Shown one piece after another: positions 1-51,114 of a DNA stretch of 51,114 bases; the stretch's first letter is position 1, and each line of letters starts with the position of its first letter. The notes below the pieces were generated by a model. It was not told where the DNA came from and made no database searches. It was given only the letters and a program-made list of their open reading frames with translations. The translations under genes were made by a program, and so were the position numbers. Origin of the DNA: an uncultured Pelagibacteraceae bacterium (lineage in GTDB: Bacteria > Pseudomonadota > Alphaproteobacteria > Pelagibacterales > Pelagibacteraceae); assembly GCA_902559635.1 (NCBI GenBank), contig CACEIY010000004.1, forward strand, positions 1-51,114. The letters are read 5' to 3'.

Positions 1-58
1 ATAAAGAAACACATAATCCAAAAATTAAAGAATAGTAGCCTATCAAGCTCGATAACAT
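1..58 (-). CDS. ccmF: Cytochrome c-type biogenesis protein CcmF, N-terminal fragment (runs off window)
   Basis: Minus-strand ATG at 58 gives MLSSLIGYYSLIFGLCVSL..., directly downstream of ccmE; short fragment, mainly gene context. Confidence 0.55.
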   Translation of the reverse strand, partial: MLSSLIGYYSLIFGLCVSL

Positions 59-59
59 A

Positions 60-479
60 TTATTTTTCCTTCAGAATTGCTTTAACTTCTGGAGGCATAT
101 AATTTTCATCATGTTTAGCTAAAATTTTTGTTGCCTCAAAAAAACTTCTATCTTTTAAATATCCTTCAGCAACAACTCCTTTTCCCTCAGAAAAAAGATT
201 GGGTACCACACCTGAATAAACAACATTAATTTCATTTTTAAAATCAGTTACAATAAAATTTATTTTCTCTGATGAAATTTCAATTGAATTTTTTTTTACC
301 ATTCCTCCTACTCTAATTTTTTTATCATTAAGTTCCTCTAATAATTGGATGTCTGAAGGTGATTTAAAATAAACAACATTTTCTTCTAATGATTTTAAAA
401 TTAGAAAAACTGATAATATTAAAGAAAATAATATAAGAATTACAAATAAAAATCTTAATTTAACTTTTCGACCATACAT
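60..479 (-). CDS. ccmE: Cytochrome c maturation heme chaperone CcmE
   Basis: N-terminal [11 protein letters not shown]...[33 protein letters not shown]-terminal [12 protein letters not shown] motif. Confidence 0.95.
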
Positions 480-489
480 GGTTTAAAAG

Positions 490-717
490 TTAAATATTAT
501 TAGTTCTAGATAAAATTTCTCTATTAATAATTTGTGATCTTGCAACTTCTGCTTTCTTAAAGTCTAGGGCCCCAAATTTAGATTCGAATTTCTTTTTTTC
601 TTTAACATAATGAATTTTAGTAACAAAATACAATGATGTAAAAGAAATAAGTGTAAATGCAAATGCAGACCAAACATATAGTCCATATCCATTCATATAA
701 ATAAATTCACTGATCAT
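490..717 (-). CDS. ccmD: Heme exporter CcmD-like small membrane protein
   Basis: Short single-TM protein between ccmC and ccmE, MNGYGLYVWSAF motif. Confidence 0.8.
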   Translation of the reverse strand: MISEFIYMNGYGLYVWSAFAFTLISFTSLYFVTKIHYVKEKKKFESKFGALDFKKAEVARSQIINREILSRTNNI

Positions 718-1430
718 AATCTATCTAAGCCTTTATTTTTAATTTTTATCAGTTCTGTATTATATTTCATTAAAAAAATTAACAAAGAAAATAGCGCAAA
801 TGCCGCAGTCATTATCAATAATGGAAATAACATTGATGAATGAATTGAGGATTTTGATAGTACATTAATAGATGCAGGTTGGTGTAATGTGTTCCACCAT
901 TCAACCGAATATTTAATAATTGGAACATTGATGATGCCTATTAGAGTAATTATTGTTGTAATTTTTAAAACATAATCTTTATTCTCATAAATTCTCCAAG
1001 CAACTAAATACATAAAATAAAAGAGTGCCAGAATTAACATTGAAGTAATTCTAGCATCCCAAGCCCACCAAGTTCCCCAGGTAGGTTTTCCCCAAATAGA
1101 ACCTGTAACTAAAGCAACAATATTAAAAACCAAACCTGAAGGAGCAAAACTTTTTGCAATTAAAAAAAAATTTTTATTTTTAAAAATATATCCGCTTAAA
1201 GATAAAATTGTCATTGAAGTAAAAATTCCAAGAGTGATCCATGCTGAAGGGACATGAACATACATTATCCTTACTGAATGACTTTGCTTGTAATCTTCAG
1301 GTGAAAAAATTAATGCTTCAAGTAAACCTATTGAAATTACAATTATGAATAAAGCCATTACATATTTAGGAGCTTTAGACGTAATTAAAAAAATCTTATT
1401 GGGTTCAAGAAATTTAAATAAAAACTTCAT
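714..1430 (-). CDS. ccmC: Heme exporter protein CcmC
   Basis: VHVPSAW, WGTWWAWDAR tryptophan-rich motif, six TMs. Confidence 0.95.
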   Translation of the reverse strand: MKFLFKFLEPNKIFLITSKAPKYVMALFIIVISIGLLEALIFSPEDYKQSHSVRIMYVHVPSAWITLGIFTSMTILSLSGYIFKNKNFFLIAKSFAPSGLVFNIVALVTGSIWGKPTWGTWWAWDARITSMLILALFYFMYLVAWRIYENKDYVLKITTIITLIGIINVPIIKYSVEWWNTLHQPASINVLSKSSIHSSMLFPLLIMTAAFALFSLLIFLMKYNTELIKIKNKGLDRL

Positions 1431-1460
1431 TCTATTGATCTTTTATTATGAAAGAATTGT

Positions 1461-1518
1461 CTGATCAAGAATGTAGAGGGAGATAATGAAAGGAGTAAAA
1501 AAAAACACTCTTGACCAG
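1461..1518 (-). repeat. Imperfect inverted repeat / RNA hairpin upstream of ccmC
   Basis: ctgatcaagaatgt (1461-1474) and acactcttgaccag (1505-1518); 14-bp stem with two G:U wobbles if transcribed from minus strand. Confidence 0.6.
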
Positions 1519-1582
1519 ATATAATTTAGATATAGCTAATGTGTATGTCTAAGTTTTGAGCTAATTGTGTTTAAATAATGAT

Positions 1583-1903
1583 CTAATTTGAAGGCTTAAA
1601 ATAACTAGAGCCTTTTTTGCCTGAAAAAATTTCCTCAATTAAAGGATGCTTTATTGGCTCATCAGAATCATCAATTAATAGGTTTTGTTCAGAAACATAA
1701 GCCTCATATGTAATTTCTTCATTTTCAGCCAACAAATGATAAAATGGTTGATCTTTTTTTGGTCTAACATTTTTAGGGATTGATTGGTACCATTCCTCAG
1801 AATTATTAAATTCAAAATCAACGTCATAAATCACACCCCTAAATTCAAAGTGTTTATGTTTTACTATATCTCCAATTGAAAATTTAGCTTTTTGAATTGC
1901 CAT
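1583..1903 (-). CDS. hspQ: Heat shock protein HspQ (YccV-like)
   Basis: AKFSIGDIVKHKHFEFRGVIYDVDFEF...PFYHLLAENEE...YVSEQNL. Confidence 0.9.
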   Translation of the reverse strand: MAIQKAKFSIGDIVKHKHFEFRGVIYDVDFEFNNSEEWYQSIPKNVRPKKDQPFYHLLAENEEITYEAYVSEQNLLIDDSDEPIKHPLIEEIFSGKKGSSYFKPSN

Positions 1904-1991
1904 TAAGTTTAGTATGGGTATTTAAATATAAAAATCAATAACAAAAATATAAAGTTTTTATGAAAATCTTAATTGTGGTAATATCATTACA

Positions 1992-2543
1992 GTGAACAAA
2001 TCGTTTTTAAAATTTCTCACAGATTTTGGCCCATTAGTAATTTTTTTTTACTTCTACTACGATAGTGGAAAAGATTTAAAGATTGCAATTCCTCCCTTTA
2101 TAATTGCGACAATTATTTCATTAGCAATAATATGGTTTTTAGAGAAAAAAGTTCCAAAAGTCCCTTTGTTAGGTGGAATTTTAATTACTTTTTTTGGAGG
2201 ATTAACAATTTATTTTGATAACCCAGTTTTTATTTATATTAAACCAACAATCATAAATATTTTATTTGGTTTAGCCCTGATATTTGGAAAATATTTTACC
2301 CATGAACCAGTTCTAAAAAAATTAATGGGAAAATCAGTTTCTTTAACAAATGAAGGTTGGGAAATATTAAACAAAAGATGGGTATATTTTTTCTTTGGAT
2401 TAGCAGTATTAAATGAATTAGTATGGAGAACACAATCTGAAGAGTTTTGGGTAAATTTTAAAGTATGGGGTTTATTACCTATTACTTTTATTTTCGCAGC
2501 TTTCCAAATTGGAATAATGAATAAATATAAAACTAATGAATAA
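1992..2543 (+). CDS. Intracellular septation protein A (YciB family)
   Basis: LTDFGPLVIFFYFYY..., five TMs, FGKYFTHEPVLKKLM, NELVWRT. Confidence 0.88.
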   Translation: MNKSFLKFLTDFGPLVIFFYFYYDSGKDLKIAIPPFIIATIISLAIIWFLEKKVPKVPLLGGILITFFGGLTIYFDNPVFIYIKPTIINILFGLALIFGKYFTHEPVLKKLMGKSVSLTNEGWEILNKRWVYFFFGLAVLNELVWRTQSEEFWVNFKVWGLLPITFIFAAFQIGIMNKYKTNE

Positions 2544-2883
2544 TAACTTACGATTAGTAATAAATAATGTTAATGACAAAAAATTAGAAGATAAACATTT
2601 TTTTGAAAAAGATGAATTAAAAATTATCTTAGATCTATATGCAAAAATGGTGTCGGAAGGTTCCTGGAAAGATTATGGACTCAACATATCCAGTAAGCAG
2701 GTAGGTTTTAGTGTCTTTAAAAATGCAGCTGAAAATGCACTTTATAAAATATGTAAAAATTTTAAACCAAAGAATAAAAACCTTAAATATTTAATAGCTG
2801 ATACTAATGGAAAAGTATTAAAGAACTCTTTTGATCTAAATATACTTTTAAAAAATACTAATTGGAAAAAACTGCAAAAATAA
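2536..2883 (+). CDS. DUF2794-type conserved alphaproteobacterial protein
   Basis: FEKDELKIILDLYAKMVSEGSWKDYGLNISSKQVGFSVFKNAAENALYKICK. Confidence 0.8.
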   Translation: MNNNLRLVINNVNDKKLEDKHFFEKDELKIILDLYAKMVSEGSWKDYGLNISSKQVGFSVFKNAAENALYKICKNFKPKNKNLKYLIADTNGKVLKNSFDLNILLKNTNWKKLQK

Positions 2884-2885
2884 AA

Positions 2886-3647
2886 TTATCTTCTTTGACC
2901 AAAAAGTCTAAGAAGCATAATAAACAAGTTAATGAAATCCAAATAAAGAGTTAAAGCTCCCATCACAGCTTTTTTCCCAATTAACTCACCCGTATCACTA
3001 GCAGAATACATATTCTTAATTTTTTGAGTGTCATAGGCAGTTAGTCCAACAAAAATTAAAACTCCTAAAACAGAAATAATCCAATACATCGGTCCTGAAT
3101 TTAAAAAAATATTCACTATAGATGCAATAATAATTCCTACTAAGCCCATCATTAAAAATGAACCTAATTTTGTTAAATCTCTTTTAGTCGTATAACCATA
3201 AATACTCATCGCACCAAATGTTGCTGATGTTATAAAAAATACCCTTGCGATGCTTGTAGAAGTATAAACCATTAATATCCAAGAAAGAGATAAACCCATT
3301 AAAGCAGCAAAAATCCAAAATACAGTTTGTGCTTTTGATGCACTCATTTTATTTATTCCAAAACTCATATAAAAAACTATTCCAAGAGGAGCCAACATCA
3401 CTAACCATTTCCATCCAGAGAAGAAAATTGTATTACCAAAAGAAGTCAAACCCACGATCGCCCCAGAAGAATCTGTGACTGCTGATAATTTGAAAGATAT
3501 TAAAGCTATTATACCAGTTAGCAAAATTCCTGTGGCCATATAGTTATAAACTTTTAGCATGTAGGCTCTTAAGCCTTCATCCATAACTACTGCTGATTGT
3601 TGAGCTTCTTTTGCTCTTCCAAGAATTCCTTTTTTATCAAATTCCAT
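2886..3647 (-). CDS. Bax inhibitor-1/YccA family membrane protein
   Basis: Seven TMs, FVGLTAYDTQKIK, ALTLYLDFINLFIMLLRLFG C-terminus. Confidence 0.92.
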   Translation of the reverse strand: MEFDKKGILGRAKEAQQSAVVMDEGLRAYMLKVYNYMATGILLTGIIALISFKLSAVTDSSGAIVGLTSFGNTIFFSGWKWLVMLAPLGIVFYMSFGINKMSASKAQTVFWIFAALMGLSLSWILMVYTSTSIARVFFITSATFGAMSIYGYTTKRDLTKLGSFLMMGLVGIIIASIVNIFLNSGPMYWIISVLGVLIFVGLTAYDTQKIKNMYSASDTGELIGKKAVMGALTLYLDFINLFIMLLRLFGQRR

Positions 3648-3728
3648 AATGAGTGAAATATATAGTCTTTTACTAATTATTCAAGATACCTTAAAAGATT
3701 ATTAAAAAATTAACACAATAAAATCTTT

Positions 3729-4765
3729 ATGAACTACCAAAAATTAGGAAATACTAATCTTGACGTGAGTACAATTTGTCTCGGTACTATGACATGGGGC
3801 GAACAAAATAGTCAAGAAGAAGGTTTTGAACAAATGAATTATGCTTTAGATCATGGAGTAAATTTTTGGGATACTGCTGAATTATATGCTATTCCCCCAA
3901 AGCAAGAAACATTTGGCCACACGGAGATTATTATAGGTAATTGGTTTAAAAAACAAAAAAGAGAGACAAAGTAATTCTTGCAACCAAAGTTTCTGGTCCA
4001 GCTAGAGAATATATTAGAGGAGGAGGAAATAATTATACTTTAGATAAAATGACAGAAGCTTTGAATGGAAGTCTTAAAAGATTAAAAACTGATTATATAG
4101 ATTTATATCAACTACATTGGCCAGAAAGAAATACAAATATGTTTGGAAGACTTGGTTACGAACATGCTGAAAATAAAGAATGGAACCAATTTGAAAATAT
4201 TTTAGAACATTTAGATAAATTCATTAAAGAAGGAAAAATTAGATACATCGGTTTGTCTAATGAAACTCCTTGGGGAGTTACAAAATGTTTAGAGTTAGCT
4301 AAAAATAAAAAATTAGCTAGAATGATGTCTGTTCAAAACCCTTACAGTTTATTAAATAGAACTTATGAAGTTGGATTAGCAGAAATTTCAATTAGAGAAA
4401 AAATAGGATTACTGGCTTACTCTCCTCTAGCAAGTGGTTTCTTGACTGGAAAGTATAGAAATAATCAACTTCCAAAAAACTCCAGATTAGAGAGAGATGG
4501 TGAATTTTGGACTAGATATAACAAACCAAATACTTCAAAAGCTGTAGATGCATATTTTGAAATATCAAAAAAACATAACCTAAATTTTGCTCAGATGTCA
4601 CTTAAATTTTGTGAAATCCAACCCTTTATTACATCAGTGATTATTGGCGCAACTAAAATGGATCAGTTGAAAACTGATATAGAAAGTGTAAATATAAAAT
4701 TAAGTAAAGAAGTTATAAAAGAAATTAACGAGGTTCAAAAAGTTTATCCAAACCCATGTCCATGA
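3729..4765 (+). pseudogene. tas: Aldo/keto reductase, Tas-like, reading frame split in two (3729-3974 and 4049-4765)
   Basis: N-part LGNTNLDVSTICLGTMTWGEQNS; C-part DYIDLYQLHWPERNTNMFG...SVQNPYSLLNRTYEVGLAE; frame -1 is open across 3975-4048 (VILATKVSGPAREYIRGGGNNYTLDK). Confidence 0.85.
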
Positions 4766-5268
4766 TTAAAAAAAAATTAGCAGTATTTTTTATTTTAATA
4801 CTATTTACTTTATTTCCTTCTAAAGCTGCGGAATTAAAAGAAATTGGAAAATTTAAAGATTGGCAAACTATGGTTCTAGTTGAACCAACTGGAACAGTTT
4901 GTTTTGCACAATCATCACCTGTTTTACAAGCTCCAAAATCAAACAAAAGAGAGGCAAAATTATTTGTAACGTTTAGACCAAGTGAAAAAATTACAGATGA
5001 AATTAGTGCAAGTCCGGGATATGAATTTAACAAAAACAATTCCGTAACTGCGATTTCTGGGAAGAAAAAAATTAAATTTGATATTATTCAGCAAGGCTTT
5101 GCATGGATTGCAGATAATAAAATTGAAAAAAAAATGATTAAAGTCATGAAAAAAGGATCAAGACTAATGATTACTGGATATAATCAAAAAGGTTCACAAA
5201 CTATTGATCACTACTCGCTTCTCGGGTTTACTAAAGCATATAATGCTGCAAAGTCAGCTTGCAGCTAG
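4756..5268 (+). CDS. Invasion-associated locus B (IalB) family protein, secreted
   Basis: Signal peptide, KDWQTMVL, C...AQ...VTFRPSEK, ...STKAYNAAKSAC pattern. Confidence 0.82.
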   Translation: MSMIKKKLAVFFILILFTLFPSKAAELKEIGKFKDWQTMVLVEPTGTVCFAQSSPVLQAPKSNKREAKLFVTFRPSEKITDEISASPGYEFNKNNSVTAISGKKKIKFDIIQQGFAWIADNKIEKKMIKVMKKGSRLMITGYNQKGSQTIDHYSLLGFTKAYNAAKSACS

Positions 5269-5271
5269 TTA

Positions 5272-6456
5272 ATGAAACCAAAAAAAAAAATTGTCCTTGC
5301 CTATTCTGGAGGATTAGACACATCAGTAATTTTGAAATGGCTTCAAAAAAATTATAATGCTGAAATAATTTGTTATACTGCTGATATTGGACAAGAAATA
5401 GATAGAAAAAAAATTTATAAAAATGCCAAAAAATTTGGTGTTAAAAACATTATTATTCAAAATCTTAAAGACGAATTCGTGAAAAATTATATTTATCCAA
5501 TGATAAGAGGTCACGCAGTTTATGAAGGTGTTTATTTATTAGGTACTTCAATAGCAAGACCTCTTATTGCAAAAGATCAAATAAAAGTAGCAAAAAAATT
5601 TAAAGCATATGCAGTTGCTCATGGAGCGACAGGTAAGGGTAATGACCAAGTAAGATTTGAATTAGGCTATCATTATTTTGGACCTAAAATAAAAATTATT
5701 GCGCCATGGAGAATTTGGAAATTAAAATCAAGAACAGACCTCATAAATTATGCAAAAAAAAATGGTGTACCTATTCCAAAAGATAAAAAAGGTGCTGCCC
5801 CCTTTTCAATTGACGACAATCTATTTCATACATCAACAGAAGGAAAAATTTTAGAAAATCCCAAGAATAATGCTCCCGAATTTATATTCCAAAGAACTAC
5901 TTCGCCTGAAAAAGCACCTAATAAATCAAGTTTTGTAACGATTAATTTTAAAAATGGTGATCCATTTGCTATTAATGGAAAAAAATTATCTCCATCAAAA
6001 TTATTAAAAAAACTTAACCAACTTGCAAGCAAAAATGGAATAGGAAGAGTTGATTTAGTTGAAAACAGATTTATTGGAATAAAATCTAGAGGAGTATATG
6101 AAACACCAGGAGGGACTTTACTGATTCATGCCCATAGAGCCATGGAGTCTGTAACTCTAGATAAAGAAACTATGCATAAAAAATATGAGATCATGCCAAA
6201 ATATGCTGAACTAATTTATAATGGTTATTGGTTTTCTAAATCAAGATTTAAGCTTCAAAAAATTGTAGATAAAAAAAGATATAAAGTAAATGGATCTATT
6301 AAACTCAAACTTTATAAAGGTAATATTACCATTTTATCTAGAATGACTAAAAGTAATGCCTATTCAATGAAAAAGGTATCTTTTGAAGAAAACAAATATT
6401 TCAACAAACATTATGTTGAAAAATTTATAAATTTTCACAAGAAAAAATTAAAATAA
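5272..6456 (+). CDS. argG: Argininosuccinate synthase
   Basis: KIVLAYSGGLDTSVILKWL, AHGATGKGNDQVRFE. Confidence 0.98.
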   Translation: MKPKKKIVLAYSGGLDTSVILKWLQKNYNAEIICYTADIGQEIDRKKIYKNAKKFGVKNIIIQNLKDEFVKNYIYPMIRGHAVYEGVYLLGTSIARPLIAKDQIKVAKKFKAYAVAHGATGKGNDQVRFELGYHYFGPKIKIIAPWRIWKLKSRTDLINYAKKNGVPIPKDKKGAAPFSIDDNLFHTSTEGKILENPKNNAPEFIFQRTTSPEKAPNKSSFVTINFKNGDPFAINGKKLSPSKLLKKLNQLASKNGIGRVDLVENRFIGIKSRGVYETPGGTLLIHAHRAMESVTLDKETMHKKYEIMPKYAELIYNGYWFSKSRFKLQKIVDKKRYKVNGSIKLKLYKGNITILSRMTKSNAYSMKKVSFEENKYFNKHYVEKFINFHKKKLK

Positions 6457-6464
6457 TTAAAAAA

Positions 6465-6743
6465 TTATTCTTTTGCTTTTTTTTTAGCTATTTCCCTCGG
6501 ATCTGGAATCCTACCAAAAGAAAACTGTATTGTTCTTATTAAGACCCATCCTAAGGCCATAGTTGACAATATATAATATATAAATGTCAATGAATCACTT
6601 TTTGCAAAATCTTCTAGATCTGCTCCAAAATAAATTATGTTCCAAAATAGAAAAAAGAATATTTCGTAAATAATTATAACTTTGAACATTTTGTAGATGC
6701 TAACTATATTGATTTGGAATTTATTCAAATTTTTGATATTCAT
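6465..6743 (-). CDS. Small membrane protein of unknown function
   Basis: 92-aa ORF with two predicted TMs; internal MFKVIIIYEIFF is an alternative start. Confidence 0.6.
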   Translation of the reverse strand: MNIKNLNKFQINIVSIYKMFKVIIIYEIFFFLFWNIIYFGADLEDFAKSDSLTFIYYILSTMALGWVLIRTIQFSFGRIPDPREIAKKKAKE

Positions 6744-6792
6744 TTTTTGTCGCAGTAAATGATTGTAGGGTATTTTTAATCTGCGACAAAAA
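6744..6792. repeat. Inverted repeat between divergent genes
   Basis: TTTTTGTCGCAG (6744-6755) and CTGCGACAAAAA (6781-6792): 12-bp perfect arms, extendable to CAT/ATG with one bulged T. Confidence 0.7.
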
Positions 6793-6838
6793 TGACAAAG
6801 AATGAGAGTAAATTATAAAATACTCATAATTTAGTAGT

Positions 6839-7219
6839 ATGGAAAATATAACTAAAAAACTTCAGCTAGTTTTACTATCAATAATTCTTTTAAGTACGGT
6901 GATAGCTGTAGGAATAGAAATAAAAACAATGTTAATTAATCAATCAGTTACCTTAGCTGACTTGTTATTAATGTTTCTATACTTAGAGGTGATGGCTATG
7001 GTAAGAATTTTTTGGGCTCAACAATCAATAAGTATAACTTTACCTCTTTTAATTGCGATTACTGCTTTAGCTCGATTTATTATATTACAAGGAAAAGAAA
7101 TGGATCCAGCAGCATTAGTTTATGAAGCTATTGCTATAGTTTTAATTGCAGCTGCAATAGTAATTTTAAGACTAAGACACAGCGACAAATTGGGTCTCAA
7201 GAAAAAAAAATCAAAATAA
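6839..7219 (+). CDS. Phosphate-starvation-inducible PsiE-like membrane protein
   Basis: Four TMs, FLYLEVMAMVRIFW, ITALARFIILQGKEMDP. Confidence 0.82.
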   Translation: MENITKKLQLVLLSIILLSTVIAVGIEIKTMLINQSVTLADLLLMFLYLEVMAMVRIFWAQQSISITLPLLIAITALARFIILQGKEMDPAALVYEAIAIVLIAAAIVILRLRHSDKLGLKKKKSK

Positions 7220-7225
7220 ATTAAT

Positions 7226-8371
7226 ATGAGATTTGAAACTTCGAGGGCTAAGGCCTTAGATCAATTAAATAATTTTGTCGAAAATAATCTTTCAGAATAT
7301 TCTAAATTAAGAAACTTTGATTTTGGACCTAATATCAGATCTAATATTTCTTGTCTATCTCCTTACATTACTCATGGAGTAATCAATGAACTAGAGGTAA
7401 TTAAAACATCTCTAAATAAATTTTCTTTTGCAAAAAATGAAAAATTTATTCAAGAAGTATTATGGCGTGTCTATTGGAAAGGTTGGTTAGAATTAAGACC
7501 AAATGTATGGTCAGATTATTTGATAGAATTAAACCAAATTAAACTAGAGTATAAAAATAATAAAAATTATCTAAAGGCTAAAGAGGGAAAAACCAATATA
7601 GAATGTTTTGACAACTGGATAATGGAACTTAAAGAACATAATTATCTCCATAACCACACAAGAATGTGGTTTGCAAGTATTTGGATATTTACCTTAGAAT
7701 TGCCATGGCAATTAGGAGCGGAGTTTTTTATGAAACATCTTTATGATGGAGATGTAGCTTCTAATACTCTTGGTTGGAGATGGGTAGCTGGGATACAAAC
7801 TAAAGGCAAACATTATCTTGCTAGTGAATGGAATATTAAAAAATTTACTAATAATAGATTTCAAAATATTAAACTCAATGAAAAATCTCCTCCAAAAATA
7901 TCTAAAAAAACTTATTCAGTAATAAAAGAAGATTTTAATAATCCTGAAAATCTTCAAGAAAAAGATCTAATCATTTTTGACAATAATTTATCATTTGAAA
8001 TTTCTAATTTTAAAAATAAAAAATTTAGAAAAATTTTTTTAGTTTGCAATAAAAATGAAAAAAGATTTATAAAACTTAGTGAAAAAGTATTAAAATTTAA
8101 ATCTCTATTAATTGAAGATCAAAAAAAAAGATTAGAAAATAAATCAATTAATTGTGAAATTATTGACATAGAAGAAATAAAAAACTTTAAAGAAGAAATT
8201 TATGCGCTTTATCCAAATATCAGTGAAAATTTAGATTTTATTAACTCTAACAGTATAAATAATATTAAATTTTTATATAGAGAACTTGATCAATATTCTT
8301 GGCAATATTGTAATAAAGGTTTTTTTAATTTTAAAAATTATATACCAAAATTAATTTCAATATTTAATTAA
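7226..8371 (+). CDS. Photolyase/cryptochrome-type FAD-binding domain protein lacking the N-terminal antenna domain
   Basis: Starts directly in the FAD domain: NFDFGPNIRSNISCLSPYITHGVI...QEVLWRVYWKGWLELRP...HNHTRMWFAS...DGDVASNTLGWRWVAG. Confidence 0.85.
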   Translation: MRFETSRAKALDQLNNFVENNLSEYSKLRNFDFGPNIRSNISCLSPYITHGVINELEVIKTSLNKFSFAKNEKFIQEVLWRVYWKGWLELRPNVWSDYLIELNQIKLEYKNNKNYLKAKEGKTNIECFDNWIMELKEHNYLHNHTRMWFASIWIFTLELPWQLGAEFFMKHLYDGDVASNTLGWRWVAGIQTKGKHYLASEWNIKKFTNNRFQNIKLNEKSPPKISKKTYSVIKEDFNNPENLQEKDLIIFDNNLSFEISNFKNKKFRKIFLVCNKNEKRFIKLSEKVLKFKSLLIEDQKKRLENKSINCEIIDIEEIKNFKEEIYALYPNISENLDFINSNSINNIKFLYRELDQYSWQYCNKGFFNFKNYIPKLISIFN

Positions 8372-8589
8372 AACCACCTAATCATTCCAAGAATGCCTGC
8401 CGTTGCATAAAAAAATTGCAATAACAATATTCCCTTGTGGTCACCTCTATAAGCCCAAATTCCAATTAAAATTGCTGATAAAAGCAATAAACAGAAACCA
8501 AAAAATTCTATTCCAATATTTAATGCCACAAACAATGAATAAAGAATTGCAGTAATAACACCTGCCCATTCAAAAATTTTATTATTCAT
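8368..8589 (-). CDS. Small membrane protein of unknown function
   Basis: 73 aa, about three TMs; last gene of a minus-strand run. Confidence 0.6.
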   Translation of the reverse strand: MNNKIFEWAGVITAILYSLFVALNIGIEFFGFCLLLLSAILIGIWAYRGDHKGILLLQFFYATAGILGMIRWF

Positions 8590-8613
8590 AAATCTTATAG
8601 AAATTCCCCATAT

Positions 8614-8763
8614 TTATTCTAGCTCATATTTTTTTTGTTTTTTTCTATTGTAAATTTTTTTTTTATTTTGAATTATCTTGTTTCGTAACATTGGCTCTCT
8701 AAGTAATTTCGCTATTGGATTTTTCTTATTTAATTTTTTTTTCTTTTTTTTCCTAATTTTCAT
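8614..8763 (-). CDS. Small Lys-rich protein (possible DUF7230-like family), not in supplied ORF track
   Basis: Manual translation MKIRKKKKKKLNKKNPIAKLLREPMLRNKIIQNKKKIYNRKKQKKYELE*; ATG overlaps the upstream TGA (ATGA). Confidence 0.68.
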   Translation of the reverse strand: MKIRKKKKKKLNKKNPIAKLLREPMLRNKIIQNKKKIYNRKKQKKYELE

Positions 8764-9479
8764 AACATTTTTTTAAAATTATCATAAAGAACCTCTGAAT
8801 AATTATTCATATCAGAAATATTTTCATTAGCAGCTTGATTAAATTTTTCTAAAGCACCATCTCCCAATTGATCTTCAAGAGCTTTTTTATACTCTGGAAC
8901 ACATCCCCACTCATTAACTGTAGTATCTTTAATTTCGATATGAAATTGAATACCATAAGCATGATTTTGATATTTAAAAATTTGATATTTAGTGACAGGT
9001 GATGAAGCTAACAAAGTAACATCTTTATTATTTTCTATTCCTTGAACCTCATATGAATGCCATTGTAAACTTTTAATTTTATCTGGGAATTTTGAAAATA
9101 AATCATCTTGATTTTTTTCTTTGGTAAAATTTATATCCATCATACCAATTTCAGCTGGACTAGACTTCACTACTTTACCACCAACTACTTCACCTAATAA
9201 CTGACAACCTAAGCAAAAACCTAAATAAGGTTTTTTTAGATCTACTACAAATTCTTTAATTCTTTTTTTTTCTTCAATTAACCAAGGGTATTCTTTTTCC
9301 ATATAAGTATCCATTGGACCACCCATACAAAACATTCCATTAAATTTACTTAAATCTCTTGGAATTTTTTCTCCTTCGTCTAATTCAATGGTAGTTAAAT
9401 TTAATCCTTCGGCCAGCATTAAATCTTTAATATAACCAGGATCTTCAATTTTAATATGTTGTAAAATAATAATATTCAC
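8760..9479 (-). CDS. Type 1 glutamine amidotransferase (GATase class I)
   Basis: GMFCMGGPMDTY, PYLGFCLGCQLLG nucleophile, YGIQFHIEI; GTG start. Confidence 0.92.
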   Translation of the reverse strand: MNIIILQHIKIEDPGYIKDLMLAEGLNLTTIELDEGEKIPRDLSKFNGMFCMGGPMDTYMEKEYPWLIEEKKRIKEFVVDLKKPYLGFCLGCQLLGEVVGGKVVKSSPAEIGMMDINFTKEKNQDDLFSKFPDKIKSLQWHSYEVQGIENNKDVTLLASSPVTKYQIFKYQNHAYGIQFHIEIKDTTVNEWGCVPEYKKALEDQLGDGALEKFNQAANENISDMNNYSEVLYDNFKKML

Positions 9480-9485
9480 TAAACA

Positions 9486-9614
9486 TTAACTTAGCTTAGA
9501 ACACTTCTTTGAACAATATTTTACTCTATACCAATTCAGCTTCCATTTCTTTCGCCAAACAAAAGATCTTTTACAAACAGAGCAAATTTTAGAAGGTAGG
9601 TTTTCTTTTTTCAC
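9486..9614 (-). CDS. DUF2256-type Cys4 zinc-ribbon small protein, not in supplied ORF track
   Basis: Manual translation (GTG start) MKKENLPSKICSVCKRSFVWRKKWKLNWYRVKYCSKKCSKLS*; CxxC...CxxxC; 1-nt overlap with the photolyase stop. Confidence 0.85.
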   Translation of the reverse strand: MKKENLPSKICSVCKRSFVWRKKWKLNWYRVKYCSKKCSKLS

Positions 9615-11104
9615 TAAATTGTATTTTGTTTAATAAATTTATCAGCCTCAAATAGAATTAATTTTTTTCTATCTTTTTTCATTTTATCAAAAATACGAAC
9701 CATCATTGACAATCTTGGGTTTGTTAAAAAAAATTTTCTATTTCGATCAATAAATCTCCAATACAATCCATCCATTGTGTTACACCAGTCACCCTTTTTA
9801 AAATCCATCATTTTCATAAAATAACTTGATCCACAGATGTAAGGTTTCGTAGCAAAAATTCCCCCATCACTAAATAAACCCATACCATAAACGTTCGGTA
9901 CCATTACCCAATCAGAAGAGTCTACGAACATCTCCATAAACCACTTGTAAACAATTTTTGGTTTAATTTCACAAAGGTTCATAATGTTTGATAAAATCAT
10001 CAATCTTTCAATGTGATGAGACCATCCATGATTCATAGCATTCCTAATCGCATGGTCTAATGGTGGTAAGCCAGTTGTTCCTTGATACCAAGAATTTTTC
10101 ATTTTTCTATTTTGATTAAAGAAATTTTTATTTTCCATTTCATCAGAATAACTTTGATAAATACCTCTCATAAACTCCCTCCAACCTATTACCTGACGAA
10201 TATAACCTTCTAGTGAGTTCATTCTTATTTTATTTTTTTTATGAAAAACTAAAATTTTCTGAATTATAAATTCAGGAGTTATCAAACCTAAATTAATATA
10301 AGGACTTAAAGCACTGTGAAATAAAATATTGTCCTTTTGATTAACTGCATCTTCATAGTCACCAAATAAATTTGATTTTTCTTTAATGAAAAAATTCAAA
10401 AGTTTGACTACATCACCATATTCTGTAGCTAACCAAAAATTATTTGTACTTCCAGGATGTTTTTTAAATAACTTTTCAACAATTGGCTTTAATTTTTTAG
10501 TATGACTAGTCTCGTTAATTTTTGGAAATTTTGGAATTGAAATATCTTTTGGTAACTTATTTCTATTATCTTCATCAAAACTCCATTTGCCACCTACTGG
10601 ATTTCCATCAGCACCCATTAATATTCCAGATTTCTTTCTAATTTCTTTATAAAATGAAGCCATAAAAGGCTTTTTTGATTTTTTTAAATAATGTTTAAAT
10701 TCATCTCTAGAATTTAAAAACATCGGTGTTTGAACAATATTCCAATTAATTTTTTCTTTTTTTAAAAACTGTGAAATTTTTTTTTCAAAAAATTTATCTT
10801 CAACTTCAAAACTACTAATTTCTGTTATGTTTTTTTTTGTAATTATCTTTTTTAATTTCTTAAAATAATCATTTTTAAAATTATTTTCTTCAATTTTTAA
10901 ATAATCTAATTTAAATTTATTTTTACTAAGACTATCTGCATAAGATCGCATAGAAGATAAAAATAGTAGTATTTTTTGCTTATGATGTTTTTCATAGGTA
11001 CATAATCCATTGTCTTCTGCCATAAAAAACAGGTGGTCCTTTTTGAAGCGGTCGAGGTATTTTAATGGAAATAATTGATTACCAAGTATAAAAAATAATT
11101 TCAT
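9614..11104 (-). CDS. Cryptochrome/photolyase-related protein (PhrB/FeS-BCP-like family)
   Basis: FFILGNQLFP, WREFMRGIYQSY, NHGWSHHIERLMILSNIMNLCEIKP, DSSDWVMVPNVYGMGLFSDGGIFATKPYICGSSYF; ATG at 11104 preferred over the TTG at 11110. Confidence 0.93.
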   Translation of the reverse strand: MKLFFILGNQLFPLKYLDRFKKDHLFFMAEDNGLCTYEKHHKQKILLFLSSMRSYADSLSKNKFKLDYLKIEENNFKNDYFKKLKKIITKKNITEISSFEVEDKFFEKKISQFLKKEKINWNIVQTPMFLNSRDEFKHYLKKSKKPFMASFYKEIRKKSGILMGADGNPVGGKWSFDEDNRNKLPKDISIPKFPKINETSHTKKLKPIVEKLFKKHPGSTNNFWLATEYGDVVKLLNFFIKEKSNLFGDYEDAVNQKDNILFHSALSPYINLGLITPEFIIQKILVFHKKNKIRMNSLEGYIRQVIGWREFMRGIYQSYSDEMENKNFFNQNRKMKNSWYQGTTGLPPLDHAIRNAMNHGWSHHIERLMILSNIMNLCEIKPKIVYKWFMEMFVDSSDWVMVPNVYGMGLFSDGGIFATKPYICGSSYFMKMMDFKKGDWCNTMDGLYWRFIDRNRKFFLTNPRLSMMVRIFDKMKKDRKKLILFEADKFIKQNTI

Positions 11105-11131
11105 AAACAAATATAACTAATAAAAAATTTG

Positions 11132-11842
11132 ATGTCAGAAAAATATCTTATTTTGGGTGCGACAGGATCTATCGGATCAAATTTAGCTCAACAATTAAAA
11201 AATTCGGGATATGATATTCACTTAATTGCAAGAAATGAAAGTGAGGTTAGTTCAATTGCAGAAAAACTAAAATGTACTTACACAGTTGCTGATGTTCTCG
11301 AAGAAGGTTTTGTAGATAAAGTTAAAGCAGATATTGATGATATTAAAGGTCTTGCTTATTGTGTAGGATCGATAGATTTAAAACCTCTGAGAATGGTTAG
11401 TGAAGAAGATTTTAATAAATGTATGAAATTAAATCTTTATTCAGCAGTTGATGTTATCAAAGGATATCAAGAAAGTTTAAAAAAAAATAAAGGCTCAATA
11501 GTTTTATTTTCAACAGTTGCTGCTCAAAGAGGATTTACAAATCATGCTATTATAGCTTCAACAAAAGCTGCTGTGGAAGGATTAACAGTATCTCTAGCAG
11601 CAGAATTTGCCCCTAACATTAGAGTAAACTGTATAGCTCCAAGTTTAACAAAATCTAAAATTGCAAAACCTATGCTTAAAAATAATGTAATAGCAGAAGG
11701 CATCGCAAAAGCTCATCCATTAAAAAGGTTAGGGGAAGGAAGAGACTCTGCTTCTCTAGCTAAATTTTTAATTACTGAAGATAGTTCATGGGTTACAGGT
11801 CAAATAATTGCTGTAGATGGAGGGAGATCAAAATTATCTTAG
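11132..11842 (+). CDS. SDR family oxidoreductase
   Basis: GATGSIGSNLA Rossmann motif, ASTKAAVEGL active site, ITEDSSWVTGQIIAVDGGRS. Confidence 0.93.
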   Translation: MSEKYLILGATGSIGSNLAQQLKNSGYDIHLIARNESEVSSIAEKLKCTYTVADVLEEGFVDKVKADIDDIKGLAYCVGSIDLKPLRMVSEEDFNKCMKLNLYSAVDVIKGYQESLKKNKGSIVLFSTVAAQRGFTNHAIIASTKAAVEGLTVSLAAEFAPNIRVNCIAPSLTKSKIAKPMLKNNVIAEGIAKAHPLKRLGEGRDSASLAKFLITEDSSWVTGQIIAVDGGRSKLS

Positions 11843-11849
11843 AAAAAAA

Positions 11850-12116
11850 TTAATTATCTAAAATTTTTTTTTTTGCTTTTTCAAACTCTTCTTGTGTTAA
11901 AACACCACTTTGTAAAAGTTCATTTAGTTTATTTAATTCACTAGTTAAATTTTTAGGATCATTTAATGAGTTTTCTTTTTCTTCATAATTATCAATTTCC
12001 AAATTAGATCTTTTAGAACTTTTTGCACCAAATCCTGTCATGATAGCTCTACCACCTAAATAAAGCACAAAAATAAAAATAGGAATTACTAATCCAAAAA
12101 AAATTATCTTTTCCAT
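11850..12116 (-). CDS. SHOCT-domain small membrane protein
   Basis: N-terminal TM; LNKLNELLQSGVLTQEEFEKAKKKIL. Confidence 0.88.
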   Translation of the reverse strand: MEKIIFFGLVIPIFIFVLYLGGRAIMTGFGAKSSKRSNLEIDNYEEKENSLNDPKNLTSELNKLNELLQSGVLTQEEFEKAKKKILDN

Positions 12117-12119
12117 AAT

Positions 12120-12323
12120 TTAATCTTCATCTTCCTCTCTCCAATTTTTTTCATACATTAGCCAAGCAGCATATATTACTGAAAATGTTCCAACGATCAT
12201 ACCATAATCAAATCCAGTTTGTTGATCAAATAAGTACCAACCTAATTGAGTTGCTCCAATTGGAGGAATTGTAAGTATAGCCATAAGAATAACTATCCTG
12301 TAGGGATATTTTGGTTTTTTCAT
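12120..12323 (-). CDS. Small membrane protein of unknown function
   Basis: 67 aa with two TMs, abuts the SHOCT gene. Confidence 0.6.
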   Translation of the reverse strand: MKKPKYPYRIVILMAILTIPPIGATQLGWYLFDQQTGFDYGMIVGTFSVIYAAWLMYEKNWREEDED

Positions 12324-12361
12324 AACCTAAATTTATCAAAAATAATCTATAGATTTAAATA

Positions 12362-13207
12362 TTAAATTTGCGATCTTTTGAAACAGTCAATTGTATTTTT
12401 TAATAAACAAGCAATCGTCATAGGTCCAACACCGCCAGGAACTGGAGTTAAAGCTTTTGCTTTTTTTGATACTTCATCAAATGCTACATCACCAACAATT
12501 CCTTTATCAGTTTTATTTATACCAACATCAATTACAATTGAGTCTTTTTTAATCCAATCACCTTTAACTAGTTCTGGGATACCGACAGCTGCTACAATAA
12601 TATCTGCCTCTAAGCATTCAGCTTTCAAGTCTTTAGTTTTTGAATGAGTAATTGTTACTGTACAATTTTCTTTTAAAAGAAGTTGAGTCATTGGTTTACC
12701 ATTTAAATTTGACCTTCCAACTACAACTGCTTTTTTTCCACTTAAATTAGGTTCAATTTTTTTTATTAACAAATAACATCCTAATGGTGTGCATGGCACA
12801 GAACTTTCATAACCTGAAGAAAGATTTCCTACATTAATTGGATGAAACCCGTCTACATCTTTGGAAGGATGGATTGCCTCAATAACTTTTTGTTTATTAA
12901 TATGCTTTGGTAACGGCAACTGAACCAAAATACCTGATACACTCACATTTTTATTTAATTCTTTTATTTTATCTAAAACAACTTTTTCTTCTATACTGTC
13001 TGGATACTTGATGATCTCGGATTTAAGCCCAACTTCATTGGCAGATTTTTCTTTATTTCGAACATAAATTTGACTTGGTGCCAAATCTCCAATTAAAATT
13101 ACAGATAATCCAGGAACTCTATTATATTTTGCTTTTAAAGCAGAAACTTCCTTTTTAAGTTCTTCTCTTAATAATGCTGCTTCTTTTTTACCATCAATTA
13201 AAATCAT
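12362..13207 (-). CDS. folD: Methylenetetrahydrofolate dehydrogenase/cyclohydrolase
   Basis: VQLPLPKHI, KDVDGFHPINVG, PVPGGVGPMTIACLL. Confidence 0.97.
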   Translation of the reverse strand: MILIDGKKEAALLREELKKEVSALKAKYNRVPGLSVILIGDLAPSQIYVRNKEKSANEVGLKSEIIKYPDSIEEKVVLDKIKELNKNVSVSGILVQLPLPKHINKQKVIEAIHPSKDVDGFHPINVGNLSSGYESSVPCTPLGCYLLIKKIEPNLSGKKAVVVGRSNLNGKPMTQLLLKENCTVTITHSKTKDLKAECLEADIIVAAVGIPELVKGDWIKKDSIVIDVGINKTDKGIVGDVAFDEVSKKAKALTPVPGGVGPMTIACLLKNTIDCFKRSQI

Positions 13208-13214
13208 AAATTTT

Positions 13215-13505
13215 TTAGAATATCATAGGTGCAATGTAGAGTTTCATACACATTTCTATAAACCAAATCAATAGAAGTAAAATTATAGGTGATATATCTA
13301 AAGAACCTAAATTTGGGAGGAAACGTCTAATTCTATTTAAAAAAGGATCAGTTAATCGATAAGTCAGTTCTAAAACTGCATAAACAAATCTATTTTGTGT
13401 ATTTAAGATGTTAAAAGCAATCAACCAACTAACTATAACATTGGCTATCACCACATAGGAATACAGTTTTAATATCTGCAAAACTAAATAGAAAATAGCT
13501 ATCAT
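13215..13505 (-). CDS. YggT family membrane protein
   Basis: YSYVVIANVIVSWL...LTDPFLNRIRRFLPNLGSLDISPIILLLLI. Confidence 0.9.
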   Translation of the reverse strand: MIAIFYLVLQILKLYSYVVIANVIVSWLIAFNILNTQNRFVYAVLELTYRLTDPFLNRIRRFLPNLGSLDISPIILLLLIWFIEMCMKLYIAPMIF

Positions 13506-14587
13506 TTTTTTTCGATATAAATTGACTGACTCGGAAAAGCAAAAGAGGCTTTGTTATTTTCAACAATTTGTTTAATTTCAATTGCTAAACGTTCTTTTAC
13601 TGATAGCCACTCATTCCAACTATCTGTTTTAGTAAAACATCGTACATACATATCTATCGAACTATCAGAAAATTTATCAACTCTTACTGCTAATCCTATA
13701 CTTGTATTAAAATCTTCACTCTTATTAATATGATTTTCTATCTGATCTCTTATAGTTTTTAATTGATCTACAGTAGTGTCATATTGGAGAGTGATTATCC
13801 AACTAATTAACCAATTTGATGTCTCACTAATATTAATAACAGCATTTTCTGCAAACTGAAAATTTGGAATGATCGCTAATGATTTATCAAATTTTCTAAT
13901 TGTCGTAGATCTAAAACCAATTTTTTCAACAATTCCCTCTATTATTCCATCAACAGAAATCCAATCTCCAATTTTAAATCTTTTTTCTACAAGAACTAAA
14001 ATTCCTGAAATTAAATTTTTAAATAAATCTTGAGCGCCTAAAGCTACAGCAACCCCAAACAAACCTAGACCAGCAATAATTGGACCAATTTTTATACCCC
14101 ATAATTCCAATACGGCTGCCAAACCCAAAATAAATATAAGTATTTTTAGTGATTTAATTATCCAGCCAATAAGTTCTCTTGTTAATAATTTATCCAGTCC
14201 ACTTAGTATATATGAGACAGGTTCTATAATTTGATGAATAACCCAAAAAATTAAAATAGTTATTAAAGTTCTATTAATTGTATCCACTACCTCTCGACCT
14301 TCAATTGAGAAAGTCATGTAATAACTTGCAATAAAAAAACCTAAAACAATTGGTAAAAATCTTGCTGGACCTGTAAGAGATTGAACAAAAGTATCATCTA
14401 GTTTATTTGTTGTTCTTTTTGAAATAATTTCTAATTTTTTTATAATCAATTTGCTAATCAATCCTCTAAAAATTAAAAATACTAAGAATATTAAAATTCC
14501 AATCAGTATTTGAAAAATATCAACACCAAGGATTCCCTTATTCCAAACTGATAAGAATATTTCTGAAAAATTATTTATTAATTTCAT
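13502..14587 (-). CDS. Mechanosensitive ion channel (MscS family)
   Basis: GLFGVAVALGAQDLFKNLISGILVLVEKRFKIGDWI...IGFRSTTIRKFDKSLAIIPN. Confidence 0.94.
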   Translation of the reverse strand: MKLINNFSEIFLSVWNKGILGVDIFQILIGILIFLVFLIFRGLISKLIIKKLEIISKRTTNKLDDTFVQSLTGPARFLPIVLGFFIASYYMTFSIEGREVVDTINRTLITILIFWVIHQIIEPVSYILSGLDKLLTRELIGWIIKSLKILIFILGLAAVLELWGIKIGPIIAGLGLFGVAVALGAQDLFKNLISGILVLVEKRFKIGDWISVDGIIEGIVEKIGFRSTTIRKFDKSLAIIPNFQFAENAVINISETSNWLISWIITLQYDTTVDQLKTIRDQIENHINKSEDFNTSIGLAVRVDKFSDSSIDMYVRCFTKTDSWNEWLSVKERLAIEIKQIVENNKASFAFPSQSIYIEKK

Positions 14588-14589
14588 AA

Positions 14590-15288
14590 TTAAATTTTAT
14601 ATAACAAAAACTCTTCTTCTCCAGGATTAAAAAGAAAAATTTTCTTCCATTTAATTTCATTCAATATTGATGAGGTTTTTTCGCTTATACACATTAAATT
14701 TGTATTCATCCAAAGATTTTCTGATTGATAAATTTTGATAAAATTTAAAAAACTAGAAGCACTATTTTGAGAATAAACATAAACCATATCTGGCATATTC
14801 ATTTTTAGATCTTTAACAAAATTTTCATCGAATTTCTGATTATGACTAACTTTGTAATTAATAACTCTTTTAATGCTATAACCCTCTTTTAATAGTTTTT
14901 GATCTAGATCAACTGAAATTGTTTCTCCACTAACATAAAGTAGTTGTCTGTCTGTTAAATCATAATATTTTAAAATTAATTCTTTTAAATTTGAAACATT
15001 TCCTTCAGCAGAAAATGTATTTTGAAATCCCACACTTCTTGCTTTTTTTTCGGTTGTATCTCCTACACAAAAACACTTTATGTTTTTATCTAATTTGTTT
15101 AAATGTAAAAATTTTACTGCATTAGCACTTGTAAAAATGATTCCACCATAATCAGAAAAATTTATCTCTTCGTGGTTAATTTTATTAATGCTTATTAATG
15201 GAAGATGAGAAACTTGATGGCCTAAAGATTTAAATTTTAAAATCATTTCTACAGAGTCTTCTAATGGTCTAGTTAATAATATATGCAT
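14590..15288 (-). CDS. hemD: Uroporphyrinogen-III synthase
   Basis: ILLTRPLEDS, GGIIFTSANAVKFL; follows hemC. Confidence 0.88.
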   Translation of the reverse strand: MHILLTRPLEDSVEMILKFKSLGHQVSHLPLISINKINHEEINFSDYGGIIFTSANAVKFLHLNKLDKNIKCFCVGDTTEKKARSVGFQNTFSAEGNVSNLKELILKYYDLTDRQLLYVSGETISVDLDQKLLKEGYSIKRVINYKVSHNQKFDENFVKDLKMNMPDMVYVYSQNSASSFLNFIKIYQSENLWMNTNLMCISEKTSSILNEIKWKKIFLFNPGEEEFLLYKI

Positions 15289-15289
15289 A

Positions 15290-16207
15290 TTATCTTTTAT
15301 AAGAATTTTTTGATTTTGTTTTTAAAATTTGTCCAACTTCTTTACCAAGCTCTTTAAATTTATCAATTTGACTAGATTTTTTTTCATAAAATCTTTTAGA
15401 ACCATCTAAAGAAAATAATTCAGCCTCTACAGTTATTTCATCATCTTCTATTTTAGAATGAATACCTACAGCTGTTTCGCAATCTCCTTCTAAAACTTTT
15501 AATATATTTCTTTCTGTATGAGCTCTTTTATATGTTTCTTCATGATTAGTTTTTTCTAAAATAGAAATTATTTTACTATCATTTTCCCTACACTGTAATG
15601 CTATAATTCCTTGTCCTGCACTTGGAATTATTTCTTCAACTTTAAATATTTCAGAAATTTTATTTTCAAGTTTTAAATATTTCATTCCAGCATATGATAA
15701 AATTATTGCATCATATATTCCTTCTTTTAATTTTTTTATTCTAGTATCAACATTGCCTCTAATAAGTTTACAATCGATATCTGGTCTAATTTTTTTTATT
15801 TGAAATTCTCTTCTGTACGAAGAGGTTCCAATAATTGATTTTAAATTTAATTCTTTAAGTTTTTTTTTATCTGTAGTTATTAAAATTTCTCTTGGATCAT
15901 TTCTTTCTAAAAACGTATCTGTTCTGAGTCCTTTTGTTTCAATAGCAGGCATATCTTTAAGCGCATGAACTGCTATATCAATATTATTATTCAGAAGTTC
16001 GTTTTCAATATTACTTGAGAACAAACCTTTGCCTCCAACTTCTGATAGTCTTGTATCCTGAACTTGATCGCCTTTAGTTGTAATTGTTTTAATAACAATA
16101 TTTTCCTCACTTAAATTTGTATTTTGGATAATTTTATCTTTAGCTTTTTGGGCATAAAGTAATGCTAACTTGCTACCTCTAGATCCAATAGTTATTATTT
16201 TATTCAT
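15290..16207 (-). CDS. hemC: Hydroxymethylbilane synthase
   Basis: IGSRGSKLAL, HALKDMP, GTSSYRRE, LRGNVDTR, LEGDCETAVG. Confidence 0.97.
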   Translation of the reverse strand: MNKIITIGSRGSKLALLYAQKAKDKIIQNTNLSEENIVIKTITTKGDQVQDTRLSEVGGKGLFSSNIENELLNNNIDIAVHALKDMPAIETKGLRTDTFLERNDPREILITTDKKKLKELNLKSIIGTSSYRREFQIKKIRPDIDCKLIRGNVDTRIKKLKEGIYDAIILSYAGMKYLKLENKISEIFKVEEIIPSAGQGIIALQCRENDSKIISILEKTNHEETYKRAHTERNILKVLEGDCETAVGIHSKIEDDEITVEAELFSLDGSKRFYEKKSSQIDKFKELGKEVGQILKTKSKNSYKR

Positions 16208-16263
16208 AAATAAATTTATTTCTTACTTGTATTGAGATTGTACAATTATTAAAAACTATTTGA

Positions 16264-17337
16264 ATGAACAAAAAACCCTTAATTCTCGGAATAGAATCTA
16301 GTTGTGATGAAACAGCCGCATCTATAATAACTGAAAATAAGCAAGGGATTCCAATAATTTTATCTAATATCATTTCAAGCCAAGTAGAAGTTCATAAAGA
16401 ATTCGGTGGGGTAGTTCCTGAACTTGCGGCTCGTTCTCATATAGAAAAAATAGATTGGATTGTTGAAAAAGCAATAAATGAAAGTGGAAGAAAAATTGAA
16501 GAGATAGATGCCGTGGCATCAACTGCGGGCCCTGGTTTAATTGTATGCTTGTCAGTTGGATTAAGTTTTGGCAAAGCTTTTGCAACAGCAATTGATAAGC
16601 CATTCATTGCTGTAAACCATTTAGAAGGACATGCATTAAGTCCAAAACTAAATTCAAAACTAAATTTTCCATATCTATTTTTATTAATATCAGGAGGACA
16701 TTCCCAATTTTTAAGTGTTAATGGTCTTGGAAAATATAAAAGGTTAGGAACTACTATTGATGATGCATTAGGTGAAGCTTTTGATAAAACTGCAAAACTT
16801 TTAGGAATTGATTTTCCTGGGGGGTCTCAAATAGAAATTTTAGCTGAAAAAGGTAATTCTGAAAAATATAATTTACCAAAACCAATTTTTAACAAAGGTG
16901 GTTGTAATCTATCTTTCGCTGGACTTAAAACTTCAATTTTAAAAATAAGTAAAACTATTAAAACAGAACAAGAAAAATTTGATTTAGCAGCATCTTTTCA
17001 AAAAACAATTGAAGAAATATTATATAAAAAAACTAAAATTGCTTTTAGTGAATTTGAAAAACAAAATAATTTAAAAGAAAAAATATTTGTAGTCGCTGGA
17101 GGTGTTGCCGCAAATAAAAAGATAAGATCTATGTTAATTAAATTATGTAAAGAAAATAATTATCAAAGTATATTTCCCCCTATAGAATTATGTGGAGATA
17201 ATGCTGCTATGATAGCAATGGTTGGTTTAGAAAAGTTTAAATTAAAACAGTTTAATAATTTAGATCATCCTGCAAAACCTAGGTGGCCTCTAGATGAAGA
17301 TGCTATTTTTTTAAAAGGTGCAGGAGTACAACTATAA
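16264..17337 (+). CDS. tsaD: tRNA N6-adenosine threonylcarbamoyltransferase
   Basis: LGIESSCDETAAS, NHLEGHALS, ISGGHSQF, DDALGEAFDKTAKLL. Confidence 0.97.
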   Translation: MNKKPLILGIESSCDETAASIITENKQGIPIILSNIISSQVEVHKEFGGVVPELAARSHIEKIDWIVEKAINESGRKIEEIDAVASTAGPGLIVCLSVGLSFGKAFATAIDKPFIAVNHLEGHALSPKLNSKLNFPYLFLLISGGHSQFLSVNGLGKYKRLGTTIDDALGEAFDKTAKLLGIDFPGGSQIEILAEKGNSEKYNLPKPIFNKGGCNLSFAGLKTSILKISKTIKTEQEKFDLAASFQKTIEEILYKKTKIAFSEFEKQNNLKEKIFVVAGGVAANKKIRSMLIKLCKENNYQSIFPPIELCGDNAAMIAMVGLEKFKLKQFNNLDHPAKPRWPLDEDAIFLKGAGVQL

Positions 17338-17750
17338 TGAAATACTGGTTACTAAAATCAGAACCAGATGTTTGGTCTATTGATCAACAAAAAAAAGCTG
17401 GCATTAAAGGAGCTCAATGGGATGGGGTTAGAAATTATCAGGCTGCAAAAAATTTGAAAAGTATGAAAAAGGGTGATCTTTGTTTTTTTTATCATTCAAA
17501 TATTGGAAAAGAGATAGTTGGTATTGTAAGAGTTATTAAAGAATTTTATTTAGATAAAACAGATAATAATGGTAAGTTTGTTGCTATTACAGTTCAGTTC
17601 AAAAATAAACTTTCTAAACCAGTAACGCTTGAAAATATCAAAAAAAATAAGGAATTAAGCCATTTAGCATTAATTAAGCAAAGTAGGCTTTCTGTAATGC
17701 CAGTTGATTATAAAAGCTGGAAAATTATAAATAACATGAGTAAGATTTAA
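17337..17750 (+). CDS. EVE domain-containing protein
   Basis: YWLLKSEPDVWSID...WDGVRNYQAAKNLKSMKKGDLCFFYHSN. Confidence 0.95.
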   Translation: MKYWLLKSEPDVWSIDQQKKAGIKGAQWDGVRNYQAAKNLKSMKKGDLCFFYHSNIGKEIVGIVRVIKEFYLDKTDNNGKFVAITVQFKNKLSKPVTLENIKKNKELSHLALIKQSRLSVMPVDYKSWKIINNMSKI

Positions 17751-17765
17751 AAAAAAAAATATCAG

Positions 17766-19841
17766 ATGCCTAAAAAAAAAAAGAAGAAAACCAAGGTAAG
17801 AAAAAAAACCTTTAAAAAAGTAAAAAAAAAAAGAAAAACTAAAAAAAAGCATTCTAAAAAATTAAAAAAAAAAATCAAAGCAAGAAAAGATAATGGAAAT
17901 TCAACTCCCGATATTATTATTAAAACTAAGCCTGAATGGGCGAAACAAAGTTTAGCAAATAAAGCTCAATATCACAAAAAATATAATGACTCGATAAAAA
18001 ACAACAATGGATTTTGGAAAAAAGAAGGAAAAAGAATTACTTGGATTAAGCGTTACAAAAAAATTAAAGATGTTAAATACAGTAACAAAGATGTTAGAAT
18101 TAAATGGTTTTATGATGGGACTTTAAATGCTTCTGCAAATTGCATTGATAGACATTTAAAAGATAAAAAAGATAAAACAGCAATAATTTGGGTTGGAGAT
18201 GATCCAAAAGATAATCAAAAAATAACTTATAAACAGCTTTATCAAAAAGTTTCTAAAGCAGCAAATGGATTAAAAAAATTAGGAATTCAAAAAGGAGACA
18301 GAGTTACAATTTATCTTACAATGATTCCTGAATTAGCAATTTTAATGCTTGCATGTGCGAGAATTGGTGCTGTTCACTCAATTATTTTTGGAGGTTTTTC
18401 AGCAGATTCTATTTCGGGAAGAGTAAATGATTGTGAATCTGAATATATTATTACAGCAGACGAGGGTGTTAGAGGTGGTAAAACCATTCCACTAAAATCT
18501 ACAACTGATGAGGCTTTATTAAATTGTCCAAATGTAAAAAAATGTATTGTTGTTAAAAGAACTGGAAATGACATCAGTTGGAATCATAATAGAGATGTTT
18601 GGTATCATGATTTAATCAAAGATGTTCCTATAAATTGTGAACCTGAAGAAATGAATGCTGAAGATCCTCTATTTATACTTTACACTTCTGGATCAACAGG
18701 TAAACCCAAAGGAGTTTTACATACTACTGGTGGTTATATGGTTTATGCTTCTATGACACACCAATACATTTTTAATTATAAACCTAAAGATATTTATTGG
18801 TGCACAGCTGATATTGGTTGGGTGACTGGGCATAGTTATATAATTTACGGTCCTCTTGCAAACGGAGCTACAACTATAATGTTTGAAGGAATTCCAAATT
18901 ATCCAGATACTTCTAGATGGTGGCAAATAATAGATAAATTTAAAGTTAATACTTTCTACACTGCTCCAACTGCTATACGAGCTTTAATGAGAGAAGGAGA
19001 TGGTCCTGTTAAAAAAACATCCAGAAAATCTTTGAAATTACTTGGTACAGTAGGAGAACCAATTAATCCCGAGGCTTGGATGTGGTATTATAAAACCGTT
19101 GGAAATTCTAAATGTCCTATTGTTGATACTTGGTGGCAAACAGAAACTGGTGGAATAATGATTTCTCCTCAAACTGGAGCTATTCCTTTAAAGCCTGGTT
19201 CAGCCACAAAACCATTCTATGGGATTAAACCTGTGCTCGTAGATAAAAATGGCAAAGAAATTAAGGGAGCAGGTGAAGGAAGACTCTGTATTTCTCAATC
19301 ATGGCCTGGTCAAATGAGAACAGTTTATGGAGATCATGATAGATTTATAAATACTTATTTTTCTCAATTCGATGGAAAATATTTTACTGGTGATGGCTGT
19401 AGAAGAGACAAAGATGGATATTATTGGATAACTGGAAGAGTTGATGATGTTATAATTGTATCTGGTCATAATCTAGGAACTGCTGAAATTGAAAGTGCAT
19501 TTGTGGCTCATCCAAAAGTGGCTGAAGCAGCTGTAGTTGGTTATCCTCATGACATTAAAGGGAATGGTTTATATTGTTATGTAACTTTAAATGCTGGTGA
19601 AAAAGATTCTGGTGAACTTGAAAGAGACTTAAAGCTCTGGGTAAGAAAACAAATTGGTCCACTAGCAACCCCTGACTTAATTCATTTTACTCCAGGACTA
19701 CCAAAAACAAGGTCAGGAAAAATTATGAGAAGAATTTTAAGAAAAATCGCAGCAAATGAACATGATCAACTAGGTGATACAACTACTTTAGCTGATCCTA
19801 GCGTAGTTGAAAGTTTGGTTGATAATAGAAAAAATATTTAA
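17766..19841 (+). CDS. acs: Acetate-CoA ligase with Lys-rich N-terminal extension
   Basis: [63 protein letters not shown]. Confidence 0.97.
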
Positions 19842-20462
19842 AAGTTAATTAATTCTTCAAATTCTTTTTTAATTACATCCCACTTCAATATCATTGAATT
19901 CAATACAATCTTACGATCTAAAGATTTTAATTCATCTGCTATAGGTGCCCATTTATATAATGAAAGTGCACTAAGATTAAATGGTAAGTCTTTATAATAT
20001 AATTCCCAATTTATTTTTTCTAGCCTTTCATTAAAACTTTTTTTACACTCAGTAATAATATCTGAAGGCATCTTGTTAGAAATTTCATCATCTAATATTT
20101 TGTTAAAAATTTCTTTCACTTGTTGAATATCTTTAAAACTAAAATGTACTTTTAAATAAGAAAATGTAAAAAAAGTTAGATCTTGTAAAGCAACAGAATA
20201 AATATTCCATTTTGCAAGATTAACTGAAGACATAAATTCATCATTATCAAAATGGAGCACATACCTTGTGCCCATTCTGGTTTTAAGATAATTGTATAAA
20301 GTTACCTGCGTAACCCAAGCAGATTTCGTTTGAATAAAATTTTCAAGATCATCTAATGTTTTTATTTTTTTTTTAGGAATAAATGCTTTAAATAATGAAA
20401 ATAGATAAATCTTAAAATCTTTAAAGGTAAGATCTTTCCAGGTTAATTTATATTTTCCCATA
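19838..20462 (-). CDS. Conserved alphaproteobacterial protein of unknown function
   Basis: [19 protein letters not shown]...[26 protein letters not shown] at 20462 preferred over TTG at 20482. Confidence 0.75.
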
Positions 20463-20595
20463 ATTATTGTTAGATGTGCCAATTATATCTTAAAAAAGTA
20501 AGAAATAAGTAGCTAATATGATCAATTTTTAGCCTTTTCAAAGCTTTCATAATGGGTATGGTTTCGCCTAGTTATAACTAAATAAGGAGTAAATA

Positions 20596-20856
20596 ATGTC
20601 AAATCAACAAAAACACTGGGAAAAAACCAGAGGATTGCTATTTATGACTTTAGCAATCTGGTTTGTTTTCTCAATTGGCATCTTTCTCTTTGGAGCTGAA
20701 ATGAACAAGGTCACTGGACCTTTCGGTTATCCATGGACATATTGGTTTACATGTCAGGGATCTCTTGGAGCTTTCGTAATCCTAATTTTTTGGTTTGCGA
20801 ATAGACAAGAAAAAATCGATGAAGAATTTGGCTTTAGCGAAAGAGAGGACGATTAA
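20596..20856 (+). CDS. DUF4212 sodium/solute symporter small subunit
   Basis: HWEKTRGLLFMTLAIWFVFSIGIFLFG...GYPWTYWFTCQGSLGAFVILIFWFANRQ. Confidence 0.92.
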   Translation: MSNQQKHWEKTRGLLFMTLAIWFVFSIGIFLFGAEMNKVTGPFGYPWTYWFTCQGSLGAFVILIFWFANRQEKIDEEFGFSEREDD

Positions 20857-22664
20857 TGAAAGGTAATTTTATAGACAACTTGCCTCGGGTTTATGGAATC
20901 TATACTGGAGGATTTATAGGTTTCATAATCATTATGGCAATTGCAGAACAAATGGGTATGTCTGCTAAAGCGATTGGTATCGCTTTTGTAGCATTTACTG
21001 TATTCATTTATGCATTAATCGGATGGCTATCACGAACAGCCCAAGCAGATGCATATTATGTAGCTGGAAGGCAAGTACCAACGGTCTTCAACGGAATGGC
21101 GACTGCAGCAGACTGGATGTCTGGTGCTTCATTCGTTGCAATGGCAGGTGGTATTTATTTTAAAGGTTACGGTTATATGGCTCTACTTGTAGGTTGGACT
21201 GGTGGTTACGTGCTTGTTGCATCTTTATTAGCACCATACTTAAGAAAATTTGGCTGTTATACAGTTCCAGATTTTATAGGTACAAGATACGGTGGTAATT
21301 TAGCTAGGTTTAGTGCTGTGGTAGTTTTAACTGTCGCTTCATTTACTTATGTGACTGCACAAATTAACGCTACAGGTACTATTGCATCTGTTGCACTTGA
21401 TATACCGTTCCAATACGCAGTTTATATTGGACTAATAAGTATCTTATTATGTTCAATGTTAGGTGGTATGAGAGGGGTAACTTGGACACAGGTTGCACAA
21501 TATATCGTTTTAATTATAGCTTACTTGCTTCCAGTATTCTGGATCAGTAACAAAATGGGTGCAGGTTTCTTTCCTCACTTTATGTTAGCTGATGAAGTGG
21601 CTAGAATTGGTGAATTAGAACAACAGTTTGGTTTTGTAAAAAACGCAGCTGCTGATCTAAAAACTGTACCTAAAGGGTTAGCTGGAATAACTAAAGCTCA
21701 CTCAGCAGTTAACGCTACACCTTGGGCATTTATTTCATTAGCACTTGCTATGATGATGGGAACAGCATCATTACCTCACGTGATGATGAGATATTTCACT
21801 ACTCCAAGTGTAAAAGCAGCTAGAAAATCAGTAGGTTGGTCTTTATTCTTTATCTTCCTACTTTATTCTTCTGCTCCAATGTTAGCGACACTATCAAAAT
21901 TGTCATTGATTGATCCAACATTGTCTACAGGTATTATTGGTAAATCAATTGCAGAAGTTCAATCGATAGATTGGTATCAAAACTGGAATCAAGCAAACTT
22001 AATGTTTATCAGCGACTTTAACGGAAATGGAACTCTTGAATTAAACGAGTTTTTCATGGGTGGTAAAGCCGTTGTGTTAGCAACTCCAGAAATAGCTGGA
22101 TTACCGTACGTAATCTCAGGTCTAGTTGCTGCTGGAGGTATGGCTGCTGCCATGTCAACAGCTGATGGTTTAATTCTAGCAATTGCAAACGCTATATCAC
22201 ATGATGTTTACTATAAAATCATTGATCCAAAAGCGGAAACTGCAAAACGACTAGTTGTTGCAAGGGTACTACTTGTAGTAATTGGTTTTGCTGGAGCAAC
22301 TATTGCAGCAATGGAGATTCAAGGCATCTTAGGTTCAGTTATCTGGGCTTTTGACTTTGCGATGTCTGGATTGTTCTTCCCACTTGTACTTGGTGTATGG
22401 TGGAAGAGAGCTAACAGACAAGGTGCTATTGCTGGTATGCTAGGAGGTCTAGCTGCTGGTACTTGGTACTTAGTTTGGGTGCGAACTGGTGGAAGTGGAT
22501 TCTTAGGAATCACACAACTAACATTTGGTATCTTCGGTTCTGCTGTTAGTTTAGTTGCTATGGTTCTTGTGAGTTTAATGACTCAGGAGCCAGATAAAGC
22601 AACTCAAAAAATGGTTGATGATGTACGTGTACCGAGTGGTAGAACGGTCATCGGAAAACAATAA
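20856..22664 (+). CDS. Sodium:solute symporter (SSS family, ActP/VC_2705-like)
   Basis: YYVAGRQVPTVFNGMATAADWMSGASF, FTTPSVKAARKSVGW, AAAMSTADGLILAIANAISHDVYYK; adjacent to DUF4212 gene. Confidence 0.94.
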   Translation: MKGNFIDNLPRVYGIYTGGFIGFIIIMAIAEQMGMSAKAIGIAFVAFTVFIYALIGWLSRTAQADAYYVAGRQVPTVFNGMATAADWMSGASFVAMAGGIYFKGYGYMALLVGWTGGYVLVASLLAPYLRKFGCYTVPDFIGTRYGGNLARFSAVVVLTVASFTYVTAQINATGTIASVALDIPFQYAVYIGLISILLCSMLGGMRGVTWTQVAQYIVLIIAYLLPVFWISNKMGAGFFPHFMLADEVARIGELEQQFGFVKNAAADLKTVPKGLAGITKAHSAVNATPWAFISLALAMMMGTASLPHVMMRYFTTPSVKAARKSVGWSLFFIFLLYSSAPMLATLSKLSLIDPTLSTGIIGKSIAEVQSIDWYQNWNQANLMFISDFNGNGTLELNEFFMGGKAVVLATPEIAGLPYVISGLVAAGGMAAAMSTADGLILAIANAISHDVYYKIIDPKAETAKRLVVARVLLVVIGFAGATIAAMEIQGILGSVIWAFDFAMSGLFFPLVLGVWWKRANRQGAIAGMLGGLAAGTWYLVWVRTGGSGFLGITQLTFGIFGSAVSLVAMVLVSLMTQEPDKATQKMVDDVRVPSGRTVIGKQ

Positions 22665-22675
22665 ATAATCTTTTT

Positions 22676-22703
22676 AAGGGGCGATTAATTTCGCCCCTTT
22701 TAT
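22676..22703 (+). terminator. Rho-independent terminator downstream of symporter
   Basis: AAGGGGCG-ATTAATTT-CGCCCCTT followed by TT-A-TTT; 8-bp stem. Confidence 0.85.
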
Positions 22704-22732
22704 TTCTATTCATTTTCAAATATAATTTTTAG

Positions 22733-23089
22733 ATGTCAGCAGACTTTCATCCTTTAATATATTTTATAGATTATTTGCTTGGGATTATTATGTGGACCTT
22801 AATTGGAAGAGTTGCAATGAACATTTTTCAAAGAGAAGACTCAGAGTTTTTCTTTATGAAGGTATTTGTCAAATATACTAATCCTTTATTAAAATTATTT
22901 AAACCAATAACACCCTCTTTTATTATTGGTCCTTTAGTCCCTTTGTATGTGGCTTGGTTCTTTTATATGATTAGATTTTATCTAATGCCCTGGATCTTGG
23001 GATATTCTGTAATGGGCATGTTGTCATTTCCTCTTGAAAGTGAAATTTCGAGACAAATTTATCAATTTTTTAATTCATTTAAATTTTAA
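22733..23089 (+). CDS. Small membrane protein, possible YggT-like
   Basis: Hydrophobic segments flanking NPLLKLFKPITPSFIIGPLVPLYVAWFF. Confidence 0.65.
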   Translation: MSADFHPLIYFIDYLLGIIMWTLIGRVAMNIFQREDSEFFFMKVFVKYTNPLLKLFKPITPSFIIGPLVPLYVAWFFYMIRFYLMPWILGYSVMGMLSFPLESEISRQIYQFFNSFKF

Positions 23090-23117
23090 AAATTGATACT
23101 AGTAAATCTAGCAATCA

Positions 23118-23777
23118 ATGAAAAATATACAAATTTCACCATCGATTTTATCTGCCGATTTTAGTCAATTAGGTATAGAAATTAAAAGACTTGAAGAGGG
23201 TGGTGCTGATATGGTCCATGTAGATGTAATGGATGGTCATTTTGTTCCAAACCTTACAATTGGTCCTCCTGTAATTAAATCTTTAAGAAAACATTCCTCT
23301 TTAAAGTTTGATGTACACTTAATGATTTCACCTGTTGATAAATACATTGAAGCATATTCAGATGCTGGAGCAGATATTATTACTATTCATCCAGAGGCAA
23401 CATCTAACTTAAGTAAATCAATATCTAAAATTAAAGAATTAAAAAAAAAAGTTGGTGTATCTTTAAATCCTGAAACAAAAACAGATATTATTAAAAAAAA
23501 TTTAAAAGATATTGATTTAGTATTAATCATGAGTGTTCACCCTGGCTTTGGTGGTCAAGAATTTATGCCTGAAGTATTGGACAAGGTTCGAGAATTAAAA
23601 ACCGTCCAAAAAGACCAAAACTTAAGTTTTGATATTGAAATAGATGGTGGAATTAATTTTGAAAACTCCAAATCTGCAATAGAAGCTGGAGCTAATATAT
23701 TGGTTTCAGGCACTACAATATTTAAAAGCAATAATGGAGATATAAAAAAGAATATTGAATTGCTAAAATCAGTTTAA
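23118..23777 (+). CDS. rpe: Ribulose-phosphate 3-epimerase
   Basis: ISPSILSADFSQLG, HVDVMDGHFVPNLTIGPPV, MSVHPGFGGQEF, EIDGGIN. Confidence 0.97.
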   Translation: MKNIQISPSILSADFSQLGIEIKRLEEGGADMVHVDVMDGHFVPNLTIGPPVIKSLRKHSSLKFDVHLMISPVDKYIEAYSDAGADIITIHPEATSNLSKSISKIKELKKKVGVSLNPETKTDIIKKNLKDIDLVLIMSVHPGFGGQEFMPEVLDKVRELKTVQKDQNLSFDIEIDGGINFENSKSAIEAGANILVSGTTIFKSNNGDIKKNIELLKSV

Positions 23778-23781
23778 CTAA

Positions 23782-25413
23782 ATGATTTTAAAAAATCCTT
23801 TTAATTTCATTAATCAATTTTTTAAAAACATAAAAAAACAAATTAAGACTATTTATTTAAATTCTAATTACTACGATAAAAAAATATCAAGAATTAAATT
23901 TGATAACTTAGTTTACAAGCCAAGCCCACACCTTTTATCTTCAATAATCAAATATCAAAAAAAAAAAATTAATATTGATAATATTTCCAATGAAAACTTG
24001 TGGAATAATGAAAATATTAAAGAAAAGGACTTTAAAAGACTAAATAACTTTTATTGGTTTTTTAGTTTAGATTTAAAATCATCAAAAAAAATAACTCAAT
24101 CTATAATTTTAAGTTGGATAGAAAAAAATTTTAAATATGATTCTAAAAGTTGGGAATTTGATTTAACCTCTAAGAGAATAATTGCTTGGTTATCAAGTCA
24201 TAATCTTACATATCAAGATATATATGAGGAATATAAAGAAAAGTTTAATTGGATGATACAAAAGCAAGCCAATCATTTAATGAACGAAATAAATAAATCA
24301 AAATTAATTGATGACAAAATAATTGGATGCGCTGCTATAATTTTAGTCGGCCTTTGTTATAAAGATAAAAAAAATTATCTTAACTTTGGGTTAAACTTCT
24401 TAAAAAAAATTTCAAATTTGTCTTTAGATAGTCAGGGATTCCCAAAATCTAGAAGTATTAAACAACTTATATTTTATTTAAAATATTTTATTTTAATCAG
24501 AGAATGGTTCAAAGAAGCCCAAGTTACTGTTCCTGAAGAAGTTAATGAGACTATAAATTATTTAGGACAGGGCTATGCTTTCATATGGCAAAATATTAAA
24601 TCTGATATTTTATTTAATGGTAATAATATATCAAATAATTCTGAATTTGATCATTATTTGAAGAGGTTCGGTTATACTTTTAAAAATGAAAGTAGAGAAT
24701 TTGGAGGATATGTAATATTAAAAAATAAAAAAATATCTTTGATAATGGATGTTGGTAATTCTCCAAATTTAAATTTTTCAAAAGATTATCAATCTGGTGC
24801 AATGTCTTTTGAAATTATTTCAAATGGAAAAAAATTAATAAGTAACTGTGGGTATTATGATAATAAAAATATTAAATTGAGTCAATTATCGAAATCTACT
24901 GCTACCCATAGCACCCTAACTATTGATGATCATTCCTCGTGTAATTTTAAAAAAATTAATAAACATAATCTTATTCTTAATGATGAATTAAAAATTTTAA
25001 AAAAAAATATAGTTTTTGAAAAAAAATATTGGAAAATAAATGTATCTCACAATGGATATCAAAGAAATTATAATTTAATTCATGAGAGAGATATTGAATT
25101 TTATCAAGAAAAAAATAAGTTTGTTGGTACAGATAAAATATTAAATAAACAATCAAATTTAAATATTAAATTTGATATAAGATTTCACTTAGAACCAACC
25201 ATAAAATTAATGAAAACTCAGGATAACAAAACCATACTTATTGAATTAGAGGATGAGGGTTGGAAATTTACTTGTGATAATTTTCATATAAACATTGATA
25301 ACGGCTTATATTTCGGTAATAAAAATTCATATACACAAAACCAAAACATTTTTATTTCAGGTATAACAAGTAACCAAAATGAAAATATTAATTGGCAATT
25401 AACAAAAATATAA
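23782..25413 (+). CDS. Heparinase II/III family protein
   Basis: Position upstream of purH and C-terminal SFEIISNGKKLISNCGYY...STATHSTLTIDDHSSC. Confidence 0.83.
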   Translation: MILKNPFNFINQFFKNIKKQIKTIYLNSNYYDKKISRIKFDNLVYKPSPHLLSSIIKYQKKKINIDNISNENLWNNENIKEKDFKRLNNFYWFFSLDLKSSKKITQSIILSWIEKNFKYDSKSWEFDLTSKRIIAWLSSHNLTYQDIYEEYKEKFNWMIQKQANHLMNEINKSKLIDDKIIGCAAIILVGLCYKDKKNYLNFGLNFLKKISNLSLDSQGFPKSRSIKQLIFYLKYFILIREWFKEAQVTVPEEVNETINYLGQGYAFIWQNIKSDILFNGNNISNNSEFDHYLKRFGYTFKNESREFGGYVILKNKKISLIMDVGNSPNLNFSKDYQSGAMSFEIISNGKKLISNCGYYDNKNIKLSQLSKSTATHSTLTIDDHSSCNFKKINKHNLILNDELKILKKNIVFEKKYWKINVSHNGYQRNYNLIHERDIEFYQEKNKFVGTDKILNKQSNLNIKFDIRFHLEPTIKLMKTQDNKTILIELEDEGWKFTCDNFHINIDNGLYFGNKNSYTQNQNIFISGITSNQNENINWQLTKI

Positions 25414-26948
25414 TGAAAAAAATAAAAAGAGCTCTTATTTCAGTCTCAGATAAAACAAATTTAAATAAACTTATAAAAACATTAAAAAAATATAAAGTAG
25501 AAATTATAAGTTCAGGTGGAACTTTTAAAAAAATTAAAAAACTTAAATATAGATGCAAAGAAATTTCAGAGTACACAGGTTTACCTGAAATTTTAGGAGG
25601 AAGAGTAAAAACTCTTCATCCAAAAATTCATGCTGGCATATTAAATAAAAGACAAAACAAATCACATAAAAAGGATTTAATTAAAAACAATTTTAAAAAT
25701 ATTGATCTTGTAATAGTAAATTTTTATCCATTTGAAGAAATACTAAAAATTACAAAGAATCATAAAAAAATTATTGAAAATATAGATGTTGGTGGTCCAA
25801 CTATGGTGAGAGCTGCTGCTAAAAATTATAACGATGTAACTGTTATCACTTCAAGTGATCATTACGGAGAATTTATTGAAGAAATGAACAAAAACAAAGG
25901 TTCAACCACACTAGAATTTAGAAAAAAAATGTCTCAACTAGCATTTTCTGAAACAGCTTATTATGATGCTTTAATTTCTGAATATTTTAACAAAATTAAT
26001 AATAATTTTTTTACAAATAAAAAGATAATCTATGGAAATTTGATTGAAAGATTACGTTATGGTGAAAACCCTCATCAAGAAAGTGCTATTTACTCAAAAA
26101 ATAAAACACTCAAAATCAAACAACTTAATGGAAAACAATTAAGTTATAATAATTACAATGATATATTTGCAGCATTAACAATATCTAAATCATTGCCCAA
26201 AAATACTGGCACAGTTATCATTAAGCATACAAATCCTTCTGGAGTATCAATACTTAAAAATAAATTAGACAGTTACAAATCTGCATTATCATGTGATCCA
26301 GTTAGTTCATTTGGTGGAATTGTTTCTTGTAATTTTAAAATTACGAGAAATTTAGCAATAGAATTAAATAAAATTTTCTTAGAGGTGATAATAGGAAATG
26401 GATTTGATAAAAATGCTTTGAAAATATTAAAAAAAAAGAAAACCTTAAGATTAATTGATGCTTCAAATTTCAAATTAAACGAAATAATAAAATCCAATTC
26501 TTCTAATGAGACAATATTAGTACAATCAGAAGATACAAGAAAATTTTCAAAAAAAGATTTTAAGATTGTTTCTAAAAAAAAACCTACTAAGTCACAAATT
26601 GATAATTTGATATTTGCTTTTAACGTCTGTAGATTTGTAAAATCTAACGCTATTGTTATAGCTTCAAAAAAAACAACTGTTGGTATTGGAACTGGTCAAC
26701 AAAGTAGATTGGATAGTTGCGAAATAGCTATTAATAAAATGAGAAAATTTATTAACCCAAAGGATGATATCGTTGCTGCCTCAGATGCTTTCTTTCCATT
26801 TGTAGATGGAATAGAAAAATTAGTACAATCTGGAGTTTCTGCGGTTATTCAGCCAAGTGGATCGGTAAGGGATAAAGAAATAATTAAATTTGCAAATGAA
26901 ACCAATACAGTATTAGTTTTTTCTAAAACAAGACATTTCAGACATTAA
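25413..26948 (+). CDS. purH: Bifunctional AICAR formyltransferase/IMP cyclohydrolase
   Basis: ALISVSDKTNL, GGRVKTLHPKIHAGIL, NFYPF, LRYGENPHQ, KHTNPSG; ATG at 25413 overlaps previous stop (TAATG). Confidence 0.96.
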   Translation: MKKIKRALISVSDKTNLNKLIKTLKKYKVEIISSGGTFKKIKKLKYRCKEISEYTGLPEILGGRVKTLHPKIHAGILNKRQNKSHKKDLIKNNFKNIDLVIVNFYPFEEILKITKNHKKIIENIDVGGPTMVRAAAKNYNDVTVITSSDHYGEFIEEMNKNKGSTTLEFRKKMSQLAFSETAYYDALISEYFNKINNNFFTNKKIIYGNLIERLRYGENPHQESAIYSKNKTLKIKQLNGKQLSYNNYNDIFAALTISKSLPKNTGTVIIKHTNPSGVSILKNKLDSYKSALSCDPVSSFGGIVSCNFKITRNLAIELNKIFLEVIIGNGFDKNALKILKKKKTLRLIDASNFKLNEIIKSNSSNETILVQSEDTRKFSKKDFKIVSKKKPTKSQIDNLIFAFNVCRFVKSNAIVIASKKTTVGIGTGQQSRLDSCEIAINKMRKFINPKDDIVAASDAFFPFVDGIEKLVQSGVSAVIQPSGSVRDKEIIKFANETNTVLVFSKTRHFRH

Positions 26949-27282
26949 AAATTTTATCAATTTTTGCTGCTAAAATAAAATCATTTTCTGACAAACCTTC
27001 TATTGCATGTGTTGATATATGTATCTTTGCATATCCCCAACCAAATGTAATATCTGGGTGGTGACCTTCTTCTTCTGAAATTCTTCCTACTTGATTGATA
27101 AAATTTTGACTTTCTATAAAATTTTTAAATTTAAAATTTTTTTCTAAAAAAAAATTTTGTTTATCATTTTCTAAGACATCCCAACCATCTACTTTTTTTT
27201 GATATTTATGTATTTCTGAAATATCAAATGGAATAGCACCTCCTTCGCACGGAACACATTTTTTTTTTAATAAATCATTCAT
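26938..27282 (-). CDS. phhB: 4a-hydroxytetrahydrobiopterin dehydratase
   Basis: CEGGAIPFD, GWDVLEND, EGHHPDITFGWGYAKIHISTHAIEGLSENDFILAAKID. Confidence 0.93.
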   Translation of the reverse strand: MNDLLKKKCVPCEGGAIPFDISEIHKYQKKVDGWDVLENDKQNFFLEKNFKFKNFIESQNFINQVGRISEEEGHHPDITFGWGYAKIHISTHAIEGLSENDFILAAKIDKIFNV

Positions 27283-27289
27283 AAGCTTC

Positions 27290-27364
27290 TGGAGCGGGCA
27301 AAGGGGGTCGAACCCTCGACCTTCTCGTTGGCAACGAGACGCTCTACCACTGAGCTATGCCCGC
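27290..27364 (-). tRNA. tRNA-Gly(GCC), CCA encoded
   Basis: Minus strand GCGGGCATAGCTCAGTGGTAGAGCGTCTCGTTGCCAACGAGAAGGTCGAGGGTTCGACCCCCTTTGCCCGCTCCA: acceptor, D, anticodon (GCC) and T arms all pair. Confidence 0.97.
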
Positions 27365-27412
27365 AAAAAAAATAATATAAAGAATGTAAAATCTTATTTC
27401 AAGAAATTTAAA

Positions 27413-28264
27413 TTATTTATAATTTAATTCGATTAAACTTTTTTCAAAAATTCTATTTAATTTATCAATAAATTTACTATCATAAATTTGTTTCCAGTCA
27501 TTTTTTGGTCCTAAATGAAAAAAAGGGATTTTTTTTTTATTTTCACGTGCAATAATTGACTCTTTAAAACCTTTGTTCTCTTCAATTTTTTTTAAATTAT
27601 TAAAAGAAGTGCTACTGACAGCATTTTTTGCTTTTTCTCTACTAAACCCTTTTTTATTATTCGATATTTTGTCAATAAAATCTATAATTTCTTTGAATAC
27701 AAAAAATGTTTCTTTAAGTAAATCTTCATACTTAAAAAATTTAACCGGCAATAAACTATTATTTTTCCAAGATTGGTAATTTTTTTCCCAAGAACTAACG
27801 AATTGATAATCACTATAATCATTTTTTTTTTTAAAATCATAAGTAAAATTATTTACATCCTGCATGACTTCTAATGCTTTATCATAGTCTAATTGGAAAT
27901 GCCTTGACATAGAGCTCAGAACATTTCTTGGATCTCTAACTATATAAATTGCTCCTAATGTATTTTTTTTATTTGTAAAATTATTTTGTCCTAATCTTAC
28001 AAGGGCATTATGTGTTTTAAAAAATTTTATATTTTTTTCTAAATTAATCTTTTCCTGAGCTGCAATCCAAAATCTTGAAGTATCTCCTGGTAAATTTAAA
28101 TTATAATTAAAACCCTCCATATATTTTTTTACTGGAAATTGAGAAATATAATTTAAGTGCTGATCCCCTAAAAAAAAACCATCTTTAGTATAATAATACG
28201 CACTTATTAGTGATCTTAACCATGTGTTTCCATTTTTTGGATATGATGCTAACCAAATAATCAT
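27413..28264 (-). CDS. Sulfotransferase domain protein (paralog 1)
   Basis: IWLASYPKNGNTWLRSL (PAPS 5'-phosphosulfate loop), IYIVRDPRNVLSSMSRHF (3'-phosphate site). Confidence 0.88.
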   Translation of the reverse strand: MIIWLASYPKNGNTWLRSLISAYYYTKDGFFLGDQHLNYISQFPVKKYMEGFNYNLNLPGDTSRFWIAAQEKINLEKNIKFFKTHNALVRLGQNNFTNKKNTLGAIYIVRDPRNVLSSMSRHFQLDYDKALEVMQDVNNFTYDFKKKNDYSDYQFVSSWEKNYQSWKNNSLLPVKFFKYEDLLKETFFVFKEIIDFIDKISNNKKGFSREKAKNAVSSTSFNNLKKIEENKGFKESIIARENKKKIPFFHLGPKNDWKQIYDSKFIDKLNRIFEKSLIELNYK

Positions 28265-28318
28265 GTGTTTAATCTTTCAAAAATTTTTGATATTATTAAC
28301 ATATTTATTAATTAAATT

Positions 28319-28960
28319 ATGAGTCTTCCAAAAATAATACCTATTTTCCCTTTAAGCAATTTTATCATTTTTCCTAAAACTACAGTGCCATTAAACATTT
28401 TTGAAACAAGATATATAGATATGGTAAATGATAGCATGAAGACAAACAAATATATTGGAATGATACAGCCAAAATTATCTAAAAATATTGATAACACTGA
28501 ATTACCTAACCTTCACAAAATTGGTTGTTTGGGAAAAATAACAAGTTTTAAGGAAACGGATGATGGTCGATACTTAATTGATTTAAAAGGTATAATTAGA
28601 TTTGAAATTAATAAAGAAATAGAAACAAACAAAAAATATCGAAAATTTGACGTAAGTTTTAATAATTATTTTCACGATCTAAACGATGAAAAAGAAGAAT
28701 TAAAATTTTCTGATTTAAAAATAATTTTTAAAGATTTAAAAAATTTGTTTGAAAAAAGAGGATTTATAATTAACTGGAAAGCCTTAGAAAAACAAAGTTT
28801 AGATGAAACAATAAATGCACTAGCAATAGCTTCACCATTTAGTTTGGAGGAAAAACAAATTTTACTGGAAGCTACGAACTTAAATACAAGAAAAACAAAA
28901 ATTGCAGAAATTTTAAGTACTTACACTTACGATCAATACAATAATAACACATTACAGTAA
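28319..28960 (+). CDS. LON peptidase substrate-binding domain protein
   Basis: IPIFPLSNFIIFPKTTVPLNIFETRYIDMVND...IGMIQP...GCLGKI. Confidence 0.93.
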   Translation: MSLPKIIPIFPLSNFIIFPKTTVPLNIFETRYIDMVNDSMKTNKYIGMIQPKLSKNIDNTELPNLHKIGCLGKITSFKETDDGRYLIDLKGIIRFEINKEIETNKKYRKFDVSFNNYFHDLNDEKEELKFSDLKIIFKDLKNLFEKRGFIINWKALEKQSLDETINALAIASPFSLEEKQILLEATNLNTRKTKIAEILSTYTYDQYNNNTLQ

Positions 28961-28962
28961 TA

Positions 28963-30045
28963 TTAAACTCTTAAGCCACTATCTGCAATTTTTTTAAAAA
29001 AAGAATTAAAAAATTTATTTTTTCCCAAAATACTCAATGATTTACTTATTAGATCATTATTAGTTTTACTCTCTAAATAAAAAAACTCATAAATCCAATC
29101 AATGCCCAATGAAAAAATTAAATTTTTGTCTCTTGTTTCTTTTTCAAAATCATGACAAATCGTTAAATCAAGATCTAAACCCAAATCTAACTTTTCATCT
29201 ATCAACTTTGATAAGCAACAAATATCCCTTAAAGACATATTAAAACCTTGACCAGCGAGCGGATGAACTTTGTGCAATAAATCACCAAAAGCTAAAATAT
29301 TGTCTTTATAATAATTTCTTAAATTAGAGGAGTTTAATTCAAACTTAGAAATAGTTCCAATTTTTTTAATATCATAATAAGGATTAAATTTGTAAATTAG
29401 TTTTTTTATATCATTTATATTTTTATCCTGTTTTGTTTTTAATGAATAAACAATTGATGTTTGAGTTTTAGAAATTGGTAAAAAAGCAATAGGTCCTTTA
29501 TTTGTAAATATTTGTGTGGCTATATTATTTTTAAAAAGTTTTTTATGATTTATAATAGTTGTGTAAGCAAAACTATAATAGTTTTTTTTAATTGTTTTTG
29601 AAAAAAATTTTTTTGATATTTCATTATTTAAATCACAATTTATTATTAAATTATATTTTTCTTTAATCATTTTTTTATAATCTTTATTTTTTTTAAATTT
29701 AATAAATTTATCATAAATTAAATTTTTTTTTAAAATAGAATATAACTCATCATTTTTAACTATCGAAAAAGTTTGATTGTTTAAATTTGAAAAATTTAAT
29801 ATTTCACCATTTTTAAAATTTTCCGTATATATTTTAATTTGATTTATTTCCCATAAAATTTTTTCAATATTTATGACATTTTTATTTAAATAATTAATAT
29901 TGGATTTTGATATACCTATAGTGCGTGTTTGACTATATTTTTTAGGTTTAACATTAAAATAAATATCAACGGATAATGCCTTTCTAGCCAACACTTTTGC
30001 TAAAATTAAACTAACAAGCCCATCACCTATGATACAAACTTTCAT
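28963..30045 (-). CDS. UbiH/UbiF-type FAD-dependent monooxygenase (ubiquinone biosynthesis)
   Basis: VCIIGDGLVSLILAKVLA, ILAFGDLLHKVHPLAGQGFNMSLRDI. Confidence 0.88.
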   Translation of the reverse strand: MKVCIIGDGLVSLILAKVLARKALSVDIYFNVKPKKYSQTRTIGISKSNINYLNKNVINIEKILWEINQIKIYTENFKNGEILNFSNLNNQTFSIVKNDELYSILKKNLIYDKFIKFKKNKDYKKMIKEKYNLIINCDLNNEISKKFFSKTIKKNYYSFAYTTIINHKKLFKNNIATQIFTNKGPIAFLPISKTQTSIVYSLKTKQDKNINDIKKLIYKFNPYYDIKKIGTISKFELNSSNLRNYYKDNILAFGDLLHKVHPLAGQGFNMSLRDICCLSKLIDEKLDLGLDLDLTICHDFEKETRDKNLIFSLGIDWIYEFFYLESKTNNDLISKSLSILGKNKFFNSFFKKIADSGLRV

Positions 30046-30114
30046 AACAAATTAATTTTAACAGCAAAAATTAGATGATACAAAGTGGTAAATTTGATTC
30101 ATTAAATATGTAAT

Positions 30115-32205
30115 ATGAATATAAAAAAAATAGCCAATATTGCCCTAGAATTTACAATTAATAGATTAATGGAAATATTGGGCATAATAATACTAATCCT
30201 TGGAATATTACTTTTTACTTCATTAATTTCATATTCTCCGGAAGATCCAAATTTCATATTTCCTGAAAATACAGAAATTAAAAATATATTAGGTTTTCAA
30301 GGAAGTTATATTTCAGATCTTTTTTTTCAATCAATAGGATTAATTTCTTATTTAATTCCAATTACATTTTTTTTTACTGGTATAAACATTTTTAGAACTA
30401 AAGACTTTTTCCTAATTATAGAAAATACTTTTTTTATTATTTTATATTTAGTTTTTGGATCTCTATTTTTTAGTCATTTTTATGAAATTACTTTTAATCT
30501 TTATATTAATGGCAATGGTGGTTTCATTGGAAATTATCTGTTGAATAGTTTTTTACAAGAATTAATTAATTTTAATGAAAATATCGCATACTATATATTA
30601 GGAATATTAATTGTTATTTTTTTCTTAATTAGTATTAATTTTAGTCCTAAAAAAACATGGAATTTTTTAAAACAAATTTTTAATCTAGTAAATAAAGCTA
30701 AAACTAAAAACTTTACTGATAAAAGTGAAATTATAAATGAATACATACCACAGGATGAAATTAAAGACCTAATTCAAGAGGACTTACCTTTTATCAAAGC
30801 TGACAAATTAAAAGAAAATGAAAAAACTAAATTTAATCTTCCGAATCTTGATTTATTAAAAACACCAACAAAAAAAGAAAGAGAGAACTCTTACCAAGAT
30901 GAGCGCAATGATCCTGAATTTTTAGAAAAAATATTATTAGATTTTGGAGTGAACGGTAACATTAAAAAAGTAAGTCACGGTCCAGTTGTTACTTTAAATG
31001 AATTTGAACCAGCTGCTGGCGTAAAAGTCTCTAAAATTATTAACCTTTCAGATGATATCGCAAGAAATACTAGTTCTGAATCAGCCAGAATTGCTACAAT
31101 ACCTGGAAGCAATACAATTGGAATTGAACTGCCTAATATTTCTAGAGAAAATGTGTTTTTAAGTGAAATATTAAATAATTCTAATTTCAAAAAAAAAGAA
31201 ATAAAATTACCTATAGCTCTAGGTAAGAGTATTTCTGGAATACCGATAGTAGGGGATTTAACATCTATGCCTCATTTATTAATTGCAGGTACTACTGGCT
31301 CTGGTAAGTCGGTTTGTATTAATACAATAATTTTATCTCTTTTATATAGACATACACCTGAAAAATGTAAATTTATTTTGATTGATCCAAAAATGTTGGA
31401 GCTTTCAACTTATGAAGGTATTCCACATTTATTATGTCCTGTAATTACTGAAGCAAAAAAAGCTGCCTCAGTACTTGGGTGGGTCGTAAAAGAAATGGAG
31501 AGCAGATATAGATTGATGACTAAAGAAGGCGTGAGAAATATCGATGGTTATAATTCAAAACACAAATTTCCCATGCCATATATAGTGGTCATTGTAGATG
31601 AAATGTCTGACTTAATGCTTGTTGCAAGTAAAGAAATCGAAAATTATATTCAGAAATTATCTCAAATGGCAAGAGCAGCCGGCATTCATATAATCATGGC
31701 AACTCAAAGACCAAGCGTAGATGTAATAACTGGAACCATTAAGGCTAACTTTCCAACTAGAATTTCTTTTCAAGTGACATCTAAGATAGATAGTAGAACT
31801 ATTCTAGGTGAACAAGGAGCTGAGCAATTATTAGGAAAAGGAGACATGCTATATATGTCGTCAGCAAATAGAATAATTAGGATACATGCTCCTTTTGTCT
31901 CTGATAATGAAATAGAAAAAATAAATGATTTTTTAAGATCGCAAGCGGATCCAGATTACGTAGATGAAATATTAAACTTTGCAGACGAAAAAGAAATAAA
32001 TGAAGGTTCAAAAAATCTTAGTGATAAAGACGAACTTTACTCAACAGCAGTTGAAATAATAAAATCTGAGGGAAAAGCATCAACATCTTTTTTACAAAGA
32101 AAACTTCAAATTGGTTATAATCGCGCAGCCAGAATAATTGACATGATGGAAGCAGAAGGAATTGTGAGTAAAGCAAACCATGTTGGAAAACGCGATGTTC
32201 TTTAA
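30115..32205 (+). CDS. ftsK: DNA translocase FtsK
   Basis: N-terminal TMs, HLLIAGTTGSGKSVCINT Walker A, FILIDPKMLELSTYEGIPHLLCPVIT, C-terminal gamma-type winged helix. Confidence 0.97.
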   Translation: MNIKKIANIALEFTINRLMEILGIIILILGILLFTSLISYSPEDPNFIFPENTEIKNILGFQGSYISDLFFQSIGLISYLIPITFFFTGINIFRTKDFFLIIENTFFIILYLVFGSLFFSHFYEITFNLYINGNGGFIGNYLLNSFLQELINFNENIAYYILGILIVIFFLISINFSPKKTWNFLKQIFNLVNKAKTKNFTDKSEIINEYIPQDEIKDLIQEDLPFIKADKLKENEKTKFNLPNLDLLKTPTKKERENSYQDERNDPEFLEKILLDFGVNGNIKKVSHGPVVTLNEFEPAAGVKVSKIINLSDDIARNTSSESARIATIPGSNTIGIELPNISRENVFLSEILNNSNFKKKEIKLPIALGKSISGIPIVGDLTSMPHLLIAGTTGSGKSVCINTIILSLLYRHTPEKCKFILIDPKMLELSTYEGIPHLLCPVITEAKKAASVLGWVVKEMESRYRLMTKEGVRNIDGYNSKHKFPMPYIVVIVDEMSDLMLVASKEIENYIQKLSQMARAAGIHIIMATQRPSVDVITGTIKANFPTRISFQVTSKIDSRTILGEQGAEQLLGKGDMLYMSSANRIIRIHAPFVSDNEIEKINDFLRSQADPDYVDEILNFADEKEINEGSKNLSDKDELYSTAVEIIKSEGKASTSFLQRKLQIGYNRAARIIDMMEAEGIVSKANHVGKRDVL

Positions 32206-32753
32206 TGAAGAAAAATTTTATAATATTATTTTTAATACTTTCAATTTCTGAAACTTCAGCATCAATAAAAGAAAAAATTATAAAAAATTTAAAAAGCACA
32301 AATAATTTTTCATTTAATTTTGAACAAAATATAAATGATAAAATAGAAAAAGGTAAATGTACTTTGTCATATCCGAAAAAAATTTTTTGCAAATATGATT
32401 TATCAAATCAAAAAATTTTAGTATCAAATGGAAAATCAATTGTTATTAAAACATCTAGCAGCTATTATCTCTACCCTCTTAAAAAAACACCACTTAATTT
32501 AATTTTGGATAAAAATTATTTATTAAAAAAAATAAATAAATTAGAAGAAAGAATAATTGATAATAAATTTATTAATTATAAATTTTCTGAAAATGATTAT
32601 GAAATAAACGTTTTTTTTGACTATGATACCTATAATCTGATTGGTTGGCAAACTGTTGATATATATCAAAATTTAAGTATTACATTTTTATCATCAATAA
32701 TAAAAAATCAAAAATTAAAAAATAATTTATTTAATTTACCAAAGCGAAATTAA
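32205..32753 (+). CDS. lolA: Outer-membrane lipoprotein carrier LolA-like
   Basis: Signal peptide, FSFNFEQNINDKIEKGKCTLSYPKKIFCKYDL...QKILVSNGKSIVI; after ftsK. Confidence 0.8.
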   Translation: MKKNFIILFLILSISETSASIKEKIIKNLKSTNNFSFNFEQNINDKIEKGKCTLSYPKKIFCKYDLSNQKILVSNGKSIVIKTSSSYYLYPLKKTPLNLILDKNYLLKKINKLEERIIDNKFINYKFSENDYEINVFFDYDTYNLIGWQTVDIYQNLSITFLSSIIKNQKLKNNLFNLPKRN

Positions 32754-32754
32754 A

Positions 32755-33258
32755 TTAAATCGATATAGATTCTTTTTTAAAAATCTTCATACCTCTAGCA
32801 ATATAATTATTTAAAGCATTTTTATGGTCTAAGGAGCAGGTATGAACCCATACTCTCTTAGCTTTTTTTAAAAAAGACTCTTTTATAGCTGACGATAAAA
32901 GATAGGAACCTAATTTTTGATTTTGATATTCCTCCAATAAACCCAGATATGCAATTTCAACTTCATTTTGATTTTCATGAAAAATAAGTTCAAAAAAACC
33001 TGCAAAATCATCTTTTTTTTTAATAGTATAAGTTTTTACATTTTTATTCGTTGTATACTCAATCCATTGTTTATCATTCCATACTAAACGATCGACCCAT
33101 TGATGATTCTTGCCAATACTCTTATAAAAAAACTTATTAAGCTGAAAATCTGCTGGTTCAACAAATTGGATAGAATATCCATCTAAAAAGATTCTGGAGT
33201 CATTCAACTCTTTTATTGATTTAATTTCTAAATAATTTCTTTCTATTTTTTTGTTCAT
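32755..33258 (-). CDS. GNAT family N-acetyltransferase
   Basis: AGFFELIFHENQNEVEIAYLGLLEEYQNQKLGSYLLSSAI. Confidence 0.88.
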   Translation of the reverse strand: MNKKIERNYLEIKSIKELNDSRIFLDGYSIQFVEPADFQLNKFFYKSIGKNHQWVDRLVWNDKQWIEYTTNKNVKTYTIKKKDDFAGFFELIFHENQNEVEIAYLGLLEEYQNQKLGSYLLSSAIKESFLKKAKRVWVHTCSLDHKNALNNYIARGMKIFKKESISI

Positions 33259-33620
33259 TGCACCATCTTACCAACTTTTTCACCCCCAAATAAATGGAAG
33301 TGGAAGTGAGGCACCTCTTGACCTCCATGCTCACTTATATTTGCTAATGCTCTGTAGCCTTTTCCAGTATCAACGGAAATTCCAAGTTTTTTTGCAACAG
33401 CGTTAATTCCTTTCAACAATCCTACCATTTCTTCTGATGAAGCATTTTTACTAAAATCATCAAGATCAATATATTTTCCTTTTGGTATAACTAGTGCATG
33501 AATTTTTTTTTGAGGATTTATATCATAAAATGACAATACAAAATCATCCTCATAAATTTTTTTACATGGAATTTCACCTCTTAAAATTTTTGCAAAAATA
33601 TTATTATCGTCGTAACTCAT
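33255..33620 (-). CDS. HIT family protein
   Basis: IFAKILRGEIPCKKIYEDDFVLSFYDINPQ...GQEVPHFHFHLFGG. Confidence 0.96.
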   Translation of the reverse strand: MSYDDNNIFAKILRGEIPCKKIYEDDFVLSFYDINPQKKIHALVIPKGKYIDLDDFSKNASSEEMVGLLKGINAVAKKLGISVDTGKGYRALANISEHGGQEVPHFHFHLFGGEKVGKMVQ

Positions 33621-33889
33621 TTTTTTCTTTTATCTAGCTCAGCCATTACATCTTCAATATTTATATTATTTGCCTCTAAAAACATGATCAAGTGATAAAA
33701 AACATCTGCTGCTTCATGAGTTTTGTTAGTATCTTTTTCTACTGCTTCAATTAATTCATTTATTTCTTCTAAGACCTTTTCTTTGCTTAAAGATTTATTA
33801 CTTAATAATTCATTTGTATAAGATCCATCGACAGGATTTTTTTTTCTCTCTCTTGCAAGATTAAATAAATTTTCTAATGTATTAAGCAT
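33617..33889 (-). CDS. hisE: Phosphoribosyl-ATP diphosphatase
   Basis: KVLEEINELIEAVEKD...EAADVFYHLIMFLE. Confidence 0.93.
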   Translation of the reverse strand: MLNTLENLFNLARERKKNPVDGSYTNELLSNKSLSKEKVLEEINELIEAVEKDTNKTHEAADVFYHLIMFLEANNINIEDVMAELDKRKK

Positions 33890-33890
33890 A

Positions 33891-34646
33891 TTAAATTCTA
33901 ACAGGTATTCCTTTTGAATCCAAATATTCCTTAGCTTCTTTAACTGAATGTTTTCCGTAATGGAATATAGAAGCTGCTAAGACTGCACTTGCATTTCCTA
34001 ATTTAATTCCATCAACTAAATGATCTAAATTACCCACTCCACCAGATGCTATCACTGGAATATTTACTTTGGATGATATCTTAGACATTAATTCAATATC
34101 ATAACCTACCTGAGTTCCATCTCTATCCATCGATGTAACTAATAACTCTCCTGCTCCCCTATCTTCCATTTTTTTTGAAAATTCAATTGCATCAATTCCT
34201 GTATTATTTCTTCCACCATGGGTAAAAATTACCCATTTGTCTAAATTTTTTTTTGCATCAATTGCAACAACGATACATTGTGAACCAAATTTTTTTGAAC
34301 TTTCCAAAACAACTTCTGGATTTTGAACTGCTGCTGTATTTATTGATACTTTGTCAGCCCCACAGTTCAATAATTTATTAATATCCTCAATACTTCTAAT
34401 ACCACCTCCAACAGTTAAAGGAACGAAACATTTTTTTGAAGTTTTTTCTACTACATCGTAAATAGTATCTCTATTTTCATTTGAAGCAGTTATATCTAAA
34501 AAACAAATTTCGTCTGCTCCTCCATCAGAGTAGATTTTAGCTTGTTCAACTGGATCACCTGCATCTTTTAAATCTACAAAGTTAATTCCTTTAACAACTC
34601 GGCCATTTTTAACGTCTAAACAAGGTATTATTCTATTTTTAAGCAT
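33891..34646 (-). CDS. hisF: Imidazole glycerol phosphate synthase subunit HisF
   Basis: [43 protein letters not shown]. Confidence 0.97.
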
Positions 34647-35355
34647 CTTCTTTTACCAATTCATCTAACTTAATATCACCATCGTAAATAGCTTTACCAA
34701 CTATTACGCCTTCAATATTATTTAAACTCTTTGCTTTTTTAATATCATCTATTGAAGAAACTCCTCCAGATATAATTACAGGACAATTTGATATCTCTGC
34801 AACTTTTAATGTTTCCTCAAAATTTGGGCTTTGCTTCATGCCATCTCGATTTATATCAGTATAAATAAGTCTACTAAAACCATAATCGTTTACTTCCTTC
34901 AAGTAATCTAATGTCAATTGATCGGATTTTTCTTTCCATCCAGATACTGATAAGTATCCATCTTTAGCATCTAATCCTAAAGCAATTTTGTTTGGAAATT
35001 TTTCACACGCTTCTTTTAAAAAATTTTTATCTTTTATAGCAGCACTTCCTAAAATAACTTTCTCAGAACCTACATCGATATATTTTTGAATACTATCAAG
35101 ATTTCTAATACCACCACCTATCTCGACCTTTAGATCAAATTTACCAACTATATCCTGGATAATATCAATATTTACTGTTTCACCAGTTAAAGCTCCATCT
35201 AAATCAACAATATGTAAATTTTTAAAACCATTATCTTTATATTTGCTAGCTTGTTCAACTGGAGACATTTCATATTCTGTTTTATTATCAAAATCTCCCT
35301 TAATTAATCTTACACATTTTTTATCTTTAATATCTATTGCAGGAAATATTTTCAT
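34639..35355 (-). CDS. hisA: Phosphoribosylformimino-5-aminoimidazole carboxamide ribotide isomerase
   Basis: [40 protein letters not shown]. Confidence 0.97.
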
Positions 35356-35978
35356 AAATTTATAAAATTTTTTATTACTTGCAATCCTATTTTATCACTC
35401 TTTTCTGGATGAAATTGGGTTCCAAAGATATTTTCTTTTTCAACAGCACAAACAATTTTTGATGAATAAGCTGTTGTTGCTGAAATTACATTTTTATCAT
35501 TTGGTATAAATTCATAACTATGCACGAAATACATGTGAGAATTATTTTCTATATCTTTAAAAATTTTACTTTCCTTAACAATATTAATTTGGTTCCAGCC
35601 AATATGAGGAAGTTTATATTTTCCATTTAGATTATCTATTTTTGATACCTTTCCTGATATCCAACCAAGTCCTTTGGTTTCTGTTTCTTCAAAACCAATA
35701 TCTGCAAACATTTGTAGTCCGACACAAATTCCTAGAAGTGGTTTTTTATTGTTGATTACAAATTCATTCAAAGTGTCAACTAAACCATTAATATTATTTA
35801 GGGCATCAACACAACTTTTAAACGAACCTTGGCCTGGTAAAACTACTTTATCGCTAGATTTAATTTTATTTAAATCTGAAGTTACCTCGATGTTTACTTT
35901 ATCTTTAGCAACTTCCTTAAAGGAGTTTATTACTGAGCTTATATTGCCCGAATTATAGTCAACGATTGTGACGTTCAT
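35352..35978 (-). CDS. hisH: Imidazole glycerol phosphate synthase subunit HisH
   Basis: VDYNSGNISSV, LPGQGSF, LGICVGLQM, GTQFHPEKS. Confidence 0.96.
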   Translation of the reverse strand: MNVTIVDYNSGNISSVINSFKEVAKDKVNIEVTSDLNKIKSSDKVVLPGQGSFKSCVDALNNINGLVDTLNEFVINNKKPLLGICVGLQMFADIGFEETETKGLGWISGKVSKIDNLNGKYKLPHIGWNQINIVKESKIFKDIENNSHMYFVHSYEFIPNDKNVISATTAYSSKIVCAVEKENIFGTQFHPEKSDKIGLQVIKNFINL

Positions 35979-35983
35979 TAAAC

Positions 35984-36574
35984 TTATAAAGAACCTTTTG
36001 TAGAAGGAATTGATTTTTTATTCCTCGGGTCCATTTCTAATGCAGTTCTTAAAGATCTTGCTAACCCTTTAAAACAAGACTCGATAATGTGGTGACTATT
36101 GTCACCATAAATATTTTCAACGTGTAAAGTAATTCCTGCTGCTTGTGAAAAAGCTTGAAACCATTCTTTAAATAATTCTGTATCCATTTCTCCAAGTTTT
36201 TCTACTTTTAACTTAACTTTCCAAATTAAATATGGTCTATTTGAAATATCTATTGCAACACGTGATAAAGTTTCATCCATAGGAATCATTGCATGAGCAT
36301 ATCTTCTTATGCCGACAGATTTTTTTAAAGCCTTTTTTAATGCCTCACCAATTGCAATTCCTGTGTCTTCCGTTGTGTGGTGAAGATCAATGTGAGTATC
36401 ACCCTTAGCTTTAATGTTCATATCGATTGACGAATGTTTTGATAACTGTTCAAGCATGTGATTAAGGAATCCTATTCCAGTATCAATCTTATATTTTCCT
36501 TTACCATCAATATTAAGATCAACACTAATGCTGGTCTCTTTAGTTTTTCTACTAATTTTGCCTTTACGCTTCAT
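35984..36574 (-). CDS. hisB: Imidazoleglycerol-phosphate dehydratase
   Basis: [54 protein letters not shown]. Confidence 0.97.
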
Positions 36575-36630
36575 AATTAAAAACAGGTATACATATATTA
36601 TCCAATTATAGCAATAATACTAAACTTGGG

Positions 36631-36658
36631 CTTGAACTATTGAATTTAATATCCATTT
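36631..36658 (+). promoter_or_regulatory. Candidate RpoH (sigma-32) promoter of hslVU
   Basis: CTTGAA (36631-36636), 14-nt spacer, ATCCATTT (36651-36658) vs consensus CTTGAA-N13-17-CCCCATNT. Confidence 0.5.
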
Positions 36659-36665
36659 ATCAATC

Positions 36666-37181
36666 ATGACAACAATTGTTTTAGTAAGAAAGAATAATGA
36701 AGTAGTAGTTGCTGGTGATGGACAAGTTAGTATGGGTAATACTGTTGTAAAAAGTACAGCTTCTAAAGTCAGAAGAATTGAAAAAAGAGATGTAGTTGCC
36801 GGTTTTGCAGGATCTACTGCGGATGCTTTGACTTTATTTGAAAGATTAGAAGGAAAATTAGAAAAACATGCAGGTAATCTATCAAGAGCTGCGGTTGAGT
36901 TAGCAAAAGATTGGAGAACAGATAAATATCTTAGAAGATTAGAGGCATTAATGGCTGTTGGGGATAAAAAAAATAGCTACATCATTTCCGGAACAGGAGA
37001 CGTTCTCGAGCCTGAAGGAGACGTAATAGGAATAGGCTCAGGAGGAAATTACGCACTGGCAGCAGGAAAAATCTTGATGGAAGGTGAAATGTCAGCTGAA
37101 GAAGTTGCAAAAAAAGCAATCAAAGTTGCTGCTGATATTTGTGTTTTCACAAATGATAATGTTAAAATTGAAAAAATATAA
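36666..37181 (+). CDS. hslV: ATP-dependent protease subunit HslV
   Basis: [38 protein letters not shown]. Confidence 0.97.
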
Positions 37182-38554
37182 TGGATAATTCTAACGTAAC
37201 AAAATTACAACCAAAAGAAAAAAAACAAAAAGATGAGACTTCTTTAGTAAGCTCTTTATCTCCAAGAGAAATTGTTTCAGAATTGGATCGATTTGTTGTT
37301 GGACAAAATAAAGCTAAAAGAGCAGTTGCGGTTGCTTTAAGGAACAGATGGAGACGACAGGCTCTTAAAGGTGAAATGAAAAACGAAGTTTTGCCAAAAA
37401 ATATTTTAATGATTGGACCAACTGGAGTTGGAAAAACAGAAATTTCAAGAAGATTATCAAAACTTGCCGAAGCACCTTTTGTAAAAGTTGAAGCTACAAG
37501 ATTTACAGAGGTAGGATACGTTGGAAGAGATGTTGAACAAATAGTGAGAGATTTGATAGAGATCGCGATCTCAATGGAAAAAGTAAAAAAAAGAAAAGAA
37601 GTTTATACAAAAGCACAAAAATTAGCTGAAGAAAAAGTTTTAGATGCTTTAGTTGGTAAAAAAGCAAGTTTAGCAACAAGAGAAAGTTTTAGAAAAAGAC
37701 TCAGAAATGGTGATCTAGATAATAATGAAATAGAAATTGCAGTAAGTGACTCTAGTTCGGGAGGTGCTTCTTTTGAGATTCCTGGAATGCCTGGAGCTAA
37801 TGTAGGTATGATTAATATTGGGGAAATGATTGGAAAATCAATGGGGAATAAAGAGAAAAAAAAGAAAATGAGCGTAAAAGAGTCTCACGAAATTCTAATC
37901 AATGATGAATCCGACAAATTAATTGAACAAGACAAGATTATTAAAGCAGCTAAACTTTCAACTGAAAATAATGGAATAGTTTTCTTAGATGAGATAGATA
38001 AAATTTCAGCAAGAACTGATAGAGTTGGTGGAGATGTTTCACGAGAAGGTGTTCAAAGAGATTTATTACCTTTAATAGAGGGAACCACTGTAAATACAAA
38101 ACACGGTCCAATTAAAACTGACCACATATTATTCATTGCATCTGGTGCATTTCAACTTGCTAAACCATCTGATTTACTTCCTGAGCTTCAAGGAAGATTG
38201 CCAATAAGAGTTGAATTAGAAGCATTAACTAGTGAAGACTTTAAAAGAATTCTAAGAGAACCAGATTTTAGTTTAATTAAACAATATGTTGCTTTATTAA
38301 AAACTGAGAATGTTGATTTAGAATTTACAGATGATGGAATTGATGCAATTGCTAATATTGCATCTGAGGTTAATTCTACTGTTGAAAATATAGGAGCTAG
38401 AAGATTGCATACTATTATAGAAAAAATATTAGATGAAATTAGTTTTACTGCTACTGATAGATCAGGAGAAAAAATATTAATCAACAAAGATTATATAAAT
38501 AAAAACCTTGATAACTTAATTAAAGATACAGATTTATCTAAATTTATACTTTAA
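37181..38554 (+). CDS. hslU: ATP-dependent protease ATPase subunit HslU
   Basis: [65 protein letters not shown]. Confidence 0.98.
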
Positions 38555-38558
38555 GAAT

Positions 38559-39398
38559 TTACAAATAACCTAATTCGGTCATATCATTTTTTAATTTATC
38601 CTCAATTTTTTCTTTCAATGCCTTACTCAATATTTCTTTTTTTTTTTCTTGTGGACCATATTTAAAAAAAGTTTTTTCATCTTTATCACCATGTTTAGCT
38701 TTTTCAGGGAAATTTTTTTCTTTTTCTAATTTCTGCAAGTAATCAAAACTAGTTGTTTTTAACATATTTTTCATTTTAAGTTTATCTAATATATATTTTT
38801 GATTAATTAAATTGTGAATAAAATCTAAAATTTTAATAAAAACTTGTTCTGTATTTTGAGTTAAGTCCTCATATTTAATAAGTAAATATCTTTCTCTTTT
38901 TTTTAAAACTTTCCAAGAATTATAGTGCATAGACCAAGTTGTAAGATGTGTTGTCACCCTATTTGAAGATTTATTGTCATTTATATCTCCTCCTAAATTA
39001 GTATAATTTAATAATCGAGATACAGACTCTTCAATAGTTGTATTAAAGTGATTTGCAGCAGAAATTACTACATTTCTAGGATCTCTAATAATATAAATTG
39101 CTCCCAAAGTATTTTTATAATCCGTAAAACCTTTTAAAAGACTGCTGTGAGTTTTGACAAACTGTAAAGATTCTTTTGTATTAAATAATTCTTGTGCTTT
39201 AACATAATTTTCTAATACTTTTTTTTCATCCTTTAAATTTACTCCAATTTTTTTAAACAAAGAATAATGTGGAAACTGTTTTATTGTATTCAAGACTTCA
39301 AAATTAAAAAGACCATCATTAGTAAAAAAATATGATGATAAAAGAGATCTTAAAAAAGTATTTCCACTCTTAGGATATGATGCTAGCCAAATAATCAT
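38559..39398 (-). CDS. Sulfotransferase domain protein (paralog 2)
   Basis: IWLASYPKSGNTFLRSLLSSYFF, IYIIRDPRNVVISAANHF. Confidence 0.88.
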   Translation of the reverse strand: MIIWLASYPKSGNTFLRSLLSSYFFTNDGLFNFEVLNTIKQFPHYSLFKKIGVNLKDEKKVLENYVKAQELFNTKESLQFVKTHSSLLKGFTDYKNTLGAIYIIRDPRNVVISAANHFNTTIEESVSRLLNYTNLGGDINDNKSSNRVTTHLTTWSMHYNSWKVLKKRERYLLIKYEDLTQNTEQVFIKILDFIHNLINQKYILDKLKMKNMLKTTSFDYLQKLEKEKNFPEKAKHGDKDEKTFFKYGPQEKKKEILSKALKEKIEDKLKNDMTELGYL

Positions 39399-39425
39399 TA
39401 AACTATATTAACATTTAAAAAAAAT

Positions 39426-39842
39426 TTAAGTGTATTTTTTTTTTAAAAAAATATAAAAGGCACCACTCCCTCCATCCTCGATAGATGCATCCTTAATTTC
39501 AAAAATCTTTTTCTTTAATTCTGTATTATTTTCAATAAAATCTGGGACAGAATATTTTAATATACTTAAATCTTTAGAGATATAAGGATCTTTTTCATTA
39601 TTTGAGTGAATACCCTTACCAGTTATAACAATTAACTTTGAAATGCCTTCTTCATAAGAAGAATTAATAAATTTTTCAATTATTTTATTAGCTTTATCTA
39701 GAGTCAACCCATGTAAATCTATATTTTTTGTTTTTAAAGTTTTTTTTTTTATATTTTCTAAATCTTTATTAGGAAGCTTTTCATTTTTTGAAAGAAACTC
39801 TTCCCAATCTTTTTTATCTTTTTCTGAAATTTTATTACTCAA
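39426..39842 (-). CDS. Smr/MutS2 domain protein
   Basis: IDLHGLTLDKANKIIEKFI...KLIVITGKGIHS...GGSGAFYIFLKK. Confidence 0.92.
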   Translation of the reverse strand: MSNKISEKDKKDWEEFLSKNEKLPNKDLENIKKKTLKTKNIDLHGLTLDKANKIIEKFINSSYEEGISKLIVITGKGIHSNNEKDPYISKDLSILKYSVPDFIENNTELKKKIFEIKDASIEDGGSGAFYIFLKKKYT

Positions 39843-40439
39843 TTAAGTAAGTATATCAACTAATTGCCAATTTGGATTAATTGATTTTGTATCCCTTGAA
39901 AAAACCCAAGTATCATAAATTTTTTTAATTTTTTCTGCATCGCCTGAAATTATTTTTTTTTCTTTGTCTTTAATACAAGTAATAATTTCACTTACAAAAT
40001 CTACAGTTACTTTTAAAATATCATTTACTTTTTTGTGTTCTTTTATTTCTGCTGAATTTACCCCAATAAAAGTAATTTCAGCATAGTGCCCTTGTTTACT
40101 TCTTTCTTTTAAAGCCTCATTGAATTGATCAAATATTTTTTTACTTAAAAGTGGTTTACTAGTTGTTAACTTATTATCATTATCGCTGAAATCAGTAATT
40201 ATAGTTTCATAGGCAATTTTAGCACCTTTTAAAAATTCTTGTTGAGCTTGTTCATCAAATTTATCTTTTTTTACAACCTTGTTGTCTTTTTGAATATTAT
40301 TCAATACTTCTTCAAATTGTGAAGGAGGTTTGCCCTCAAAACCAGTTCTCTTACCTAAAATACCTCTTAATCTTAAAAAGATAAATCCCGCAATCATGGC
40401 GAGCAAAATTATATCTATGTATTCGAAACTGTAATTCAT
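39843..40439 (-). CDS. Tim44/TimA-like domain membrane protein
   Basis: MNYSFEYIDIILLAMIAGFIFLRLRGILGKRTGFE; C-terminal Tim44-like domain with DTWVFSRDTKSINPNWQLV; start assigned to MNYSFE. Confidence 0.9.
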   Translation of the reverse strand: MNYSFEYIDIILLAMIAGFIFLRLRGILGKRTGFEGKPPSQFEEVLNNIQKDNKVVKKDKFDEQAQQEFLKGAKIAYETIITDFSDNDNKLTTSKPLLSKKIFDQFNEALKERSKQGHYAEITFIGVNSAEIKEHKKVNDILKVTVDFVSEIITCIKDKEKKIISGDAEKIKKIYDTWVFSRDTKSINPNWQLVDILT

Positions 40440-40496
40440 ATGTTGAATGTAATTACTATGTTGATTAATTTCAACTAACAATTACATTAAAGTACA

Positions 40497-40922
40497 ATGA
40501 GTCCTATTCTATTATTCATTATTATATTTCCAATTTTAGAAATCTATCTTTTTATTAAGATTGGTTCTCAAATAGGGGCTTTTAATACTATTTTATTAAT
40601 CTTTTTAACTGCAATAATTGGAGTGTATTATGCAAGATATGAGGGGCTTAACACTGTAAGATCTGGGTTTTTACAAATTATTAAAAATGAAACTCCAGCT
40701 TATGAGATTATATCTGGAGCAGCGATTGCTTTTGCAGCAATACTTTTGATAATCCCAGGATTTGCTACAGATTTTTTGGGATTTTTACTTATTTTCCCCA
40801 TAACTAGAAAACTTATTTTTGGAAATATTTCGAATAAGTTTAAAAAAGAAGAAGAAGAAGAAAAAAATTTTATTGATGGGGAATTTGAAGATATAGACGA
40901 TGACAATGACAGAAAAATTTAA
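40497..40922 (+). CDS. FxsA family membrane protein
   Basis: FPILEIYLFIKIGSQIGAFNTILLIFLTAIIGVYYARYEGL. Confidence 0.93.
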   Translation: MSPILLFIIIFPILEIYLFIKIGSQIGAFNTILLIFLTAIIGVYYARYEGLNTVRSGFLQIIKNETPAYEIISGAAIAFAAILLIIPGFATDFLGFLLIFPITRKLIFGNISNKFKKEEEEEKNFIDGEFEDIDDDNDRKI

Positions 40923-41328
40923 GATACTTGAAAAATATATTAAAGATTTATCAAGTGAAACTCCAGATATCGAAACTTTTTTATTTGTAAAAGAAAATAT
41001 ATCTAAATATCAATTAAATATTGATATCACTTCTAAAGCAATAAAAAATAAACTTATTGAAATTAATACTACTTTAAAATTTCAAGATAAAGAAAAGAAT
41101 GAAAAAAAATCTTACTTTGAAATAGTTTATGCAACAGTTATTAGAGTGAATGATGAAATAAAAGGAAAAAAAGATTTAGAAAAAATTATTTTATGTGATG
41201 TACCAAATGCAATTTATCCTGATTTAGAAAATGCATTTTTGAATTTAATTCATAGTTCTGGACATCCTGGAATAAAATTAGAAAAAAAAATAGACTTCAA
41301 TAAATTATACAACGAAAGATTTAATTAA
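40900..41328 (+). CDS. secB: SecB-like protein-export chaperone
   Basis: YIKDLSSETPDIETFL...NIDITSKAIKNKLIEINTTLKFQ; overlaps fxsA; start may be 40906. Confidence 0.82.
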   Translation: MTMTEKFKILEKYIKDLSSETPDIETFLFVKENISKYQLNIDITSKAIKNKLIEINTTLKFQDKEKNEKKSYFEIVYATVIRVNDEIKGKKDLEKIILCDVPNAIYPDLENAFLNLIHSSGHPGIKLEKKIDFNKLYNERFN

Positions 41329-41986
41329 AATAATTTTTTTTTAAATTTATTTTTAAAAATTCATCATGTTTTTTCATTTCTTCTTCTGAAATTTGAATTA
41401 CTTTTGTAAAATATAAAACCTCTTCCTTTTTTAAAATATTTAACTTTTCATCTTGATTTTGAAAATTTAAAGAAGGTTCTTTTTGATCTATCAAATTAAT
41501 ATAAACCTTAGCTAATAAATCACAGTCAATTAATGCTGAATGTTGAGCTCTTTTTGAGTTATCTATTCTATATCTTTTACATAAAGAATCCAAATTTATC
41601 AAAGAACCAGGAAATTTATCTCTAGCTAAAGTTAAAGTATCTATTACCTCATTTTCAATTTTATTTTTATTAATCAGTTTAAGTTCATTATTTAAATGAG
41701 ATAAATCAAATTCTGCGTTATGAATTATGAGTCTTTTTCCTTTAATAAAACTTAAAAATTCATCAACTACTTCACTAAATTTTTTTTTACCTGATAAAAA
41801 ATCATCAGTATAACCATGAACCTCAATAGCTTTTTCTGATACTTTTCTCTCAGGATTTAAATAACAATGAAATTTATTTTTGGTTGGGATCAAATTTTCT
41901 AATTCAATACATCCTATTTCTACTATGCGATGACCATCTTTTACAGATAATCCAGTAGTTTCAGTATCTAAAACTATTTCATTCAT
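41321..41986 (-). CDS. dnaQ: DNA polymerase III epsilon subunit
   Basis: EIVLDTETTGLSVKDGHRIVEIGCIEL, IHNAEFDLSHLN. Confidence 0.95.
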   Translation of the reverse strand: MNEIVLDTETTGLSVKDGHRIVEIGCIELENLIPTKNKFHCYLNPERKVSEKAIEVHGYTDDFLSGKKKFSEVVDEFLSFIKGKRLIIHNAEFDLSHLNNELKLINKNKIENEVIDTLTLARDKFPGSLINLDSLCKRYRIDNSKRAQHSALIDCDLLAKVYINLIDQKEPSLNFQNQDEKLNILKKEEVLYFTKVIQISEEEMKKHDEFLKINLKKNYFN

Positions 41987-42552
41987 TTAAAAGTTTTTAA
42001 AATATTTGTTATATGTTTTTTAACATATTTTTTTTTAAAATCATTTTTAATTATAAATGTGGATTTTTTCTTTTTATAATCTAGTGACAGTTGAATATTT
42101 TTAAATTCTTTTAAAATTTTTCTATTAAAGTTTTTTCTTTTTTTTAATCTTTTCAAAATTTCAGATCTTTTAGATTGTACGAAAATCAAAATATCATTTT
42201 TTTTATTTATCTTATTTTCTAAAAGAAGAGGAATATCTAAAATTATAATTTTTTTATTTTTATTTTTTTTAATAAAAATGTTCATCTTTTTTCTAATTTC
42301 TAAATGAACAATTTTGACAATTTTTTTTAAATTATTTCTATTTGCTAATATAGCCTTTGAAACTTGAGTTTTTTTAATTGGAAACGATGTAAAATATTTA
42401 GGTAAAATTTTTTTTAATTTATTAAAAGTTTTTTTATCTTTTTTATATAATTTACTTACTTCATGGTCTGCATTAAAAACTGGATAACCAAAATTCTTGG
42501 CAATAAAACTTTTTCCTGATCCTATGTCTCCTAAAATTCCGATTTTAATCAT
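41983..42552 (-). CDS. coaE: Dephospho-CoA kinase
   Basis: GILGDIGSGKSFIAKNFG, DIPLLLE. Confidence 0.92.
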   Translation of the reverse strand: MIKIGILGDIGSGKSFIAKNFGYPVFNADHEVSKLYKKDKKTFNKLKKILPKYFTSFPIKKTQVSKAILANRNNLKKIVKIVHLEIRKKMNIFIKKNKNKKIIILDIPLLLENKINKKNDILIFVQSKRSEILKRLKKRKNFNRKILKEFKNIQLSLDYKKKKSTFIIKNDFKKKYVKKHITNILKTFK

Positions 42553-43342
42553 TATCTAAAATTTTTATCACCTCATCATTAATTTTTGGCTCAATATTGT
42601 GCCAAATTTTAAAAGATGCTAAAGCTTGATAGATAAACATCATTTTTCCATTCTCTATTTTGTTGCCATATTCTTTTCCAATATTGAGGAAATTAGTTGT
42701 TTTAGGATTATAAATCACATCATAAAAAAATTTATTGTCCCCTATTCTAGAAAAATCCAAATTTATTTTATCAGATTTATTTAATCCAATACTTGTAGCA
42801 TTTATGATTAAATCAAAATTTACTAACTTACCCCATTCGATTATCTTTATATCTTTAAAAATATTTTTAAGGTCTTCAGCTTTGTTTTTAGTCCTATTAC
42901 TAAGTACAATTTTATTAACACCCATTTTTTTAAGAGCAAATATTATTGAGGGCACAACTCCACCTGCTCCTAAAATTAAAATTTCTTTGTTTATAATATC
43001 AAATTTAGTGTCTTGGATTGCGAGTTCAAACCCTTCAATATCTGTATTGTGTCCAACAATTTTATTATTCTCTAAATTAATAGTATTAACTGATTGTGTC
43101 TTCTCTGCACCATCACTTAAATGATCTAAATAAGAAATTACTTCTTTCTTAAAAGGAACTGTAACATTAGCCCCGCTAATTTCTTTATTTTTAATTTTTA
43201 ATATTAAATTTTTCAATTCGCCTCTAACTAGTTCTTGCTTATTATAAACTGCATCAATATTATTTTGTTTAATCCAATAATTATGCAACTGTGGTGATAA
43301 AGAATGTTTGATTGGATTGCCTATTACCAGAAATTTTTTCAT
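42545..43342 (-). CDS. aroE: Shikimate dehydrogenase
   Basis: VIGNPIKHSLSPQLHNYW, GANVTVPFKKE, GAGGVVPSI, NATSIGL. Confidence 0.96.
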   Translation of the reverse strand: MKKFLVIGNPIKHSLSPQLHNYWIKQNNIDAVYNKQELVRGELKNLILKIKNKEISGANVTVPFKKEVISYLDHLSDGAEKTQSVNTINLENNKIVGHNTDIEGFELAIQDTKFDIINKEILILGAGGVVPSIIFALKKMGVNKIVLSNRTKNKAEDLKNIFKDIKIIEWGKLVNFDLIINATSIGLNKSDKINLDFSRIGDNKFFYDVIYNPKTTNFLNIGKEYGNKIENGKMMFIYQALASFKIWHNIEPKINDEVIKILDND

Positions 43343-43935
43343 TTTAATTCTAAAAAATCTTTTAAATATTCTTTTATTTTTTTAATTGGAAGACCCATAA
43401 TTGTATCTTCATCTCCTTCGATTTTTAAGAATAATTTTCTTCCCTCACCTTCAATTTGATAAACATTATAAGCATAAAGGGCTTCGTCTGATATCATTGA
43501 AAGATATTTTTGTAATTCTTCATCAGAAAAATTTTTCATTTCTAATACAGCTTTGTCAGTGTAATTCCAAATCATTGAACCATTTTTAGATATACAAACT
43601 GAGCTAATTAACAAATGTTTTTTTCCATTAAGTTTTTTTAATATTAACATTGCTTGATCTCTATTTTCTGGCTTTGATATTAATTCCCCATCTAAATCTA
43701 TAACGCTGTCAGCTCCAATAACTATTTTATCTCTTTTTTTTAAACTTACTCTGTTTGCTTTTAATTCTGCTAAATTTTTAGAAATAATTTCGGGAGATGT
43801 GCTTTCTTTTAACAAACTTTTTTTAACAATATCTTCATCTATATTTGATGGTTCAATAGTACATAATATATCATTCTTGTCTAAAATTTCTTTTCTTACT
43901 TTGCTTTTAGATGCAAGAATTATATTATTTAACAT
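43339..43935 (-). CDS. maf: Maf family nucleotide pyrophosphatase
   Basis: IILASKSKVRKEIL, AELKANRVSLK, VIGADSVIDLDG, YNVYQIEGEGRKLF. Confidence 0.94.
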   Translation of the reverse strand: MLNNIILASKSKVRKEILDKNDILCTIEPSNIDEDIVKKSLLKESTSPEIISKNLAELKANRVSLKKRDKIVIGADSVIDLDGELISKPENRDQAMLILKKLNGKKHLLISSVCISKNGSMIWNYTDKAVLEMKNFSDEELQKYLSMISDEALYAYNVYQIEGEGRKLFLKIEGDEDTIMGLPIKKIKEYLKDFLELK

Positions 43936-44752
43936 TGTTTAAGTATATTTCGTGAATTTTAATTATGGAAGCTGCTGTTTCCTCTACTGATTTTCTTGTA
44001 ACATCAATTAATGGCCATTTATATTTCTGAAAAGTTTTTTTTGCATCCAAGACTTCTTTTTTAATATTTTCTAAATTTGTATATTTTATGTTTTCTGTTT
44101 CTTTTAAAGAATTCATTCTGTTTTTTCTCAAATCTGCTAATCTTTCTGGTTCAGAACTTAAACCAACTACACAAGCTAATTTTGGATTTTTTTTAAGTTT
44201 ATCTGGCAAAGAATTTTCATTAACCAACGGTATATTTGAAGTTTTAAATCCTTTATTTGCAAGATAAATGGAAGTTGGGGTTTTGCTAGTTCTGCTAACT
44301 CCAACAAGTATAATATCTGATTTATCGATTTCATTAATTAAATTTCCATCATCATGATTCATAGTAAATTGAATTGCTTCTATTCTATCATAGTATTCTT
44401 CATTCAATGTGTGTTGACCACTTGGTTCATGCGTTGCCTTTTGATTTAATATTTTTGAAAAATTTAAAATTAAATTTCCTAAAACCCCGAAACATGGTAT
44501 TTCTTTATCTTCACTTACATTTGCTAAATATTTTGCCAAATTATTATCAACGATAGTATAAAGAATTATAGAATTGTTTTTTTTTTCTGCATCTTCCAAA
44601 ATTTTTAAAATTTGATTTTCTGTTCTAGTAAAAGAGTAAGAATGAACTTTATACTCAATGTTTAAAAATTGTGCTTTCAAAGCCAAGAAAATTCTATCTA
44701 AGGTTTCACCTGTGGAATCCGAAATTAAATATATTTGATATGTATTAGTCAT
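43925..44752 (-). CDS. ppsR: PEP synthase/PPDK regulatory kinase-phosphorylase (DUF299)
   Basis: YLISDSTGETLDR, EPSGQHTLNEEYYDRIEAIQFTMNHDDG, ILVGVSRTSKTPTSIYLANKG. Confidence 0.95.
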   Translation of the reverse strand: MTNTYQIYLISDSTGETLDRIFLALKAQFLNIEYKVHSYSFTRTENQILKILEDAEKKNNSIILYTIVDNNLAKYLANVSEDKEIPCFGVLGNLILNFSKILNQKATHEPSGQHTLNEEYYDRIEAIQFTMNHDDGNLINEIDKSDIILVGVSRTSKTPTSIYLANKGFKTSNIPLVNENSLPDKLKKNPKLACVVGLSSEPERLADLRKNRMNSLKETENIKYTNLENIKKEVLDAKKTFQKYKWPLIDVTRKSVEETAASIIKIHEIYLNNVK

Positions 44753-45022
44753 GAAAAAATAGTTAATAAATTTGTATTATTTTAATTAAATTACTCAATT
44801 TAATTTTTATTTAATTAACGTTGTAAAATAAGGGTTTTATTAACAATAATAATAAACCAAGATAAACAATCCACTTTATTTAATAAAATCTTAAAAAGCT
44901 TCATTTTAAACAATATTATTTCTCTTAGGATGTTATTAAACTGTGAATATAATGTTTATAAAAATTAATTATCTTTATTCACAAGACATAAAACAACTAA
45001 AATAATTAATTATAATTTTATT
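44753..45022. other. Probable chromosomal replication origin (oriC)
   Basis: AT-rich, non-coding, flanked by divergently oriented ppsR and hemE; TTATTCACA (44975-44983) matches DnaA consensus TTATNCACA, inverted near-copy TGTGAATAT (44942-44950). Confidence 0.65.
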
Positions 45023-46024
45023 ATGACACCATTACATAAAGTTTTAATTAATAAAGATACAACAATTAATCCTATATGGATTATGAGACAAGCTGGAAGG
45101 TATTTGCCCGAATTTAGAGAAATTAGAAAAAAAAATACTGATTTTATTAAATTATGCTTAAATGAAAAGTTATCTTCAGAAATTACTTTACAGCCTCTTA
45201 AAAGATTTGATTTTGATGCTGCTATAATTTTTTCAGACATCTTAATGTTACCATATGCTTTAGATCAAAAAGTAGAATTTAAAAAAAATTTTGGACCATT
45301 ATTAGGAGATTTAAATTTAAATGAAATTTCTAAGTTAAATGAAAATGATTTTATTAAAAAACTTAGTCCTGTTTATAAAGCAATAAATTTAGTTAGTAAA
45401 AATAATCTTACAAAAAACAAAAGCACAATAGGTTTTGTAGGAGCACCATGGACTCTTTTAGTTTATATGATTAATAAACAGTCTCCAAAAGTAAAATTAA
45501 AAGATAATTTTTACCAAGATAAATCTTTAATAAATAAAATTTTATCTACTTTAGATAAATTTTTAAAAATTCATATTAAAAATCAAGTAGAAAACGGAGC
45601 AGAGATTATTCAAATTTTTGATAGTTGGGCCGGTCTATTAAATGAAGAAAATTTACCTAATTATGTTTATAATCCAACCTTAACATTGGTGGATTATGTA
45701 AAAACATTAAATGTACCTGTTATTTGTTTTCCCAGAGGTGTTAAAAACTATAAAAATTATTGTGATATCGTCAAACCTGATGGCATTTGTATTGATTACG
45801 AAACCGATCCAAATAAAATTTTAAAAGAAATAAAAATACCCGTTCAGGGAGGCATGGATCCCAAAATTTTACTAACTGATAAAGAAATTTTGAAAAAAGA
45901 GACAAAAAAATATCTAGATATATTTAAAGATCATCCTTATATCTTTAATTTAGGCCATGGTGTTCTGCCAGAAACAGACCCCAATATGATGGATTATTTA
46001 GTAAAGATGGTAAAAGATTATTAA
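45023..46024 (+). CDS. hemE: Uroporphyrinogen decarboxylase
   Basis: PIWIMRQAGRYLPEFR, IIFSDILMLPYAL, GFVGAPWTLLVYM, FNLGHGVLPETDP. Confidence 0.97.
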   Translation: MTPLHKVLINKDTTINPIWIMRQAGRYLPEFREIRKKNTDFIKLCLNEKLSSEITLQPLKRFDFDAAIIFSDILMLPYALDQKVEFKKNFGPLLGDLNLNEISKLNENDFIKKLSPVYKAINLVSKNNLTKNKSTIGFVGAPWTLLVYMINKQSPKVKLKDNFYQDKSLINKILSTLDKFLKIHIKNQVENGAEIIQIFDSWAGLLNEENLPNYVYNPTLTLVDYVKTLNVPVICFPRGVKNYKNYCDIVKPDGICIDYETDPNKILKEIKIPVQGGMDPKILLTDKEILKKETKKYLDIFKDHPYIFNLGHGVLPETDPNMMDYLVKMVKDY

Positions 46025-46027
46025 ATT

Positions 46028-47140
46028 ATGAATTACGAACACCCAAAAAGAAAAACAAAAGTTGTTTTTGTTCAACTTGGTTCACCCTCGGAGCCAACCA
46101 CAAAAGCTTTAAGAAAATATCTTCGTGCATTTTTAGGAGACCCAAGGGTAGTTGATATAAATCCATGGTTATGGAAAATTATTTTAAATTTTTTTGTACT
46201 GCCTTTTAGGCCCCGGAAGTCTGCAAAGCTTTACGCAAGAATTTGGGATGGTGAAAGTTTTCCATTAATAACTAACACAAGAAATTTTACAAAAATTGTA
46301 AGTGATGAATTAAAGAAAATTGATCCCAATGGTCATGTTGAAGTAAACCATGCTTTTCTCTTATCACCTCCATATGTAAATGAGGTTTATGATAGTTGGG
46401 AAGAGGACTTAAAAAAAGGTATCGGTGCAACAAAACTCCTAGTCATTCCAATGTTTCCTCAGTATTCAGAGAGCACTATAGCGTCAGGTATTGATGCATT
46501 AGCAAAAGAATTATCAAAAAGAGTAAAAATACCAACGTTTGAAGTAATCACAAACTTTCACAGAACTCATGCTTTTATAGACAATTCTGTTAACCAAATA
46601 GACACAAAACTGAATGATCTAATAGAACAAGGAAAGAATATAGATAACCTAGTAATAACTTTTCATGGAATGCAAAAAAGGCGAATTGTTAATAAGGGCG
46701 ATGATTATTATAGACATTGTTATGAAACATTTTGTCTTATTACCAATAATCTAAAAAATATTAAGCCTGAAAAATGTATGATGAGTTTTCAAAGTCGTTT
46801 TGGTTCTGAGGAGTGGATAACACCTTATACAGAAGATGTGGTTAAAAAATTAATTTCAGAAGGGAAGAAAGAAATTGTTATATATTCTCCGAGTTTTGTT
46901 GCGGACTGTTTAGAAACCACTGATGAATTGGGTCATGAGTTGGTAAACGACGCGAAAGAATTAGGAGGCAATGTTTATCCAGTAAAATGTCTTAATACCA
47001 ATAAGGATTGGTGTAAAGATTTTGCTAAATACACTTTTATACAAGCCGAGGGTTCAGCGCAAGACAAAGAAGATATAGAATATAAACTTGATAGAAAATA
47101 TTATCAAAAAATGCCCCAACAAATAATGAATAAAAAATAA
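46028..47140 (+). CDS. hemH: Ferrochelatase
   Basis: KVVFVQLGSPSEPTTKALRKYLRAFLGDPRVVDINPWLWK, VNHAFLLSPPYVN, LVIPMFPQYSESTIAS, VITFHGMQKRR, SFQSRFGSEEWITPYTEDVV, SPSFVADCLETTDEL. Confidence 0.96.
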   Translation: MNYEHPKRKTKVVFVQLGSPSEPTTKALRKYLRAFLGDPRVVDINPWLWKIILNFFVLPFRPRKSAKLYARIWDGESFPLITNTRNFTKIVSDELKKIDPNGHVEVNHAFLLSPPYVNEVYDSWEEDLKKGIGATKLLVIPMFPQYSESTIASGIDALAKELSKRVKIPTFEVITNFHRTHAFIDNSVNQIDTKLNDLIEQGKNIDNLVITFHGMQKRRIVNKGDDYYRHCYETFCLITNNLKNIKPEKCMMSFQSRFGSEEWITPYTEDVVKKLISEGKKEIVIYSPSFVADCLETTDELGHELVNDAKELGGNVYPVKCLNTNKDWCKDFAKYTFIQAEGSAQDKEDIEYKLDRKYYQKMPQQIMNKK

Positions 47141-47152
47141 TTTTATTTTAAA

Positions 47153-47680
47153 ATGTCTGCTTCATTAATAATTTACTCAAGTACAGACGGTCACACAAAA
47201 ACTATTTGCGAAAGGATAACAAATTTTTTAAATGAAGCAAACGAAACAAAGATTACATCTTTGGATGAAGCAACAAAACTTGATTTATCTAAATTTAATA
47301 GAATTATAATAGGAGCAAGCATTAGATATGGCCAACATTCTAATGAGCTTTATAAATTTATAGAAATAAATAAAAATATATTAGATCAAAAAGAAAGCAT
47401 TTTTTTCTCAGTAAATGTGGTTGCAAGAAAACCAGAAAAAAACTCACCTGATACAAACCCTTATATAAAAAAATTTCTAAGAATTTCTAAATGGAAACCA
47501 AAGAAAATTGGTGTATTTGCTGGTAAGGTTGATTATCCTAAGTATGGTTTTTTTGATAAATATATTATCAAATTGATTATGTATATTACGAATGGGCCGA
47601 CAGACACTTCTCAATCTTATGAATTTACAGATTGGTCAAAAGTAGAGGATTTTGCAAAAGAATTGCAGCTTAATCCTTAA
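47153..47680 (+). CDS. hemG: HemG-type flavodoxin-fold protoporphyrinogen IX dehydrogenase
   Basis: IIYSSTDGHTKTICERI, IIGASIRYGQH, FFSVNVVARKPEKNSPDTNPY, GPTDTSQSYEFTDWSKVEDFA; next to hemH. Confidence 0.9.
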   Translation: MSASLIIYSSTDGHTKTICERITNFLNEANETKITSLDEATKLDLSKFNRIIIGASIRYGQHSNELYKFIEINKNILDQKESIFFSVNVVARKPEKNSPDTNPYIKKFLRISKWKPKKIGVFAGKVDYPKYGFFDKYIIKLIMYITNGPTDTSQSYEFTDWSKVEDFAKELQLNP

Positions 47681-47786
47681 AAAACCTTGAAATATAGCTG
47701 TTTTAACTATTTATGATCCCTCTTGTAATAGTTGAAAGAGTATATATATTCATATCATCTATTAAGTCCTTTAATATTTTTTAATC

Positions 47787-49055
47787 ATGAACATTCAAGA
47801 ATTAAAATTAAAAACATCAGAACAGCTTATTACACAAGCTGAAGAGCTAGGTATTGAAAATGCCAGCACCCTTAGAAAACAAGAAATACTTTTTGCAATA
47901 TTAAAAAAAGTTGCAGAAAAAGAAGAAATTACTGGTGCTGGGGTTTTACAATTATTACAAGATGGTTTTGGTTTTTTGAGAGCAATGGAATCTAATTATC
48001 TTCCAGGTCCTGATGATATTTATGTAAGTCCAAGTCAAATTAGAAAATTTGGATTAAGAACAGGCGATACTGTTGAGGGACCAGTCAGAGCACCCAAAGA
48101 AGGAGAAAGATATTTTGCTTTACTTCAAGTTAGTAAAATAAATTTTGAAGAACCTGAAAAAACGAGACATAAAATAGCATTTGATAACTTAACCCCCCTT
48201 TATCCAGATAAGCAGCTGGTTATGGAGGTCGAAACTACTAAAGTTGAAAAAAAAGCAGATTTAACCCCAAGGTTAATCGATCTAGTAAGCCCTATTGGGA
48301 AAGGTCAAAGATCTATAATTATTTCTCCACCAAAAGCTGGAAAAACAATGATCTTACAAAGTATTGCCAACTCTATAGCAAAAAATTATCCTGAATGTTA
48401 TTTGATGGTTTTATTGATTGATGAACGTCCAGAGGAAGTAACCGATATGCAAAGGACAGTTAAGGGTGAGGTAATTAGCTCTACTTTTGATGAGCCAGCA
48501 CAGAGACACGTAGCAGTAGCTGAGATGGTTATAGAGAAAGCCAAAAGACTTACTGAGCATAAAAAAGATGTAGTTATATTATTAGACTCTATAACTAGAC
48601 TTGGAAGAGCCTACAACGCGGTTATACCGAGTTCAGGAAAAGTTTTGACTGGAGGTGTAGATGCTAATGCGCTTCAAAGACCAAAGAGATTTTTTGGTGC
48701 AGCCAGAAATATTGAAGAAGGTGGATCTTTAACAATAATCTCAACTGCTTTAATAGATACAGGAAGTAGAATGGATGAGGTGATTTTTGAAGAATTTAAA
48801 GGAACGGGTAATAGTGAAACTGTTCTTGATAGAAAAATTGCTGATAAAAGAATTTATCCAGCTATAGATATTACAAAATCTGGAACAAGACGGGAAGAGT
48901 TGCTATTTAATAAAAATGATCTTCAAAAAATGAATGTTTTAAGAAGAATTATTGCTCCCATGGGTACAATGGATGCTATTGAATTTATTAACTCAAAACT
49001 AAAAGATACAAAGAATAACGCCGAGTTCTTTAACTCAATGAACAAACCTGCCTAA
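47787..49055 (+). CDS. rho: Transcription termination factor Rho
   Basis: [63 protein letters not shown]. Confidence 0.98.
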
Positions 49056-49869
49056 ATATAGTTAAGTTTCTTTAGCTCTTCCAAAGAATGATTTTCAATT
49101 TTTCTTATTAATTCTGGGGGCAAAACTTTTTTCCATTCTTTATTTTCACCTTTTCTAAAAAATCTTACATTTTTTTGTTTTTCTTTAAAACCAATTTCAC
49201 TTTCTAGTTTGGATAGATTGCTAAAAGAACAAATATCAATTGTATTTTTAATTTTATCTTCATTTATTTCAAATTTATTTCCGAGAAATTGATTAATAAA
49301 AATTAAAATTTTTTTAAATGTATTATGAGTATCTTTATTAAGTTCTTCATATTTTATTAATAATTTTGGGAATGAGCAATCCAGCCAAGAATTAAAGTGA
49401 ACTTTCCAAGACATTCTAGCTTCTGGATAACCTCCATCGTTTATTCCGATACGATTTTCCATTAAAAGTAAATCTGTAGATTTTTCAAAAGATATATCTG
49501 AGTGATACGCATAAGAAACGGCTACTGCTCTTGGGTCTCTGACAATATGTATAGCGCCAGCTGTATTTTTTCTATCAGTAAATTCATAACCATTCGTTGA
49601 ACCAAAAAAATTATGTGTTTTAACAAAATTAAGTTTATTGTTTTCGTTGATCTTCCTTTGAGCAGATAAAAAATATTTAAATAATAACATATGATCTTTT
49701 TTATAAGATCGTCGCTAATAATACCCTCAAAGGAACTTTTTTTCGGGAAACTTCTTATACCTCTCATTTTAGAGAACACATTATCATTATCATTATTTAG
49801 GTAGCTTGCTAGTAATGCTCTTACAAAAGTGTTTCCGCTTTTTGGGTAAGAAGCGAGCCATAAAATCAT
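49052..49869 (-). pseudogene. Sulfotransferase domain protein (paralog 3), frame split at an A_AAA_AAG tract
   Basis: N-part MILWLASYPKSGNTFVRALLASYL (49869 downward), C-part NFVKTHNFFGS...GAIHIVRDPRAVAVSYAYH in the -1 frame; junction at 49696-49702. Confidence 0.85.
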
Positions 49870-49917
49870 AAAAAAATTATACTATTAAGTTAAATTGAAA
49901 GATATAATATCAATAAA

Positions 49918-51114
49918 ATGACAATTTATGCTCTATCCTCTGGTCCTGGAATTTCGGGGGTTGCGATTGTCAGAATTTCCGGTCCTGAAGCTTCAGAAGT
50001 CATTAAATTACTTACGGGTAAAGAAATCCCTAAGCCTAGAATGGCAACCCTAAGAAAAATAAACAATATCAACACTTCTAAGCTGATAGATGAGGGCATA
50101 GTTATCTGGTTTCCTGGGCCAGAGAGCTACACAGGTGAAGATATGGCAGAAATCCATGTGCACGGAGGTAAGGCAGTTGTATTGGCTCTACAAAATGAAA
50201 TTTCTAGGATTAAAAATTGCAGAATAGCTGAACCAGGTGAATTTACAAAGATAGCATTTCAAAATGGAAAAATAAATTTACTTAAAGCAGAGAGTATTGC
50301 AGATCTAATAAGTGCTGAAACTGAAATTCAAAGATTGCAAGCTGTCAAAATTATGAAAGGTAAATCTTCAGAAAAATTTAATCAGTTAAGAGATAAATTA
50401 TTAAAACTTTTATCATTTATAGAAGCTAAAATAGACTTTCCCGATGAGGACCTTCCAGATGAAAATATTAATAAAATTAAAAAAGATTCTAAAGATGTTT
50501 TTAATGAAATTAAAAAAATATTAGATGATCAAAAAGTTGGTGAAATAATTCGTGAAGGATTTAAAATTGCAATAGTAGGTCCAACCAATGCTGGAAAGTC
50601 AAGTTTGCTCAATAATTTATCTAATAGAGAAGTTGCTATTGTTTCTGAAATAGCCGGAACAACAAGAGATGTGATCGAGGTACATTTAAATATAGATGGA
50701 TATCCGGTTATTATTTCAGACACTGCCGGTATAAGAAATTCAAAAGATGAAATTGAAAAAAAAGGTATTAAATTATCATTAAATAAAGCTGAAAATGCAG
50801 ATTTAAAACTAGTAGTAGTTGATGCAAAAAACATTGATTTAAGCGGTTTTTTGAACGATTTGATTAAAAATGATTCAATCTTAGTTGTTAATAAGTCTGA
50901 TTTATTAAAAGAAAAATTGGATAGAAAAATTGCCAAATTAGATCATGTTTTAATTTCATTAAAAGATAATTTAAATATAGATAAATTGATCTCTAAAATA
51001 AAAAATAATATTAAAAATAAATTTATATCAGAAGAAGATATTATAATTACTAGAGAGAGACATAGACAACATTTAGTTCAGTGTGCAGTTCACTTAAAAA
51101 GTTTTTCAGAAAAA
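49918..51114 (+). CDS. mnmE: tRNA uridine-5-carboxymethylaminomethyl GTPase MnmE (truncated by window end)
   Basis: MTIYALSSGPGISGVAIVRISGPEAS, GEDMAEIHVHGGKAVV, GPTNAGKSSLLNNL, EIAGTTRDVIEVHLNIDGYPVIISDTAGIR; no stop before 51114. Confidence 0.97.
   Translation, partial: MTIYALSSGPGISGVAIVRISGPEASEVIKLLTGKEIPKPRMATLRKINNINTSKLIDEGIVIWFPGPESYTGEDMAEIHVHGGKAVVLALQNEISRIKNCRIAEPGEFTKIAFQNGKINLLKAESIADLISAETEIQRLQAVKIMKGKSSEKFNQLRDKLLKLLSFIEAKIDFPDEDLPDENINKIKKDSKDVFNEIKKILDDQKVGEIIREGFKIAIVGPTNAGKSSLLNNLSNREVAIVSEIAGTTRDVIEVHLNIDGYPVIISDTAGIRNSKDEIEKKGIKLSLNKAENADLKLVVVDAKNIDLSGFLNDLIKNDSILVVNKSDLLKEKLDRKIAKLDHVLISLKDNLNIDKLISKIKNNIKNKFISEEDIIITRERHRQHLVQCAVHLKSFSEK

Follow-up and report, generated by a model that had tools for sequence, protein, structure and literature searches.

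The photolyase locus and its genes

The window, a 51,114-nt stretch of DNA from an uncultured Pelagibacteraceae bacterium, carries a photolyase cluster of a SAR11-type ocean bacterium (Table 1). All open reading frames were found where the original prediction had placed them, and its gene coordinates, overlaps and starts proved exact to the base. The photolyase gene starts with the ATG at 11104, and its stop codon shares 1 nt with the GTG start of the DUF2256 gene (TAGTG). The GATase gene begins, also with GTG, 6 nt past the DUF2256 stop and is overlapped by the gene for the 49-aa protein via ATGA, while on the opposite strand the 3' end of the FAD-domain gene runs 4 nt into that for the membrane protein.

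Table 1. Features of the photolyase locus (window coordinates)
Feature	Position	Strand	Remarks
NewPHL/Phr7-type photolyase	7226..8371	+	381 aa; FAD domain N-terminal, alpha/beta domain C-terminal
Small membrane protein	8368..8589	-	73 aa; weak PnuC-like match, E=0.03
Lys-rich protein, apparently divergent ArfA-like	8614..8763	-	49 aa; aligns with ArfA-family protein of G158
Class I glutamine amidotransferase-like protein (GATase)	8760..9479	-	PF00117, E=3.6e-21
DUF2256 zinc-finger protein	9486..9614	-	42 aa; PF10013, E=1.6e-17
Prokaryotic (6-4) photolyase, DPRP/PhrB family, Fe-S-less subgroup	9614..11104	-	496 aa; PF04244, E=1.7e-65
Candidate promoter-like CTGACA-17-TATATT	11138-11110 (gap 11105..11138)	-	about 5 nt before photolyase ATG
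Short-chain dehydrogenase (SDR)	11132..11842	+	PF13561, E=3.6e-46; head-to-head with photolyase

The larger photolyase scored above the cut-off with both PF04244 (DPRP, 221 bits) and PF03441 (FAD_binding_7, 41.5 bits) and matched the (6-4) photolyase 5kcm/4dja over its full length (E~1e-81). H365 and H366 (PhrB numbering), which we take to be the active-site histidines, were invariant in 146 aligned sequences, the window photolyase included. Judged by its family, the enzyme would repair (6-4) photoproducts in light. The Fe-S ligands of PhrB (C350/C438/C441/C454) are represented by P, gap, gap and N, leaving none of the four cysteines of FeS-BCP proteins. All 56 sequences devoid of these cysteines grouped together, separated from the others by a bipartition of support 1.0.

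The convergent gene encodes a photolyase with PF03441 at residues 74-198, which aligns with E. coli photolyase from residue 201 on; the FAD/CPD-site residues E274, W277, N341, D372, D374 and N378 of the latter are kept as E77, W80, N143, D174, D176 and N180. Its FAD domain lies at the N-terminus with no antenna domain in front of it, as in NewPHL/Phr7/SPL proteins. In the AF2 model, an alpha/beta domain was well predicted at residues ~240-381 and the FAD part was modelled poorly; Foldseek gave no clear assignment, and the C-terminus is a candidate Z-domain. A circular permutation, with the antenna domain moved to the C-terminus, was dropped, because HHalign found no similarity between the C-terminal domain and antenna domains and the NewPHL/Z-domain description already suffices. 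According to a passage of PMC9426592 (citing its ref. 48), NewPHL/Phr7 relatives repair CPDs in single-stranded DNA, and the same activity would be expected of the window protein as a family member.

The probable start of the SDR gene is the ATG at 11132, which leaves 27 bp between it and the photolyase start. The -35-like box of the candidate promoter in the divergent gap overlaps the SDR start codon. The match (10/12) belongs to a kind whose count in the region was not above that in shuffles; its TATA columns were invariant in 10 relatives.

Conserved core and variable passengers

In SAR11 relatives, the conserved core consists of the SDR, the (6-4) photolyase–DUF2256 pair and the convergent NewPHL-type photolyase, an order that recurred in about 24 of the 30 SAR11 contigs that were fetched independently. 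The NewPHL-type gene was a convergent neighbour in 26 of the 30 SAR11 DUF2256 loci and the SDR, a conserved neighbour of the core, was present in 27; SDRs of 45-49% identity also adjoin the photolyase in L072, L076, L078 and L082. The GATase and the membrane protein were encoded in only nine of the 30 loci each and the 49-aa protein in three, and in two loci (L104 and L105) the GATase gene lay outside the block, beyond the SDR. These three genes are variable passengers of the cluster.

The original prediction of a unit rather than chance neighbours thus holds in part: both photolyases form a conserved unit with DUF2256 and the SDR, while the passengers, which it had counted as partners, are missing from most copies. 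Of the co-occurrence it proposed to check in SAR11 and other bacteria, that of DUF2256 with photolyase was recovered (also between unlinked genes), as was that of the SDR within SAR11, but that of the GATase in only a minority of SAR11 copies. It had further been proposed that all genes from 8368 to 11104 make up one light-response operon. Starts and stops do overlap along one strand, and in the sister genome G158 an ArfA-like gene overlaps the photolyase; however, the patchy presence of all three passengers and the displaced GATase genes make such an operon very unlikely.

As for the 49-aa protein, it has no Pfam match of its own, PF03889 included. It aligns with a 35-aa protein of G158, which scored 32.8 bits with the ArfA profile PF03889 (cut-off 25.5) and also matched ArfA chains in the PDB. 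Compared with the ribosome-rescue factor ArfA, the 49-aa protein is short of two residues of the KGKGS stretch. From this alignment it looks like a divergent ribosome-rescue factor, which we call ArfA-like rather than ArfA, and its candidacy as a photolyase partner was abandoned.

Association of DUF2256 with photolyases

The DUF2256 protein scored 63.8 bits against its profile (cut-off 25) and possesses both the CxxC and CSxxC motifs. C11, C14, C34, S35 and C38, together with W20, R21, K23, W24 and W28, were invariant in 45 members; the window protein is basic (14 K/R in 42 residues). The family is placed among the FCS-like zinc fingers of the TRASH clan (PMC4047054), which corrects the earlier label of zinc ribbon, and it ranks with the commonest domains in bacterial proteins no longer than 50 aa (PMC11796252). 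Our literature search returned no function for DUF2256 or DUF2805 and no link between DUF2256 and photolyases.

DUF2256 and DPRP were strongly associated. Among 240 alphaproteobacterial genomes, 61 contained DUF2256, 68 DPRP and 58 both (p=3e-41), and the association persisted when unlinked pairs alone were counted (p=3e-25), the two genes being unlinked in 31 of the 58 genomes. The corresponding numbers were 66, 66 and 57 in a Pseudomonadota sample of 299 genomes, and 41, 40 and 38 in 128 Bacteroidota (p=1.6e-26). Over these three samples, Fisher p values computed on plain genome counts ranged from 1e-26 to 1e-42. Both families were also present in the control genomes of Synechococcus elongatus and Caulobacter vibrioides (current name of C. 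crescentus). When no DPRP was found in the flanks of DUF2256 (fetched up to 6 kb), it was encoded elsewhere in 21 of 28 genomes. In several phyla DUF2256 adjoins the photolyase gene, mostly on the same strand and often with an overlap of 1 nt or 4 nt; no fusion of the two was present among 216 DUF2256-bearing frames. The gene accompanies Fe-S and Fe-S-less photolyase clades alike and stays adjacent in the latter. Both families are common in marine surface lineages.

Exceptions occurred in both directions. DPRP was present without DUF2256 in 10 of 68 (Alphaproteobacteria) and 9 of 66 (Pseudomonadota sample) genomes. In DPRP-less genomes, DUF2256 can abut CRY-DASH (L336, L346) or come after NewPHL (L351), and another FAD_binding_7 photolyase was found in 18 of 21 DUF2256-positive DPRP-less genomes, compared with 28 of 54 genomes with neither gene (p=0.008). 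Only a few genomes (G109, G688) contained DUF2256 and no photolyase that we could find. DUF2256 also occurs in lambdoid-type viral contigs without photolyase. A first search of named phages was empty, and a viral-contig query gave only two matches, both with E=0.9. The DNA flanking the viral-contig gene matched two unannotated Klebsiella phages (only 77% over 17%), and no match in E. coli genomes appeared at megablast sensitivity.

A third family, TIGR03643/DUF2805, co-occurred with DUF2256 in 33 of 38 Bacteroidota and 18 of 20 Alphaproteobacteria. Twelve Acinetobacter plasmids matched, and in 11 of them photolyase, DUF2256 and TIGR03643 formed one cassette; in the window bacterium, TIGR03643/DUF2805 is encoded elsewhere in the genome. 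Its sequence looks HTH-like, and the protein would belong to the same set as photolyase and DUF2256.

Proposed role of DUF2256 and comparison with known systems

The explanation that we consider likely as a whole is that the conserved genes make up a photorepair unit for UV lesions, in which DUF2256 is an accessory to the (6-4) photolyase and the cargo genes are passengers. For DUF2256 itself, the most likely role is that of a zinc-finger accessory dedicated to (6-4) photolyases, presumably acting through direct binding. One strand encodes the Fe-S-less photolyase and, in an overlapping frame, the basic zinc finger. Both may be made together; DUF2256 could then bind the photolyase, lesion-bearing DNA or both, and might make native-cell repair more effective while being dispensable for catalysis. 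The (6-4) photolyases of S. elongatus and Caulobacter show activity when expressed in E. coli (PMC9178010, PMC12082625), where our control search found no DUF2256, which argues for an accessory rather than a catalytic role. More tentatively, prokaryotic (6-4) photorepair may commonly be multi-component, comprising photolyase and a dedicated zinc-finger subunit, DUF2256, and in many marine and plasmid-borne cases TIGR03643/DUF2805 as a further small protein of DNA-binding-like character, with the "single-enzyme" photolyases representing an extracted catalytic core.

Other roles can be imagined for DUF2256. As a regulator or signalling partner, it would report the state of the photolyase or the lesion to transcription. 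This would suit a small basic zinc finger, often unlinked to the photolyase gene, with a companion that appears HTH-like, and the cryptochrome-like RsCryB of R. sphaeroides, of the same photolyase family, does regulate photosynthesis genes (PMC9178010). However, DUF2256 has no effector or output domain, and the tight overlaps with photolyase in several phyla favour a stoichiometric partner, so we regard a regulator as unlikely. A factor that equips FeS-type photolyases with their [4Fe-4S] cluster or antenna might be suspected in a Cys-rich protein that co-occurs so strictly with, and lies beside, an Fe-S enzyme family. Such a maturation role is highly improbable: the Fe-S loader is largely ruled out by the clade that lost the four cysteines and retains DUF2256 in adjacency, and E. 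coli makes an Fe-S photolyase without DUF2256 (PMC9178010), although an antenna or flavin variant is less directly excluded. Finally, both families might meet merely in sunlit, aerobic habitats, as their shared frequency in marine surface lineages would allow. That they lack any functional link is nevertheless scarcely credible, since about half of the tested genomes with neither gene (see above) carry other photolyases, so exposure to light is not by itself enough for DUF2256 to be present, and since overlaps, plasmid cassettes and such strong statistics would not be expected.

For the zinc-finger accessory, the link of DUF2256 and DUF2805 to (6-4) photolyases provides a concrete, testable role for both families. 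It suggests that photolyases long studied alone lack their natural partners, a point relevant to how SAR11-type and other bacteria of the surface ocean survive UV. Retention of DUF2256 in the Fe-S-less clade separates the question of its function from that of the [4Fe-4S] cluster.

What is new here is the link of DUF2256 to the (6-4) photolyase family; the photolyase itself belongs to a known Fe-S-less subgroup. It is a full-length homologue of PhrB, RsCryB, CryPro and FeS-BCP, with His365/366 and Trp390 kept. W342, Y391 and Y395 of PhrB are replaced by Y, F and F, so its electron chain differs. Loss of the Fe-S ligands is shared with PromaPL of Prochlorococcus ("subgroup M"; PMC9178010, PMC9426592). 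The convergent protein resembles NewPHL, Phr7 and short photolyase-like proteins in its N-terminal FAD domain, alpha/beta C-terminus and want of an N-terminal antenna (PMC9426592), and shares only ~31-33% full-length identity with Novosphingobium and Ruegeria plasmid homologues. The top Foldseek matches of DUF2256 were to YacG on gyrase and to an FCS finger (none better than E=0.5); a four-cysteine zinc-finger pattern is shared and YacG is the nearest fold, although the match is weak, and YacG is a gyrase inhibitor whereas DUF2256 is tied to photolyases in genomes. Photolyase genes are likewise adjacent to or co-transcribed with others in the Prochlorococcus MED4 nudix-photolyase, E. coli phr and Synechococcus PCC 7335 PHR operons (PMC9649867); the accounts consulted mention neither DUF2256 nor TIGR03643. 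Compared with the known prokaryotic (6-4) photolyases, the SAR11 members share a unit with DUF2256, SDR and NewPHL.

Gene layout and its conservation in SAR11

All genes named in the original prediction, together with their overlaps, were confirmed in the sequence. The stop codon of the photolyase gene shares one base with the start codon of DUF2256 (TAGTG), the GATase gene starts 6 nt past the DUF2256 stop, and an ATGA overlap joins it to the gene for the 49-aa Lys-rich protein. The short-chain dehydrogenase (SDR) gene, whose likely start is the ATG at 11132, stands head-to-head with the photolyase gene, 27 bp apart (24-28 bp in relatives). Directly upstream of the photolyase ATG lies a promoter-like CTGACA-17-TATATT, the TATA columns of which are invariant across ten relatives; its -35-like box extends into the start codon of the SDR gene. 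A scan found no enrichment of such matches in the region, so the element counts as a candidate promoter only. The position of its -10-like box, about 5 nt upstream of the ATG, suggests a leaderless transcript.

Features in the window and in compared loci
Feature	Sequence	Positions	Strand
PsiE-like membrane gene	window	6839-7219	
NewPHL-type photolyase gene	window	7226-8371	+
Gene for 49-aa Lys-rich protein	window	8614-8763	
DUF2256 gene	window	9486-9614	-
Prokaryotic (6-4) photolyase gene	window	9614-11104	-
Divergent gap	window	11105-11131	
SDR gene	window	11132-11842	+
ArfA-like gene, second SAR11 genus	L094	6572-6679	
DUF2256, viral contig	L262	6001-6120	
Photolyase-DUF2256-TIGR03643 cassette	L352, Acinetobacter schindleri plasmid p1AsACE	3474-5404	

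Of 30 SAR11 contigs fetched via DUF2256, 27 carried the SDR gene, 26 the photolyase gene (a second method gave 27) and 26 NewPHL. The order SDR / photolyase-DUF2256 / NewPHL recurred in about 24, so the proposed cluster is indeed more than a chance neighbourhood. Its outline was drawn too generously: GATase (9/30), the membrane gene (9/30) and the ArfA-like gene (3/30) are variable, and in loci L104 and L105 GATase is located beyond the SDR, on its other side, from which it follows that the unit is smaller than predicted. The PsiE-like gene, a few bases upstream of NewPHL, was also found in 15 of the 30 loci. In other Alphaproteobacteria, SDRs beside the (6-4) photolyase or DUF2256 were 45-49% identical to the SAR11 SDR (L072, L076, L078, L082) or matched it with 177-191 bits (L338, L345).

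The encoded proteins

The minus-strand photolyase is a full-length prokaryotic (6-4) enzyme (PF04244, hereafter DPRP; PhrB structures E~1e-81). It lacks the Fe-S cysteines, PhrB C350/C438/C441/C454 being replaced by P, gap, gap and N. Members with and without the cluster separate completely (support 1.0, n=165 family members), and the window enzyme is consistent with the already published Fe-S-less 'subgroup M' (PMC9178010) and PromaPL (PMC9426592).

The plus-strand photolyase begins at the point that corresponds to the onset of the FAD domain in E. coli photolyase, retains FAD and lesion-site residues in the alignment, and has a C-terminal alpha/beta domain in the AF2 model. These features fit the NewPHL/Phr7 type, which has been described as combining an N-terminal FAD domain with a C-terminal Z-domain and as acting on single-stranded DNA (PMC9426592).

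The DUF2256 protein is a clear PF10013 member by profile search. The core of this family is nearly invariant: K-x-x-LP-x-K-x-C-x-x-C-x-R-P-F-x-W-R-K-K-W-x-x-x-W-x-x-V-x-Y-C-S-x-x-C. The family has been placed in the TRASH clan (PMC4047054). The nearest solved folds to the protein (AF2 model, pLDDT 87) are weak matches, namely YacG bound to gyrase and an FCS zinc finger.

The 49-aa protein falls below the ArfA Pfam cut-off. Its relative in the sister genome G158, whose gene overlaps the photolyase gene, exceeds the cut-off and also matches ArfA chains in PDB; both can be aligned over NPxAxxL...P...I...K..RKK, and the window protein thus resembles ArfA in sequence. In two SAR11 genera, ArfA-like genes adjoin the (6-4) photolyase at different positions; this may be coincidence, or UV damage and ribosome rescue may be connected. 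The 73-aa product is a small membrane protein assigned to no firm family.

DUF2256 is genetically coupled to (6-4) photolyases

The prediction was right about DUF2256: 58/61, 57/66 and 38/41 DUF2256 genomes also carried DPRP in three samples. Among 240 evenly drawn Alphaproteobacteria, 61 had DUF2256, 68 DPRP and 58 both (p=3e-41). Corresponding numbers were 66, 66 and 57 in 299 Pseudomonadota, a sample overlapping the former, and 41, 40 and 38 in 128 Bacteroidota (p=1.6e-26). These p-values ignore shared ancestry, although the alphaproteobacterial sample spans many families. Only 25 of the 58 alphaproteobacterial pairs lay within 2 kb, and unlinked pairs alone gave p=3e-25. Neighbouring genes were mostly on the same strand, in either order, frequently overlapping. 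In 21 of 28 further genomes without DPRP in the fetched DUF2256 flanks, including Chloroflexota, Actinomycetota and Verrucomicrobiota, DPRP was located elsewhere.

When DPRP was absent from DUF2256 genomes, another FAD_binding_7 photolyase was present in 18/21, versus 28/54 genomes with neither gene (p=0.008). DUF2256 overlapped a CRY-DASH gene in G516, and came next after CRY-DASH in G604 and after NewPHL in G594. Marine Bacteroidota loci (L203, L217, L239) contained three or four photolyase/cryptochrome genes in a run with DUF2256, the HTH-like TIGR03643 (DUF2805), and flavin reductase or SDR. TIGR03643 appears as a third partner: DUF2256 occurred in 33/38 TIGR03643-bearing Bacteroidota (p=7e-18) and 18/20 such Alphaproteobacteria (p=3e-10). 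In the window's own genome TIGR03643 is on a separate contig (G000:C36). On plasmids of Acinetobacter, photolyase, DUF2256 and TIGR03643 make up a cassette of 1.9 kb, which 11 of the 12 matching plasmids carry in full.

DUF2256 was also observed in other settings. Lambdoid-type viral contigs from IMG/VR (L253-L281) carry a distinct lineage (40 residues; for example in L262) close to genes for recombination; the stretches fetched contained no photolyase. Unlinked copies on plasmids of Thioclava (L354) and Agrobacterium vaccinii (L356) lie 5 nt upstream of an SOS response-associated peptidase gene, and close to an error-prone polymerase operon. One streamlined genome, 97% complete (G109; L092 on contig C6), contained DUF2256 and matched TIGR03643 at a score under the cut-off, and no photolyase of any kind was found in it.

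Possible role and relation to known systems

DUF2256 accompanies Fe-S and Fe-S-less enzymes alike, and therefore it is not there for the Fe-S cluster. (6-4) photolyases produced in E. coli are repair-active on DNA (PMC9178010, PMC12082625), and no DUF2256 was found in the E. coli control genome; catalysis there thus does not require it. DUF2256, a small basic zinc finger, probably binds either the photolyase or damaged DNA, if not both, and would contribute to lesion search, access or turnover in the native cell. The main rival to such a repair role is signalling, in favour of which RsCryB, of the same photolyase family, is a regulator.

In open-licence PubMed Central papers, we found neither DUF2256 nor TIGR03643 tied to photolyases. 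Compared with PhrB, the tryptophan/tyrosine chain of the window photolyase is changed (W342, Y391 and Y395 to Y, F and F). The parts are of known kinds, and the new element is the partnership of DUF2256 with the photolyase.
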